Positions 1 to 64,000 of a stretch of DNA of 64,000 nucleotides are shown here, in pieces; position 1 is the first letter of the stretch, and every line of letters starts with the position of its first letter. Source of the DNA: Bacteroidota bacterium. GTDB lineage: Bacteria > Bacteroidota > Bacteroidia > Chitinophagales > Chitinophagaceae. The stretch is from NCBI GenBank assembly GCA_947456625.1, contig CANGQJ010000004.1, forward strand, positions 124,001-188,000, written 5' to 3'. The position numbers and the translations under genes were made by a program. Below the pieces are notes generated by a model that saw nothing but the letters and a program-made list of their open reading frames with translations, was not told the DNA's origin and searched no databases.

Positions 1-2
1 GT

Positions 3-1085
3 TCAGGACAAGGGGTAGAAAAATTTAGTGCCGAGTGGGGTGGATGGAGATATCCTTTTTGGATTTCTATTATTCTAGTTGGTGTTTCGGTTTTAATTAG
101 AATGAGAATGAGCGAATCTCCTATGTTTACAAAGTTAAAGTCTGAGGGAAAAACATCTGCGAATCCTTTGAAAGAAAGTTTTGGCAATAAAGCCAATTTT
201 AAAATGGTATTGCTTTCATTATTTGGTGCAGTAATGGGACAGGGCGTAGTTTGGTACACTGGACAGTTTTATGCCCAAAGTTTTATTGAAACAGTTTGTA
301 AAATTGATTTTGTACAATCCAGAAATATTATGCTTGTTGCTATATTAATGGCAACACCTTGTTTTGTTTTATTTGGATGGTTAAGTGATAAACTAGGTCG
401 TAAATGGATTATGTTACTTGGTATGTTATTAGCTATATGTACTTATCGTCCTATTTATAAGGAGTTTTTAGACATTACAGCTGCTAAAAACCGAACTCAA
501 ATAGTTGACAAAGGGCTTACTGCTGCTGGTCCAAAAGTCCCTTTACTAGATGCAAAGGACAAGCATAAAATGTATGTAAAACAAGTTATTGATACAGCGT
601 ACACCGACGGCTCTGTTTTTAAATATACCATTACTGACACTTTAATTGGATTTAATGAACTTCAATTAGACAGTGCTATTGATTTAATAAATCCAACATT
701 AATAAAATACCATGCAACAAAACCAAATGTATTGGTAGAAAAAACAATGGGAAAGTCTGCTACCTGGAATTTAATATGGTTGGTGTTTATTCAAATAGTG
801 TATGTTACAATGGTGTATGGACCAGTGGCAGCTTTCTTAGTTGAAATGTTCCCTACTAAAATAAGATACACTTCTATGTCACTTCCGTATCATATTGGTA
901 ATGGCGTATTTGGTGGCTTGGTTCCATTCTTAGGAACCTTAATTGTGGAGTTTACAAAATCACCAGAAAAGCCTGCAGGAGATGCATTGGCAGGACTTTG
1001 GTATCCAATAGGTGTTGCCTTTGTTTGTTTAATTATTGGGGTTGTTTATTTATCCAATAAGATAGATGAAAATGTGATGGATTAA
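3..1085 (+). CDS. MFS transporter (MHS/sugar-transporter-like), 5'-truncated by the window edge
   Basis: Frame is open from base 3 (SGQGVEKFSAEWGGWRYPFWISIILVGVSVLIRMRMSESPMF) so the ATG at 102 is internal; WLSDKLGRKW loop motif; multiple TM segments. Confidence 0.85.
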   Translation, partial: SGQGVEKFSAEWGGWRYPFWISIILVGVSVLIRMRMSESPMFTKLKSEGKTSANPLKESFGNKANFKMVLLSLFGAVMGQGVVWYTGQFYAQSFIETVCKIDFVQSRNIMLVAILMATPCFVLFGWLSDKLGRKWIMLLGMLLAICTYRPIYKEFLDITAAKNRTQIVDKGLTAAGPKVPLLDAKDKHKMYVKQVIDTAYTDGSVFKYTITDTLIGFNELQLDSAIDLINPTLIKYHATKPNVLVEKTMGKSATWNLIWLVFIQIVYVTMVYGPVAAFLVEMFPTKIRYTSMSLPYHIGNGVFGGLVPFLGTLIVEFTKSPEKPAGDALAGLWYPIGVAFVCLIIGVVYLSNKIDENVMD

Positions 1086-1106
1086 TTCAATTAAAAACCA
1101 AGAACC

Positions 1107-1361
1107 ATGAATACTTTAAAAAAATTATTAGGATTTGTATGGATGTTATTAGCACCTGCCATTATTTGTTTTTTGGTATATGAAGCAAATGCTAAAATTG
1201 CTGCTGCGACTGCTGCGACAAAATCAAATGTAATATTACAATGGGCTATTATTTTAATCATATTTACGCCCATTTGTATTGGACTTTTTCTGTTTGGTAA
1301 ATATGCTGCCACCAATGAATATGCTCATTTACCCACTTCTTCCAAAGAGATAGGCGACTAG
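1107..1361 (+). CDS. Small two-TM membrane protein, conserved hypothetical (DUF6814-like by recollection)
   Basis: 84 aa, two hydrophobic segments, starts 21 bp after the MFS stop on the same strand. Confidence 0.6.
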   Translation: MNTLKKLLGFVWMLLAPAIICFLVYEANAKIAAATAATKSNVILQWAIILIIFTPICIGLFLFGKYAATNEYAHLPTSSKEIGD

Positions 1362-1398
1362 TTGGTGGATATTTAAGTATAGTTAAGTATTTTTGGGC

Positions 1399-2298
1399 AT
1401 GTCATTAATTGTAACTGGGCTTTCAAAGCAATATGAATCGCAAATTGCGGTAACAAATTTATCATTTACAATTCAGAAAGGTAGTGTTGTAGGTTTTTTA
1501 GGACCTAATGGCGCTGGCAAGAGTACAACACTTAAAATGATTGCAGGTTTTCTACAACCCGATGCGGGCGAAGTAATTTTAAATGGCATTTCTAATCAAG
1601 CCAATCCAATTGCGTTTAAAAAATTAATTGGGTATTTGCCAGAATCAAATCCATTGTATGATGAAATGTATGTGAAGGAATATTTGAACTTTATTTGCGA
1701 TGTACATAAAATTTCAAATCCAAGCATTAGCATACAGGATGTAATTGTACAAACGGGTTTAACCCTCATGCAACATAAAAAAATTGGCGACCTCTCCAAA
1801 GGATATAAACAAAGGGTTGGAATTGCAGCTGCAATTATTCATAAACCCGCACTCATTTTATTAGACGAGCCAACTTCGGGGTTGGATCCAAATCAGTTAA
1901 TAGAAATTCGCAGTTTAATTCAAAGTTTAAGTAAAGATGCCATTGTATTATTTTCAACACATATTTTGCAAGAGGTCTCTGCTATTTGTTCCAGTGTAAT
2001 TGTAATACATCAATCAAAAAAAGTAGCCGACACTTTAATTGCCGATTTATTAAAGCCAGCACAACCAGCAGTGAAGGTAATTTTCGAAGAAGACATTACC
2101 GCTTTTATTAAAAAACCATTCTTTGACACACTTCATTTTCAACAGATTGACAAACATGCGTTAGTTATAAAAACCAATGAATTGGCGACTTTGAAGAAAA
2201 ATATACTTGGTTTTGCTTTGGATAATGGATTGAATATCCAAGCATTACAAACGCAGGAAGCAAGTTTAGAAGAAATCTTTAAATTGCTTACCCATTAA
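1399..2298 (+). CDS. gldA: ABC transporter ATP-binding protein, GldA-like (gliding motility)
   Basis: Walker A GPNGAGKST, signature LSKGYKQRVG, Walker B LILLDEPTSGLDP, H-loop STH; start MSLIVTGLSK preferred over the upstream ATG at 1393. Confidence 0.75.
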   Translation: MSLIVTGLSKQYESQIAVTNLSFTIQKGSVVGFLGPNGAGKSTTLKMIAGFLQPDAGEVILNGISNQANPIAFKKLIGYLPESNPLYDEMYVKEYLNFICDVHKISNPSISIQDVIVQTGLTLMQHKKIGDLSKGYKQRVGIAAAIIHKPALILLDEPTSGLDPNQLIEIRSLIQSLSKDAIVLFSTHILQEVSAICSSVIVIHQSKKVADTLIADLLKPAQPAVKVIFEEDITAFIKKPFFDTLHFQQIDKHALVIKTNELATLKKNILGFALDNGLNIQALQTQEASLEEIFKLLTH

Positions 2299-2362
2299 AA
2301 AAAATGGGTGTAAATTGCGAGCTCAAACAGAACTACTATTTTAGAAAATTAATAATCAAACT

Positions 2363-3658
2363 ATGAGTTACATTGTTGAAGTAAAAGCTAGACAAATTTT
2401 AGATAGCCGCGGAAATCCTACAGTTGAAGTAGATGTATTAACAGACGAAGGTGCATTGGGCCGTGCAGCGGTTCCAAGCGGTGCAAGTACTGGTATTCAC
2501 GAGGCAGTTGAATTAAAGGATAACGACAAGAAAAAATATTTAGGTAAAGGTGTTTTAAAGGCAGTTAAGAATGTAAACACTTTAATTTCTAATAGCATTA
2601 TTGGTTTTGATATTACAGCACAAGCTGCTATTGACCAAGTAATGATTGATTTAGATGGTACTCCAAACAAAGGAAAATTAGGAGCTAATGCAATTTTAGC
2701 AGTTTCTATGGCTGTAGCAAAGGCTGCTGCTGAAGAAGCAAACCTTCCTTTATACCGCTACATTGGTGGGACAAATGCAAGAACACTTCCTATGCCAATG
2801 ATGAATATTTTAAATGGTGGTGCGCACGCTGATAATAAAATAGATTTCCAAGAGTTCATGATTATGCCTGTTGGCGCTCCAAGCTTTAGCGAAGGTCTTC
2901 GTTGGGGTGTTGAAATTTTCCATCAGTTAAAAAGCACTTTAAAGAAAAAAGGATATAGCACCAACGTAGGTGATGAAGGTGGATTCGCTCCAAACATTCA
3001 AAGCAACGAAGAAGCTATTGAAACCGTGTTAGAAGCAATCACTGCTGCAGGTTATAAAGCGGGCACTCAAATTGCTATTGCAATGGATGCTGCAAATAGT
3101 GAATTATGGAATGCTAAGAAAAAGAAATATGTTTTCCATAAGAGCTCTGGTAAAGAAATGAGTTCAGATCAATTGGTGAAGTATTGGGAATCATGGGTTA
3201 AGAAATATCCTATCGTTTCCATTGAGGATGGTATGGCAGAGGATGATTGGGCTGGTTGGAAAAACTTGACTGACACGATTGGTGCTAAATGTCAATTAGT
3301 GGGAGATGATTTATTTGTAACCAATGTAGAGCGTTTACAAACAGGTATTGATAAGAAAATTGCAAATGGCTTATTAGTAAAAGTAAACCAAATTGGCACT
3401 TTAACTGAAACAATTAACGCGGTAAGTTTAGCACAACATAATGGTTACAATACTATTATGTCACATCGTTCTGGTGAAACCGAAGATACTACTATTGCGG
3501 ACTTAGCAGTAGCATTAAACTGTGGTCAAATCAAAACTGGTTCTGCTTCCAGAACCGATCGTATGGCTAAATACAACCAATTAATTCGTATTGAAGAGCA
3601 ATTGGCTGAGACTGGCGTTTTCCCTACAAAAGGAAAATTAAAGTTTGGCAATAAATAA
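2363..3658 (+). CDS. eno: Enolase (phosphopyruvate hydratase)
   Basis: Full-length 431 aa; [46 protein letters not shown]. Confidence 0.98.
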
Positions 3659-3702
3659 AAAAAGGCGTCAAGTAATTTACTTACGTTTTTGCTAAAACAT
3701 TT

Positions 3703-3734
3703 GAATGAGCCTCTAAAGGGCTCATTCTTTTTTT
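3703..3734 (+). terminator. Intrinsic terminator downstream of eno
   Basis: 9-bp perfect stem GAATGAGCC-tctaaag-GGCTCATTC followed by a T tract. Confidence 0.9.
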
Positions 3735-3777
3735 GTGTATTATTAGAACTAGCTTAATTTTACGATAATCATTTAAT

Positions 3778-4107
3778 ATGCAAGTCCTTAAAAAAATACT
3801 CCCCATTCTTATAAACCGCTATTTTTTAGTTTCGGTTGGGTTTGTAATATGGATGTTGTTTTTTGATCAACGAGATTATTTCCAACAAAGAGAGCGTGCC
3901 GCGGAATTAAACAAAGTGGAAAACGCAAAAAAATATTACAACGACGAAATAGAAGCTACAAAAAAGCAACTCAATAATTTACAGAACAATCCTACTGCCA
4001 TTGAAAAATATGCGCGTGAAAGGTATTTATTAAAACGTGAAGGGGAGGAGGTTTATTTGTTTCAAGACACCGTAACCACACCAGCAACTGCTACCGATAA
4101 AAAATGA
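3778..4107 (+). CDS. Septum formation initiator family protein (FtsB/DivIC-like)
   Basis: Single N-terminal TM followed by coiled coil; ...NPTAIEKYARERYLLKREGEEVY. Confidence 0.85.
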   Translation: MQVLKKILPILINRYFLVSVGFVIWMLFFDQRDYFQQRERAAELNKVENAKKYYNDEIEATKKQLNNLQNNPTAIEKYARERYLLKREGEEVYLFQDTVTTPATATDKK

Positions 4108-4763
4108 CAAAAAAAGAGCGCTATGTAAATGTTTTGGAATATTTCCAAACACACATGCCTGTTGCAGAAACCGAATTATCTTATAACAATCCTTTTGAAC
4201 TACTGGTTGCTGTTATATTATCTGCACAGTGTACCGATAAGCGTGTAAACCTTACCACACCTGGTATTTTTAAAAAATACCCAACGCCTCAAAAAATGGC
4301 TAAGGCTAGTTTTGATGATTTATTCCCTCTTATTAAAAGTATTTCCTATCCTAATAACAAAACCAAACATTTAATTGGGATGAGTACTTTGCTTGTAAAT
4401 GATTTTAATGGGGAAGTGCCTATGACCATTGAGGAATTAGTATTGCTTCCTGGCGTTGGTCGTAAAACTGCCAATGTAATTACCAGTGTTTGGGATAACC
4501 AACCCAATATGGCAGTAGATACGCATGTGAATAGGGTAAGCAAACGTTTAGGTTTAGTGCCAATGACCGCTACTACTCCATTAGCGGTAGAAAAAGATTT
4601 AATTAAAAACATTCCAACACAATTAGTGCACACTGCGCATCACTGGTTAATTTTACATGGACGTTATACTTGTTTAGCAAGAAGTCCAAAATGTGAAAAC
4701 TGTGGGCTACAATTATTTTGTAAATACTTTGATAAAAATAATAAAGCTAAAACAGCTAAGTAA
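4104..4763 (+). CDS. nth: Endonuclease III
   Basis: HhH LPGVGRKTANVI, DTHVNRVSKRLGL, 4Fe-4S cysteines near the C-terminus (CLARSPKCENCGLQLFC). Confidence 0.95.
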   Translation: MTKKERYVNVLEYFQTHMPVAETELSYNNPFELLVAVILSAQCTDKRVNLTTPGIFKKYPTPQKMAKASFDDLFPLIKSISYPNNKTKHLIGMSTLLVNDFNGEVPMTIEELVLLPGVGRKTANVITSVWDNQPNMAVDTHVNRVSKRLGLVPMTATTPLAVEKDLIKNIPTQLVHTAHHWLILHGRYTCLARSPKCENCGLQLFCKYFDKNNKAKTAK

Positions 4764-4781
4764 ATGGATGTATAAAAAAAA

Positions 4782-4807
4782 GGGCTCCAAATTGGAACCC
4801 TTTTTTT
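4782..4807. terminator. Bidirectional hairpin terminator between nth and korA
   Basis: GGGcTCCAA-a-TTGGAaCCC with A/T tracts on both sides; genes converge here. Confidence 0.75.
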
Positions 4808-4829
4808 ATCGCTAAATGTGAAGTATGCC

Positions 4830-6698
4830 CTATAAGTATTGAAGAATCGCGTCGGTCAATTCTTGTTTAGTAATAGGAATACCCATCATTTTATTATATC
4901 CTTTTGCATCCACAAAATATTGATCACGGATTATTTTTATTAATTGGCCATTATTAATTTCTGGAATTAATACCGTTTCAAAATTCTTTAAAATATCTCC
5001 TAAGTTACTAGGGAAAGGACGCATATACTTAATGTGTGCATGGCTTACCGCTTTTCCTTGTGCTTGTAAGTCCATTACAGTTCCTTTAATAGTACCATAA
5101 GTAGATCCCCATCCTAATACCAATACTTTTCCTTTTTCAGCACCACTGTCAATGGTTTGTTTTGGAATATAGTCTGCAATTTTATCTACTTTAGCTTCTC
5201 TCATTTTAATCATGAACTGGTGGTTCTCTGCTTCGTAATTCACGTTACCAGTTTCATGTTGTTTTTCCAAACCACCAATACGATGTTCTAGGCCAGGTGT
5301 ACCAGGTACTGCCCAAGGACGTGCTAATTTTTCGTTTCTTGTGTAAGGTTTGTATTTAAGTTCGCCTTCGTCTAACTTTGTTTTAAATGTTACTTCAATT
5401 TCTGGTAAGTCTGCAGCTTTTGGAAATTTCCAAGGCTCAGCACCATTTGCAATGTATCCATCACTTAACAAAATAACTGGAGTCATATGTTGTAATGCAA
5501 TACGAACTGCTTCAAAAGCCATTTCAAAACAATCACTAGGTGTAGAAGTTGCTAAAATAGGAATTGGCGCCTCTCCATTACGACCATAGTAGGCTTGTAA
5601 TAAGTCACTTTGCTCGGTTTTAGTAGGTAAACCTGTAGACGGACCACCTCTTTGAATATTAATAATTAAAAGTGGCAATTCTAACATCATAGCAAGGCCC
5701 ATTGCTTCGGTTTTTAATGCCATACCTGGTCCTGAAGTAGTTGTTAAACCAATTTGACCACCATAGCTTGCACCAATTGCAGAAGCAATACCAGCAATTT
5801 CATCCTCGGCTTGAAATGTTCTTACACCAAAGTTTTTATACTTACTTAATTCATGTAAAATATCAGTAGCTGGTGTAATTGGGTATGATCCTAAGAATAA
5901 AGGGAGCTTTGCTTTTTGCGAAGCCGCTATTAATCCCATAGATAAAGCTTGGTTACCCATAATACTACGATAAGTACCTGGGTCCATTTTAGATTTCTCT
6001 ACTTTGAATCTTGCTGCATTAAATAATTCAGCTGTTTCGCCATAAAAATAACCTGCTTTTAAAACTGCGATATTACTGTTTAATATAGATTCCTTTTTTC
6101 CAAATTTTTCTTTTAAGAAACTAATTGTAGTATCTAAGTCTCTGTTGTAAATCCAATAAATTACACCTAAGACAAACATATTTTTTGCACGGTCTCTTTC
6201 TTTATTTCCTAATTCTGGAAAATCTTTTAATGCTTCACGAGTTAATTTAGTAACATCAATTTTTGTTAACTCATATCCGTCCAAACTGTTATCCTCTAAT
6301 GGGTTTACGCCGTCAGGATAATTTGCTAAACGTAAATTTTTAACATCAAAACCATCGGTGTTTGCGATAATTTTTCCGCCTTTTTTTAATCCCTTTAAAT
6401 TTACTTTTAATGCAGCAGCATTCATAGCAACTAACACATCACAAGCATCACCAGGCGTGTATACTTTGTCAGAACTAAAGTGAACTTGGAAACCACTCAC
6501 ACCAGGTAGGGTTCCAATAGGAGCTCTAATTTCTGCTGGAAAATCCGGGAAAGTAGCTAGATCAATTCCTAAGATGGCGGTATTGTTTGTGAACTGTTGA
6601 CCGGTTAATTGCATTCCGTCTCCACTATCACCTGCAAATTTTATTACTACATCTTGTAAAATAACTTCATTTGGCATATAGCTGTAATTTGTGCTCAA
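4830..6698 (-). CDS. korA: 2-oxoacid:acceptor oxidoreductase, subunit alpha (fused gamma-alpha)
   Basis: VIKFAGDSGDGMQLTGQQF (gamma domain), GSYPITPATDILHELSKYKNFGVRTFQAEDEIAGI, TTTSGPGMALKTE. Confidence 0.93.
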   Translation of the reverse strand: MSTNYSYMPNEVILQDVVIKFAGDSGDGMQLTGQQFTNNTAILGIDLATFPDFPAEIRAPIGTLPGVSGFQVHFSSDKVYTPGDACDVLVAMNAAALKVNLKGLKKGGKIIANTDGFDVKNLRLANYPDGVNPLEDNSLDGYELTKIDVTKLTREALKDFPELGNKERDRAKNMFVLGVIYWIYNRDLDTTISFLKEKFGKKESILNSNIAVLKAGYFYGETAELFNAARFKVEKSKMDPGTYRSIMGNQALSMGLIAASQKAKLPLFLGSYPITPATDILHELSKYKNFGVRTFQAEDEIAGIASAIGASYGGQIGLTTTSGPGMALKTEAMGLAMMLELPLLIINIQRGGPSTGLPTKTEQSDLLQAYYGRNGEAPIPILATSTPSDCFEMAFEAVRIALQHMTPVILLSDGYIANGAEPWKFPKAADLPEIEVTFKTKLDEGELKYKPYTRNEKLARPWAVPGTPGLEHRIGGLEKQHETGNVNYEAENHQFMIKMREAKVDKIADYIPKQTIDSGAEKGKVLVLGWGSTYGTIKGTVMDLQAQGKAVSHAHIKYMRPFPSNLGDILKNFETVLIPEINNGQLIKIIRDQYFVDAKGYNKMMGIPITKQELTDAILQYL

Positions 6699-6758
6699 AG
6701 GTACATAGACATGCGCCTAAATGCTTATTTTTTATTGTTTTTTTTATATTTTCTTGAG

Positions 6759-6766
6759 TAACTTTG
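6759..6766 (+). promoter_or_regulatory. Bacteroidota-type -7 element (TAACTTTG) upstream of the polysaccharide deacetylase
   Basis: Matches TAnnTTTG; ATTG at about 6734-6737 gives a plausible -33 element. Confidence 0.5.
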
Positions 6767-6785
6767 CCGACTAACTTAAGGCAAC

Positions 6786-7556
6786 ATGATCATCGCCCCA
6801 ATTTTCTATATTCTGGCTCATATTTTACTTCCAAATAACACTTCTTCTGCAATCGTTCCCAAGTCAAATCAGGGAGTAATAGACAATGATTTCAAGTATA
6901 TTTATCTGAGTTTTGATGATGGGCCCATGGCTGGAACCTCTAATTGTGTTGACATATGTTTGAATCAAAAGGTAAATGCTACATTTTTTGAAGTGGGATT
7001 GCACCAGTCAAAAACTAACAGTGCTAAGCTTCAGTATACCAGAATATCCCAAAATGAGTCCTTATTTGACATTGGCAATCACAGTTATACCCATGCCAAT
7101 AGTTTGTATAAATATTTTTATCATCATCCCAATATGGCTTTTGATGATTTTATGAAAGCACAGCGTTCTTTGCAAATAAAAAATAATATTTCACGATTGC
7201 CTGGTAATAATGCATGGAATACTTTGCAAGCAAAAAGAGCAAGTGGCCTTGTGAGGCCCTTAGTTCAAAAATTAGATAGTGCCGGTTTTAATATAATTGG
7301 CTGGGATTTAGAATGGCATTTTAATAAAAAGGGAAGACCAATCCAATCTGCACAAAACATGGCAGATCTAGTGGATACACTTTTTGAGCACAATCAAACA
7401 ATGTCAAAAAATCACTTAGTTATTTTAATGCATGACCATATGTTTAGAGCTAGTGAGGACTCTGCTAAACTAGCTAATATGATTGGTTTGTTAAAGCAAA
7501 ATCCTAAGTACCATTTTAGAAAACTAACGCAGTATCCTTTTTTGAAAACGGAGTGA
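6786..7556 (+). CDS. Polysaccharide deacetylase (NodB homology domain)
   Basis: LSFDDGP, GNHSYTH, RLPGNNAW, GWDLEWH, ILMHDH motifs; N-terminal hydrophobic segment. Confidence 0.85.
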   Translation: MIIAPIFYILAHILLPNNTSSAIVPKSNQGVIDNDFKYIYLSFDDGPMAGTSNCVDICLNQKVNATFFEVGLHQSKTNSAKLQYTRISQNESLFDIGNHSYTHANSLYKYFYHHPNMAFDDFMKAQRSLQIKNNISRLPGNNAWNTLQAKRASGLVRPLVQKLDSAGFNIIGWDLEWHFNKKGRPIQSAQNMADLVDTLFEHNQTMSKNHLVILMHDHMFRASEDSAKLANMIGLLKQNPKYHFRKLTQYPFLKTE

Positions 7557-7628
7557 TGTTAACATTTTGTTTGCAACCAAATAATCAAAGAATACTGTAT
7601 ATTTATACTAGAAATAAAACACAATTTT

Positions 7629-8396
7629 ATGGGAACATTTAATACTGGAAATCCAACCCTAACCGAAAAAATTTTTGACAAAAGTTTAAATGAAACATCC
7701 AATGCGTTTGGCGTAATGTCTATTCGTGGAACTATTAACAAATTTGGCTTTTTATTATTAATGGTAATGGGTTCGGCCATGTACATTTGGAGTATTTACA
7801 AACCTGAAACTCAAGCCACTGCTACCATGCTTATGCTAGGTGGCGCTATTGGCGGATTTGTATTAGCCATTGTTATGATGTTTAAGCCAAATTTAGCTGC
7901 CTATATTGCGCCGGCATACGCTATTTTAGAAGGCTTATTTATTGGCGGAATTAGTGCCATGTTTAATGCAATGTTTGCTACAAAATATCCAAATATTATT
8001 TTACATGCGGTTGGACTTACAATGGGTGTAGCACTTGCTATGTTTTTATTATACAATTTTAGAATTATAAACGTAACCAACAGATTAAGATCAATTGTGA
8101 TGTCTGCAACCATGGGCATTGGTTTATTTTATTTAATTGTGTGGGTATTAAGTTTATTTGGTGTAAACATGGGATTTGCTTTTGATAGTTCACCATTAAG
8201 TATTGGTATAAGTTTATTTATAGTTGGTATAGCTGCTTTTAATTTATTACTTGACTTTGATGCCATTGAGCAAGCAGCAGAAATGGGCGCGCCTAAATTT
8301 ATGGAATGGTATGGTGCATTTGGCTTACTTGTAACCTTAGTATGGCTGTACTTAGAAATACTTAAGTTATTAAGTAAGTTAAATTCTAGAGACTAA
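7629..8396 (+). CDS. Bax inhibitor-1/YccA family membrane protein
   Basis: Seven hydrophobic segments; N-terminal NPTLTEKIF...; LDFDAIEQAAEMGAPKFMEWYGAFGLLVTLVWLYLEILKLL. Confidence 0.92.
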   Translation: MGTFNTGNPTLTEKIFDKSLNETSNAFGVMSIRGTINKFGFLLLMVMGSAMYIWSIYKPETQATATMLMLGGAIGGFVLAIVMMFKPNLAAYIAPAYAILEGLFIGGISAMFNAMFATKYPNIILHAVGLTMGVALAMFLLYNFRIINVTNRLRSIVMSATMGIGLFYLIVWVLSLFGVNMGFAFDSSPLSIGISLFIVGIAAFNLLLDFDAIEQAAEMGAPKFMEWYGAFGLLVTLVWLYLEILKLLSKLNSRD

Positions 8397-8400
8397 TTAA

Positions 8401-10392
8401 ATGAACTTTCAGCCTGGCAATTTAGACAATCAAACATTAATTCATTTTTATCGTTCCTTGTTATTTCCAAGAATGATAGAGGAGAAAATGCTTTTATTGC
8501 TTAGGCAAGGAAAAATTAGTAAATGGTTTAGCGGCATTGGTCAAGAAGCTATTTCGGTGGGAGCTACGCTTGCCATGGAAAGCAATGAGTGGATAATGCC
8601 ACTGCACCGAAATTTAGGCGTTTTTACAACGCGTGAAATGCCATTAACTGAGTTATTTAAACAATGGCAAGGCGATATTACTGGGTATAGTAAAGCCAGA
8701 GAAAGAAGTTTTCATTTTGGTTCCAAATCACATTTTGTTTGTGGAATGATTTCACATTTAGGTCCACAACTTGCTATTGCCGATGGAGTAGCACTTGCCT
8801 ATCAACAACGCAAGGAACAAAAGGCTGCATTGGCTTTTACAGGGGACGGTGGTACTAGTGAAGGAGATTTTCATGAAGCATTAAATGTTGCAGCCGTTTG
8901 GAATTTACCAGTCATTTTTATAATTGAAAACAATGGTTACGGATTAAGTACACCCACCAATGAACAGTATGCATGTTCGAATTTAATTGATCGTGCAAAA
9001 GGATATGGCATGGAAGGTGTTCGTATAGACGGCAATAATATTTTGGAAGTGTATAACACCATTAAAGGGGTTAGGGAATACTGTATCAAAAATCAGAAAC
9101 CTTATTTAATAGAGTGTGATACCTTTAGAATGCGTGGTCATGAAGAAGCTAGCGGTGTTAAATATGTTCCAAATGAATTATTTGAATTATGGGCGCAAAA
9201 GGATCCAATAAGAAACTATGAAGACTACTTATTGTTGAAAGGAATTTTACAACCAACGGAAATTGAAAATATTAGAGCAAGTATAAAAGAACAAATAGAA
9301 CATGACTTAGCACAAGTAATGGATTCCACTTTATTTACTCCTACAATTGAAAATGAAGTGCAGGATGTTTATGCGCCCATTCCGGAAAATGAAATTGAAA
9401 ACTTAGAAGATTTATTCCAGCCCGTAGTAGTTAAAAAACGATTTATTGAATCTATAAGTGACGCACTTCGTTTAGCAATGAGATGTTATCCCGAAATGAT
9501 TATAATGGGTCAGGATATAGCGGAGTATGGTGGTGCATTTAAATTAACAGAAGGATTTGTAAATGAATTTGGCAAACATAGAATACGTAACACTCCAATA
9601 TGTGAAAGTGCTATTGTTGGCGCATCATTAGGTTTAAGTTTAGAGGGTATCAAGTCTGTTATGGAAATGCAGTTTGCGGATTTTGTATCCGTTGGGTTTA
9701 ATCAAATTGTAAACAACCTTGCAAAAATTCATTATAGGTGGGGGCAAAATGCAGATGTTGTAGTTCGCATGCCAACTGGTGCTGGCGTTGGTGCAGGTCC
9801 TTTTCATTCGCAGTCCAATGAGGCTTGGTTTACGCATGTTCCTGGATTAAAAGTGGTGTATCCTTCAAGCCCAGCCGATGCAAAAGGTTTAATGATTGCT
9901 GCGCTTGCAGACCCAAATCCTGTTTTATATTTTGAACATAAAGCAATGTATCGAAGTGTTGAGGGCGAAGTGCCTGAGGCATATTATCAAGTACCCATTG
10001 GCAAAGCTAATTTTATAAGTAAGGGAACCGATGCTACTATTATTACTTATGGCATGGGTGTGCATTGGGCAAATCAATACCAAACAGAAAATAGGGACTT
10101 GTCTTTAACCATATTGGACTTAAGAAGCTTGGCACCATTAGATTACGAAGCAATTGAGCAAGCGGTTGAAACTACAGGTAAGGTTTTAATTTTACATGAA
10201 GACAATTTAACAGGCGGTATTGGTGGTGAAATTAGTGCATGGATTGCAGAGCACTGTTTTACAAAATTAGATGCACCCATTATGCGTTGCGCTTCTTTAG
10301 ATACACCAATTCCATTTAATTTGGTTTTAGAAAAACAATATCTAGCAAATAGTAGGCTGCATGAAACCATGCAAAAACTATTATCGTTTTAA
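8401..10392 (+). CDS. 2-oxoacid dehydrogenase E1 component, fused alpha and beta subunits
   Basis: 663 aa; TPP motif GDGGTSEGDFHEALNVAAVWNLPVIFIIENN then beta domain IMGQDIAEYGGAFKLTEG...RMPTGAGVGAGPFHSQSNEAWF. Confidence 0.93.
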   Translation: MNFQPGNLDNQTLIHFYRSLLFPRMIEEKMLLLLRQGKISKWFSGIGQEAISVGATLAMESNEWIMPLHRNLGVFTTREMPLTELFKQWQGDITGYSKARERSFHFGSKSHFVCGMISHLGPQLAIADGVALAYQQRKEQKAALAFTGDGGTSEGDFHEALNVAAVWNLPVIFIIENNGYGLSTPTNEQYACSNLIDRAKGYGMEGVRIDGNNILEVYNTIKGVREYCIKNQKPYLIECDTFRMRGHEEASGVKYVPNELFELWAQKDPIRNYEDYLLLKGILQPTEIENIRASIKEQIEHDLAQVMDSTLFTPTIENEVQDVYAPIPENEIENLEDLFQPVVVKKRFIESISDALRLAMRCYPEMIIMGQDIAEYGGAFKLTEGFVNEFGKHRIRNTPICESAIVGASLGLSLEGIKSVMEMQFADFVSVGFNQIVNNLAKIHYRWGQNADVVVRMPTGAGVGAGPFHSQSNEAWFTHVPGLKVVYPSSPADAKGLMIAALADPNPVLYFEHKAMYRSVEGEVPEAYYQVPIGKANFISKGTDATIITYGMGVHWANQYQTENRDLSLTILDLRSLAPLDYEAIEQAVETTGKVLILHEDNLTGGIGGEISAWIAEHCFTKLDAPIMRCASLDTPIPFNLVLEKQYLANSRLHETMQKLLSF

Positions 10393-11550
10393 TTAATTAG
10401 GATTATTTATACGATATACGCGTAAAAAATTCCCCCCTAATACCTTTGCAATATCGGCATCCTTGTAACCACGCTTAATTAATGCTTTAGTAAATTCAGG
10501 ATAATCCAATACTGTTTTTAATTGAAGTGGTGCCGAATCAATACCATCAAAGTCGGATCCTAAACCTACATGGTCAATGCCAATTAATTTTACGATATGA
10601 TCAAAGTGATGCATTAAAACTTCAATATCTGGTTTAATGGCATCCGATTCCTTTTTATATTTATTAGCGATCATTTCAAGTGCGTATGCCTTGTTTAATC
10701 CAGTAGCCACTAATGAGTCGGATTCTTTGCTATGTAATTTGTAAAAAGCGGCAGCCTTTTTTGCATAAGTACTATCTACAAAAGCAGAATAAAAATTTAA
10801 ATGAATTACACCCCCGTTTTTTCCAACTGCTTTAATTTGATCGTCTTTTAAATTTCTTGAAACTGGATTAATTGCATAAGCGTCGCTATGGGAAGCAATT
10901 ACAGGCTTGGTAGTTGTTTTAATCGCATCCCAAAAAGTGGCTTCACCTACATGCGAAATGTCAACAATAATACCTAGTTTATTCATGCGTTTAATAACCT
11001 CTTTTCCAAAAGCGTTTAATCCTTTGTGTCCTGTATATTTTGGATCTTTTTCGTCGGCATGAGAACTAGCCCAACTTGGTGAATTGTTCCAAGTAAGGGT
11101 CATATACCTAGCACCTCTTTTGTAAAAAGTATCTAATTTGTTAATGTCGTCCTCTATCATATGTCCGCCTTCTACGCCATATTGCGCTACCAATTTTCCT
11201 GCTTTTAATGCTTGCTCAATTTGTTTCCAAGTTTTTGCAACCACCATTTTATCCGGATTTCTAGCAGCAACAGCGTCTATAGTATCCATCTCACGCATCG
11301 CAAAAGCGTATGGATTTACCTTTTCCCCATCGCAGAAAATAGAGAATAATTGATAGTCAACACCACCTTCCTTAAATCGCTTTAAATCCGAATGATTGAT
11401 GCCTGTTAAATTTTGATCTAGGCTTACCTTTTTCTCAATACAAGCACTTACTGCGTCGTTATGGGTATCTACTAAAATGGACTTAAAATGAATGGCTTGG
11501 CTATTGGCCTGAATAGAAAAAGCAATAAAAAGGGGTAGGAAGTATTTCAT
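10393..11550 (-). CDS. Membrane dipeptidase, peptidase family M19
   Basis: DTHNDAV, QYGVEGGHMIE, DISHVGEATFWD, SHSDAYAI, GLGSDFDGID; signal peptide from the start at 11550. Confidence 0.92.
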   Translation of the reverse strand: MKYFLPLFIAFSIQANSQAIHFKSILVDTHNDAVSACIEKKVSLDQNLTGINHSDLKRFKEGGVDYQLFSIFCDGEKVNPYAFAMREMDTIDAVAARNPDKMVVAKTWKQIEQALKAGKLVAQYGVEGGHMIEDDINKLDTFYKRGARYMTLTWNNSPSWASSHADEKDPKYTGHKGLNAFGKEVIKRMNKLGIIVDISHVGEATFWDAIKTTTKPVIASHSDAYAINPVSRNLKDDQIKAVGKNGGVIHLNFYSAFVDSTYAKKAAAFYKLHSKESDSLVATGLNKAYALEMIANKYKKESDAIKPDIEVLMHHFDHIVKLIGIDHVGLGSDFDGIDSAPLQLKTVLDYPEFTKALIKRGYKDADIAKVLGGNFLRVYRINNPN

Positions 11551-11610
11551 GAGCAGGGATTGTTTTAATTGACAACTAAAATAGCTATTTTTGCGCACAG
11601 AAAAACGACT

Positions 11611-12675
11611 ATGTTAGATAAATTAGAAGCCATAAAAGCCAGATTTGACCAAGTAGGGGTGGCTTTGACCAATCCGGAGATCATTAATAATCAAACCGAG
11701 TTTGGCAAAATGAGCAAGGAATACCGTTCCCTAGAAAAAATTGTACAGCCTTATTTAAGATATGTGAAAGTGTTGGATGAGCATAAGTTTGCAAAGGACT
11801 CCTTAAATGGAGATGATGCAGATATGCGTGAATTGGCAAAAATGGAATTACCAGGCTTAGAGGATGAAAAAGAATCTTTAGAAAAAGAACTCACTAAATT
11901 ATTAATTCCTAAGGATCCTCAGGATGATAAAAATGCAATCATTGAATTACGTGCTGGTACAGGAGGTGACGAAGCAAGTTTATTTGTGGGAGATTTATTG
12001 GGAATGTACACAAGGTATTGTCAAAAGAAAGGATGGAAAGTAGCCATTGCAAGTGAGAGTGAAGGATCGGTTGGAGGATACAAGGAAGTAATCTTAGAAG
12101 TAACTGGAGAGGATGTATATGGAACGCTAAAATTTGAAAGTGGCGTGCACCGTGTGCAACGTGTTCCAAGTACCGAAACACAGGGGCGTGTTCATACATC
12201 GGCAGCTACTGTTGCAGTAATGCCTGAAGCAGAGGAAGTAGATTTTGTTTTAAATCCTGCGGATGTGAAAATGGAAACTGCGCGAAGTGGTGGTGCTGGA
12301 GGACAAAACGTAAATAAAGTAGAGACCAAGGTAATGTTAACGCATATTCCTACGGGCACTGTTATTATTTGTCAAACCGAACGTTCTCAGTTGGGTAACC
12401 GTGAAAAGGCAATGGGTATGCTTCGTACCAAGTTATTTGAAGAGCAAGTGCGTAAACAAGAGGATGAAATTTCTAGACATCGTAAAACATTGGTAAGTAC
12501 AGGTGACCGTAGTGCAAAGATAAGAACCTACAACTGGCCACAGGGACGTGTTACAGACCACCGTGTGAATGTGACTTCCTATAATTTAGATGCTGTGGTA
12601 AATGGAGAAATTGAAGAATTTATTGAAGCATTACAAATGGCAGAGAATGCAGAAAAAATGTTAGTGCAAAATTAG
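11611..12675 (+). CDS. prfA: Peptide chain release factor 1
   Basis: GGQ motif [39 protein letters not shown]; the ATG at 11611 (MLDKLEAIK) fits RF1 N-termini. Confidence 0.97.
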
Positions 12676-13688
12676 TTTGCTAAACTTTGCTCCCATTGCC
12701 ATGCAGTAAGCATCATTTCATCTAATCCGTATTTGCAATTCCATCCCAATTGGGTTACTGCTTTATCATTGTTTGCATAAATTGCAACAATATCGCCAGC
12801 TCGGCGTGGACCTATTTCGTAATTTAATTTTACACCGCTTACTTTTTCAAATGCATTAATTGCTTCTAAAACAGTGATTCCATTTCCAGTACCAAGGTTA
12901 AAAACCTCACAAGTTTTTTCGGTGTTGTTTTTAATGGAATATTGCAATGCCAATGTATGTGCATGTGCTATATCACAGACATGAATGTAGTCTCTAATAC
13001 AACTACCATCGCGGGTATTATAGTCATTTCCATGTACTTGCATTTTTGGTAGTTTCCCAATGGCAGTTTGTGTAATGGCAGGCACTAAATTTTGTGGACG
13101 ACCAATTGGAAGTTCCCCAATGGCAGTGCTTGGATGCGCTCCCACTGGGTTAAAATACCTTAAAAGTATTGTAGACAATGGATAAGTAATTGCAGTATCT
13201 CTCACAATAGTTTCACCCATTTGTTTGGTAGCGCCATATGGAGAAGCTGCAGTTTGTAAAGGAGTTTGCTCGGTTACCGGTATAAGATCTGGGTTCCCAT
13301 ACACAGTGCATGAAGAGGAGAAAATAAAATGCTTAGCATTGTATTTTACTGCCATGTTTAACAAATTTATTAAAGAGCCTAAATTGTTTTCGTAATAATC
13401 TAAAGGAAGTTCCACCGATTCGCCTACTGCTTTGTATGCTGCAAAATGGATAATACCTGTAATACCTTTATTTTCTATAAAAATATTTTCGGTAGCAACT
13501 TTATCGGTTAGGTCAACCTTGTAATTTTTAATTTTCTTACCCGTTATTTTTTCAATACCCAATAATGAATTATCGGATGCCTTTGATAAATTATCTGCAG
13601 AAATTACATTAAATCCATTTTCAATTAAATCCACAATGGTATGCGCTCCAATATATCCACAACCCCCGGTAACAAGTATAGTTTGCAT
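12672..13688 (-). CDS. galE: UDP-glucose 4-epimerase
   Basis: [58 protein letters not shown]. Confidence 0.95.
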
Positions 13689-13727
13689 TAAATATTTTTA
13701 GAATACAAAGAAACGAAAAAAAACGGA

Positions 13728-14774
13728 TTAAATTTTTCCAGCAAGGGTAAAACCAACGGTCGTGCCTACATTTTGCTTGCTTCGGATATGCATGGTTTCG
13801 TGGTGGGCTTCAATAATATGTTTACAAATTGCAAGGCCTAAACCAGTTCCACCAATGTCTCTACTTCTGGCGTCGTCGGTGCGGTAAAAGCGTTCAAATA
13901 ACCTTGGGATATGCTCTTCGGCAATTCCAATGCCATCATCACTAACTTCTATTAAAACTTTTTGGTCTTCTATTTTGTAAATACTTGCAACAATTTGTCC
14001 GTCTATCTTACCATATTTTGCTGCATTGGAAATTACATTTACAAGCACCTGGTAAATTTTATTTTTATCTGCAAAAACAGTAACGGGGGACTCGGATCCT
14101 TTTTTATAACTAAACTGAATATTTTTTTTCAACCATTTCACACTCATATTGTGCACCACTTCGTTGATTAAATCCTGAACAACAAAGGAGGTTTTTAAAA
14201 TAGGCTCTTTGTTAATTTCTAAATTGGTGATAACGTCCACATCATTTAAAAGTCCCACCAATCTTTGCACATTGGCTTGTGCCTGATTAATAAATTTATT
14301 GCCCACTATGGGGTCCTCCATTGCGCCGTCGGCGATGAGTTCAAGATATCCTTGAATTGCAAAAATGGGTGTTTTTATTTCGTGCGATAAGTTTTGTAAA
14401 AACTCTTTTCTAAATGCTTCGTTGGACTGTAGCACTTTAATTTGTTCGGTTTGGCTTTCGGCCCATTGTTCTACATCGGCCCTAACATCATCAATTCCTT
14501 TTTGAGGTAAAATATATTTTTGATAAGCCTCCTCTCGTTTGGAAGCTTTGGTGGAGGATATTAATTTATAAATAAGCTTTATTTTTCTGTAAATAAAGTA
14601 CTCCAATATTTGGTACACTAAAAAGTATATTACAATAAAGCATGCAATGAAATAGGCAAGTAAAATTTTTAAATCTGTGATTAAAACAAATACACTTAAT
14701 CCAATAATACTAGATAGTAATAATGCAGTTAAAGCAGCTAATTGTTTGGGAGATAAATTTTTTTCTTTAAACAT
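13728..14774 (-). CDS. Sensor histidine kinase (PhoR-like)
   Basis: Two N-terminal TMs; H-box FLQNLSHEIKTPIFAIQGY; N box NVISNAAKYG; G boxes DDGIGIAEEHIPRLFERFYR, GGTGLGLAI. Confidence 0.93.
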   Translation of the reverse strand: MFKEKNLSPKQLAALTALLLSSIIGLSVFVLITDLKILLAYFIACFIVIYFLVYQILEYFIYRKIKLIYKLISSTKASKREEAYQKYILPQKGIDDVRADVEQWAESQTEQIKVLQSNEAFRKEFLQNLSHEIKTPIFAIQGYLELIADGAMEDPIVGNKFINQAQANVQRLVGLLNDVDVITNLEINKEPILKTSFVVQDLINEVVHNMSVKWLKKNIQFSYKKGSESPVTVFADKNKIYQVLVNVISNAAKYGKIDGQIVASIYKIEDQKVLIEVSDDGIGIAEEHIPRLFERFYRTDDARSRDIGGTGLGLAICKHIIEAHHETMHIRSKQNVGTTVGFTLAGKI

Positions 14775-14834
14775 AAACTAATGTATACTTCACAGCTATT
14801 GCTAAGTTAGTTTATTATCACAAATTAAGGCGAA

Positions 14835-15518
14835 CTAGTAATCAAATTTATAGCCAACCCCTTTTACAGTGGTAATACAATCAATGCCAAGTTTGGCTCT
14901 AATTTTTCTGACATGCACGTCTATGGTACGATCGCCAACAATCACGTCATTGCCCCAAACCTGTGACAATATTTCATTTCTTAAAAATACCCTGCCTGGT
15001 TGCGATGCAAGTAAAAATAAAAGTTCAAATTCCTTTTTGGCTAAAATATGTGTAACACCGTTAAGTACTGTCTTGTACTGTGTTGGATCAATAGTTAAAT
15101 CTCTTACTTGAATAAATTTAGAATCACCAGCTGCTGGTTGTATGCGTCTAAATAATGCAGAAATTCTGCTCACCAACACTTTAGGACTAATTGGTTTATT
15201 AACAAAGTCGTCACCACCTAATTCCAATCCTTTAATATGTGAAGCTTCGTCGTTTAATGCGGTTAGGAGTACAATTAATGTTTTATCAAACTGTTTATTA
15301 CTTCTTAGATACTCACATACTTCAAAACCGTTACGTTTTGGCATCATGATATCTAAAATAATACAATCGGGATTATGTTGTTGTGCTTTTTCAATGGCTT
15401 CGCTACCGTCTTTTGCCGTAAAAACCTCAAAACCTGCTTTTATTAAATGAAAACTTATAATTTCAATAATGTCCGGCTCATCGTCGGCAAATAATATTTT
15501 GATCGGATTGGTTTCCAT
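14835..15518 (-). CDS. Response regulator, OmpR/PhoB family
   Basis: Receiver ILFADDEPDIIE, phospho-Asp CIILDIMMPKRNG, C-terminal winged helix GDRTIDVHVRKIRAKLG. Confidence 0.95.
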   Translation of the reverse strand: METNPIKILFADDEPDIIEIISFHLIKAGFEVFTAKDGSEAIEKAQQHNPDCIILDIMMPKRNGFEVCEYLRSNKQFDKTLIVLLTALNDEASHIKGLELGGDDFVNKPISPKVLVSRISALFRRIQPAAGDSKFIQVRDLTIDPTQYKTVLNGVTHILAKKEFELLFLLASQPGRVFLRNEILSQVWGNDVIVGDRTIDVHVRKIRAKLGIDCITTVKGVGYKFDY

Positions 15519-15631
15519 AATTTTATATCACCAAAAGTAAGCCTTAATAGCCAAATTCAAATAAGCACTTAAGGTTATCAAATTGTTAACTAAAATGCAG
15601 TAATAAAAGGACAAATAAAGTAGACCATTGC

Positions 15632-16288
15632 CTATTGCGCTGACTGAATATGTAGTATATAAGGGTTTGCCTTTTTCTCTCTACCCCAAGTTGTCATGGG
15701 TCCATGTCCTGAATAAATTTCCAAAGTGTCAGGCAAAGGCAGTATTTGTGTTTTAATACTTTTAATAAGGTCCAGTGGATTGGATCCTGGTAAGTCGGTG
15801 CGGCCAACACCATCTTTAAAAATAAGATCTCCACCTATTAAAAAATCCTGCTCCTTATTGTAAAAACAAACACTACCTGGAGAGTGGCCTGGTGTTAGTA
15901 GGACTTTAAATTCAGAGTTGCCAAACTTTATAATTTCATCTTGCTCAATGTACTTTACGGGTCCTTTGTAGGGTTCACATGGAACGCCCCAGCGTTCTCC
16001 ACCTTGCGGTAGACGATCAATTACGGGTTGCTCGTTCTTATGAAAATGCGCAGTTAAGTCATAAGTTTCACTTACAAAGTTATTTCCAAAAACATGGTCT
16101 AAGTGGCAATGGGTATTGAGTAATAATTTTGGAGTAAGTTGGTTGCTGCTAATAAAATTACTTAATGCTTCTTGTTCATTTCTTAAATAACAACCTGGGT
16201 CCACAATAATAGCTTCCTTTTGTGCATTAAATAAAACGTAGGTATTTTCTTGAAAGGCATTAAAACAAAAACTTTGTATAGTAAGCAT
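15632..16288 (-). CDS. MBL-fold metallo-hydrolase (glyoxalase II-like)
   Basis: NTHCHLDHVFGN, TPGHSPGSVCFY, GGDLIFKDGVGRTDLPG. Confidence 0.93.
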   Translation of the reverse strand: MLTIQSFCFNAFQENTYVLFNAQKEAIIVDPGCYLRNEQEALSNFISSNQLTPKLLLNTHCHLDHVFGNNFVSETYDLTAHFHKNEQPVIDRLPQGGERWGVPCEPYKGPVKYIEQDEIIKFGNSEFKVLLTPGHSPGSVCFYNKEQDFLIGGDLIFKDGVGRTDLPGSNPLDLIKSIKTQILPLPDTLEIYSGHGPMTTWGREKKANPYILHIQSAQ

Positions 16289-16308
16289 GAAAAAGATGAA
16301 TTAATAAT

Positions 16309-17352
16309 TTAAGATTGATGCGCAGATAAATACTTGCAAATATTTTTTACCATGGAAGGGCCTTCGTAAATAAAGCCGGTCCAAATTTGAACAAGGCTGG
16401 CACCTGCGTTTAGTTTTGCCTTTGCATTGGCACCTGTAAAAATACCACCACTGGCAATTATTGGAATATTTCCACCAGTTCCCTTGTGTAAATATTGCAA
16501 CACTTGATTTGATTTTTCTAATAAGGGTTGTCCACTTAAGCCACCTGCGCCAAACCTGGTTGCTTTTTCTAAATTACTTTCATTAAGTAAGCTACGATCT
16601 AGTGTGGTATTACTTGACACCAATCCATCAATTTTAATTTCTTGGGTTAAGGATATAATATCATCTAAAGCCGAGGTTTCTAAATCTGGAGCAATTTTTA
16701 ATAAAATGGGCTTATTGTTTTTATTGATATTTTGAAGCTCGCTAAATATTTTTCTAAGCGATTCTTTTTCCTGTAGTTCACGAAGTCCAGGGGTATTTGG
16801 GGAACTTACATTAACTACAAAATAATCAACCACGTCTTGTAAACCTTGGAAATTAATGCAGTAGTCCTTCCATGCTTCACTATTTTCGGTGATTTTATTT
16901 TTCCCAATATTGCCGCCAATAATTAAATTAGAATTTGATTTTTCTTTATGCTGATTTAAACGCGCTGCAATTTTTACAACACCATCATTGTTAAAACCCA
17001 TTCGGTTTATTAATGCCTTTTGACTTGGAATTCTAAACAACCTTGGGCTAGGATTTCCTGCCTGAGCCTTAGGAGTAACAGTTCCAATTTCTACAAATCC
17101 AAATCCCAATAAGGACAATACATTTAAATGCTCGGCATTTTTATCAAAGCCCGCTCCTAATCCCACAGGGTTTGGGAATTGCAAACCAAATAATGAAGTG
17201 CTCAAATTATTTTTTGGGTAACCATAACTTTGAGCAAGTATTTGTTTGCCATAGGGAAGGGCTGCTACCATATGCAAACCTTTCATGGAAACTTTATGTG
17301 CCGTTTCGGGGGGGAGTAAAAAAAGAGAATTTCTAATAATTGGGTACAACAT
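16309..17352 (-). CDS. pyrD: Quinone-dependent dihydroorotate dehydrogenase (class 2)
   Basis: GLGAGFDKNAE, FVEIGTVTPKAQAGNPSPRLFR, VNVSSPNTPGLRELQ, LLKIAPDL, GGLSGQPL. Confidence 0.95.
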   Translation of the reverse strand: MLYPIIRNSLFLLPPETAHKVSMKGLHMVAALPYGKQILAQSYGYPKNNLSTSLFGLQFPNPVGLGAGFDKNAEHLNVLSLLGFGFVEIGTVTPKAQAGNPSPRLFRIPSQKALINRMGFNNDGVVKIAARLNQHKEKSNSNLIIGGNIGKNKITENSEAWKDYCINFQGLQDVVDYFVVNVSSPNTPGLRELQEKESLRKIFSELQNINKNNKPILLKIAPDLETSALDDIISLTQEIKIDGLVSSNTTLDRSLLNESNLEKATRFGAGGLSGQPLLEKSNQVLQYLHKGTGGNIPIIASGGIFTGANAKAKLNAGASLVQIWTGFIYEGPSMVKNICKYLSAHQS

Positions 17353-17453
17353 GCCACAAAATTACAATGAAATATTTAGTTGCATAAACAACTGTTTGCA
17401 AAATTGACTACATTTAGGGTGAAATTGAGTGTAGCGAACATAAATAATACCAT

Positions 17454-18629
17454 ATGCAAGAGGCTTATATTGTTGCAGGTTTTAGAACTGCTGTGACTAA
17501 GAGTAAAAAAGGGGGTTTTCGTTTTATGAGATCCGACGAATTAGCCATTCAAGTAATTCAGGGATTAATGAAAAGTATACCTGCCCTTGATCCAAAATTA
17601 GTTGATGATGTTATTGTTGGAAATGCAGTACCCGAAGCAGAACAAGGTTTGCAATTTGGAAGAATGATTTCGGCAAAAGCATTGGGTATTGAAGTGCCAG
17701 GAATTACTATTAATAGATATTGTGCAAGTGGATTAGAAAGCATTGCAATGGCTACTGCAAAAATTAGAACAGGTATGGCGGACTGTATCATTGCAGGTGG
17801 AACCGAGTCAATGAGTTTGGTACCTACTGCAGGCTGGAAAACAGTTCCAGCATACTCTATAGCAGTAGAGGAGCCAGATTATTATTTATCTATGGGACTT
17901 ACTGCCGAAGCAGTTGCAAAAGAATTTAATGTAAGCAGAGCAGATCAAGATGCATTTGCACTTTCATCCCATCAAAAAGCAAAAGCGGCTATTGAAAACG
18001 GACATTTTAAAAAAGGAATTCTACCAATTGAAGTGACCGAGACATACGTAAATGAAAAAAATAAAAAAGCAACAAAATCTTACATCGTAGACACAGACGA
18101 TGGAGTAAGAGCCGACACTACGCTTGAAGCCTTATCAAAATTAAAACCTGCATTTGCCTTAAAGGGTTCTGTAACTGCTGGTAATTCCTCTCAAACAAGT
18201 GATGGTGCAAGTTTTGTAATTGTGATGAGCGAAAAAATGATTCATTCCTTGGGCTTAAAACCAATTGGTCGCTTAGTGAATTGTGCTTCCGCTGGAGTGC
18301 ATCCCCGAATTATGGGAATTGGTCCGGTGGCTGCGGTTCCTAAAGTATTAAAGCAAGCTGGAATGAACTTAGACCAAATAGATTTATTTGAATTAAATGA
18401 AGCATTTGCTTCTCAGTCTTTAGCCGTAATTCGGGAGCTCGCATTAGATTCAAATAAAGTAAATATTAATGGGGGAGCCATTGCTTTGGGGCATCCTTTG
18501 GGCTGCACCGGATCAAAACTTACTGTACAGATAATCAATGATTTAGAAAGGCTCAATAAAAAATATGGCATTGTTACTGCCTGTGTTGGTGGCGGTCAGG
18601 GCATTGCTGGAATTATTGAAAAATTATAA
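17454..18629 (+). CDS. Acetyl-CoA C-acyltransferase (thiolase)
   Basis: NRYCASGLESIAMA (active-site Cys), NVNGGAIALGHPLGCTGSK-like motif (NINGGAIALGHPLGCTG), CVGGGQG. Confidence 0.95.
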   Translation: MQEAYIVAGFRTAVTKSKKGGFRFMRSDELAIQVIQGLMKSIPALDPKLVDDVIVGNAVPEAEQGLQFGRMISAKALGIEVPGITINRYCASGLESIAMATAKIRTGMADCIIAGGTESMSLVPTAGWKTVPAYSIAVEEPDYYLSMGLTAEAVAKEFNVSRADQDAFALSSHQKAKAAIENGHFKKGILPIEVTETYVNEKNKKATKSYIVDTDDGVRADTTLEALSKLKPAFALKGSVTAGNSSQTSDGASFVIVMSEKMIHSLGLKPIGRLVNCASAGVHPRIMGIGPVAAVPKVLKQAGMNLDQIDLFELNEAFASQSLAVIRELALDSNKVNINGGAIALGHPLGCTGSKLTVQIINDLERLNKKYGIVTACVGGGQGIAGIIEKL

Positions 18630-18683
18630 GTTTTTTTAAGTAGCTTAGTTGCTTATTATTTTATATAAGTAAATAAGCTAAAC

Positions 18684-21600
18684 ATGCGTATTATTCTTTT
18701 AGCTTCCATTTTAACAGTAAGCACTGTTTTTTCATTGGAAGCCACTGCTCAAAAGTCAAAAAAAGTAGCAACACCAGTTACAAGTGTTGAAAAAGTTGAC
18801 ATTAATAAAGTATTTAAAAATTGGAAACCAAGAAACGTTGGACCTGCAAGTATGAGTGGTCGCGTTACTACCATTGATGTAGAAGTAAATAGTCCTAATA
18901 ATATTTGGATTGGTGCTGCATCTGGGGGTGTTTGGAAAACAAACAACAGTGGTGTTAGTTGGACTCCAGTTTTTGAAGAACAACCCATTATGAATATTGG
19001 TGCTTTAGCTATTCAACAATCCAACCCAAGTGTGGTATGGGTTGGAACTGGCGAGGGTAATCCAAGAAACTCTATAAGCATTGGTGAAGGAATTTATAAA
19101 ACTATGGATGCGGGTAGAACATGGAAGCGCATGGGCCTTGAGCAAACAAGAAATATTCACAGAGTAATAATTGATCCTAATAATCCAAATGTGGTGTATG
19201 CGGGTGCTATAGGAAATCCTTATGGTCAAAGCAAAAACAGAGGAGTTTATAAAACCACAGATGGTGGTGAAACTTGGAATCAAATTTTATACACCAATGA
19301 TACCACTGGTTCGGGTGATATGATTATGGATCCAACCAATCCTAATAAATTATTTGTTGCCATGTGGCATCATTATCGTAATCCTTATCATTTAGAAAGT
19401 GGTGGTAAAGGAAGTGGAATTTACATGACTATTGATGGTGGAAAAAACTTTATCAAATTAGGTAAAGAGCATGGATTACCCGATGGTAATTTAGGTAGAG
19501 TAGGTATTGCCATTAGCAGATCTAATCCTAATCGAGTGTATGCATTAGTAGAGTCTACCAAAAGTGGATTGTATAAAAGTGATGATGGGGGTTATTCTTG
19601 GAAATTAGTGAATGGTCAAAAATCTATTGTAGACAACCGACCTTTTTATTTCCAAGACATTATTTGTGATCCATTAAATGAAAATACTTTATGGTACATT
19701 AGTCAAACAGTACAAAAAAGCATCGACGGTGGTAAATCTTTTGAAACCGTTATTCCATATAGCGGTATCCATCCCGATCACCACGCATTTTGGATTCATC
19801 CAAAGGATAATAAATACATGTTAGATGGAAATGATGGTGGTATTGGTATTACACGTGACGGTGGTAAAACATGGATGTTTGATGAGAAAATTCCAGTAGG
19901 ACAGTTTTATCATATTAATGTAGACAACGAAATTCCGTATCATATTATGGGTGGTATGCAAGACAATGGTTCTTGGAGAGGCCCGGCTTATTCCTTAACA
20001 AAAGGAGGTATTCGTAATTTTGATTGGGATAATTTATGGGGTGGTGATGGATTTGATGTAATGCCAGATCCAGAAGATGCAAACTGGGTATACGCAATGT
20101 CACAAGGCGGATCGGTGGGAAGATACAACACTCAAACAGGTGAATCTTCCTATATTAAACCACCAGCACCAGATGCAAAAACATTATTACGTTTTAACTG
20201 GAACGCTGCCATTGCACAAGATCCATTTGATAAAAAAACAATTTATTTCGGATCTCAATTTTTACATAAGAGTAACAACAAAGGGGCAGGTTGGAAAATT
20301 ATTTCTCCCGACTTAACCACCAATGATAGCGCAAAAATTGATCAGTCTAATAATGGCGGATTAAGTGTGGACATTACTGGTGCTGAAAATTATTGTACTA
20401 TTATGACCATTGCACCAAGTGCATTAAAAAAGGATTTAATTTTTATTGGAACCGACGATGGCAAAGTGCAAGTAACTGAAAACGGTGGTAATACTTGGAC
20501 CGATTTAACCAATAATATTGCAGGGTTCCCTAAGGGTGGATGGATTCCTCAAATTAGAACTTCATCTTACAATGCCAATGAAGTATTTGTAGTAGTTAAT
20601 AATTACAGACAAGGCGATTTTGCTCCTTATATTTTTAGATCTACCGATTTAGGAAAAACATGGACTAGAATGGTAGACGAGAAAAAAGTAACTGGTTATG
20701 CTTTAACAGTTTTACAAGATCCAGTGGAGCCTAATTTAATATTTGTAGGAACTGAGCAAGGATTTTATGTAAGCTTAGATAATGGGGTGACTTACCAACA
20801 ATGGAAAAATGGATATCCTTCTGTTTCTACATATGATTTTGCAGTGCAAGACAGAGAAGCCGATTTAGCCATTGCCACTTTTGGAAGAAGCTTATGGGTT
20901 TTAGATGATATTAAACCTTTAAGAAAATTAGCATCCACAAAAGGGGAAGTAAATAAGTTTTTTGTAAGCGCACCAAATGCAGCATACAATTTCTCAGTTA
21001 AAAATTCACCATACGAGTGGAGTACTTGGGGAATGTGGGATGCGCCAAACAAACCACTAGGCATGCCTATTACTATATATACAACCGATAGCAATAAAAA
21101 AGCAAAGGTTCAAATTAAAGACATCAATGATAAAGTGTTACGCAATTTGACATTTAAAATTGACACTGGATTTAATAGAAACTATTGGGGCTTTGAACAA
21201 AAAGGCAAACGCGCTGCTGGCGCTCCTAAAACAGGTGGCGGAGGTGGAAGAAGAATGATGGATGAGGAAGCACCTGCAGCTGGTGCAAGCGAAGATGATA
21301 AGGAATTTACTGGAAGAGATGTACTAGCTGGTAAATACAAATTTGTAGTTACTGTTGGCAATCAAAAGGATTCGGTTTGGTCTGAAGTAAAAGACGATCC
21401 AAGATTGGGCAGTAAAAACGATGTGATCCTTGCTCAAGATGCTGCTTTAGAAAAACTACAACCTGCAAATGACAAATACAATGCAGCACTTGATTTAATT
21501 GATGATGCAGATTTAGTATTAGTAGGATTAAAAGCAGAGTGGAAAGATAAAAAAGATAAAGGGGTAGACACTTTAAACAAGGCACATAAAGTTGTGACCG

Positions 21601-21896
21601 ATAAACTTAAGGATTTAAGAGCATTTTTAATGGGTAAAAAACAAGAGAAACAAGGTTACGGAACCGTGCCTGTTATTACTCCAATTGGAACCATCAGAAA
21701 TGCAAGCATGTTAATTATGGGCAAAAACACAGCACCTGGCGCACAAGAGGAAGCTGCTATTGCCGAAGCATTAAAAGCTGCCGAAACTGTTGCTAATAAA
21801 GTAAATACATTCTTTGAAAAAGATTGGACTGACTTTAGAAAATTAGTGGAAGCCAATCCAATTAAAAAGTTTAAAGAGGTAGAGGCAATAAAATAA
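18684..21896 (+). CDS. VPS10/sortilin-type BNR-repeat glycosyl-hydrolase-like secreted protein
   Basis: 1070 aa; signal peptide; repeated Asp-box-like motifs (GVYKTTDGGETW, GLYKSDDGGYSW, ITRDGGKTW, FRSTDLGKTW). Confidence 0.88.
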   Translation: MRIILLASILTVSTVFSLEATAQKSKKVATPVTSVEKVDINKVFKNWKPRNVGPASMSGRVTTIDVEVNSPNNIWIGAASGGVWKTNNSGVSWTPVFEEQPIMNIGALAIQQSNPSVVWVGTGEGNPRNSISIGEGIYKTMDAGRTWKRMGLEQTRNIHRVIIDPNNPNVVYAGAIGNPYGQSKNRGVYKTTDGGETWNQILYTNDTTGSGDMIMDPTNPNKLFVAMWHHYRNPYHLESGGKGSGIYMTIDGGKNFIKLGKEHGLPDGNLGRVGIAISRSNPNRVYALVESTKSGLYKSDDGGYSWKLVNGQKSIVDNRPFYFQDIICDPLNENTLWYISQTVQKSIDGGKSFETVIPYSGIHPDHHAFWIHPKDNKYMLDGNDGGIGITRDGGKTWMFDEKIPVGQFYHINVDNEIPYHIMGGMQDNGSWRGPAYSLTKGGIRNFDWDNLWGGDGFDVMPDPEDANWVYAMSQGGSVGRYNTQTGESSYIKPPAPDAKTLLRFNWNAAIAQDPFDKKTIYFGSQFLHKSNNKGAGWKIISPDLTTNDSAKIDQSNNGGLSVDITGAENYCTIMTIAPSALKKDLIFIGTDDGKVQVTENGGNTWTDLTNNIAGFPKGGWIPQIRTSSYNANEVFVVVNNYRQGDFAPYIFRSTDLGKTWTRMVDEKKVTGYALTVLQDPVEPNLIFVGTEQGFYVSLDNGVTYQQWKNGYPSVSTYDFAVQDREADLAIATFGRSLWVLDDIKPLRKLASTKGEVNKFFVSAPNAAYNFSVKNSPYEWSTWGMWDAPNKPLGMPITIYTTDSNKKAKVQIKDINDKVLRNLTFKIDTGFNRNYWGFEQKGKRAAGAPKTGGGGGRRMMDEEAPAAGASEDDKEFTGRDVLAGKYKFVVTVGNQKDSVWSEVKDDPRLGSKNDVILAQDAALEKLQPANDKYNAALDLIDDADLVLVGLKAEWKDKKDKGVDTLNKAHKVVTDKLKDLRAFLMGKKQEKQGYGTVPVITPIGTIRNASMLIMGKNTAPGAQEEAAIAEALKAAETVANKVNTFFEKDWTDFRKLVEANPIKKFKEVEAIK

Positions 21897-21915
21897 TTGC
21901 AACCTGTATTAAAAT

Positions 21916-21945
21916 AAAAATGAGCCTCCTAGTAGGCTCATTTTT
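21916..21945. terminator. Bidirectional intrinsic terminator
   Basis: AAAAATGAGCCT-cctagt-AGGCTCATTTTT between convergent genes. Confidence 0.9.
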
Positions 21946-21953
21946 ATTTTGGG

Positions 21954-23150
21954 TTATTCAAAGTCTTGATAGAGTAAATATTTTTTTCTGACTTTTTTGA
22001 AAGCCATTAATCCCGGCGCCCAACTTTTTCTAATGTCAGCTTCGCTTGCTCCAGCCTTTAATTGTTCCATTAAATTAGCATTACCCACAAGCTTATTAAA
22101 AAAATAATTGCTTGGTTTATTTTCCTTAGGCATTATAAAAAAACTATCTTTTTGAGGGAAGCTTTTGTACATGTCTATAATTATGGAAAGATTTATTTTA
22201 TCCTTTGGGGGTTTTACTTGTGTTAAGTCCCAGCCGTAACATTTTTGACCATATAGTTTTGAGGACATTGCACCTTGTCTTGGATTTGGTGTAAAACTAA
22301 ATTGCTTATTTGGTATGCTGGGATGTCCAATAAACGCAAATGCATGAGCTGTACCTCGACCTTCACTCATAACGGACCCTTCAATTAAACAAGTTGTTGG
22401 ATACCATAAAATAGAGGTCATGTCTGGAAGGTTAGGCGAGGGTGCAATTTTAATTTGATAATGACTATTGTGGTTGTAATTTTTATTGCGAATAATAGTA
22501 AGGGACCAATTTGTTTTTGAGCTGTCGTTTTTCATCCATCCTTCGCCTTTAACCATTTGCGCGTATTCACCCAATGTCATGCCATATACAATTGGAATTG
22601 GATTTTTGCCTACACCGCTTACATAGGGTGCTTCTAAAATGGGGCCGTCTACAAAATGTCCATTAGGATTAGGACGATCCAAAATGATAAGTGGTTTACT
22701 ATTTGCTTTAGCCGCTTCCATGAAATATTGCAGTGAATTAATGTAGGTATAAAACCTGGTGCCTACATCTTGCACATCAAATAAAAGAATGTCTACGTCT
22801 AATAAATCATTGGCGTCGGGTGCATTTTTTTTGCCGTATAAGGAAACTATTTTTATACCCGTTTTAACATCCATTTCGTCACTTACTTTTTCACCTGCAT
22901 CGGCCGTGCCCCTTAAACCGTGTTCTGGTGTAAATACTTTTTGAATGTTTATGCCTAATTTAATTAAGGTATCAATTAAGTGAACATTGCCAACAATTGC
23001 AGTTTGATTGGTAAAGAGACCTACTCGTTTATTTTTTAATAAGGGTAAGTAGGCTTTGGTTTGATATGCACCAGGTAAAATAGTAGTTTGTGCTTGAGTA
23101 CTTTTTGAACATACAAAAAGCACTACTAAAATTGCGATACACTTTTTCAT
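21954..23150 (-). CDS. DUF1343 protein, NamZ-type exo-beta-N-acetylmuramidase family
   Basis: NKRVGLFTNQTAIVG, VFTPEHGLRGTADAGEKV, DVQDVGTRFYTYI, LDRPNPNG; signal peptide from the start at 23150. Confidence 0.88.
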   Translation of the reverse strand: MKKCIAILVVLFVCSKSTQAQTTILPGAYQTKAYLPLLKNKRVGLFTNQTAIVGNVHLIDTLIKLGINIQKVFTPEHGLRGTADAGEKVSDEMDVKTGIKIVSLYGKKNAPDANDLLDVDILLFDVQDVGTRFYTYINSLQYFMEAAKANSKPLIILDRPNPNGHFVDGPILEAPYVSGVGKNPIPIVYGMTLGEYAQMVKGEGWMKNDSSKTNWSLTIIRNKNYNHNSHYQIKIAPSPNLPDMTSILWYPTTCLIEGSVMSEGRGTAHAFAFIGHPSIPNKQFSFTPNPRQGAMSSKLYGQKCYGWDLTQVKPPKDKINLSIIIDMYKSFPQKDSFFIMPKENKPSNYFFNKLVGNANLMEQLKAGASEADIRKSWAPGLMAFKKVRKKYLLYQDFE

Positions 23151-23182
23151 AATTAAAAGTTGTTGTAACACAATTTAATAAA

Positions 23183-23205
23183 AAAGCGCCCTTGTGGACG
23201 CTTTT
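23183..23205 (-). terminator. Terminator downstream of nadE
   Basis: Minus-strand AAAAGCGTCC-acaa-GGGCGCTTTTTT hairpin (one G-T pair). Confidence 0.7.
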
Positions 23206-23213
23206 AATAGAAG

Positions 23214-24896
23214 TTAGTTTAAATATTTGCCTACAATTGGGACCCTTCGGCCTACTCCAAATGCTTTTGGGGAAATTCTTATAATAGGACAAAATTGATT
23301 TCGTTTGTATTCGTTGGTGTTGACCATTTTTAAAATACGATCCACTAGCAAAGCGTCAAATCCCAGTGATTTAATTACAGAAGGGTCGGCACGTTTTTCA
23401 ATATATTGGTATAAAACTTGATCTAATATCTCATATGCTGGTAAACTATCACTGTCCTTTTGATCGGGTCTTAGTTCGGCGCTTGGCGCTTTTTCAATAA
23501 TATGCACAGGAATAATTTCTCTGTCTCTATTTATATATTTTGCTAAAGCATATACCTGCATTTTATAACAGTCGCCTAAAACACCCAACCCACCTGCCAT
23601 GTCACCATATAAAGTGCCATATCCTGTGGCCAATTCACTTTTATTGGAAGTGTTTAATAATACATATCCTAATTTGTTGGCAATGGCCATTAAAATATTT
23701 CCACGCGATCTGCTTTGTATATTTTCTTCGGCAAGCGAAAAGGGAAGCGCTTTAAAAATTGGCTTTAATGTGCTTAAAAAACTTTCATACACTTCTTTAA
23801 TAGGAATGATATCGAAAGGATTATTTAAATTTTTACTAAGCTCAACTGCATCATTTACGGAATGCTCGCTAGAATATGGAGAAGGCATTAAAATAGCATG
23901 CACATTTTCCTTTCCTAAAGCATCGCATGCAATAGCCAATGTAACAGCGGAATCAATACCGCCCGAGGAACCAAGAATAGCGCGCTTAAAGCCCATCTTG
24001 TTAAAATAATCCTTAATGCCTAATACCAATGCTTGGTATACTTGATCAATATTTAAGGTAGCAATAAGTTGCGCTGGATTTAATTCTTTACTTGGTACAC
24101 GTTCCGCAGGCTCTAGTATGGGTGCATTAATACTTCCATCCTCGTTGCATTCAAAAGTTTGCATTGCCGATTCAAACATAGGAAGTGCGCCACATAGGTT
24201 CGCATCTTTATCAAAGACAAGTGAACCGCCATCAAAAACAATTTCGGTTTGACTTCCAACTGCATTGCAATAAAATAAAGGCTTTTTATATTTTAATACA
24301 TTTGCTTTTATAGTTGCTTTACGGTCCTCGTCATGGGTATAGTCAAAAGGGGAGGCGCTTAGGTTTAATAAAATATCAGGGGACTGGTCCATCATTTTAT
24401 CCATGGGACAAATGCGGTAAAGTGGGTTGTCGCCTAAGTTCCAGATATCTTCACAAATAGTTATTGCTAATTTTTTTCCTTTGAATGAAACTACTTTCCA
24501 ATCATCGGCAGGTTCAAAATATCGGTTCTCATCAAACACGTCATAAGTTGGCAAAAGTGTTTTATGAATTTCGGCAATAACTTTTTGGTCATATAAAAAA
24601 AATGCCGCGTTGTATAAATCTTTTCCTTTATTATTTGGATTACGAGCTGGACTGCCAATTAAAACACCAATAGTGTCGGCAGCAGCTTTTATGATATCAA
24701 TACTTTGATAACACTTATTTATAAAATCGTTGAATTCAACAAAATCTCTGGCAGGATAACCGCAAACACTCATTTCACTAAATAAAATAATATCTGCTCC
24801 TTGCTTTTTACCTTCTTCAATTGCGCAAAGCATTTTTTGGGTGTTTTGCTCAAAGTTGCCAATATGATAATTTTGTTGTGCGATGCAAATTTTCAT
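23214..24896 (-). CDS. nadE: Glutamine-dependent NAD+ synthetase
   Basis: N-terminal nitrilase domain (FSEMSVCGYPARDFVE, ITICEDIWN), synthetase P-loop LGSSGGIDSAVTLAIA; start MKICIAQQNYHIG at 24896. Confidence 0.95.
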   Translation of the reverse strand: MKICIAQQNYHIGNFEQNTQKMLCAIEEGKKQGADIILFSEMSVCGYPARDFVEFNDFINKCYQSIDIIKAAADTIGVLIGSPARNPNNKGKDLYNAAFFLYDQKVIAEIHKTLLPTYDVFDENRYFEPADDWKVVSFKGKKLAITICEDIWNLGDNPLYRICPMDKMMDQSPDILLNLSASPFDYTHDEDRKATIKANVLKYKKPLFYCNAVGSQTEIVFDGGSLVFDKDANLCGALPMFESAMQTFECNEDGSINAPILEPAERVPSKELNPAQLIATLNIDQVYQALVLGIKDYFNKMGFKRAILGSSGGIDSAVTLAIACDALGKENVHAILMPSPYSSEHSVNDAVELSKNLNNPFDIIPIKEVYESFLSTLKPIFKALPFSLAEENIQSRSRGNILMAIANKLGYVLLNTSNKSELATGYGTLYGDMAGGLGVLGDCYKMQVYALAKYINRDREIIPVHIIEKAPSAELRPDQKDSDSLPAYEILDQVLYQYIEKRADPSVIKSLGFDALLVDRILKMVNTNEYKRNQFCPIIRISPKAFGVGRRVPIVGKYLN

Positions 24897-24951
24897 GGGC
24901 CAAAGTTCGGTTTTTAAAATAAATAAACTCAGTTTTTTTGTAATTTCACAC

Positions 24952-25959
24952 ATGCGCAACCCATTTTTTGCATTCTTATCACTGGTTTTCATTATTACTG
25001 GCTGTAGTAACTTAAAATCGGACCCGGCAAAAAGCGCACCAAAGTTTGATATTGAAATTCAAAGGTTTGATAGTGCTTTTTTTACACTGGACACTTTGCA
25101 TACAAAGCAATCTATTAATGGGTTAATTAATAAATATCCAAGTTTTGGTCTTGATTTTTTAACTAAAATCTTAATGCTAAAAACACCTAATGATACCACT
25201 ATGGTGAAAGCATTTTACAGGATATATATGCCCCTATTTAAAGCGGTGCAAAATGTGAATGCTATTGCCATTGCAAAGCCTCAATTGGAGGATGCATTTA
25301 AACACTTGCATTATTATTTTCCAAAATATAATTTAACACACAATGTAATTATGTTTGTGGGTCCTCTAGAATCCTTTGGAAATATTGTTACCAATAATGC
25401 GGTTGCAGTTGGACTTCAGATGCATATGGGTGCAAATTCAAAATGGTATTATGACGAGCATATTCAAACCATTTATCCTGCTTATTTAAGCCTTAGGTTT
25501 ACACCCAATTATATAGCGGTTAGTACAGTACAAAATATTTTAAATGATATTTATATAAAGCCAAACAATGGACAGAATTTAATTGCTCAAATGGTGGATG
25601 CAGGAAAACTACAATATATTATAAATGCCTGTTTGCCTAAAACCCCCGATTCGGTTAGGTTTGGCTACACCAATGCACAATATATTAATTTAAAAAAAGC
25701 CGAATCTAGTATTTGGGAGTATTTGCTGCACGAAAAAATATTATACTCTATTGAATTTAGCGACATAGATAATTTTATGCAAGAAGGAAATCAGAGTAGT
25801 ATTTTTAGCGATGCAGTCCCAAGCAACGTAGGTAAATACATTGGTTATAAAATTGTTGCCGCTTGGATGCAACAAAAAAAGCAAAAAGGAATTACAATGC
25901 TGGATTTGTTAAATACACCGTCCGATAAAATTTTTGAAACAGCAGGATATGCGCCCTAA
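24952..25959 (+). CDS. gldB: Gliding motility lipoprotein GldB
   Basis: Lipobox IITGC; FDIEIQRFDSAFFTLDT..., YPSFGLDFL; typical GldB length; divergent from nadE. Confidence 0.8.
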   Translation: MRNPFFAFLSLVFIITGCSNLKSDPAKSAPKFDIEIQRFDSAFFTLDTLHTKQSINGLINKYPSFGLDFLTKILMLKTPNDTTMVKAFYRIYMPLFKAVQNVNAIAIAKPQLEDAFKHLHYYFPKYNLTHNVIMFVGPLESFGNIVTNNAVAVGLQMHMGANSKWYYDEHIQTIYPAYLSLRFTPNYIAVSTVQNILNDIYIKPNNGQNLIAQMVDAGKLQYIINACLPKTPDSVRFGYTNAQYINLKKAESSIWEYLLHEKILYSIEFSDIDNFMQEGNQSSIFSDAVPSNVGKYIGYKIVAAWMQQKKQKGITMLDLLNTPSDKIFETAGYAP

Positions 25960-25964
25960 ACTAA

Positions 25965-26351
25965 TTAATTAAGTTTTGTAGGAGAAACTAATTTGAAAGC
26001 GGGAATATTTACTTTAATTTGATCCTTGTTCTCGATATTCTCCATAGTGTAATATCCTTGCATTTTACCCAATTCACTTTTTAGGTGACAGCCACTCACA
26101 TATTGATAATGTTTACCGGGCATTATAATAGGCTGAACGCCAACAACACCTTCTCCTTCAACAATTCGCTGCTCGGTATTACTATCAAAAACTTCCCAAA
26201 AACGCTTTAATAATTTTACAGGAAAAGCGTTGTGATTTTCAATAGTAATTCGATATGCAAACATATACTCGTTTAAAAAAGGGTTGCTATAATCCTTTTG
26301 AAAAAAGGTCTCGATACTTACTTCTATTCCTTCTGAAATTTTGGAAACCAT
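25965..26351 (-). CDS. apaG: ApaG family protein
   Basis: FAYRITIENH, LLKRFWEVFDSN, VVGVQPIIMPGKHYQYVSGC, MQGYYTM. Confidence 0.95.
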   Translation of the reverse strand: MVSKISEGIEVSIETFFQKDYSNPFLNEYMFAYRITIENHNAFPVKLLKRFWEVFDSNTEQRIVEGEGVVGVQPIIMPGKHYQYVSGCHLKSELGKMQGYYTMENIENKDQIKVNIPAFKLVSPTKLN

Positions 26352-26463
26352 TGCTTATAATCAAGTGGTATGTTGCAGAGTATACTGCGCCATAAAAGTA
26401 GTAAAATTTACACTAGTGGCGTAAAAAATGCTTTTAATTTTTTATTAGACCCTATAACTACTT

Positions 26464-26471
26464 TACCTTTG
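26464..26471 (+). promoter_or_regulatory. Candidate -7 element TACCTTTG upstream of icd
   Basis: Matches the Bacteroidota TAnnTTTG consensus 57 bp before the ATG. Confidence 0.4.
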
Positions 26472-26527
26472 CGAAAACGTATGCGTTACGTTGAAAATCA
26501 CCTATTTACAATTGAAAATCTAAGAAA

Positions 26528-27979
26528 ATGAAAATCGCAGTAGCAAACGGAGACGGCATTGGGCCAGAGATCATGGAAGCAGTTATTCATATTTTTAATT
26601 CGGCAAAAGTGCCTTTGGAATATAGTTTTGTGGACATGGGAAAGTGGGTTTTTGATAAAGGTTTTAGTAATGGTATGACGCCTGAGGCAAAAGCAACTAT
26701 TGAGGACTTGGGGTTGCTGTTTAAAGGACCTATGGAAACGCCAAAAGGGAAGGGTGTAAAAAGTGTAAATGTAACGGCCCGAAAAACTTGGAACACTTAC
26801 GCTAATGATAGACATTTTCAAACTTTAAGTGGAGTAGAAACTGTTTTTAGTAAAGCGGGTATTCCCATTGACTTAACTATTGTAAGAGAAAATATCGAAG
26901 ATACTTATGGGGGCATTGAACATATGCTTACACAGGACGTTGCATTGGGTAGACGTTTTATTACGCGCAAGGGAAGTGAACAAGTAATTCGTTATGCCTT
27001 TGAAATGGCCAAGAAAAAAGGGGCTAAAAGAATTACCTGTGGTCACAAAGCAAACATCATGAAAATTACCGATGGTTTGTTTTTAGAAGTATTCAAAGAA
27101 GTAGCTAAGGAGTATCCTGAATTAAAATCGGACGATGTTATTGTAGACGATTTATGTATGAAATTAGTAAGTCGCCCCGACTTATTTGACGTTATTGTTT
27201 TAACTAATTTACAAGGTGATATTGTAAGTGATTTGTGCGCTGGATTGGTTGGTGGGCTTGGATTTGCGCCTTCTTCAAATATTGGAGATCATATTTCTAT
27301 TTTTGAAGCGGTACATGGAACTGCACCAGATATTGCAGGTAAAAATATTGCCAATCCCACTTCTTTGTTATTAAGTGGATTAAGCATGCTTAGGCATTTA
27401 GGATTAATGGAACAAGCAATCATGATTGAAAATGCTTTGTTGTATACTTTAGAATCCGGAGTCCATACAGGTGACTTTGGAGATAAATCAATTCCATCTG
27501 TAAATACGACTGTTTTTGCACAAGCAATTATTGATAATTTTGGAAAGCAACCCAAACACAATCCAAAACCATTGCTTCCTAATTTTTATGTAACGCCAAC
27601 TAATTTTAAATTAGAGCACAATCCAATGCTTCAAAGCGATTTGCACGATACTCATAAAATTGTAGGAGTTGATTTTTTTATTGAAAGCAATGAGCAACCA
27701 CAAAAAATTGCAGATAAATGCACCTCTATTACAACCGATGCACTTAAGCTAGTGACCATCACCAACAGGGGTACACAGGTATGGCCATCGGGGTCTATTT
27801 TTACCAATTTGGTGAACCAATATTATTGCCGTTTTGAAACTGTAAATGAACTTCCATTGTCACAAAATGACGTTGTTAAATTGTACGGTGAATTGGCCAA
27901 GGATTTTAAAATCTGTTCCCTAGAAATTTTAAATATGTGGGCCGATAAAAAAGCCTACAGCTTGGCACAGGGCCAATAA
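26528..27979 (+). CDS. icd: NADP-dependent isocitrate dehydrogenase (Thermus/Bacteroidota type with C-terminal extension)
   Basis: NGDGIGPEIM, TIVRENIEDTYGGIEH, NLQGDIVSDLCAGLVGGLGFAPSSNIG, EAVHGTAPDIAGKNIANPT. Confidence 0.88.
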   Translation: MKIAVANGDGIGPEIMEAVIHIFNSAKVPLEYSFVDMGKWVFDKGFSNGMTPEAKATIEDLGLLFKGPMETPKGKGVKSVNVTARKTWNTYANDRHFQTLSGVETVFSKAGIPIDLTIVRENIEDTYGGIEHMLTQDVALGRRFITRKGSEQVIRYAFEMAKKKGAKRITCGHKANIMKITDGLFLEVFKEVAKEYPELKSDDVIVDDLCMKLVSRPDLFDVIVLTNLQGDIVSDLCAGLVGGLGFAPSSNIGDHISIFEAVHGTAPDIAGKNIANPTSLLLSGLSMLRHLGLMEQAIMIENALLYTLESGVHTGDFGDKSIPSVNTTVFAQAIIDNFGKQPKHNPKPLLPNFYVTPTNFKLEHNPMLQSDLHDTHKIVGVDFFIESNEQPQKIADKCTSITTDALKLVTITNRGTQVWPSGSIFTNLVNQYYCRFETVNELPLSQNDVVKLYGELAKDFKICSLEILNMWADKKAYSLAQGQ

Positions 27980-28124
27980 TCAAAGCTAGTTTTAAGTTAG
28001 TGGCATCGTTTTCGGAAAAATGCTTTGGTTTTACCCCCATTTGCTCAAAAATTGCCAATATGGGTGGGAAAAAAACCAATTTTGATGTATTTTCACGCTT
28101 CAATTACAAAACAGCCTTTTACTT

Positions 28125-29750
28125 ATGGCAGAAGTTATATTAATGCCCCGCTTAAGCGATACAATGACCGAAGGTGTCATAGCGGCATGGCATAAAAAAG
28201 TGGGAGATACCGTTAAGAAAGGTGATTTATTAGCCGAGATAGAAACGGATAAAGCTACCATGGAATTAGAGAGTTATCAAGACGGCGTCCTTTTACATAT
28301 TGGAACTCCACGCGGAGGAAAATTACAAGTAAATGATTTGCTTGCCATTTTTGGTAAAGCGGGTGAAGATGTAAGTGCATTAATTGCTGGTGCAAATGTT
28401 GCGCCTGCAGCAGTAGCTCCAGTTGCTGAAACACCTGCGCCGGCTGCAACTACGCCAGCCGCAAGTGGAGTGGATTATTCTAAAATGGAAGAAGTTGTGT
28501 TAATGCCACGTTTAAGTGATACTATGACCGAAGGTGTAATTGCTGGATGGCAAAAGAAAGTGGGTGACACGGTGAAAAAAGGAGAAGTGTTAGCAGATAT
28601 CGAAACCGATAAAGCTACCATGGAATTAGAATCGTATAAGGATGGTATTTTATTATATCAAGGTGCTCAAAAAGGAGAGAAAATTTTAGTAAACGATTTA
28701 CTTTGCATTATTGGTCAAGCCGGAATGGATATTGATGCTATTGTAAAGGGTTTAAAAAATAGTGGGTCGGCACCAGAAGCTGCGAAAGCAGCTGATGAAA
28801 GCGGAAAAGTTCCTGCCGCTGCTCCGGCTACCAGCCCTGCAACTGTTTCGGCTCCTGTTGCTGCAGCACAAGTAGTAAATGAAGGACGCATTTTTGCTTC
28901 TCCATTGGCTAAGAAAATTGCACAAGAAAAAGGCATTGATTTAAAATATGTGAAAGGAACTGGTGAGAATGGAAGAATTACAAGAAGCGATTTGGAAAAC
29001 TATACGCCAACTGCAGCTCCTACTGCTACCGCTAGTGCATCTGCACCAGTATTTGTTCCTTCAGGAACAGTAAGTTTTGTAGACACACCAGTTTCTCAAA
29101 TGCGTAAAGTAATTGCTAAGCGTTTAAGCGAAAGTTTATTTACTGCGCCGCATTTTTACTTAACTATGAAAATTAATATGGACGCTGCTATTAAAGCACG
29201 TACCTTATTAAACGAAAATGCAACTACAAAAATTAGTTTTAATGATATGATTGTGAAAGCAACTGCATTGTCATTAAAACAACATCCAAAAGTAAATAGC
29301 AGTTGGATGGGCGATTTTATCAGAGAAAATCATCACGTAAATATTGGTATTGCAGTAGCGGTTGACGAAGGTTTATTAGTTCCTGTATTACGTTTTGCAG
29401 ATAGCCTGAGCTTATCACAAATTAGCGGTAACGTAAAAGAGTTTGCTAAAAAAGCAAAAGACAAAAAATTACAACCAGCCGATTGGGAAGGAAGTACTTT
29501 CACTATTTCTAATTTAGGTATGTTTGGTATTGATTCCTTTACAGCAATTATTAATCCTCCAGATGCTTGTATTTTAGCAGTAGGTGGTATTGCGCAAGAG
29601 CCAGTAGTGAAAGGCGGTCAAGTAGTTCCAGGAAATGTAATGAATGTAACTTTAAGTTGCGATCACCGTGTTGTTGACGGCGCAACAGGAGCTGCTTTCT
29701 TACAAACTTTAAAGAGTTTATTAGAAGAGCCTTTAAGAATGTTAGCGTAA
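28125..29750 (+). CDS. Pyruvate dehydrogenase complex E2, dihydrolipoamide acetyltransferase with two lipoyl domains
   Basis: Two ETDKATMELES lipoyl motifs, peripheral-subunit-binding domain ASPLAKKIAQEKGIDL, catalytic SCDHRVVDGATGAAFL. Confidence 0.95.
   Translation: MAEVILMPRLSDTMTEGVIAAWHKKVGDTVKKGDLLAEIETDKATMELESYQDGVLLHIGTPRGGKLQVNDLLAIFGKAGEDVSALIAGANVAPAAVAPVAETPAPAATTPAASGVDYSKMEEVVLMPRLSDTMTEGVIAGWQKKVGDTVKKGEVLADIETDKATMELESYKDGILLYQGAQKGEKILVNDLLCIIGQAGMDIDAIVKGLKNSGSAPEAAKAADESGKVPAAAPATSPATVSAPVAAAQVVNEGRIFASPLAKKIAQEKGIDLKYVKGTGENGRITRSDLENYTPTAAPTATASASAPVFVPSGTVSFVDTPVSQMRKVIAKRLSESLFTAPHFYLTMKINMDAAIKARTLLNENATTKISFNDMIVKATALSLKQHPKVNSSWMGDFIRENHHVNIGIAVAVDEGLLVPVLRFADSLSLSQISGNVKEFAKKAKDKKLQPADWEGSTFTISNLGMFGIDSFTAIINPPDACILAVGGIAQEPVVKGGQVVPGNVMNVTLSCDHRVVDGATGAAFLQTLKSLLEEPLRMLA
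28128..28750 (+). repeat. Tandem duplicated lipoyl domain within the E2 gene
   Basis: LMPRLSDTMTEGVIA(A/G)W and the DNA block GATAAAGCTACCATGGAATTAGA each occur twice, about 360 bp apart. Confidence 0.9.
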
Positions 29751-29787
29751 ATGCTTGCTCCTCTATTTGTCTTTACTAAAGACTATT

Positions 29788-29819
29788 AAAAAAGCCCCGA
29801 ATTAATTCGGGGCTTTTTT
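29788..29819. terminator. Bidirectional terminator, perfect 32-bp palindrome
   Basis: AAAAAAGCCCCGAATT|AATTCGGGGCTTTTTT between convergent genes. Confidence 0.9.
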
Positions 29820-29847
29820 AATACACTAGCGCATTAAATTTATAAAT

Positions 29848-32280
29848 CTATAAATCGCTGTCGCATCCAATGGGTGCGCCTGGTGCAATTACTACTGGTT
29901 TTGGTAAGGTAATTGTGCCTGGGTTTTTAATACGCTCTATTGCAAAATCATAATGTGCTTTATGTGCAATATCTGTTTTGCCAAAGCTTTCAAGTTTAAT
30001 TTTTAATTGTTGTAGACGGCTGTTGCAAATACTTCTTACTTCAAAATTTGCCTCACTACTTTGATGTACACCTAATAACCAAGTAAGTACTTGCTGTTGC
30101 GTTTGCAACTGAACCGATCCTTCTAAACCTAAAGGCATTTTTGCATACCAGGTATTATTTAATATGGCATCCACCACATTGTCAAATCCAATAACATTTG
30201 CCCTTGCTTTATTTTGTACCAAACGGTTGGCTCTTTCTACGTTAAATAAAAATCCCAATTCATAATCAGCTAATGCTTCGGCAGCAGCCAATGCATCAAA
30301 ACTCATTCCTGTTCTTTTATCAAATAATTCACCAATACCATAATACATTGGAGGACGTGGCGGGATTAATGCTAAAATATTTTCAGGAATGGTTAAGGTG
30401 TTTGCAGACAAACATGCAACTGCAGCGTTTAATGCTTTTAGTTGTACTTCATTTGAAAGTATAGTTGGTTTAATTTGATTTTGATCGCCCCTAACACTAT
30501 AGTTATAATTAATGCCACCTATTAATTTAGTTGCCGCTTCTAATTGATAGCGGTGGTAATTATATAGCGGTACTAATACATCTTCTAATTTAGTAAGTGG
30601 TGTTCCGTTTTGTATTGCTTGTTCGCCAAACTGAGACATTGCTTTTTTACGAACTGCAATTGTTTGTTCTAGTCCTTTTACTGCGTCGGCTTGGTTATCC
30701 CACAAGTGTGCATATGGATGAAATCCACTGGCAGCTCTGGCATCCGCATCTGCAATAAATAATAAACCATTTTTAGAATTTTCTTCAAGTAAGGTATTTA
30801 AAGCTGCGTTTTCATCGGTTCCTTTTGGAAAATCTTGATAGCCAAAAGTTATTGCTCTTTTGTCCCATGCACCAATTTCGTTGGTATATATTTTTGAAAA
30901 ATCAATTTCACCTTTTTCATTGACAAAAATATTTGGGTGCGGATAATCCATAACCGATGCTCTTTCGTTATAACTTGAAGCATAATTATGCTGCAAACCT
31001 AAAGTATGTCCTACTTCATGTGCAGCCAATTGTCTTAATCTTTGTAAAGCTGCAACCCTCATTTTTTCTGTGACTGGTTTTCCATTAATATAAGGCGAAA
31101 GAAGTGCAGTGAAAATTAAATAATCCTGTCTTACCCTTAAGGAGCCTAGTGTAACCTGTCCTTTAATAATTTCTCCTGTTCTTGGATCACTTATGGTCAT
31201 ACCGTAACTCCATCCACGAGTTGATCGATGTACCCAATTAATCATGTTATATCTTATATCCATTGGATCGGCACTATCTGGTAATACTTTTACTTGAAAT
31301 GCATTTTTATAACCTGCTGCTTCAAATGCTTGATTCCACCATCTTGCACCATCTAATAAAGCAGATCTTATTGGCTCGGGCGTACCGTTGTCTAAATAAT
31401 AAATAATTGGTTTAACCGGTTCACTTAAGGCAGCAGTAGGATCTTTCTTTTGTAAACGATGTCTGTTAATCACCATTTTTTCTATAGGCTCACTAAAATC
31501 ACTTCCATAGTCAAAATAACTATTTCCAAAATAGCCGCTTCGGATATCATATTTCCTTGGCTGATAGTTATTGTCTGGTAGTTCTACAAAACTATGGTGC
31601 ATTCTAACTGTAATTGCTTCGCTAGAAGGGGTTACAGCATTTACTAAACGACCTGCATCACCGCCACCTACAAAAGTTAGGGTAGCTTCCATCTCGGTAT
31701 TTTTGGGAAAGTTTTTAGTATTAGTAATATAAATAGCAGACCTACCTTCATTTAAAGTGTAAGTGCCTTGTCTCATTTTTCTAATTTTATCTGCAACGCC
31801 ATGTGCGTCTCTTAATAAAAAAGAAGTGGCGTCAACAAGGGCAATATTGCGTTTTATTCCATCGCTTGAATCAACAGCCTCCGCCTCTACGTTAAAACTA
31901 AAAATGATAGATTGCGCAAAGGATTCGTTTACTGCTTTTTGTTCTCTTGGGTCACTTGTCACTGCTCTAAAATTATAATTAGGCTGCGTTAATAAGATCT
32001 TTTTTCCTACTCGTTGAAAATATACAATCCTAGACCCTCCAATTTGTCCTCTATCAAGCCCAATATCATTGGATCCTAGGCCTGCAGGTAAGGAATTGAC
32101 ATATAAAAATGGAGTTTCTAATTTATCAATAGCTAAATATATTTTACCATTGGCAGCATCCCACCAGTAATTAAAATAGCCTTTGTGCAATGATAAATTT
32201 TTTGTTTTTTCTGTTATTGAATTTGACTGTGCATTTAAAAGCAATGGAAATAGTAGCAGAATGCTTAATAGTTTACGCAT
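29848..32280 (-). CDS. Secreted zinc-dependent metalloprotease (DUF5117/DUF5118 type)
   Basis: Zinc motif AAHEVGHTLGLQHN, SVMDYPHPN Met-turn-like, signal peptide; 810 aa. Confidence 0.88.
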   Translation of the reverse strand: MRKLLSILLLFPLLLNAQSNSITEKTKNLSLHKGYFNYWWDAANGKIYLAIDKLETPFLYVNSLPAGLGSNDIGLDRGQIGGSRIVYFQRVGKKILLTQPNYNFRAVTSDPREQKAVNESFAQSIIFSFNVEAEAVDSSDGIKRNIALVDATSFLLRDAHGVADKIRKMRQGTYTLNEGRSAIYITNTKNFPKNTEMEATLTFVGGGDAGRLVNAVTPSSEAITVRMHHSFVELPDNNYQPRKYDIRSGYFGNSYFDYGSDFSEPIEKMVINRHRLQKKDPTAALSEPVKPIIYYLDNGTPEPIRSALLDGARWWNQAFEAAGYKNAFQVKVLPDSADPMDIRYNMINWVHRSTRGWSYGMTISDPRTGEIIKGQVTLGSLRVRQDYLIFTALLSPYINGKPVTEKMRVAALQRLRQLAAHEVGHTLGLQHNYASSYNERASVMDYPHPNIFVNEKGEIDFSKIYTNEIGAWDKRAITFGYQDFPKGTDENAALNTLLEENSKNGLLFIADADARAASGFHPYAHLWDNQADAVKGLEQTIAVRKKAMSQFGEQAIQNGTPLTKLEDVLVPLYNYHRYQLEAATKLIGGINYNYSVRGDQNQIKPTILSNEVQLKALNAAVACLSANTLTIPENILALIPPRPPMYYGIGELFDKRTGMSFDALAAAEALADYELGFLFNVERANRLVQNKARANVIGFDNVVDAILNNTWYAKMPLGLEGSVQLQTQQQVLTWLLGVHQSSEANFEVRSICNSRLQQLKIKLESFGKTDIAHKAHYDFAIERIKNPGTITLPKPVVIAPGAPIGCDSDL

Positions 32281-32305
32281 ATATTTAGGTTTAGTATAAA
32301 AATAA

Positions 32306-32334
32306 AAAATCCCGCTCTAATTGGCGGGATTTTA
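32306..32334. terminator. Terminator hairpin
   Basis: AAATCCCGC-tctaattg-GCGGGATTT with T tract. Confidence 0.8.
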
Positions 32335-32349
32335 TGATAAGTGTTTTTA

Positions 32350-32799
32350 CTATACTGTTGGAGTAGTATCCGTTGTTGGCTCAGTAAAAAGTGTTTGAGG
32401 AGTAGCTACGACAGGAGCTGCAACTGGTGCCGCTACTTTTTTAGCTACTTTCTTTTTAGCTGCTGGTTTTTTAGCAACAACTTTCTTAGCTGCTGGTTTT
32501 TTAGCAACAACTTTTTTAGTAACCGCTTTTTTTACAACTTTCTTAGTTGCTTTTTTAGCTGCTGGTTTTTTAGCAACAACTTTTTTAGCAACAACTTTTT
32601 TAGTAGCCGCTTTTTTTACAACTTTCTTAGTTGCTTTTTTAGCTGCAGGCTTTTTAGCAACAACTTTTTTTGCTGCTGCTTTTTTAACTACTTTCTTAGC
32701 TGCTTTTTTAGGAGCCGCTTTTTTTACAACTTTCTTAGTTGCTTTTTTAGCAACAGCTTTTTTAGCTGGAGCTGCTTTTTTCTTGCTTGACTTTGCCAT
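32350..32799 (-). CDS. Lys/Ala/Val-rich histone H1-like repeat protein
   Basis: Degenerate repeats of KKVVAKKPAAKKATKKVVKKAA over most of 149 aa; highly basic; low complexity. Confidence 0.8.
   Translation of the reverse strand: MAKSSKKKAAPAKKAVAKKATKKVVKKAAPKKAAKKVVKKAAAKKVVAKKPAAKKATKKVVKKAATKKVVAKKVVAKKPAAKKATKKVVKKAVTKKVVAKKPAAKKVVAKKPAAKKKVAKKVAAPVAAPVVATPQTLFTEPTTDTTPTV
32450..32790. repeat. Degenerate tandem repeats encoding the AKK-rich domain
   Basis: Recurring blocks such as ttttttacaactttcttagttgcttttttagc(tgctggttttttagcaacaac). Confidence 0.85.
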
Positions 32800-32903
32800 G
32801 GAGGTTATTTTAATTTAGTTAGTAATTTAAATTTTTATAAAATTACATTGTTTTATTGAGACAAAATAAAAACAATTTATTTTTTTAGCATTAGCTTTGT
32901 TTT

Positions 32904-33269
32904 ATGCAAACACCTGTCACCCTTGTTTTGGGAGCATCTCCCAATCCCGAACGTTATAGTTTTTTAGCAACCAATTTACTTAATGATAAAGGGTATCAAG
33001 TTTATCCCTTTGGAGTAAAAAAAGGAAACATTAGCAATACATCCATTTTAAATGAATGGCCAAAAAATGGAACTATTGATACGGTGACTTTATATGTTGG
33101 ACCAGCAGGTCAGCTTGAATATTATGATGCTATTATTAATTTGGCGCCAAGGCGAATTATTTTTAATCCAGGCACTGAAAACCCTGATTTACAAGCATTA
33201 GCAGCATCTAAAGGGATTGAAACTGTTGTAGCTTGCACCTTGGTGATGCTCAAAACTGGACAGTATTAA
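32904..33269 (+). CDS. CoA-binding domain protein (YccU-like)
   Basis: LVLGASPNPERYSFLATNLL, GYQVYPFGVKKG, NPGTENPDLQALAASKGIETVVACTLVML. Confidence 0.88.
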   Translation: MQTPVTLVLGASPNPERYSFLATNLLNDKGYQVYPFGVKKGNISNTSILNEWPKNGTIDTVTLYVGPAGQLEYYDAIINLAPRRIIFNPGTENPDLQALAASKGIETVVACTLVMLKTGQY

Positions 33270-33274
33270 ACTGT

Positions 33275-34819
33275 TTATTGCTTCCATTTCCCCCAACTAG
33301 ACCTGTCCAAACAGCGGTACTGTATGGCTTCGCTGATATGATTGGCTCTTATAATTTTGGAAGCTTCCAGGTCCGCAATGGTACGTGCAACTCGAATAAT
33401 CCGATCATGTGCTCTTGCGCTTAATTCAAATTTTTCCATTGCATTTTTAAGTAATTCATTTGCATCTTTATTGATGATACCATAAATTTTAAGCATGGAT
33501 TTGTCCATTTGGGCATTGGTTGATGTATTTGGCGATTGAGCAAACCTTTCATTTTGTATTGCCCTGGCTTTTTTTACATGCTTAGCTATTTCATCTGATG
33601 TCATAGGGTTGTGTTCACTTTGTAGCTCGGCAAATGAAACTGGAGCTAGTTCAAGGTGAAGGTCAATTCGGTCTAGCAGGGGCCCTGAAATTTTATGTAA
33701 ATATCTTTGAATAGCAGTACTACTACAAATACACTGCTTTGTGGGATGATTGTAAAAGCCACAGGGACAGGGGTTCATAGCAGCAATAAGCATAAAACTT
33801 GCTGGATAGCTTAAACTCATCTTAGCTCTTGATATATGAATGATTCCTTCTTCCATAGGTTGCCTTAATACCTCTATTACATTTCTTTTAAATTCAGGAA
33901 GCTCGTCCAAAAACAATACGCCATTATGCGCTAAGGATATTTCACCAGGCTGGGGATAGCTGCCACCTCCAATCATGGCGATGTCTGAGATAGCATGATG
34001 GGGTTGTCTAAATGGTCGTTCATATATTAATTGATGTAGGTTTAAACCTTTACCAGTAACACTATATATTTGAGTAGTTTCAATGGCCTCCGTATTGGTT
34101 AATGGCGGTAAAATAGACACTATACTTTTTGCAAGCATGGTTTTACCTGCACCCGGTGGTCCAATCATGATTAAATTATGTCCGCCAGCACTTGCAATTT
34201 CAAGTGCTCTTTTGCCATAGGCCTGTCCTTTAATTTCTTCCAACAGAACGGGGGATTTGTTTGAAATTATAGTGGTTAAATTTTTTTCATTGGATTGTTC
34301 ACTTAAACTTCCATTTGTTAAAAAATGAACTACTTCGCTTAAATGACTAAATCCAAAAATTGGAATTCCACTTATAATGCTTGCTTCGGAATAATTTTGA
34401 ATAGGAAGTATTATGGCAGCTAGCCCTTCCGATTTTGCTTTAATGGTCATGGTAAGTGCGCCTTTAATTGGATATAATAAACCATCAAGTCCTAGTTCTC
34501 CCATAATTAGTAATTGATCCAATGCAATTAAGCTGGTTAATTGCTCCGATGCGGCTATAAGTCCAATGGCAATGGGTAAATCAAATGCCGAACCTGTTTT
34601 TCTTAAATCTGCGGGAGAAAGATTTATTAAAATTTTAGTTCTGGGCATGTGAAAGCCATTTGCTTTAATGGCACTTTCGGTACGGTCCAAACTTTCTTTA
34701 ATAGCAATGTCCGGCAGGCCCACTACACTATAGCCCTGACCCATGCTTACGTTAATTTCAATGGTAATAATAATGGCTTGAATGCCTAGAAGGGCGCTAC
34801 CTTTAATTTTTAAGAGCAT
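33275..34819 (-). CDS. YifB family Mg-chelatase-like AAA ATPase (ComM)
   Basis: VVGLPDIAIKESLDR, GPPGAGKTMLAKS, GGGSYPQPGEISLAHNGVLFLDELPEF, AAMNPCPCGFY. Confidence 0.95.
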   Translation of the reverse strand: MLLKIKGSALLGIQAIIITIEINVSMGQGYSVVGLPDIAIKESLDRTESAIKANGFHMPRTKILINLSPADLRKTGSAFDLPIAIGLIAASEQLTSLIALDQLLIMGELGLDGLLYPIKGALTMTIKAKSEGLAAIILPIQNYSEASIISGIPIFGFSHLSEVVHFLTNGSLSEQSNEKNLTTIISNKSPVLLEEIKGQAYGKRALEIASAGGHNLIMIGPPGAGKTMLAKSIVSILPPLTNTEAIETTQIYSVTGKGLNLHQLIYERPFRQPHHAISDIAMIGGGSYPQPGEISLAHNGVLFLDELPEFKRNVIEVLRQPMEEGIIHISRAKMSLSYPASFMLIAAMNPCPCGFYNHPTKQCICSSTAIQRYLHKISGPLLDRIDLHLELAPVSFAELQSEHNPMTSDEIAKHVKKARAIQNERFAQSPNTSTNAQMDKSMLKIYGIINKDANELLKNAMEKFELSARAHDRIIRVARTIADLEASKIIRANHISEAIQYRCLDRSSWGKWKQ

Positions 34820-34887
34820 TTTATTTTGCTCAAAATATAGAACTAGAAATGCATTAATTTAATAGTATTAATACTTAAAAAGAAATG

Positions 34888-36201
34888 TTAAAGCGCATCC
34901 AGTAAATCTACAACACCTTCTCTTTCTAAAATCAAATAGCCAATACGGTCTTGGCTAATGCCAGGTGTTAGCTGGTATTTAAATTGCAATTCCTTATCCT
35001 GAACAATGGTTTCAAAATAACTAAATTGTATGTTTTTGTGCTGCGTTAATTTGTCGCTGATTTCGTATAAATGGGTAGATAAAATAAATATACTAGTATT
35101 TAGTTTTTGTAAACCTGTAATTACCTTGGTACTACATTTCATAGCATCAATGATATTAGTGCCTTTAAACAGTTCGTCAATTAAAACACAGTTCTTTTTC
35201 CCATTGTTAATTTTAAGTACCGTGTTTTTAATTCTTTGTACTTCGTTGTAAAAATAACTTTCCCCCTTTGTCACATTGTCTGCAATATTTAAATTGGTAA
35301 TAAGCCCATCCATGGTGGTTAGGGTTATTTTAGATGCTGGTGCGCCCATGCCAATATGAGACAGGTAAACAACAATACCAATGGTTTTTATAAATGTACT
35401 TTTACCAGCCATATTAGCTCCAGTTAAAAATAAAAAGTTTTTTTGTGGCGAAAGAGTAAGGTTATTTCCTACTGCATTATTTACCAAAGGATGTACTGCT
35501 TGTGTTACTTCCAAATATGGCTTGGTATCCTCTATCCAATTGGGGAAGTTGAAATTATAATTCACATGCGCTTTGGATAAACTATATAGTGCATCAAGTT
35601 CATAAAAGTGATTCAATAATATTTTGGTATTGCTTTTATAGTGATAATAAAAAAAATGAGCAATACTAAGAATATCCTGGACGTTGGTAATTTTTTGTTG
35701 ATCTAGTAAAAAACTTATTTCTGAATTAGTTACTAGTTTTTTGATTTGAGCCACTAATTTTTGAATGACTGGGTTGTTGTTTTCGTTTTCAAATTGGCTT
35801 ATAAATTGCATTAAGCTTTGAATGAAAATAACCAAATGTTCCACAGAATATTTTAACAAGGAATAGTCTGCTTTATTCCAAAATATATACCAAAAAGCAC
35901 TTGGCAAACTGGTTTGATTGGGAATAGTTTTAAAGCTGGTTTCAAAAAATTTTTCAATTACCAAACAGGTGCCATTGGTTATTTTCATGGCTTCCAACTG
36001 TTTCATGTTAATGATAAAAACGCGCAGGGCTTCCTGTCTGTTTGTTATTTTTTCTATGCCATCTAGGGGGTGGTATAAATAATGATCTAATTGAAACTTT
36101 CCTCCATTGGATTTGCAAAAGTTTAAATGACTTGCTAGGCCAATATTTTCGGCATTGTCAAATAGTCCAATATCCTGCAATGTAATTTTGTCAACTTGCA
36201 T
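34888..36201 (-). CDS. MutS-related ATPase, short (no mismatch-recognition domain)
   Basis: Walker A TGANMAGKSTFIKTIG, CVLIDELFKGTN, FILSTHLYEI; 437 aa with core and ATPase domains only. Confidence 0.9.
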   Translation of the reverse strand: MQVDKITLQDIGLFDNAENIGLASHLNFCKSNGGKFQLDHYLYHPLDGIEKITNRQEALRVFIINMKQLEAMKITNGTCLVIEKFFETSFKTIPNQTSLPSAFWYIFWNKADYSLLKYSVEHLVIFIQSLMQFISQFENENNNPVIQKLVAQIKKLVTNSEISFLLDQQKITNVQDILSIAHFFYYHYKSNTKILLNHFYELDALYSLSKAHVNYNFNFPNWIEDTKPYLEVTQAVHPLVNNAVGNNLTLSPQKNFLFLTGANMAGKSTFIKTIGIVVYLSHIGMGAPASKITLTTMDGLITNLNIADNVTKGESYFYNEVQRIKNTVLKINNGKKNCVLIDELFKGTNIIDAMKCSTKVITGLQKLNTSIFILSTHLYEISDKLTQHKNIQFSYFETIVQDKELQFKYQLTPGISQDRIGYLILEREGVVDLLDAL

Positions 36202-36225
36202 GCCTACATTTATTTAAACTTATTA

Positions 36226-37566
36226 TTATCCTCGGTCAAACTGAAGTCTGGATCCTTTTGTTTCTTCGTTAAAAGAACCTTGGTGGTATACCAAATTTCC
36301 ATTTACAAATGTGCTTTCAACTTGAAAAGGGAAACTAGTGCCTAGTAATGGACTCCATCCGCATTTGTATAAAATATTTTCCTTAGTAATAGTGTAAGGA
36401 TTTTCTTTAATCAAGACTAAATCTGCAAAGTAACCTTCTCTAATAAATCCACGTTCCTTAATTTGAAAACATGTAGCCACCGCATGACTCATTTTTTCAA
36501 CTACTTTTTCCATACTTATTTTTCCTTCATTTACATACTTAAGCATTAGCATTAAAGCATGTTGAACCAATGGAAGTCCAGCATGTGCATGGATATAGGC
36601 TTCTTGTTTCTCTTCCCAAGTATGCGGAGCATGATCGGTAGCTATGATGTCTAAGCGGTCATCCAATAATGCTTCCCATAGCGCTTTTTTATTTTCTGGG
36701 GCTTTAATGGCTGGGTTACATTTTATTAAATTGCCTAAAGTTGCATAATCGTTGGAAGTGAAATGCAAATGATGTACACAAACTTCGGAGGTAATTCTTT
36801 TGTCTTTTAAAGGACGCAAGTTGGAGAATAATTGTAATTCTTTTGCCGTGCTAATATGTAAAATATGTAGTCTGGTATCAAATTTTTGTGCTAACTGAAT
36901 TGCTTTCCAAGAGGATTCAAAACAAGCTTCCTCGTTTCTAATTATGGGATGGTCCGAGGGTTCTAAATTTGCTTTAGCTGCTTCTAATGCTGCCTTATTT
37001 TTCTTAATAATACTTTCCTCTTCACAATGTGTAGCAATTAATAATTCTGATTTACTAAAAATGTTTTCTAAAATAATAGGGTTGTCTACCAATAAATTTC
37101 CAGTAGAAGATCCCATGAAAATTTTTATACCGCAAACATCGTTTTTCTTTTGATTGGTTTTTAAAACTTCTTCTATGTTTTCTTGAGACGTGCCCATAAA
37201 AAACGAATAGTTGGCCAGTGAATTTTGAGATCCAATAGTATATTTTGCCTCTAGTAATTCTTGTGTAAATGTAGGAGGGTTGGTATTTGGCATTTCCATA
37301 AAGCTGGTCACACCGCCAGCTACAGCTGCTTTTGCTTCGGTGTAAATATTGGCTTTATGTGTTAATCCTGGTTCTCTAAAATGCACTTGATCATCAATAA
37401 CACCAGGTAATAAAAATTGACCCGTACCGTCTATCTCAATTACATTATGGTGGGTATTAATACTTGCGGCAATTTTTTCAATTCGACCATTTAAGATAAG
37501 CACATCGCCATTGACGCTAGCGCCTTCGTTAACGATGGTTGTGTTTTTGATAAGGTAACCCTTCAT
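36226..37566 (-). CDS. Dihydroorotase (amidohydrolase)
   Basis: PGVIDDQVHFREPGLTHKANI, GVTSFMEMPNTNPPT, ATHCEEE, LHILHISTAKEL, ATDHAPHTWEEK. Confidence 0.93.
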   Translation of the reverse strand: MKGYLIKNTTIVNEGASVNGDVLILNGRIEKIAASINTHHNVIEIDGTGQFLLPGVIDDQVHFREPGLTHKANIYTEAKAAVAGGVTSFMEMPNTNPPTFTQELLEAKYTIGSQNSLANYSFFMGTSQENIEEVLKTNQKKNDVCGIKIFMGSSTGNLLVDNPIILENIFSKSELLIATHCEEESIIKKNKAALEAAKANLEPSDHPIIRNEEACFESSWKAIQLAQKFDTRLHILHISTAKELQLFSNLRPLKDKRITSEVCVHHLHFTSNDYATLGNLIKCNPAIKAPENKKALWEALLDDRLDIIATDHAPHTWEEKQEAYIHAHAGLPLVQHALMLMLKYVNEGKISMEKVVEKMSHAVATCFQIKERGFIREGYFADLVLIKENPYTITKENILYKCGWSPLLGTSFPFQVESTFVNGNLVYHQGSFNEETKGSRLQFDRG

Positions 37567-37570
37567 GATA

Positions 37571-38326
37571 TTAGTTCTCTATGTGAATCGTAAAATAAAT
37601 AAAGTTGGAACTTATTTTATCTAAACTGCTTACTAAAGGAAATTTAGGATCGCCGGTTTTTCTTAAATCCTTAAGTCCGTAACTAAATTTAACCTCTGGT
37701 GAAATAGTAGCGTATCTTAAATAAAAACTGGTACCAAGTCCAACTTCGTATGCCATGTCGTTTCCACTTAATACATTTGGGTAAGAGGAGGTAGTGTTCA
37801 CAGTAGCTGCTTTTTCAGCGCCTAAATCAAAGCCAAACTTAATACCTGTAATTAAATAATGACGCATTATATCCTGGTGCTTAAAAGCAGTGTATCTGTC
37901 GGATTGAATTTTAAAACCAATTGGTACATCAATGATAACCGATGGTATGGCATAGGTAGAGGCTACGCTATCACTTGGAGGAAGCGTGGTATAGGTAAAT
38001 GTGTTTCTGTTTCCAGATATCAATAAAGTGGGATTGGCTCTAAGTAAAATGTGATTGGTTAATTTTAATGTCCCACTTAAACCCAAACTAATATACATAG
38101 TTTGAATGGGTTTGATATTATTTACCGCACCAGTAGGTGGCACTAAAAAATTTGTATTTCGCTTAAAGGATAAGAAGCTGTTGGTCATACCTAAGCTCAT
38201 ACCCAAATAGTAAGGAAGGTCGTCGTGATCGGGTTGAAAAACTTCCTCGGTTTGTGAAAATGCAGCCGTTGCAAATCCTAATAATACCGCCAATAAAATT
38301 ATTTGCTTCCGCAATAAATGCTGCAT
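37571..38326 (-). CDS. porT: PorT family outer-membrane protein (type IX secretion)
   Basis: Signal peptide; LPYYLGMSLGMTNSFLSFKRNTNF; directly downstream of ubiE, a common Bacteroidota arrangement. Confidence 0.8.
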   Translation of the reverse strand: MQHLLRKQIILLAVLLGFATAAFSQTEEVFQPDHDDLPYYLGMSLGMTNSFLSFKRNTNFLVPPTGAVNNIKPIQTMYISLGLSGTLKLTNHILLRANPTLLISGNRNTFTYTTLPPSDSVASTYAIPSVIIDVPIGFKIQSDRYTAFKHQDIMRHYLITGIKFGFDLGAEKAATVNTTSSYPNVLSGNDMAYEVGLGTSFYLRYATISPEVKFSYGLKDLRKTGDPKFPLVSSLDKISSNFIYFTIHIEN

Positions 38327-39042
38327 ATTCCTAAACTTAGTTTTTGTTGAGATACTTGTTTGAATCCCGCTCTTTCAAAAGTAGTTAAAAAGGCGTTTCC
38401 TTCGGGAAAAGCAATGACACTTTTATTCAAGTAGGCATAGGCTTCCTTGTTTCCAGAGAATATTTTGCCAATGGTTGGGGTAATCCAGTTCATATATAAG
38501 CTATAAATTGGCTTGAAAAGCTTATTGGTAGGCTGTGAAAACTCCAAAATAACTAGTTTACTGTCAGGCTTTAATACCCTATAAATTTCCCTTAAACCTT
38601 TTTCCAAATTGGCAAAATTGCGTACCCCAAAAGCAACCATGGCGCCGTCAAAAAGGGCATCCTCAAATGGGATATCGGTACTATCGCCCAAAACCAGTTT
38701 AATTTTATGGGATAGGCCTTTTTGTTCTATTTTAATTTTACCATATTGCATCATACCCTCCGAAATATCCATACCGGTTATTTGTTCCGGGCAAATACGT
38801 TTATTTGCCATCAAAGCCATATCGGCAGTGCCTGTTGCGATATCTAGTAAATGATGAAGTTTAGTTTTTCCAAACTTGTCAATTGCTTTTTTTCTCCAAC
38901 CTTGGTCAATGCCTAGGCTTAAAAAACGGTTCAAGAAATCATACCTTTTTGCAATTGAATTAAACATACTTGCAACCTGATCTTTCTTTCCTGCATCGCT
39001 CCCAGCATAAGGAACAATTTTATCGTGTGCGAATTCACTCAT
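38299..39042 (-). CDS. ubiE: Demethylmenaquinone methyltransferase
   Basis: MFNSIAKRYDFLNRFLSLGIDQGWRKKAI, LLDIATGTADMAL, VAFGVRNFANLEKGLREIYRVLKP. Confidence 0.95.
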   Translation of the reverse strand: MSEFAHDKIVPYAGSDAGKKDQVASMFNSIAKRYDFLNRFLSLGIDQGWRKKAIDKFGKTKLHHLLDIATGTADMALMANKRICPEQITGMDISEGMMQYGKIKIEQKGLSHKIKLVLGDSTDIPFEDALFDGAMVAFGVRNFANLEKGLREIYRVLKPDSKLVILEFSQPTNKLFKPIYSLYMNWITPTIGKIFSGNKEAYAYLNKSVIAFPEGNAFLTTFERAGFKQVSQQKLSLGICSIYCGSK

Positions 39043-39082
39043 GCTGCAAAGATATTGAATTTGTGGGTTATCTTCGTAGTGC

Positions 39083-40006
39083 ATGAAAGCTAGGATTTAT
39101 AAATCTACAGGTAGTTGGTACACCGTGAAAGCGGAGGATGGAATGTTTTATCAAGCCCGCATAAAAGGGGTGATAAAATTAGACAATCGAACCTCTACAA
39201 ACCCTATTGCGGTTGGGGATTGGGTGATTTGTGAAACTGAGGAAGATCAGCCAACACTCATGATTAATGATATTTTGGACCGAGATAATTATGTAGCAAG
39301 ACAATCTCCCCATAATAAAAGACAACAACATATTATTGCTTCAAATTTGGATCAATCTATATTATTGGCAACTTTGAAATCTCCTAAAACATCACAGGGG
39401 TTTATTGATCGGTTTTTAATTTCTTGTGAGGCATTTCATATACCAGCTATTATTGTATTTAATAAGTCGGATATCTATGGTGAAAAAGAAATGGCTGTTT
39501 ATGAGTTTATGAAAGAAATGTATGAAGCCATTGGTTACCAAGTTTTTTTAATAAGTATTGAAAAGCAAATTGGATTAGACCTTTTAATAAAATTATTGGA
39601 AAACAAAACTACTTTAGTGAGCGGACATAGTGGTGTTGGGAAATCCTCATTTATTAATTATTTGTTTCCCGAATTAGATATCAATACACAGGAAGTAAGT
39701 GATTGGAGTGGGAAAGGAATGCACACCACTACATTTGCTCAAATGTATGATTTGCCAAATGGTGGTTCTGTAATTGATACTCCAGGTATGCGCGAATTGG
39801 CACTTGCTAATATGGAGAAAGAAGTTTTAGCGCAGTATTTTCCCGAAATGCGTGAAAAAATGAGCGGCTGTCAATTTAATAATTGCCAACATATAAACGA
39901 ACCAGGTTGTGCTGTGAAAGCCGCTGTAGAAAAGGGTTTAATTACCGAAGCTCGTTTTTTTAGCTATGTAGATTTATGGCATGGAATTGAGCACCATAAA
40001 TATTAA
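39083..40006 (+). CDS. rsgA: Ribosome small-subunit-dependent GTPase A
   Basis: Circularly permuted GTPase: NKSD then GHSGVGKSSFIN then DTPGMRELAL; zinc motif CQFNNCQHINEPGCAV. Confidence 0.95.
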   Translation: MKARIYKSTGSWYTVKAEDGMFYQARIKGVIKLDNRTSTNPIAVGDWVICETEEDQPTLMINDILDRDNYVARQSPHNKRQQHIIASNLDQSILLATLKSPKTSQGFIDRFLISCEAFHIPAIIVFNKSDIYGEKEMAVYEFMKEMYEAIGYQVFLISIEKQIGLDLLIKLLENKTTLVSGHSGVGKSSFINYLFPELDINTQEVSDWSGKGMHTTTFAQMYDLPNGGSVIDTPGMRELALANMEKEVLAQYFPEMREKMSGCQFNNCQHINEPGCAVKAAVEKGLITEARFFSYVDLWHGIEHHKY

Positions 40007-40039
40007 TTCGCTCCATTATATTTTTTACGAATATTTTTT

Positions 40040-40576
40040 TTATTTTTTAGGCGCATCGTTTACATGTGTTAGCCAGCTTGCATATTTTACATAATTATTG
40101 GAAATGCGGTTTATCTCTCCATTAATAAGTTCCTCACTTGCCATTTTTACTTTTTTTGCAGGAACACCAGCATAAATACTTCCAGCTTCAACAATTGTGC
40201 CTTCTAAAACTACAGCACCTGCCGCAATTATTGCATTGGAATTTACAACACAACCATCCATTACAATACTACCCATGCCAATTAACACATGGTCATGAAT
40301 GGTGCAGCCGTGTACCATTGCGTTATGGCCAATAGAAACATGATTACCAATACTAGTTGGATGTTTTAAATAAGTACAGTGAATGATGGCTCCATCTTGC
40401 ACGTTTACTTTATTGCCCATTTTGATATAATGTACATCGCCCCTTATTACGGCATTAAACCAAACGGAGCATTCATTGCCCATTATAACGTCTCCCAAAA
40501 TGGTAGCATTGGGTGCAATAAAACAATTTTCACCAAATTGAGGTTCTTTTCCTTGAACTGCTAGTATGGTTGCCAT
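40040..40576 (-). CDS. Gamma carbonic anhydrase family protein
   Basis: Left-handed beta-helix hexapeptides; IRGDVHYIKMGNKVNVQDGAIIHCT, GHNAMVHGCTI, GMGSIVMDG. Confidence 0.92.
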   Translation of the reverse strand: MATILAVQGKEPQFGENCFIAPNATILGDVIMGNECSVWFNAVIRGDVHYIKMGNKVNVQDGAIIHCTYLKHPTSIGNHVSIGHNAMVHGCTIHDHVLIGMGSIVMDGCVVNSNAIIAAGAVVLEGTIVEAGSIYAGVPAKKVKMASEELINGEINRISNNYVKYASWLTHVNDAPKK

Positions 40577-40610
40577 AAAAATGCGACTTTTGTATTGCAA
40601 TTTAGTCCTA

Positions 40611-41810
40611 ATGACAACAATAAACAATAGACAACTTTTTTTTCAGCATTTGGCTCAAACATCCGATAAGCCAATTGGCATTGAAGTAGCAACCGCTAAT
40701 GGTGTTTATATTCATGATGTAGATGGAAAAAAATATATGGACATGATTGCAGGATTTAGCGTTTGCAATATTGGGCATAGTCATCCTGCTGTAATTCATG
40801 CCATTAAAGAGCAGGTTGAAAAATACATGCATGTTATTGTTTATGGTGAATTTGTGCAGGCACCTCAAGTGCAATATGCAAAAGCGCTATCTTCATTTTT
40901 ACCAGCACAATTACAATCGGTTTATTTTACAAATAGCGGAGCAGAAGCAACCGAGGGAGCCATGAAACTCGCTAAGCGTGTTACGGGGCGTACTAAAATA
41001 GTTGCATTTGAAGGCGCATATCATGGAAGTACGCAAGGTGCTTTAAGTGTAATTGGCGATGAATATTTTAGAAATGCATTTAGGCCTTTACTTCCCGATA
41101 TCTTGCATTTGCGTTATAATAATTTCGAAGACATTGAATTAATTGATAATAAAGTGGCATGTGTGATTGTAGAATTGGTTCAGGCGGAAACAGGAATTAC
41201 ACCAGCTAGTAAGGAATGGATTATTGCATTAAAAAATAAATGTGAATCCCTATGTGCTGTTTTAATTATAGATGAAATTCAATCGGGGTTTGGTCGTACA
41301 GGAACCTTATTTGCATTTGAACAATATGGCATTACCCCTGATATTTTATTAGTAGGAAAAGCATTAGGTGGGGGACTTCCATTGGGTGCTTTTATTGCAA
41401 ACCCTAAAATGATGTCTGCTTTAACCAATAGTCCTGTACTAGGCCATATTACTACCTTTGGAGGCAATCCGGTGGCTTGTGCTGCAGGAAAAGCGGCACT
41501 TGAAATTTTACATCAAAGTGGTTGGATAGAAGCGGTTAAAGAAAAAGAAAATTATTTATTAGCACATTTGCATCACCCTGCAATTTTGCATCGGAATCAT
41601 ATGGGTTTATGGATGTCCTTGCAATTTGAAAGTGCAGCATTGACAAAAAAAATTGCTGCTGCTTGCATTGAAAATGGAATTATTACAGATTGGTTTTTAT
41701 TTGCAGAGGATCGTATTCGAATTGCACCACCATTGTCCATTACAATAGACGAATTAATTATTGCTATAGAAAAAATCATTGCAAGTATTAATCAAGCCAT
41801 TGCAAAATAA
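40611..41810 (+). CDS. Class III PLP-dependent aminotransferase (acetylornithine/aspartate aminotransferase family)
   Basis: YFTNSGAEATEGAMKLAKR, IIDEIQSGFGRTG, LLVGKALGGGLPLGAFIA. Confidence 0.92.
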   Translation: MTTINNRQLFFQHLAQTSDKPIGIEVATANGVYIHDVDGKKYMDMIAGFSVCNIGHSHPAVIHAIKEQVEKYMHVIVYGEFVQAPQVQYAKALSSFLPAQLQSVYFTNSGAEATEGAMKLAKRVTGRTKIVAFEGAYHGSTQGALSVIGDEYFRNAFRPLLPDILHLRYNNFEDIELIDNKVACVIVELVQAETGITPASKEWIIALKNKCESLCAVLIIDEIQSGFGRTGTLFAFEQYGITPDILLVGKALGGGLPLGAFIANPKMMSALTNSPVLGHITTFGGNPVACAAGKAALEILHQSGWIEAVKEKENYLLAHLHHPAILHRNHMGLWMSLQFESAALTKKIAAACIENGIITDWFLFAEDRIRIAPPLSITIDELIIAIEKIIASINQAIAK

Positions 41811-41839
41811 AAATAAAATTTCAGTGCTGTATTAAATGA

Positions 41840-42976
41840 TTAACAGTCTCCTGTTCGACAATATTGTCTGTATAAAGCTTCGTATTGAGGAATAATATTA
41901 GCAATATCAAAATGTTTTGCTTGTTTTAATGCACTCTTTTTGAAAGTTTTCAATTTTTCCTCGTCTTGTAAAAGTGCAATTGCTTTTTCACTCATGGTTT
42001 TAGTATCACCAACAGCAGCAGTATAACCAGTTACCTCATTTATATTTACTTCGCCAAGGCCACCAGCGTTAGAGCTAATCACAACCGCACTTGCGGCCAT
42101 TGCCTCCAAAGCGGCTAGTCCAAAACTTTCATATTCCGATGGCAATAAGAAAATATCACTTACTGCTAAAATTTCCTCCATTTGCTCTTGCTTTCCTAAA
42201 AAACGAACATCCAATTCAATTCCAAATTGCCTTGCTAGGTCCTCTGCAACAGGACGCTCGGGGCCGTCGCCAACCATTAATAATTTGGAGGGAATAGCTG
42301 CGTGAATATTTTTAAATATTTCCATCACATCGTCTATTCTTTTTATTTTTCTAAAGTTAGAGGCGTGTACAATAATTTTTTCACCATGAGGTGCAATTAC
42401 TTGTCTAAATGCGGCCACTGGTTTTTTATCATAACGGTGCAAATCCACAAAGTTATTAATGACCTGAATGTTTTTTCGAATATCAAAATGCTTTAAAGTT
42501 TCTTCCTTTAAATTTTCAGAAACTGCAGTAATGGCATCGCTCTCATTTATAGAAAAAGTAACAACAGGCTCGTAGGTTTTATCCCGACCAACTAAAGTAA
42601 TATCGGTGCCATGTAAAGTAGTTATTACAGGAACGGACCTACCTGTTTTTTGCTTTATAATTTGTTTTGCAGTATATGCTGCTGACGCATGCGGGATGGC
42701 ATAATGTGCATGAATTAAATCCAAGTCATGATTTAAAATAACATCCACCATGGTGCTGGCTAATGCTAACTCGTAAGGGGGGTAATCAAATAAAGGATAA
42801 GTTGGAACCCTTACCTCGTGGTAAAATATATTGGCATGAAAACCATTTAAACGCACGGGTTGTTGGTAGGTTATAAAATGAATTTCATGACCTTTTTCGG
42901 CAAGTGCTTTACCAAGCTCCGTTGCCAAAACGCCACTTCCTCCAAATGTTGGATAACAAACAATACCAATCTTCAT
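41840..42976 (-). CDS. bshA: N-acetyl-alpha-D-glucosaminyl L-malate synthase (bacillithiol biosynthesis)
   Basis: GIVCYPTFGGSGVLATELGKALAEKGHEIHFI, TLHGTDITLVG, FLLPSEYESFGLAALEAMA. Confidence 0.93.
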   Translation of the reverse strand: MKIGIVCYPTFGGSGVLATELGKALAEKGHEIHFITYQQPVRLNGFHANIFYHEVRVPTYPLFDYPPYELALASTMVDVILNHDLDLIHAHYAIPHASAAYTAKQIIKQKTGRSVPVITTLHGTDITLVGRDKTYEPVVTFSINESDAITAVSENLKEETLKHFDIRKNIQVINNFVDLHRYDKKPVAAFRQVIAPHGEKIIVHASNFRKIKRIDDVMEIFKNIHAAIPSKLLMVGDGPERPVAEDLARQFGIELDVRFLGKQEQMEEILAVSDIFLLPSEYESFGLAALEAMAASAVVISSNAGGLGEVNINEVTGYTAAVGDTKTMSEKAIALLQDEEKLKTFKKSALKQAKHFDIANIIPQYEALYRQYCRTGDC

Positions 42977-43047
42977 TTACTTAGGTTGAATATGCAATTA
43001 ACAACTAAATATCCGATAAAGTTTAATTATATTTAAGAATTAATTGA

Positions 43048-44436
43048 ATGGTAAAATACTTTTATATGAGAGGACTATTAATGTTGATTTTATGCTTGCC
43101 ATTAATGGCACAAGCACAAGTAAATCAAGACAGTGTTGCTATTAAAAAAATGGTAGACGAAGTAATGACAAATGGTAAAGCCTATGATTTATTAAGGGAG
43201 CTTACCAAAAAAATTGGTGGCCGTTTAGCCGGTTCCCCTCAGCAACAAAACGCTGCTGTTTGGGGTAAGAAAAATATGGATGCAATGCATCCCGACAAAG
43301 TTTATTTGCAACCCTGTAAAACACCCAATTGGCAAAGAGGCGGAAAGGACTTTGCTGCAATTGTAGCTATTAATGGGAACCCAACTATTCAAAAATTAGA
43401 AGTGCTGGCTTTGGGAAATTCGCTAGGAAGTAATGGCCTAGTGGAAGCCGAAGTGCTAGCTGTTGCCAATTTTGATGAATTAGAAAAACGTAAAGACGAA
43501 GTAAAAGGGAAGATAGTTTATTACAATAGTGAATTTGATCCTACCACCATACAAACTTTTAAAGCCTATGGTGCATCTAATGCATATCGTAGCGCAGGAG
43601 CTAGTAGGGCTGCAAAATATGGAGCAGTGGGTGTGATGATTCACTCCTTAAGTACGGCTCCCGATAATGCACCACACACAGGTGGTATGCGTTACGATGA
43701 AGCTTATCCAAAAATTCCTGCAGTGGCATTAGGACCCAATGATGCCAAAGCCTTATATGCACAAGCAAAAAAAGGAACCCTACGTGCACAAATGCAAACC
43801 TATGGTTTCTTCTTGCCAGATGCAGATGAAAATAATGTGGTGGCAGAATTAAAAGGAACAGAACATCCAGAGCAAATTATAACTATTGGAGGTCACCTAG
43901 ACAGTTGGGATGTTAACGAAGGTGCACATGATGATGGTGCAGGTGTAGTGCAAACCATGGAAGTATTGCGAACTATGAAAGCGTTAAATTATCAACCAAA
44001 ACATACTATTAGGTTTGTATTATTTGCCAATGAAGAAAATGGCGGAAAGGGTGGCGCTAAATATGCAGAACTTGCAAAACAAAATAACGAAAAACATATT
44101 CTCGCTTTAGAAAGTGACGAGGGTGGTTTTACGCCAAGGTCTATTGCTGTGACTTGCACGCCAGCTCAGTTTGCTCGTTTTCAAACATGGACTCCACTTT
44201 TAAAACCATACGGAACCGAAGTGACCACTGGCGGTGGTGGAGCCGATATTGGACCATTAACTGGGTATGATAAAAATATTATTTTGTCTAGTATGATTCC
44301 AGATAGTCAACGTTACTTTGATTTACATCATGCTAAAACCGATGTATTTGAAAATGTAAATAAGCGCGAGTTATTATTAGGTGCAGCAAATATTGCAGCC
44401 TTTATTTATTTAGTAGACCAATACGGAGTGAATTAA
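43048..44436 (+). CDS. Secreted M28 family metallopeptidase with PA-like insertion
   Basis: TIGGHLDSWDVNEGAHDDGAGVV, FVLFANEENGGKG; signal peptide. Confidence 0.92.
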   Translation: MVKYFYMRGLLMLILCLPLMAQAQVNQDSVAIKKMVDEVMTNGKAYDLLRELTKKIGGRLAGSPQQQNAAVWGKKNMDAMHPDKVYLQPCKTPNWQRGGKDFAAIVAINGNPTIQKLEVLALGNSLGSNGLVEAEVLAVANFDELEKRKDEVKGKIVYYNSEFDPTTIQTFKAYGASNAYRSAGASRAAKYGAVGVMIHSLSTAPDNAPHTGGMRYDEAYPKIPAVALGPNDAKALYAQAKKGTLRAQMQTYGFFLPDADENNVVAELKGTEHPEQIITIGGHLDSWDVNEGAHDDGAGVVQTMEVLRTMKALNYQPKHTIRFVLFANEENGGKGGAKYAELAKQNNEKHILALESDEGGFTPRSIAVTCTPAQFARFQTWTPLLKPYGTEVTTGGGGADIGPLTGYDKNIILSSMIPDSQRYFDLHHAKTDVFENVNKRELLLGAANIAAFIYLVDQYGVN

Positions 44437-44439
44437 ATA

Positions 44440-44471
44440 AAATAGCCCTTAAGGAAGTTTAAGGGCTATTT
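44440..44471. terminator. Bidirectional terminator
   Basis: AAATAGCCCTTAA-ggaagt-TTAAGGGCTATTT between convergent genes. Confidence 0.9.
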
Positions 44472-44482
44472 AAATTTTGGTA

Positions 44483-45676
44483 TTAACGAGACAAATTCAT
44501 GGAACGCTCTTTGTACAAGGTTCTAAAGTATGGATCGCGTAAGTCTTTGATAAAACGAATGGCTTCACCTGTGCTCTTCATCTCTGGTCCTAATTCTTTG
44601 TTGACACCAGGGAATTTATCAAAACTAAATACCGGTTCTTTAATCGCAAATCCATCTAATTTTTTCTCCATGGTAAAGTCGGTTAGCTTGGCAGCGCCCA
44701 ACATTATTTTTGTTGCAATATTTAAATAAGGTATTTGATATGCTTTGGCAATGAACGGTGTTGTTCTTGAAGCTCTTGGGTTGGCTTCAATTACATATAC
44801 TTGATCGTCCTTAATTGCAAATTGAATATTTATTAATCCTCTGATATTTAAAGCACGTGCAATTTTTTCACTGTAAAATTCCATAGTGGCAACAATCAAC
44901 GGAGTTAAGTTAAATGCAGGTAATACCGCATTGCTGTCTCCACTGTGAATACCTGCAGGTTCAATGTGTTCCATCACACCCATCACGTGAAAAGTTTCAC
45001 CATCAAAAATAGCATCCACTTCCGCTTCCTGACAACGATCTAAAAAATGGTCAATTAGAATTTTATTTTCAGGGATATGTTTTAAGATACCTACTACTGC
45101 AGTTTCTACTTCGGCGTCATTAATTACAATACGCATTCTTTGTCCACCAATTACATAACTTGGTCTTACAAGTACGGGATATCCCACTTTATTAGCAACT
45201 TCAATGGCTTCCTCGGCAGTATATGCAGTGCCGTAATTAGGATAAGGAATATTTAGTTCTTTTAATAAATCACTAAATCTGCCTCGGTCTTCGGCAATAT
45301 CTAAACTATCAAATGAGGTACCTATAATTTTAATGCCACGCTCGGTTAAGCGCTTGGCTAATTTTAATGCAGTTTGTCCACCTAACTGTACAATCACGCC
45401 TTCGGGTTGTTCTAATTCAATAATTTCCCAAAGGTGTTCCCAAAATACAGGCTCGAAATATAATTTGTCGGCCATATCAAAATCGGTAGATACTGTTTCG
45501 GGGTTACAGTTTACCATGATGGCCTCATAACCCGATTCTTTAACGGCTAGTAAACCGTGTACACAACAATAGTCAAATTCAATACCTTGTCCAATACGAT
45601 TAGGACCACTTCCTAAAACAATAATTTTCTTCTTTTTGGATGGGATGGATTCGTTGGAATTCAAATTGTTGCTCAT
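44483..45676 (-). CDS. Carbamoyl-phosphate synthase large subunit, C-terminal synthetase half only
   Basis: IIVLGSGPNRIGQGIEFDYCCVH, MVNCNPETVSTDFDMADKLYFEP, GVIVQLGGQTALKLA, MEHIEPAGIHSGDSNAVLP, IEANPRASRT; stops after SMNLSR with no MGS domain. Confidence 0.9.
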   Translation of the reverse strand: MSNNLNSNESIPSKKKKIIVLGSGPNRIGQGIEFDYCCVHGLLAVKESGYEAIMVNCNPETVSTDFDMADKLYFEPVFWEHLWEIIELEQPEGVIVQLGGQTALKLAKRLTERGIKIIGTSFDSLDIAEDRGRFSDLLKELNIPYPNYGTAYTAEEAIEVANKVGYPVLVRPSYVIGGQRMRIVINDAEVETAVVGILKHIPENKILIDHFLDRCQEAEVDAIFDGETFHVMGVMEHIEPAGIHSGDSNAVLPAFNLTPLIVATMEFYSEKIARALNIRGLINIQFAIKDDQVYVIEANPRASRTTPFIAKAYQIPYLNIATKIMLGAAKLTDFTMEKKLDGFAIKEPVFSFDKFPGVNKELGPEMKSTGEAIRFIKDLRDPYFRTLYKERSMNLSR

Positions 45677-45754
45677 AGGTATAAAATTGGGCAAAAATAC
45701 GATAGGGAAACCATTTATACGAATTTTTATAGAAGGGTTTTCCACCTTTTGTGT

Positions 45755-47044
45755 TTATTGCACCTTGCAAAGCTCGTCCCACCTTGTGGTAAAGCGTTTG
45801 CTGCGCTTTTCGCTGCGCATTTTCCAGTTTTTTTTGGTACCAGTACTACCAAATTTGAGCACATCATTGCGGTAAGCGGCATTCATATTATCAATAACAT
45901 TCATTAGCTTTTTTTTCCTGGTATCGGAGGGTGCTACAAACAGATTGGTTTGCAAAGCGTTATCGGGTACAAAGTCACTTAGTATCACACCTGCTTTTTT
46001 ATAAATTTCTCCTTGCTCAAATATGGTTTTACCAATGGCCACAGCGGCTTTAATAATATCGGGGGTGAGGCTACTTGGATTGTCTAAAAGGGCAAAGCCA
46101 CTTACTTGACTACCTCTATGGTAATGTCCCTCCGCATTGTAGTTAACGGTTGGTTTGCGCAATAAAAAAACCTGTACACATTTTGCAGCCCCATGTTGCC
46201 TTCTTAATTTTTCACAGCAGCGTGTGGCATAAGTTGCAAGGGCTTCCTCCACTTCCTGCCAAGTACTTACATTGCGACCAAACATGCGCGTAGTAGCAAT
46301 CATTTTTTTCTCGGTACGCGGCGCTTGCATGCCATGCGTTTTTAATCCTTTTAATTCTCTAATTAATTTAATACCTGTAATGCCTCCTAAAAATTTTTTA
46401 CCCCAACTTAGGTCTTTCATACTTAATGCAAATGCATTGTTAATACCATACACTTTTAGTTTTTCACTATATTGATAACCAATGCCCCAAACATCTTCGA
46501 TAGGTGTTTTCTGCAATGCAGTTTGTATTTTTTGGGTAGTATCTAAAACCACAACGCAGTTGGTTTCGATTTTATTTTTTTTAGCTAAGCGGTTTGCAAT
46601 TTTACTTAATACTTTATTGGGTGCAGCACCAATAGATACCGAAATACCCGTCCAGGTTTCAATGGTATTTTTTAAGTGAATACAAAAATCATATACATCG
46701 TTGTTTGCAATATGATGCAGGTCTACAAAGGCTTCGTCCACGGAGTACACTTCCACATGACCCGGTGGTAGCAAGGATCGCATGGTTTCCATTACGCGCC
46801 AACTAAGGTCACCGTATAAATGATAATTAGAAGAAAAAGTATGTATCCCAAATTTTTTAATGCGCTCTGCTTCCTGAAAATAGGGGGCCGCCATATTAAT
46901 GCCTAATTTTTTTGCTTCGTCGGAACGAGAAACAATACATCCGTCGTTATTGCTTAAAACAACAATGGGTGCATTTTGTAAATTAGGTGCAAAAAGCCTT
47001 TCGCAGGAACAATAAAAACTATTACAATCAATAATCGCTTGCAC
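45755..47044 (-). CDS. umuC: Y-family DNA polymerase V catalytic subunit
   Basis: IDCNSFYCSCERLF, VVLSNNDGCIVSRS, VYSVDEAFVDL catalytic motif intact; full-length 429 aa. Confidence 0.95.
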   Translation of the reverse strand: MQAIIDCNSFYCSCERLFAPNLQNAPIVVLSNNDGCIVSRSDEAKKLGINMAAPYFQEAERIKKFGIHTFSSNYHLYGDLSWRVMETMRSLLPPGHVEVYSVDEAFVDLHHIANNDVYDFCIHLKNTIETWTGISVSIGAAPNKVLSKIANRLAKKNKIETNCVVVLDTTQKIQTALQKTPIEDVWGIGYQYSEKLKVYGINNAFALSMKDLSWGKKFLGGITGIKLIRELKGLKTHGMQAPRTEKKMIATTRMFGRNVSTWQEVEEALATYATRCCEKLRRQHGAAKCVQVFLLRKPTVNYNAEGHYHRGSQVSGFALLDNPSSLTPDIIKAAVAIGKTIFEQGEIYKKAGVILSDFVPDNALQTNLFVAPSDTRKKKLMNVIDNMNAAYRNDVLKFGSTGTKKNWKMRSEKRSKRFTTRWDELCKVQ

Positions 47045-47069
47045 AGTGTTAATTTAATAAGATCCAATT

Positions 47070-47561
47070 TTATAAACCATGAATTACATAGGTGACCACG
47101 CCCCAGGTTTTGTAATCTTGGAGGTGCTCAATATGTATGGCGCCATACTTTTTATTTTCGGGTAGCAGGGTAATGCTATGTGTTTGCATTTGTAAACGGC
47201 GCACTAAAAATTCACCATTTAAAATAGCTACTACTACTTTGCCTGTTCTGGGAGGTACGCTTCGGTCCACAATTAAAGTGTCCCCAATATGAATGCCGGC
47301 GCCGAGCATGGCGTCGCTATTAACCCTAAAGAAAAAAGTAGCGGGTTTGTTTTGAATAAGTTGCTCGTTTAAGTCAATGCCTCTTTCCATGAAGTCGTCC
47401 GAGGCAGCGCCAAAACCAGTGGCATTGGCTTGTACAATTTGATTGGACTGGTAGTTTTTATTAATTTGTTGGGTGGCGATTCCTTCGCTTGGATCCATAT
47501 CTATATATTCCATAAAACTAAATTTATTAGCAATATTAGCTAAAATATTTAGTATTTTCAT
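47070..47561 (-). CDS. umuD: UmuD-like S24 family protein with substituted catalytic dyad (start may be 47513)
   Basis: MERGIDLNEQLIQNKPATFFFRVNSDAMLGAGIHIGDTLIVDRS...NGEFLVRRLQM...WGVVTYVIHGL aligns by eye to E. coli UmuD; next to umuC. Confidence 0.9.
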   Translation of the reverse strand: MKILNILANIANKFSFMEYIDMDPSEGIATQQINKNYQSNQIVQANATGFGAASDDFMERGIDLNEQLIQNKPATFFFRVNSDAMLGAGIHIGDTLIVDRSVPPRTGKVVVAILNGEFLVRRLQMQTHSITLLPENKKYGAIHIEHLQDYKTWGVVTYVIHGL

Positions 47562-47778
47562 GAATATTTTCTAGCGCTCTTTTAGTACCCTGGGGTCTTA
47601 ATTGTGCGTTATGGATAAGCCGTTTTTTATTGACCCAAATATTGCATAAAGCATAAATAGGGTACCCGTTAAAAAACGTTTAAAGATTGCTTGCATAGTA
47701 ATAGTTTATATTAATGGATTTACCACTTTTTCTCATTTTTTAAACCATAACAATATATTAATTACTTTTAATCATATT

Positions 47779-47792
47779 TAAAGGTGCCTTTA
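47779..47792. promoter_or_regulatory. Perfect palindrome TAAAGG-TG-CCTTTA just upstream of the AmgK-RapZ gene
   Basis: Seen directly; ends 7 bp before the ATG at 47800. Confidence 0.4.
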
Positions 47793-47799
47793 TACGCTT

Positions 47800-49239
47800 A
47801 TGGAAACAATTATAAAACATATAAAAAATTTATATAAGACAGTTCACTCCATGGATTGGGATGAAATCACTAAAATTCCGCAAAGTGGAGGTGATCGTAT
47901 TTATTTTAGAATTGTTCAGGGACAACAGTCTTGGATTGCTACTTATAATACTAATTTAAAGGAAAGTGACACTTTTATTTATTTTGCAAATCATTTTTAT
48001 CAAAAAGGATTACCTGTTCCAAATGTCTTAGCAGTTAGCGCGGATAAGCAATATTATATTCAATCCGATTTGGGTACTATTTCTCTTTTGGATGTTTTGG
48101 AAAAAGAGGGAAAAACAGAACATGTTTTTTTATTATTTCAAAAAAGTTTAAAAGCATTAGCGCAATTACAAATAAAGGGAACGGTAGGACTGGACTATAG
48201 TTATTGCCTTACCTCAAAGGAGTTTGGTAAGCAGTCTATTTTAACTGATCTCTTGTATTATAAATATTATTTTTTAGATGCTTTGCAATATCCATATGAT
48301 AAGCAAGCATTACTTAATGAGTTTGAATTATTAAGTGATCAATTAGCTAGTAAGGAGTTTAATTATTTTTTATTCAGAGATTTTCAAAGCAGAAATATTA
48401 TTGTTAATAATGACGAGGTTTATTTTATAGATTTCCAAGGGGGCATGCAAGGTGGGCTTTCATACGATGTAGCCTCTTTACTTTGGCAGGCTAAAGCGGC
48501 ACTTTCTAATGAATGGAAAGAAAAATTATTGGACTACTATATAAGTGAGGTTCAGCATTTGTTGCCAGGAAAAATGAATGCAGAAAATTTTAAAAAACAA
48601 TACAATGGTTTTGTACTTTTAAGATTATTGCAAGTGCTTGGTGCCTATGGCTTTAGAGGTTTGTTTGAACGTAAAGCACACTTTTTAACCAGCATTCCAT
48701 TGGGTTTAAATAATTTAAAAAGTTTTTTAGCAATTTCTCCGCTAAGCGCCGATACACCAGTATTTGCAAGCATTTTAAACTGGATGGTTTCCGAAGAAGT
48801 AGTTGCAAGGTTTACGCCACCGGTTGCAGGTGAGCAAACGCCTTTAGTGGTTACCATTAATAGCTTTAGTTATAAAAAAGGATTGCCAAAAGATGAAACT
48901 GAAAATGGAGGAGGGTTTATTTTTGACATGCGTGGTATTTTAAATCCAGGAAGATTTGAGGAGTATAAAACATTGGCTGGCATTCATAAACCTGTTCAAG
49001 ATTTTTTAGAGCAACGTACTAAAATGAATACTTTTTTAAATAGTGTTTGGGATTTAATTGATATCACTGTTGAAAATTATTTGGAAAGAGGTTTTGAGTC
49101 CCTACAAATTAATTTTGGTTGTACTGGAGGTCAGCACCGCAGTGTTTACGCAGCCGAGCAAACTGCAAGGCACTTAAGAAATAAGTATAAAGTAAAAGTG
49201 ATAATAGAACATACCAATAAAGACAATTGGCTTAAATAA
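47800..49239 (+). CDS. AmgK-like APH-family sugar kinase fused to a RapZ C-terminal domain
   Basis: N-term: LFRDFQSRNIIV...YFIDFQGGMQGGLSYDVASLL; C-term: INSFSYKKGLPKD...FIFDMRGILNPGRF...KPVQDFLE...INFGCTGGQHRSVYAAEQTARHLR. Confidence 0.88.
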   Translation: METIIKHIKNLYKTVHSMDWDEITKIPQSGGDRIYFRIVQGQQSWIATYNTNLKESDTFIYFANHFYQKGLPVPNVLAVSADKQYYIQSDLGTISLLDVLEKEGKTEHVFLLFQKSLKALAQLQIKGTVGLDYSYCLTSKEFGKQSILTDLLYYKYYFLDALQYPYDKQALLNEFELLSDQLASKEFNYFLFRDFQSRNIIVNNDEVYFIDFQGGMQGGLSYDVASLLWQAKAALSNEWKEKLLDYYISEVQHLLPGKMNAENFKKQYNGFVLLRLLQVLGAYGFRGLFERKAHFLTSIPLGLNNLKSFLAISPLSADTPVFASILNWMVSEEVVARFTPPVAGEQTPLVVTINSFSYKKGLPKDETENGGGFIFDMRGILNPGRFEEYKTLAGIHKPVQDFLEQRTKMNTFLNSVWDLIDITVENYLERGFESLQINFGCTGGQHRSVYAAEQTARHLRNKYKVKVIIEHTNKDNWLK

Positions 49240-49247
49240 ATTAGTTT

Positions 49248-49991
49248 ATGCGCGCAATGATACTCGCAGCAGGTTTGGGCACTAGGTTAAAACCTTTTAC
49301 CGATAAGCATCCTAAAGCACTAGCCATGGTGAATGGCAAATCTCTATTGCAGCGAAATGTAGCCTATTTATTATCCTTTGGTATTACAGAAATTATAGTA
49401 AACGTACATCACTTTGCCGATCAAATTATTAATACCATTCAAGAAAATAAAGGTTGGGGTGCTAGCATTACCATTTCTGATGAAACCGATGAGGTATTAG
49501 AAACAGGTGGTGGATTATTACGGGCTGCAAATTATTTTGCAGGCCAAGAAAAATGGTTGGTGATGAACGCCGATATTTTAACCAATTTGGATTTACATAA
49601 AATGATTGCCGCCGACGAGGCCTATGCGCTAAAAGCCGAAGGGGATTTAGTCGCTACATTGGCTGTGACCAATAGAAGCTCTAGTAGAAATTTAATTTTT
49701 AATGCATCGGGTACATTGTGTGGTTGGAAAAATAATACAACAGGCGAAGAAAAATGGGCCCTGCCTTTAAAAGACAGTAGTACAGCTGTTCCCAAGGCAT
49801 TTAGTGGTATTCAAATTGTGCATCAAAGTTTTTTTGATGATTTAAAATTACAAGGAAAGTTTTCTTTAATAGATGCTTATTTACAATTAGCACAACATTA
49901 TGCCATACACTATTTTGATCACAGTGATGGTATTTTATTAGATGTTGGAAAGCCAGAAAGCTTGGAAAAAGCAGCTACGATTTTTAAATAG
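49248..49991 (+). CDS. Sugar-1-phosphate nucleotidyltransferase (MurU-like)
   Basis: MRAMILAAGLGTRLKPFTDKHPKALAMVNGKSLLQRN, VNVHHFADQI, LETGGGLLRA, NADILTN; 8 bp after the preceding stop. Confidence 0.88.
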   Translation: MRAMILAAGLGTRLKPFTDKHPKALAMVNGKSLLQRNVAYLLSFGITEIIVNVHHFADQIINTIQENKGWGASITISDETDEVLETGGGLLRAANYFAGQEKWLVMNADILTNLDLHKMIAADEAYALKAEGDLVATLAVTNRSSSRNLIFNASGTLCGWKNNTTGEEKWALPLKDSSTAVPKAFSGIQIVHQSFFDDLKLQGKFSLIDAYLQLAQHYAIHYFDHSDGILLDVGKPESLEKAATIFK

Positions 49992-50032
49992 CTATTGTTT
50001 TATTTTGTATTAGCTTATTTGCTTAATTAAGC

Positions 50033-51187
50033 TTATACCTTAATGTATATTTTTTTCTTATCTAAAATGTAGGAGAGTAAAAACATGAAAGTTATAAAGC
50101 ATAATGCATATGCCAGGGATCCTATTCTTAAATCGGAATTTATGTTTTTACAAACATGTTCGTAAAACCAAGGAAAGGCAGAAGTATAAACAGGTGTTCC
50201 ATTTTCATCGGTATGATCCACCCATCTGAGTAGTGCTAAAACTCTTGGAAGAAACCCGCTTAGTACAAAAATGAATAATGGATTTTTGCCAAACACATCA
50301 AAAAAGTGACTCCATTTTCCTTTTGCTTCTTTGAATTCTAATAAATATATAAACATCCCAAGTGTAATCATAGCAAGGCCTGTAGTGTATAGTACATAAC
50401 TACTGGTCCATATTTTTTTATTAATAGGAAAACTAAAATCCCAAATCCAACCAGCTAATACCAACACTACACCGGTTAATAAAACCTGAGCGAGCATTTC
50501 AAAATTTTTCCCTTTTACTTGTATGTACTCACCTACTAAATAACCTAAAATAACTTGCACAATGGCCGGGAATGTACTTACCAATCCTTCTGGATCAAAG
50601 GGTACGCCCTCTCCTTTATAAATATGTGTAACACCTAATATGGCTTGATCAATAGTATTTCCAAAATAACCTGACAAGCTATAAGGATGCCCTGGAGCCC
50701 CTAATAAAATATGAAGCACCCAGTACAAAACTAAAATGAGCATGCCAATAAAAAGGGCCCATCTTGATTTTCCATAATACACTATTACCGATGCGAAAAA
50801 ATAACAAAGAGCTATGCGTTGAAGTACACCCAGAATGCGCACATTTTCCCATACTTTAAAAATTAAATGACCTTCGGACCATTTTACAAATGGGCTCCAA
50901 TTTAAAAATAGGCCAATTGCAAAAATTAATAGCGTGCGTTTTAAAACTTTTTTCCAAAATGCTGCCGCGGTTCCCAATGCTAATTTTGGCATCACAAAAC
51001 TCATAGCATTTCCAACTGCAAACAAAAAAAACGGAAAAACCAGATCAGTAGGGGTGCAGCCATGCCAACTGGCATGTTCCAATGGGCTAAAAATATGCCC
51101 CCAAGTGCCAGGATTATTTACTAGAATCATAAGGGCTACTGTTGCGCCTCTGAAAACGTCTAAGGAATAATATCTTTGCTGGCTCAT
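50033..51187 (-). CDS. HGSNAT/NagX-like membrane acyltransferase (DUF5009/DUF1624 type)
   Basis: RYYSLDVFRGATVALMILVNNPGTWGHIFSPLEHASWHGCTPTDLVFPFFLFAVGNAM; about 10 TMs. Confidence 0.85.
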   Translation of the reverse strand: MSQQRYYSLDVFRGATVALMILVNNPGTWGHIFSPLEHASWHGCTPTDLVFPFFLFAVGNAMSFVMPKLALGTAAAFWKKVLKRTLLIFAIGLFLNWSPFVKWSEGHLIFKVWENVRILGVLQRIALCYFFASVIVYYGKSRWALFIGMLILVLYWVLHILLGAPGHPYSLSGYFGNTIDQAILGVTHIYKGEGVPFDPEGLVSTFPAIVQVILGYLVGEYIQVKGKNFEMLAQVLLTGVVLVLAGWIWDFSFPINKKIWTSSYVLYTTGLAMITLGMFIYLLEFKEAKGKWSHFFDVFGKNPLFIFVLSGFLPRVLALLRWVDHTDENGTPVYTSAFPWFYEHVCKNINSDLRIGSLAYALCFITFMFLLSYILDKKKIYIKV

Positions 51188-51255
51188 AGCTGTTTTATTA
51201 TAAATTTATCTATTATATAGGGCCAAAATAATATCTTTGTAAGATACAAATTCAG

Positions 51256-52350
51256 ATGCAAAAAAATATATTAATTACCGGAGGAGCAGGATTTATTGGG
51301 TCGCATGTGGTGCGTTTAATGGTGACCAAATATCCTGATTATCAAATCTTTAATTTAGATGCCCTAACCTATGCGGGCAACTTGGAAAATTTAAAGGATA
51401 TTGAAAAATTACCTAACTATCATTTTGTAAAAGCCAATATTTTAGAGGCCGATGCATTAAAGGATATTTTTCAAAAACATAGCATCACGGACGTAATACA
51501 TTTGGCTGCGGAATCACATGTGGACCGCTCCATTGTTTCTCCATTGGACTTTGTGTATACCAATGTAATTGGTACCGTGAACTTATTAAATACCGCTAAG
51601 GATTTTTGGAAAGGGGATTTAAGTTATGAAAATGCACATGACGGCACCTGGGATAAAAAAAGAGATCATTTATTTTACCATATTTCTACGGACGAAGTAT
51701 ATGGAAGTTTAGGCAAGGAAGGGTTGTTTAAAGAAACTACACCTTACGATCCAAACTCACCTTACTCGGCAAGTAAAGCAGCGAGTGATCATTTTGTAAG
51801 GGCTTATGGTGAAACATACCATTTGCCAATTGTGGTTTCCAACTGCTCTAATAATTATGGTCCTAATCATTTTCCAGAAAAATTAATTCCTTTATTTATT
51901 CATAATATTATTAATAAAAAAGCATTGCCTGTATATGGGGATGGTTTGTACACCCGTGATTGGTTGTACGTGATTGACCATGCGCGTGCTATTGATTTAA
52001 TATTCCATGAAGGTAAAAAAGGAGACACGTATAATATTGGTGGCTTTAATGAGTGGACCAATATTGATTTAGTAAAATTGTTATGCACTCAAATGGACGA
52101 AAAATTAGGCCGTGCAAAAGGCGAGAGCGAAGGTTTAATTACTTATGTGAAAGACCGTCCAGGACATGATCGCCGTTATGCCATTGACGCCACTAAATTA
52201 AATAAGGAATTAGGATGGACACCATCGGTTACTTTTGAGCAAGGATTGGCTGCTACCATTGACTGGTATTTACAAAACACGGCATGGCTTGAGAATGTAA
52301 CTAGTGGAGCGTATCAGGCTTATTACAATGATATGTATACAAATAGATAA
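51256..52350 (+). CDS. rfbB: dTDP-glucose 4,6-dehydratase
   Basis: TGGAGFIGSHVV, HLAAESHVDRSI, STDEVYGSLG, YSASKAASDH, NNYGPNHFPEKLIPL. Confidence 0.96.
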   Translation: MQKNILITGGAGFIGSHVVRLMVTKYPDYQIFNLDALTYAGNLENLKDIEKLPNYHFVKANILEADALKDIFQKHSITDVIHLAAESHVDRSIVSPLDFVYTNVIGTVNLLNTAKDFWKGDLSYENAHDGTWDKKRDHLFYHISTDEVYGSLGKEGLFKETTPYDPNSPYSASKAASDHFVRAYGETYHLPIVVSNCSNNYGPNHFPEKLIPLFIHNIINKKALPVYGDGLYTRDWLYVIDHARAIDLIFHEGKKGDTYNIGGFNEWTNIDLVKLLCTQMDEKLGRAKGESEGLITYVKDRPGHDRRYAIDATKLNKELGWTPSVTFEQGLAATIDWYLQNTAWLENVTSGAYQAYYNDMYTNR

Positions 52351-52384
52351 TTGAATAATAAACACAAATAATTAGACGAGGCAA

Positions 52385-52936
52385 ATGAGAATTGAGCAGA
52401 CCCCATTAAAAGATTGTTTTATCATTCACGAAAAAGTGCATGGCGATGCAAGAGGTTATTTTATTGAGACCTTTAATCAACGTGATTTTAATGCAGCTTC
52501 GGGTCTAAATATTTTATTTGTACAAGACAATCAATCAAGATCTACAAAAGGAGTATTAAGAGGTTTGCATATGCAAAAAGGATCCTCTGCTCAGGCAAAG
52601 CTGGTAAGGGTTTTAGAGGGTGCAGTATTAGATATCGCAGTGGATTTAAGAAAAGATTCTCCAAGTTTTGGAAAGCATTATAGCATTGAATTAACGGCGG
52701 ATAATCACAAACAGTTTTATGTTCCTGCTGGATTTGCGCATGGCTTTGTGGTATTAAGTGAAACAGCTACTTTTTTTTATAAAGTAGATAAATTTTATGA
52801 GCCAGGCAATGAAGTGGGCATTATGTACAACGATAAGGATTTAAATATTGACTGGCGTTTACCAGACAACGAATTAATATTTTCTGAAAAAGATAAAACT
52901 TTAGGAAGCTTCGCACAATATGCGGCAAGCTTATAG
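52385..52936 (+). CDS. rfbC: dTDP-4-dehydrorhamnose 3,5-epimerase
   Basis: DNQSRSTKGVLRGLHMQ, LVRVLEGAVLDIAVDLR, YVPAGFAHGF. Confidence 0.96.
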   Translation: MRIEQTPLKDCFIIHEKVHGDARGYFIETFNQRDFNAASGLNILFVQDNQSRSTKGVLRGLHMQKGSSAQAKLVRVLEGAVLDIAVDLRKDSPSFGKHYSIELTADNHKQFYVPAGFAHGFVVLSETATFFYKVDKFYEPGNEVGIMYNDKDLNIDWRLPDNELIFSEKDKTLGSFAQYAASL

Positions 52937-52963
52937 GTTGTAACACAAATAAAAAATTTTCTT

Positions 52964-53824
52964 ATGAAGGGTATCATATTAGCAGGCGGTTCGGGTACAA
53001 GATTGTATCCAATTACAAAGGGAATAAGTAAGCAGTTAATGCCAATTTATGATAAGCCCATGATTTATTATCCTTTGTCTGTATTAATGCTTGCGGGCAT
53101 TAAGGAGGTTTTAATTATAACAACGCCCGAGGATAGCGATCAGTTTAAACGTTTACTTGGCAACGGCGCTGAAATTGGCTGTAGCTTTAGTTATGCGGTG
53201 CAGGCCGTACCTAATGGACTAGCACAAGCTTTTGTAATTGGTGCAGATTTTATTGGAAAAGATAAAGTGGCTTTGGTATTAGGAGATAATATTTTTTATG
53301 GTGCTGGCTTTAGTAAGTTAGTACAATCCTTTAACGATGTAAATGGGGCAGCGGTTTTTGCCTATGAAGTAAACGATCCAGAGCGTTATGGTGTGGTGGA
53401 GTTTGATGGCAATAACAATGCACTTTCTTTGGAGGAAAAACCAACAGCGCCAAAGTCCAATTATGCAGTGCCTGGTTTATATTTTTACGATAATAATGTG
53501 GTTGAGATTGCTAAAAATATTCCTGCTTCCCCAAGAGGTGAGTATGAAATCACCGATGTAAACAAAGTATATTTAGAGCGCAAGCAATTACAAGTAGGTA
53601 TTATGAACCGAGGAACAGCTTGGCTTGATACCGGTACTTTTGAATCTCTTGCCGATGCTTGTGAATTTGTTAGAGTGATTGAAAAACGTCAAAGCCAAAA
53701 AATAGGATGTATAGAGGAAGTTGCCTACCGTATGGGCTTTATTGATAAGGCGCAATTACTTGTACTTGCCGATAAATATGCTAAGAGTGGGTATGGGGAA
53801 TACCTAAGAGGTTTAAAAAAATAA
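52964..53824 (+). CDS. rfbA: Glucose-1-phosphate thymidylyltransferase
   Basis: [65 protein letters not shown]. Confidence 0.97.
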
Positions 53825-53865
53825 CTATTTTCTAAACTTTTCTGCTTCTTTGTTGTTTTAGGTTT

Positions 53866-54744
53866 ATGTCATCATACACAATTAAGGATTTAGAGCAAAT
53901 TTCTGGTATCAAGGCCCATACAATACGTATTTGGGAGCAACGTTATCATTTCTTGCAGCCTCAACGTACCGAGACTAATATTAGAACTTATTCTGCTGAT
54001 GAACTAAAAGTCATACTTAACGTTTCTTTGTTAAACAAATATGGCTTCAAGATTTCCCACATTGATAAAATGACTCCCACTGATATTGAGGAAAAGATCA
54101 TGGGATTGAATCAACTGGACGCTGAAAAAGAGCGTGTAGTGAATTCACTTATCAAGGATATGGTTTCTTTAAATATGATTTCTTTTGAAAGACAATTGGA
54201 TACCTATATTGCACAAAAAGGGATTGAAAAAACCATCACCGAAATTATTTTTTCATTCTTAGAAAGAGTAGGTGTTTTATGGATTACGAATCATATTAAT
54301 CCAGCACAGGAGCACCTTGCATCCAATATTATAAGACAAAAAGTAATTTTAGGTATTGAAAAATTACCTAAGTTTTATCAGGGTTCCAAGCTCATTGTGT
54401 TGTTTATGCCAGAGGGAGAGTATCATGAAATTGGATTGTTATTTGTACATTTTCTTCTTAAGCAAAGAGGCTACAATGTAGATTATTTGGGTACTAATGT
54501 TCCTTTAATAGATTTAAAATATCTAACAGAGTGTAAAAAAGTAGACTACTTGTACGCGCATATTACTGCTCCAACAAAAGGGTTTAAACTTAATAAATTC
54601 ATGGAGCAATTGGGTGAGATTAATACTACCATTCCAATAGTATTAACTGGTCAAATGATGCAAGAATTCAAGGGTACAGTACCTAGTCATATTCAGATTA
54701 TGCAATCTCTTGGGCAAACCATGGATTTCTTAACAAGTCTCTAA
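53866..54744 (+). CDS. MerR-family regulator with CarH/LitR-type B12-binding domain
   Basis: MerR HTH (YTIKDLEQISGIKAHTIRIWEQRYHFLQPQRTETNIRTYS); Wx9EH motif WITNHINPAQEH; ExHxxG motif EYHEIG. Confidence 0.88.
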   Translation: MSSYTIKDLEQISGIKAHTIRIWEQRYHFLQPQRTETNIRTYSADELKVILNVSLLNKYGFKISHIDKMTPTDIEEKIMGLNQLDAEKERVVNSLIKDMVSLNMISFERQLDTYIAQKGIEKTITEIIFSFLERVGVLWITNHINPAQEHLASNIIRQKVILGIEKLPKFYQGSKLIVLFMPEGEYHEIGLLFVHFLLKQRGYNVDYLGTNVPLIDLKYLTECKKVDYLYAHITAPTKGFKLNKFMEQLGEINTTIPIVLTGQMMQEFKGTVPSHIQIMQSLGQTMDFLTSL

Positions 54745-54788
54745 TTTCTTTTAACTTACAGATTTTCAACTAGTTGTTGCGTCAACTT

Positions 54789-54826
54789 ATTTTGTTTAAT
54801 AAATATTTAAAATAATTAAACAAAAT
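54789..54826. promoter_or_regulatory. Perfect 12-bp inverted repeat ATTTTGTTTAAT-N14-ATTAAACAAAAT (candidate operator 1)
   Basis: Seen directly between the MerR gene and the ECF sigma gene. Confidence 0.65.
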
Positions 54827-54841
54827 ATGAAATGAATCCCC

Positions 54842-54849
54842 TAGCTTTG
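54842..54849 (+). promoter_or_regulatory. Candidate -7 element TAGCTTTG of the ECF sigma/crt operon
   Basis: Matches TAnnTTTG; overlaps the left half-site of operator 2. Confidence 0.45.
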
Positions 54850-54879
54850 TTTAGCTTTTATCAATTATAGTTAAACAAA
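54846..54879. promoter_or_regulatory. Inverted repeat TTTGTTTA-N18-TAAACAAA (candidate operator 2)
   Basis: Same TTTGTTTA half-site as operator 1; ends 5 bp before the sigma-factor ATG. Confidence 0.6.
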
Positions 54880-54884
54880 ATAGT

Positions 54885-55385
54885 ATGTCAAACGCAGAAT
54901 TCAGTTTACTTCTTACCGAAAATGCCGAATTTTTAAGGCCTTTCGCTATTAATTTGACCAAGGATCACGAATCGGCCAAGGATTTATTCCAAGAGACTTT
55001 ATTTCGTGCTTTTTCCAATAAAGACAAGTACAATGTAGGAACCAATATCAAAGCTTGGTTATACACTATTATGCGTAACATTTTTATCAATGATTACCGT
55101 AAACGCTCAAAGCAATCCGTTATATTTGACAGTACGCCAAACGACTTTTTAATAGATCAAACGCATACTAAAGTTATTAATCAAGGGATTACTAATTTAA
55201 ATATGCGTGAAGTAAATCAAATGATTTTTGAGTTGCCCGAGTTATTTAGAATTCCGTTTAATTTATATTTTGAAGGATATAAGTATAACGAAATTGCCGA
55301 GGAGTTAGGTGAGCCATTGGGCACAATAAAAAGTAGAATACACTTTGCAAGGAAAATTTTGAAACAAAAAATTGAAAGATATTAA
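54885..55385 (+). CDS. ECF-type RNA polymerase sigma factor
   Basis: Region 2 DLFQETLFRAFSNKDKYNVGTNIKAWLYTIMRNIFINDYRK; region 4 LPELFRIPFNLYFEGYKYNEIAEELGEPLGTIKSRIHFARKIL. Confidence 0.93.
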   Translation: MSNAEFSLLLTENAEFLRPFAINLTKDHESAKDLFQETLFRAFSNKDKYNVGTNIKAWLYTIMRNIFINDYRKRSKQSVIFDSTPNDFLIDQTHTKVINQGITNLNMREVNQMIFELPELFRIPFNLYFEGYKYNEIAEELGEPLGTIKSRIHFARKILKQKIERY

Positions 55386-55391
55386 TTTAAT

Positions 55392-56897
55392 ATGTCGGAT
55401 ATCAATAAAAATGTAGTAGTCATTGGGGCTGGTTTTGCTGGACTTTCCGCTGCTACTTTTTTAGCAAAAAAAGGTTGGAATGTAAATGTGATTGAACAAC
55501 ATTCCATGCCTGGAGGTAGAGCAAGAAAATTTGAGATAAATGGTTTTGTTTTTGACATGGGCCCCAGTTGGTATTGGATGCCTGATGTTTTTGAAAAATA
55601 CTTTTCAAAGTTTGGTAAAAAAGTAAGTGATTATTATAAATTACTAAGATTAGATCCTTCCTACACGGTTTATTTTGATAAAACACATTGGGATTTACCT
55701 GCCAATTACGAGGACTTAAAGCAATTACTTGAAAGCGTAGAACCTGGCGCAGGCAATGCTTTGGACAAATTCATGGACGAGGCTAAATTTAAATACGATG
55801 TAGGCGTTGGCAAATTAGTGCACAAGCCTGGTCAATCACTTCTTGAATTTTTAGACTGGGAAGTAATTAAAGGTGTTTTTAAATTGGATGTTTTTAAATC
55901 AATGAAAAAGCATGTTGCACATTTTTTTAAGCATCCATATATTAAATCAATAATGGAATTTCCGGTATTGTTTTTAGGAGCACTTCCGGAGCACACACCA
56001 GCTTTATATAGTTTAATGAACTATGCAGATATAAAAGGAGGTACTTGGTATCCAGAAAAAGGAATGTACAGTATTGTAAATGCCATGTATCAGGTTGCAT
56101 TGGAACAAGGCGTTAAATTTCATTTTAACGAGGAAGTAAGAAAAATAGAAGTAGTCAATGGCATTGCTAAAACATGCAGCACTATTAATAAAACAACAAA
56201 GGAACAAAAGGAATACAGTTTTGATGTAGTGGTAGGAGCGGGTGATTATCACCATATAGAAACTAAATTATTAGATATAAAATATCAGTCCTATTCCCAA
56301 AAATATTGGGACAGCAGACTAATGGCACCAAGTTCTATTTTATATTATGTTGGCTTAAATAAAAAGTTAACGGGAGTTTCGCATCACAATTTATTTTTTG
56401 ATACCGATTTTGGAGTACATGGTAAAGAAATTTACACGCAACCTAATTGGCCAAAGGAACCTTTGTTTTATGCAAGTGTACCGTCTGTAACCGATGCCAC
56501 TGTTGCACCGGAAGGCCAAGAAAACTTATTTTTATTAATACCTATTGCCGCAGGACTAAAAGGGGATACCGAAGCTTTAAGGGATGCCTATTTTGATAAA
56601 ATTATTAAAAGGATGGAGCAAAGATGGGGTCAATCTATCTCAGAATCAATAGTTTATAAAAAATCATTTGCAGTTTCTGATTTTATTTCAGAATATCATT
56701 CATTTAAGGGCAATGCTTATGGCTTGGCAAATACCTTAATGCAAACAGCAATTTTAAAGCCATCTTGTAAGAGTAAAAAAATAAATAATTTATATTACAC
56801 TGGTCAATTAACCGTTCCAGGACCTGGTGTGCCGCCAAGTTTAATAAGCGGAGAGGTGGTTGCGGAATTAGTTGATAAAAATTATAACAGTAATTAA
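55392..56897 (+). CDS. crtI: Phytoene desaturase
   Basis: VVIGAGFAGLSAATFLAKKGWNVNVIEQHSMPGGRARKFEINGFVFDMGPSWYWMPD; C-terminal YYTGQLTVPGPGVPPSLISGEVVA. Confidence 0.94.
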   Translation: MSDINKNVVVIGAGFAGLSAATFLAKKGWNVNVIEQHSMPGGRARKFEINGFVFDMGPSWYWMPDVFEKYFSKFGKKVSDYYKLLRLDPSYTVYFDKTHWDLPANYEDLKQLLESVEPGAGNALDKFMDEAKFKYDVGVGKLVHKPGQSLLEFLDWEVIKGVFKLDVFKSMKKHVAHFFKHPYIKSIMEFPVLFLGALPEHTPALYSLMNYADIKGGTWYPEKGMYSIVNAMYQVALEQGVKFHFNEEVRKIEVVNGIAKTCSTINKTTKEQKEYSFDVVVGAGDYHHIETKLLDIKYQSYSQKYWDSRLMAPSSILYYVGLNKKLTGVSHHNLFFDTDFGVHGKEIYTQPNWPKEPLFYASVPSVTDATVAPEGQENLFLLIPIAAGLKGDTEALRDAYFDKIIKRMEQRWGQSISESIVYKKSFAVSDFISEYHSFKGNAYGLANTLMQTAILKPSCKSKKINNLYYTGQLTVPGPGVPPSLISGEVVAELVDKNYNSN

Positions 56898-56899
56898 AT

Positions 56900-57742
56900 A
56901 TGTCTTCGTTTCAATTATATAATTCAGTTACAGCAGAGGCTAGTAAACAAACTACCCTAAAGTATAGTTCCAGTTTTTCATTAGCAATTAAGTTATTGCA
57001 TGCCGATTTACGTCAGCCTATTTATGATGTATACGGTTTGGTTCGCTTTGCAGATGAAATTGTAGATACCTTTCATCATTATGATAAAGCAACATTATTA
57101 GCCGAATTTAAAAAAGACACTTATACTGCCATTACACAAGGGATAAGTTTAAATCCAATTTTACATAGGTTTCAACTTACTTATCATAAGTATAATATTG
57201 ATATGGAACTGGTGGATGCTTTTTTTAAGAGCATGGAAATGGATTTAAGTAAACAGGAATATGATGCACAAACCTATCAAACATATATTTATGGAAGTGC
57301 CGAAGTAGTAGGTTTAATGTGTTTGCATATTTTTTGTGATGGGGATAAAGGCTTGTATGAACAATTAAAGCCATCGGCTCAAAGTTTAGGTGCTGCTTTT
57401 CAAAAAGTTAATTTTTTACGAGATATTAAGGCCGACTTTGAAGGTTTGGAAAGGATGTATTTTCCTAATTGTGATTTTAAAAATTTTAAACAAGCCGATA
57501 AGGAAATTATTGAAGCCGATATTCAGGCCGATTTTTCGGCAGCCTTGGAAGGTATTAAATTACTGCCTATAAAGGCTAGGTTTGGTGTATATGTAGCTTT
57601 TAAATACTACTATTCTTTGTTTAAGAAAATTAAAAAAGCAGAACATCATTCCATTTTAAATATGCGTATTCGGATACCTGATTACAAAAAATTATTGATT
57701 CTTGCCAATGCAAGTATTAGAAGTCAACTTAACTTATTATAA
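56900..57742 (+). CDS. crtB: Phytoene synthase
   Basis: YSSSFSLAIKLL, YGLVRFADEIVDTF, YIYGSAEVVGLMCLHIF, LGAAFQKVNFLRDIKADFEGLERMYFP. Confidence 0.94.
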   Translation: MSSFQLYNSVTAEASKQTTLKYSSSFSLAIKLLHADLRQPIYDVYGLVRFADEIVDTFHHYDKATLLAEFKKDTYTAITQGISLNPILHRFQLTYHKYNIDMELVDAFFKSMEMDLSKQEYDAQTYQTYIYGSAEVVGLMCLHIFCDGDKGLYEQLKPSAQSLGAAFQKVNFLRDIKADFEGLERMYFPNCDFKNFKQADKEIIEADIQADFSAALEGIKLLPIKARFGVYVAFKYYYSLFKKIKKAEHHSILNMRIRIPDYKKLLILANASIRSQLNLL

Positions 57743-57814
57743 CAGGTAATAAGTTTGAACAAGTTGAATGGGTTGATTACCTTTGTACTGATTATTAATT
57801 TGTAAATTTTTATT

Positions 57815-58285
57815 ATGTTATTCATAGCTGTTATGTTGTTGACGTTTGCCATTATGGAAGGAATTACTTGGCTTACACACCGTTTTGTAATGCATGGATT
57901 TTTATGGTACTTACATGAGGATCATCATCAACCAACAGGACATTTTTTTGAGAAAAACGATGCTTTCTTTTTAATATTTGCTATTCCAAGTATGGCCTGT
58001 ATTTTTTATGGTAATTTTGTGGGTCCAATTTGGATTGCTGCCATAGGTACTGGGATTGCAATGTATGGTTTTGCTTATTTTATTGTACATGAGGTTATAA
58101 TTCACCAAAGAATTAAATGGTTTACAAAATCAAATAGTAGGTATATTAAAGCTATTAGATGGGCGCATAAAATGCATCACAAACATATTGGAAAAGAGGA
58201 TGGGGAAAGCTTTGGCATGCTTATAGTTGCAAAAAAATACTGGGATAAGGTTCGTCAAGATGAACGCATTCAAGCCAATGGATAA
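57815..58285 (+). CDS. crtZ: Beta-carotene hydroxylase (fatty-acid hydroxylase superfamily)
   Basis: Histidine boxes HRFVMHG, HEDHH, HEVIIHQR, HKMHHKH. Confidence 0.9.
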   Translation: MLFIAVMLLTFAIMEGITWLTHRFVMHGFLWYLHEDHHQPTGHFFEKNDAFFLIFAIPSMACIFYGNFVGPIWIAAIGTGIAMYGFAYFIVHEVIIHQRIKWFTKSNSRYIKAIRWAHKMHHKHIGKEDGESFGMLIVAKKYWDKVRQDERIQANG

Positions 58286-58301
58286 TTAAATCCCAAAAGT
58301 A

Positions 58302-59492
58302 ATGCCTGTTAACGCCGAAACTTTTGAACAACAAGCTTCCTATGATATTATTATAGCTGGTGCAGGGTGTGCTGGTTTGTCATTATTATATTCCATTTTA
58401 AATAATCCTAAGTTAAAGGATACTCAAATTCTTGTCTTAGATAAGTCCTTACAAAAATCAAACGACCGTACCTGGTGTTTTTGGGAGCAGGGTAAAGGGG
58501 TATTTGAAAATTTAGTTTGCAAGCATTGGGAGCATATTTCCGTTCATAAAAATTCATTTGCTACTACATTATCCACAGCACCTTTTGTTTATAAAATGAT
58601 TCAAGGGGAGGATTTTTATAATTTTGTAATTTCATTTGCAAAAAATTTTCCTAATGTGCATTGGAGGGAAGTTACAGTTCTCACAATGGAAAACCAGGAC
58701 GGCAAAGTATTAGTGGAATGGGATGGTGGCAAGGCTATTGGAAATAAAGTATTTTCAAGCGTTTTATCACAAGAAAAATTATTTCAAATAAGTAAGTTAA
58801 AATTATCAGCACCTTTTTTATGGCAACATTTTAAAGGCTTACTTGTTGAATTTGATACACCCGTTTTTAATGAGACGGAAGCTAGGTTAATGGATTTTAA
58901 TGTGGATCAAAAAAATGCAACAGCATTTATGTACCTGCTTCCACTAACTAATAAAAAGGCATTAGTAGAATATACTTTATTTTCAAAGGAACTATTAAGT
59001 GCTTCCGAATATGATATAGAAATAACTACTTATTTAAGTAAAAATTATCCAAATTTACAATATCAAATAGTACATGAGGAAATTGGAGCTATTCCAATGA
59101 CTTCACATCAATTTGCAAAGGACCAAGGCAATATTTTTGTAATTGGTACTTTAGGCAATGCTGTTAAGTCTAGCACTGGATATGCTTTTCATTTTATACA
59201 AGAACAGGTAAAACAAATTGTGACTCAATTGGGAAATGGTCACGCCATTCAAACAAGTGTTCATAGTTCCAGACATGCCTTTTATGATGCAGTATTGCTT
59301 TATATTTTAGATCAAAATTTAATGGAGGGCAGTGAAATTTTCAAAAGCATATTTGAAAAAAATAAGGCAGCTACCATTTTTAAGTTTTTATCAAATACTT
59401 CCAGTATTTGGGAGGACATTAAAATAATGAGATCACTACCAACTAGCATATTTTTACCAGCAGCAATAAAGGTTTTATTACGGCGGGCCTAG
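58302..59492 (+). CDS. crtY: Lycopene beta-cyclase
   Basis: DIIIAGAGCAGLSLLYSIL, DRTWCFWEQG, FMYLLPLTNKKALVEYTLFS, GAIPMTSHQF, GTLGNAVKSSTGYAFHFIQEQ. Confidence 0.92.
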   Translation: MPVNAETFEQQASYDIIIAGAGCAGLSLLYSILNNPKLKDTQILVLDKSLQKSNDRTWCFWEQGKGVFENLVCKHWEHISVHKNSFATTLSTAPFVYKMIQGEDFYNFVISFAKNFPNVHWREVTVLTMENQDGKVLVEWDGGKAIGNKVFSSVLSQEKLFQISKLKLSAPFLWQHFKGLLVEFDTPVFNETEARLMDFNVDQKNATAFMYLLPLTNKKALVEYTLFSKELLSASEYDIEITTYLSKNYPNLQYQIVHEEIGAIPMTSHQFAKDQGNIFVIGTLGNAVKSSTGYAFHFIQEQVKQIVTQLGNGHAIQTSVHSSRHAFYDAVLLYILDQNLMEGSEIFKSIFEKNKAATIFKFLSNTSSIWEDIKIMRSLPTSIFLPAAIKVLLRRA

Positions 59493-59531
59493 GCAAATTT
59501 GTAAACAATTTTAATATTAAATTTGTTTTAA

Positions 59532-59603
59532 GGCCTTGTCGTACAATGGTTAGTACAAGCGTTTCCGAAGCGCTAAATTCAGGTCCGACTCCTGACAAGG
59601 CCA
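59532..59603 (+). tRNA. tRNA-Arg (anticodon CCG)
   Basis: Acceptor GGCCTTG/CAAGGCC; D stem GTAC/GTAC with GG in loop; anticodon stem AGCGT/GCGCT with loop TTCCGAA; T stem TCAGG/CCTGA; 72 nt; no encoded CCA. Confidence 0.9.
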
Positions 59604-59706
59604 CAAACTTAATTTATTAAGTTTTCATTATCTTATATATTAATATAATATTTATTTCATATATACTACTATTTTACTTAAATTTAATTCAATCAAAATA
59701 TTAAAT

Positions 59707-60210
59707 ATGAAAAAAACAATTTTTACAATTGCCTTATCGCTAATTGTGATGATCACTTTTGCTCAAAGTGAAAAAACCAATGGTACCATTTATGTTAAGC
59801 ATCCTTACATTGATGTTGTAAATAATACAGTAAAAGGATATGTAACTCAAAATGCAGATTTATGGAGTGCTTGTTATGCCGATTCTGCTAAATTTTGGAT
59901 TTCTGGGATGGATATGAAAAATTGGGTTTCTAAAAAAGAAAATTTAAACATGTTAAATACAGACTTTAAATTTTTTAAAGATATTACAGTAAAGCAATTT
60001 GGATATCCAGATTACCTTGCTTATGATCAAGGTAATGACAAAGTAGTACAATCCTGGTGGACATGGACTGGCACTTCAATTAAAACAGGTAAAAGTTTAA
60101 AAATTACTTTTGTAGTTTTTGATTGGTTTAATAAAGATGGTAAAATTACAAAAGAAGGTACGTTTGGTGACTTCTCTAAGCAGTTTGCAGAAGAGGGTGT
60201 TGTATTTTAA
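59707..60210 (+). CDS. Secreted SnoaL/NTF2-like hypothetical protein
   Basis: Signal peptide; NTF2-like pattern (VKGYVTQNADLWSACYADSAKFWISG ... WWTWTGTSIKTGK). Confidence 0.6.
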   Translation: MKKTIFTIALSLIVMITFAQSEKTNGTIYVKHPYIDVVNNTVKGYVTQNADLWSACYADSAKFWISGMDMKNWVSKKENLNMLNTDFKFFKDITVKQFGYPDYLAYDQGNDKVVQSWWTWTGTSIKTGKSLKITFVVFDWFNKDGKITKEGTFGDFSKQFAEEGVVF

Positions 60211-60238
60211 GTTTTTTTACTTTTATAAGAATACTAAT

Positions 60239-60346
60239 TTAAAATGGCCCTCTATTCCAAAGTTGTACCGGAATTTCTGTACCAATGTTTACCATTAAAG
60301 ATTTACGAAACTGAGCAATGAAACGTTTGTATAATATTGTAATCAT
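60239..60346 (-). CDS. Possible small ORF or gene remnant, 35 aa
   Basis: MITILYKRFIAQFRKSLMVNIGTEIPVQLWNRGPF*; below the ORF-track cut-off; protein-like composition in an otherwise non-coding gap. Confidence 0.3.
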   Translation of the reverse strand: MITILYKRFIAQFRKSLMVNIGTEIPVQLWNRGPF

Positions 60347-60491
60347 ATCTATTAATACCAATTTAGTTAAATGGTCACCCATTTAAGGAGTATTAATTAA
60401 ATATTAATTTTATAATTCATTGAAAATCAAATTTATATATTATTTATAAATTCAAGTAAAATTCTGAAATTGCATCCCTAATTTGCTTGTT

Positions 60492-61073
60492 ATGAAAAAG
60501 GGATATATTATTTTACTCCTTATGGTGGTTTTATGTGTAAATGCACATGCGCAAGCAAAGGGTGTAAGCCAAAATAATTTTAATGAAAGTGTGCAGGCTT
60601 TAAAATGGTTCTTTAAGCAAATTATTAATAAGTCTATTTATTATAATTATTATTTAGGAGATGACTTGTATACAGAGCGATCCTTTATTAATGAAGCAAA
60701 AGTTTCAATTATAAACAATAATCAAGTTGAATTATATATTTATTTGACTACACAAAAATACGATGTGCATTCTAGTGTCATGATAAGATCTGAGCATGGA
60801 GAATCTGTAGTTTTTGATCCATCTTCTATTGGTAACATTAAATTAAAAGGCAAGTTAAGTGACTATTCAAAATCGGAGTTAGGATTACTGGTTATAAATT
60901 TTACTAAAGAAGTTGAGAAACATAATTATTTACAAAAGAAAAAAAATGAGGATCCTACTTTACTAGATGCACCTTTAGTGTATGAATTTGAACTTCCCTA
61001 TTTAAAATCGGATACAAAAAATCCCGAAGCATTACAAAATGTATTTGAAAAGCTTCGGGAAGTAAAAAATTAA
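60492..61073 (+). CDS. Secreted hypothetical protein
   Basis: Signal peptide MKKGYIILLLMVVLCVNAHAQA; no recognised domain. Confidence 0.65.
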   Translation: MKKGYIILLLMVVLCVNAHAQAKGVSQNNFNESVQALKWFFKQIINKSIYYNYYLGDDLYTERSFINEAKVSIINNNQVELYIYLTTQKYDVHSSVMIRSEHGESVVFDPSSIGNIKLKGKLSDYSKSELGLLVINFTKEVEKHNYLQKKKNEDPTLLDAPLVYEFELPYLKSDTKNPEALQNVFEKLREVKN

Positions 61074-61103
61074 AAACAAGGTTTAATTATAATTATTTTG
61101 TGT

Positions 61104-61508
61104 TTATTTTTTATGTTCAAAATAAGGAATAGAATCGTCCGATGCTACATCTTTTTGTTGCCAATACGCTATAGTAACCACATGCCCCTCTGGGGTAAAT
61201 AAACTGCGGCCAAAAAGTGCATTGGTAGGATTAAATCTTAAATCGGTAACACCCACCGTAAAAGTACTAGGTGATATAGGTTCTGGAGTAGGTGCTAAAG
61301 GCGCAGCTTGCTCGCCTTCGGCAACTGGGGCTGCCGCTGCGGCTGGCGCTGCTTTTGGAGCTGGGCTTGGCACTACCACTACTTCATATTTATTGAAAGT
61401 TAAAATGTCCTTTATAAATTGAACACGGGCTGCACTCACATTCTTTTCAACAATAGAACATTTAATATTGTCTAAATCTTCAAACTCGTGATTCTTATTA
61501 ATTGCCAT
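61104..61508 (-). CDS. Conserved hypothetical with internal Pro/Ala-rich linker
   Basis: 134 aa; N-terminal MAINKNHEFEDLDNIKCSIVEKNVSAARVQFIKDIL, PAPKAAPAAAAAPVAEGEQAAPLAPTPEP linker, C-terminal VTDLRFNPTNALFGRSLFTPEGHVVTIAYWQQK. Confidence 0.65.
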   Translation of the reverse strand: MAINKNHEFEDLDNIKCSIVEKNVSAARVQFIKDILTFNKYEVVVVPSPAPKAAPAAAAAPVAEGEQAAPLAPTPEPISPSTFTVGVTDLRFNPTNALFGRSLFTPEGHVVTIAYWQQKDVASDDSIPYFEHKK

Positions 61509-61573
61509 AACATTTATTTTAAGTCCTAATATATATACTATTTAATTTTCACCCTTTAGTTAATTAATTCAGT

Positions 61574-62983
61574 TTATAATCCAATACTAATTGAGTAAAT
61601 GTAATCATATACTACACTTGCAAGTCCGGTTACAATCACACCAACTACACATATATACATGGCTAATTTTGAAACACCAGGCACTTCCAATTTTTGAATA
61701 GGTGATGCATTTTCGTCCATAAAAATAGATTTTACTACTTTTAAATAATAGTAAAAGCTAATGACCATATTTAATGCAGCAAAAATAATAATACCATAAT
61801 TTCCTTTGGCAGCACCTGCCATCATTAGAAATAATTTACCAAAGAATCCTGCCGTAGGCGGTACGCCTGCTAATGAGAAGAGTGCAATAGTTAATACCCA
61901 TGAAAGCATTGGGTTGGTTTTGTAAAAACCTTTAAAGTCTGAAATATTTCCCTTTCCGGTTAAGCTGCTAACAACTGATACCACACCAAAGGCTGCTAAA
62001 TTGGAGAAGATATATATTAAGATAAAGTAAATTAAAGAGGCTGCTCCCGCTTGTGAACTACCCGATATGCCAATTAATATAAAACCTACTTGTGCAATAG
62101 ATGAAAAAGCCAAAAAGCGTTTAAAATTATCCTGGCGTAAAGCAAATAAATTTCCAATTAAAATAGTAGCTGCTGCAAGCAATACCAAAATTAAATACCA
62201 AGTGCTTGCAATAGGGGTGAATACTTTGTATAATAAATTAACCAAAGTAAACAATACGGCTGCTTTGGAAATTACAGATAAAAAAGCAGTAACTGCTACT
62301 GGAGCACCTTCATACACATCGGCTGTCCATAAGTGAAAAGGAACTGCCGATATTTTAAATGCAAATCCAGCAATTAATAATATAAATGCAAACAACTGTA
62401 ATGGATTGCCGTTAATATGTGCTGTTAATATAGAAAAAGTTAATGTACCGCTCGTGCCATATAAAAATGAAATACCTAATAATAAAATACCAGAAGAAAA
62501 AGCTGAGGATAAAATTAATTTCATGGCTGCTTCGGATGATTTTCGTTTGGTTAAATCAAAATTAGCTGCTGCTGCCAATGGAATGGTAGACATTTCCAAC
62601 CCTAAATAAAACATTAATAAATTGCCACTTGAAATCATAAAGAACATACCCAGTAAGGATGTTAGGATAAGTAAATAAAACTCAATTACATTTTTATTAT
62701 TCTTTAGCCAGGCGTAGGATTGCATGGATATAATAAGTATTGCTAGGTTTAATAAATTTTTCTCAAATATTATTAAGGTATTGGTATTAAACATACCATT
62801 AAATAGTTCACCAGTTTCTTGACAACAAAAGCCTGCAGCTAAATTAATAAGTAGGGCGGCATTAATAAAGTTTAAAATATTTTCATTGCTGCGGTCTTTA
62901 CCCAATTTAATAAAGAGCAGTAAGAATATTAGCACTGTGAGTGCTAATTCCTGTCTTAATAGTATTAATATATTGTATGTCAT
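61574..62983 (-). CDS. nuoN: NADH-quinone oxidoreductase subunit N
   Basis: Multi-TM; LGLEMSTIPLAAAANFDLTKRKSSEAAMKLILSSAFSSGILLLG; GVPPTAGFFGKLFL. Confidence 0.93.
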   Translation of the reverse strand: MTYNILILLRQELALTVLIFLLLFIKLGKDRSNENILNFINAALLINLAAGFCCQETGELFNGMFNTNTLIIFEKNLLNLAILIISMQSYAWLKNNKNVIEFYLLILTSLLGMFFMISSGNLLMFYLGLEMSTIPLAAAANFDLTKRKSSEAAMKLILSSAFSSGILLLGISFLYGTSGTLTFSILTAHINGNPLQLFAFILLIAGFAFKISAVPFHLWTADVYEGAPVAVTAFLSVISKAAVLFTLVNLLYKVFTPIASTWYLILVLLAAATILIGNLFALRQDNFKRFLAFSSIAQVGFILIGISGSSQAGAASLIYFILIYIFSNLAAFGVVSVVSSLTGKGNISDFKGFYKTNPMLSWVLTIALFSLAGVPPTAGFFGKLFLMMAGAAKGNYGIIIFAALNMVISFYYYLKVVKSIFMDENASPIQKLEVPGVSKLAMYICVVGVIVTGLASVVYDYIYSISIGL

Positions 62984-62999
62984 TGGTCTAAAATTCTAA

Positions 63000-64000
63000 T
63001 TATTTAAGTTGATTTACTTTTGCCATTTGCAACATAATTGCATCGGTGCTGGGTATGATTAAATGGTTTATTAAAAATGGCGCTAAACCAATAATTAAAA
63101 TGCCTACTATTAAAAGCACAGCTGCTAATTTTTCATTCCAAGTAGCATCGGTAAGTAACGCATGCTCATTACTAATTGGTCCCATAATAGCACGACCTGT
63201 TGCACGTAATATATAAACCGCTGTTACTACAATGGAGGCACCTGATAATATGGTTGCTAAACGATAAGCGCCATTAGGGTTTTGCCAGGAGCCCATAAAT
63301 ACAGTCATCTCAGCTACAAATCCACTAAAACCGGGTAGTCCCAGAGAACATAATCCAGCAATAACAAACACCGTACTTATAAATGGCATGGCTTTTAATA
63401 AGCCTCCTAATTGTGCCACCATTCTGGTGTGTGTTCTACTATAAATCATGCCTATTGCAGCAAAGAAAAGTGCTGTCATTAATCCGTGTGATACCATTTG
63501 TATAACTGCACCATTAATAGATGTTTTATTTAACATGCCAATACCTAATATCACAAATCCACAGTGACTAATACTTGAATAAGCATTGATGTATTTTAAA
63601 TCGGTTTGCATCATAGTTGCAAAAGCGCCATAAATAATTGCGATGGTGGCTAGTAAAATAATAATCCAAGAATAAGTATGCGCCGCATCGGGCATTAAAG
63701 CCGCTATGCGTAAACAACCGTATCCACCTAATTTCATAGAAATGCCTGCTAAGAACATACTTGCAGCTGTAGGTGCAGAAGCATGACCATCTGGTACCCA
63801 AGTATGAAAAGGGAATAATGCCGCAAACACACCAAATCCTAAGAAGGCAAATGGGAAGAAGAATTTTTGAACCCCAACTGGAATGCCTTGTTGGGTTATT
63901 TGCACCATATCAAAAGTATGTGTGTTATAATAAATTCCAAATAAGCCAACCATTACTAGTGCCGATCCTGCCATTAACATTAAAGCCAACTTCATGGCGC
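63000..64000 (-). CDS. nuoM: NADH-quinone oxidoreductase subunit M, N-terminus beyond the window
   Basis: FPFHTWVPDGHASAPTAASMFLAGISMKLGGYG; LKYINAYSSISHCGFVILG; frame open to the window end, ATG at 63995 internal. Confidence 0.93.
   Translation of the reverse strand, partial: AMKLALMLMAGSALVMVGLFGIYYNTHTFDMVQITQQGIPVGVQKFFFPFAFLGFGVFAALFPFHTWVPDGHASAPTAASMFLAGISMKLGGYGCLRIAALMPDAAHTYSWIIILLATIAIIYGAFATMMQTDLKYINAYSSISHCGFVILGIGMLNKTSINGAVIQMVSHGLMTALFFAAIGMIYSRTHTRMVAQLGGLLKAMPFISTVFVIAGLCSLGLPGFSGFVAEMTVFMGSWQNPNGAYRLATILSGASIVVTAVYILRATGRAIMGPISNEHALLTDATWNEKLAAVLLIVGILIIGLAPFLINHLIIPSTDAIMLQMAKVNQLK

Follow-up and report, generated by a model that had tools for sequence, protein, structure and literature searches.

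An Ala/Arg class of UmuD in Chitinophagaceae that probably serves polymerase V without self-cleavage

The self-cleavage of UmuD is commonly seen as the defining gate by which the mutagenic polymerase V (Pol V) is held inactive until a late stage of SOS induction, and the locus described here raises the question of what a UmuD does when the residues that make the cut are gone. It lies in a stretch of 64,000 nucleotides (the window) from a Chitinophagaceae genome (GCA_947456625.1, contig CANGQJ010000004.1, positions 124,001 to 188,000). The original prediction, made from the letters of the DNA, was that a frame at 47070-47561 on the minus strand encodes a UmuD-like protein with a conserved scaffold that cannot cleave itself, and it left three readings side by side: a permanently full-length checkpoint or inhibitory protein, a protein activated in trans, or one working without cleavage. 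The features on which our argument turns are as follows.

45755 to 47044, minus strand: umuC, a Y-family polymerase gene with SVDEAF and a C-terminal UmuD'-binding tail (DUF4113), from sequence and domain matches
47070 to 47513, minus strand: likely true coding sequence of the Ala/Arg-type UmuD, 147 amino acids (phmmer to 1umu; Pfam PF00717, E 4.7e-24; start kept in genus-mates; AlphaFold2 core)
47199 to 47201, minus strand: codon CGC, Arg at the catalytic Lys97 position (sequence and alignment)
47310 to 47312, minus strand: codon GCC, Ala at the catalytic Ser60 position (sequence and alignment)
47415 to 47420, minus strand: Thr-Gly at the Cys24-Gly25 scissile-bond position, inside the arm motif ANATGFGAA (sequence, alignment and per-column conservation)
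47518 to 47530, no strand assigned: SOS (LexA-like) box CTAA-N5-TTAG, copy 1, just upstream of the umuD start codon
47540 to 47552, no strand assigned: SOS (LexA-like) box CTAA-N5-TTAG, copy 2, an exact motif match

That the frame encodes a UmuD is confirmed by phmmer against the PDB structure of UmuD' (1umu, E 1.4e-20), in an alignment that passes both catalytic sites without a gap; the Ser60 region takes up 'rvnsdamlgagihigdtlivd' of the window protein, and 'ngeflvrrlqm' falls on 'DGEFTVKKLQL'. With the codons read from the sequence, the predicted changes of Ser60 to Ala and Lys97 to Arg are right, as is that of the scissile Cys24-Gly25 to Thr-Gly, where phmmer against full-length UmuD (8gmt) pairs 'CGFPSPAADY' with 'tgfgaasddf'. 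The window UmuD thus has Ala and Arg in place of the Ser60-Lys97 dyad of autoproteolytic UmuD, and Thr-Gly in place of a Cys/Ala-Gly scissile bond. Another Ser and Lys at the active site was considered and is ruled out by the gap-free alignments together with the fold match. The predicted frame itself is present, but its 5' end was drawn too long: the SOS boxes fall within its first 16 codons. Because these boxes lie inside that N-terminus and relatives begin about 27 codons before the Thr-Gly, the true start is probably the ATG at 47513, giving 147 amino acids; all genus-mates that were read start at the corresponding ATG, and across the class the start is conserved about 27-31 codons upstream of the cleavage site. 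Within these 147 residues Pfam finds S24 only, and no N-terminal DNA-binding domain of the UmuDAb or LexA-repressor type.

The scaffold is indeed well kept. An AlphaFold2 model built on 55 sequences has a UmuD' core with pLDDT > 90 and finds UmuD' (1ay9 and 1umu) as its top PDB matches, with a TMt of 0.87 to 1ay9, while the arm is disordered or of low confidence; the S24/UmuD' fold is likewise indicated by PF00717 and by NCBIfam PRK10276 (135.4 bits against a cut-off of 110). The NCBI family model still labels the protein 'autoproteolytic', so that the loss is hidden by annotation. The distal part of the arm is unusual (MEYIDMDPSEGIATQQINKNYQS) and common to the closest relatives. A distant fold match to the model is SipA of Streptococcus pyogenes (PDB 4n31), which we take to be a signal-peptidase homologue that has lost its catalytic pair, a precedent for an inactive enzyme being retained as a partner; it differs in belonging to the S26 side of the superfamily and in its role in pilus assembly.

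The substitutions are the property of a class rather than of one gene. About half of a sample of 150 Chitinophagaceae genomes hold a copy 46-62% identical to the window UmuD (76 rows including its own genome, counted at E 1.3e-37 or better). In genome samples of the class (395), order (399) and phylum (299), which overlap one another, matches above 200 bits occur only in Chitinophagaceae; those in other families reach about 147 bits or less, and the UmuDs read from them are mostly canonical (A-G-F-P-S-P, SGxSM, VKR). Among 90 class loci, for which the window's own genus was thinned, residues 60 and 97 are Ala/Arg in 82, Ser/Arg in six and Thr/Arg in one, with one incomplete reading; a motif-based reading of the codons gives one Thr more at residue 60 than this alignment count. 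Arg97 is therefore conserved in 89 of 89 readable loci and Ala60 in 82 of 89, and Lys at position 97 was never seen in these 89. All four Ala codons are used at residue 60 and all six Arg codons at 97, and the median dN/dS among the window's genus-mates is about 0.04 (60 pairs). That the gene is decaying or misread can be put aside as having next to no probability: some solitary copies do look degenerate, but for the UmuC-linked form this explanation is refuted by the low dN/dS and intact SOS boxes, and chance or error is excluded because these substitutions are found again in dozens of genera. The prediction of a conserved UmuD that would be unable to cut itself is thus supported by a fixed Arg97, a nearly fixed Ala60, the loss of the P1 residue and the PSP motif, and strong purifying selection. 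No report of the class was found in the open-access literature.

Two other origins of the substitutions were considered and rejected. Sequence distance as their cause is ruled out by five plasmid UmuDs (from cyanobacteria, an actinobacterium, Rhodothermus and a Chloroflexota member) that keep Ser and Lys at 45-53% identity; the one on Synechocystis plasmid pSYSM retains the dyad at 53% identity to the window UmuD. As to mobile elements, the viral contigs contain no Ala/Arg UmuD, phage and plasmid matches are all below 60% identity, and 86 UmuD frames from viral-contig and plasmid loci retain Ser and Lys.

The columns fixed differently in Ala/Arg and canonical UmuDs are 24, 27, 28, 29, 60, 95 and 97, with 48 and 88 in addition (E. 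coli numbering), and these are mainly the cleavage apparatus. The P1 residue of the class is Thr in 89% and mainly Asn or Ser in the rest, and PSP after the scissile bond has become GAA, while the Gly-Phe that follows the old bond is invariant. Conservation has at the same time been gained elsewhere: arm columns Y7, G9, K11, Q15, A21 and A23, and several residues between 31 and 37, are variable in canonical UmuD and nearly invariant in the class, and the segment that becomes the UmuD' N-terminus is better conserved here than in canonical UmuD.

SOS control has been retained. The window contains just two exact copies of CTAA-N5-TTAG, both upstream of umuD, whose promoter thereby carries the box of the non-canonical LexA of Bacteroidetes; the CTAA-N5-TTAG regulon of this repressor, described for Chitinophagaceae, includes umuDC (PMC8565304). 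The motif precedes 87 of 90 Ala/Arg umuDs, against about 0.7 expected, and it stands before 14 of 19 canonical umuDs in Chitinophagaceae and 7 of 66 in other families. RecA is present in the window genome. A search of that genome for a second umuD found none, the other S24 protein there being a LexA-like repressor (L002), a 268-codon frame with a helix-turn-helix-like N-terminus, GDSM, VYKR and an A-A-G site as read by eye; it has CTAA-N5-TTAG upstream of its own gene and appears from its sequence to match the non-canonical LexA family reported for Bacteroidetes (PMC8565304).

The partner has been retained as well. As originally described, UmuC is intact, with SVDEAF, and its gene begins 25 bases past umuD; the window umuD thus shows the linkage to a catalytically intact UmuC with a UmuD'-binding tail that is expected of a Pol V accessory subunit. 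In the UmuC tree the partners of Ala/Arg UmuDs group as a single clade (SH-aLRT 99), and among the columns that set this clade apart are residues 4, 9, 12, 37, 39 and 102, which probably lie by the active site near the cleft that takes the UmuD' N-terminus. Models place that N-terminus in the UmuC cleft (PMC11791011, PMC12926913), and in the published Pol V model this is near the active site (PMC11791011). The branch leading to the window UmuC itself is long, at 0.76, where its nearest relatives have 0.09-0.15.

An intact UmuC bears on the reading in which the protein is permanently full-length and inhibitory, holding UmuC inactive or slowing replication as E. coli UmuD2C does before cleavage. 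Uncut UmuD restrains mutagenesis in E. coli (PMC3901139) and the arm is retained here, yet the Ala/Arg protein is the sole UmuD of most genomes that carry it, so that a conserved UmuC would be left without an activating subunit, and in the window genome (90% complete) this UmuC is the only Y-family polymerase found. The closer conservation of the future UmuD' N-terminus also tells against a purely inhibitory role, which we regard as unlikely.

The arm is informative because its state depends on UmuC. Of the 94 class members, a cognate UmuC could be located for 88, next door in most, and every one of these 88 copies has the arm motif ANATGFGAA intact (87 by pattern; L207, with ATGFTAA, by eye). 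The motif has decayed in all six copies whose genomes show no cognate UmuC (G111, G132, G797, G799, G838 and G840), although these are draft genomes and that of G132 is 75% complete, which makes its lack of UmuC uncertain. The association has a Fisher p of 9e-9 when scored by pattern; it was spotted in the data first and counted afterwards, with no prior prediction. Four genera (g1, g6, g10 and g36) hold both states. Because the motif is intact with UmuC and decayed without it, the arm appears to be kept for UmuC and not for cutting. Five solitary umuDs that were read (L377, L378, L379, L380 and L161) have a decayed arm and keep the core, Arg97 and SOS boxes. By eye, they adjoin SOS-type genes, namely radical SAM (COG1533), 2H phosphoesterase and SRAP look-alikes.

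The survival of solitary copies with SOS boxes and without a cognate UmuC speaks for a job independent of UmuC, such as binding RecA or replication proteins, with linkage to UmuC incidental. For the class as a whole this seems very improbable, given a cognate UmuC for all but six members, mostly next door, and an arm that tracks it. A further possibility is processing in trans, in which the arm is taken off after DNA damage by some other protease, be it an intact UmuD, the LexA-like repressor or a housekeeping enzyme, so that cleavage would still regulate the protein. In E. coli, a partner subunit can cut UmuD S60A in trans (PMC5342242), and the invariant Gly-Phe would suit a site that is still cut. 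Against this, the window genome has no other UmuD to do the cutting, and of the roughly 76 Chitinophagaceae genomes sampled that carry the Ala/Arg type, only about five also have an intact Ser/Lys UmuD; the change of P1 from Ala/Cys to Thr/Asn/Ser and of PSP to GAA is unlike S24 sites, and decay of the motif where UmuC is lost is more in keeping with a binding site than with a processing site that stands by itself. Activation by another UmuD, one of the three original readings, is consequently unlikely, and we give processing in trans at large only a small chance.

The evidence favours the remaining reading, working without cleavage, and the window UmuD is probably a cleavage-independent accessory subunit of Pol V that stays uncut, docks its arm to UmuC and is controlled at transcription. 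We propose that the Ser-Lys dyad, the P1 residue and the PSP motif were dismantled in a single ancestor, within Chitinophagaceae or close to it, and that the N-terminal segment round the former cut site was incorporated for good into the functional protein. The uncut dimer would bind UmuC through its rebuilt arm (ANATGFGAA) and globular core, escaping proteolytic processing, and the resulting complex would be active, with the Ala/Arg UmuD doing the job of E. coli UmuD'. The post-translational RecA/UmuD cleavage checkpoint would then be absent, and control would rest with transcription, through the non-canonical LexA-like repressor on CTAA-N5-TTAG boxes, and with the part that RecA plays inside the mutasome. 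In E. coli, UV mutagenesis falls sharply when UmuD is full-length and cannot be cut (S60A; PMC3901139), so that loss of the dyad alone would be expected to inactivate Pol V and the rebuilt arm must presumably compensate. The wider proposition, that Chitinophagaceae as a family operate a Pol V free of the proteolytic checkpoint, with the arm as a permanent dock for UmuC and the solitary copies perhaps serving as UmuC-independent damage-response proteins, seems to us about evenly balanced.

UmuD homologues or counterparts that work without cleavage are already known. Compared with E. coli UmuD and UmuD', the window protein shares the S24 core fold, the umuD-umuC order, SOS control, an N-terminal arm and a UmuC with a UmuD'-binding tail; it differs in lacking Ser60 and Lys97, in having Thr-Gly for Cys-Gly and GAA for PSP, and in the arm of its class, which is of another sequence and highly conserved. 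The nearest precedent is HumD of phage P1 which, like its relatives N15 gp26 and HK140, is a UmuD homologue without self-cleavage whose Ser60 motif is lost (AADSHH in P1), and which complements UmuD' according to the P1 database record. HumD starts at the cleavage site (MGFPSP) and so is armless, and P1, N15 and HK140 keep Lys, whereas the window UmuD still has its arm, some 30 residues long, and carries Arg at Lys97. Lacking the Ser60 motif, HumD (phage P1 87584-87973; L369) could not cut itself even if it were armed. Engineered E. coli UmuD 3A (T14A L17A F18A) is likewise full-length, non-cleavable and UmuD'-like, its arm being no longer packed on the core (PMC5342242), but it is a laboratory mutant with an intact dyad, its arm freed by three changes to Ala. 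On the simplest reading, and by analogy, the Ala/Arg UmuD would have reached a similar state by evolution, uncut and with an arm redesigned for UmuC. YqjX/YolD of Gram-positive Y-family mutasomes is a counterpart of UmuD with no known proteolysis and an N-terminal arm predicted to enter the polymerase (PMC12926913, PMC6511836), but it belongs to an unrelated family with an SH3-like core and is a predicted monomer.

Chitinophagaceae also hold armless and canonical UmuDs, sometimes alongside the Ala/Arg type in one genome. Seven of canonical type (L150, L153, L157, L167, L171, L151 and L169, the last with a possible earlier ATG) start at the old cleavage site, as M-GFPSP, M-AFPSP or M-LFPSP, and L382 is a further locus of this pre-cut form. 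Arg97 is present in all seven, as it is in L382, and Ser is lost in four of the seven, while the 88 canonical-type UmuDs with Ser and Lys are all armed as far as they were read. Supported branches of the UmuC tree force at least four independent origins of the pre-cut form among copies with a UmuC, and loss of the arm goes with loss of Lys in the expected direction in all four independent pairs, a number that cannot reach p 0.05. Eleven further divergent copies have mostly lost the dyad, though several keep the arm, and so in Chitinophagaceae the rule is one-way: no arm, no Lys. Among UmuDs of the canonical type, then, the dyad tracks the need to cut. A further degenerate UmuD-like set, in the GTDB family coded f41 (L265, L266, L270, L272 and L274), has Lys97 replaced by Arg and Ser by Gln, Glu, Ile or Ala, several of them adjoining umuC. 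Another apparent loss of the dyad, outside Chitinophagaceae, is the very short-armed Ala/Arg UmuD (MKRRKNRCTGFPSP) of an order-level relative (L392, genome G697), which has no adjacent umuC.

The cutting switch of E. coli thus seems to have been dispensed with in the Chitinophagaceae class. A widespread lineage that lacks the gate yet conserves the polymerase, the arm and SOS control offers a direct test, set up by nature, of the purpose of cleavage, and since armless, canonical and Ala/Arg UmuDs all occur in Chitinophagaceae, the forms can be compared on a common background.

The gene neighbourhoods vary. At eight loci (L014, L022, L016, L023, L173, L175, L194 and L202) the Ala/Arg umuD is followed by a radical SAM (COG1533-like) gene, while the cognate umuC lies at another site in that genome, in many cases no more than a few kb away, and several of these UmuDs carry a C-terminal extension ending in RIRY or similar. 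Several genera have, by eye, a Y1/REP-type transposase-like or DUF559/Vsr-like gene lying between umuD and umuC (L004, L021, L024, L032, L185 and L199; L011, L107, L108, L110 and L181). In the window, again by eye, the region 47800-49991 beside umuD holds a frame that resembles an aminoglycoside-phosphotransferase-type kinase joined to a C-terminal part like RapZ, and after it a sugar nucleotidyltransferase gene, a pair that recalls AmgK-MurU of muropeptide recycling.
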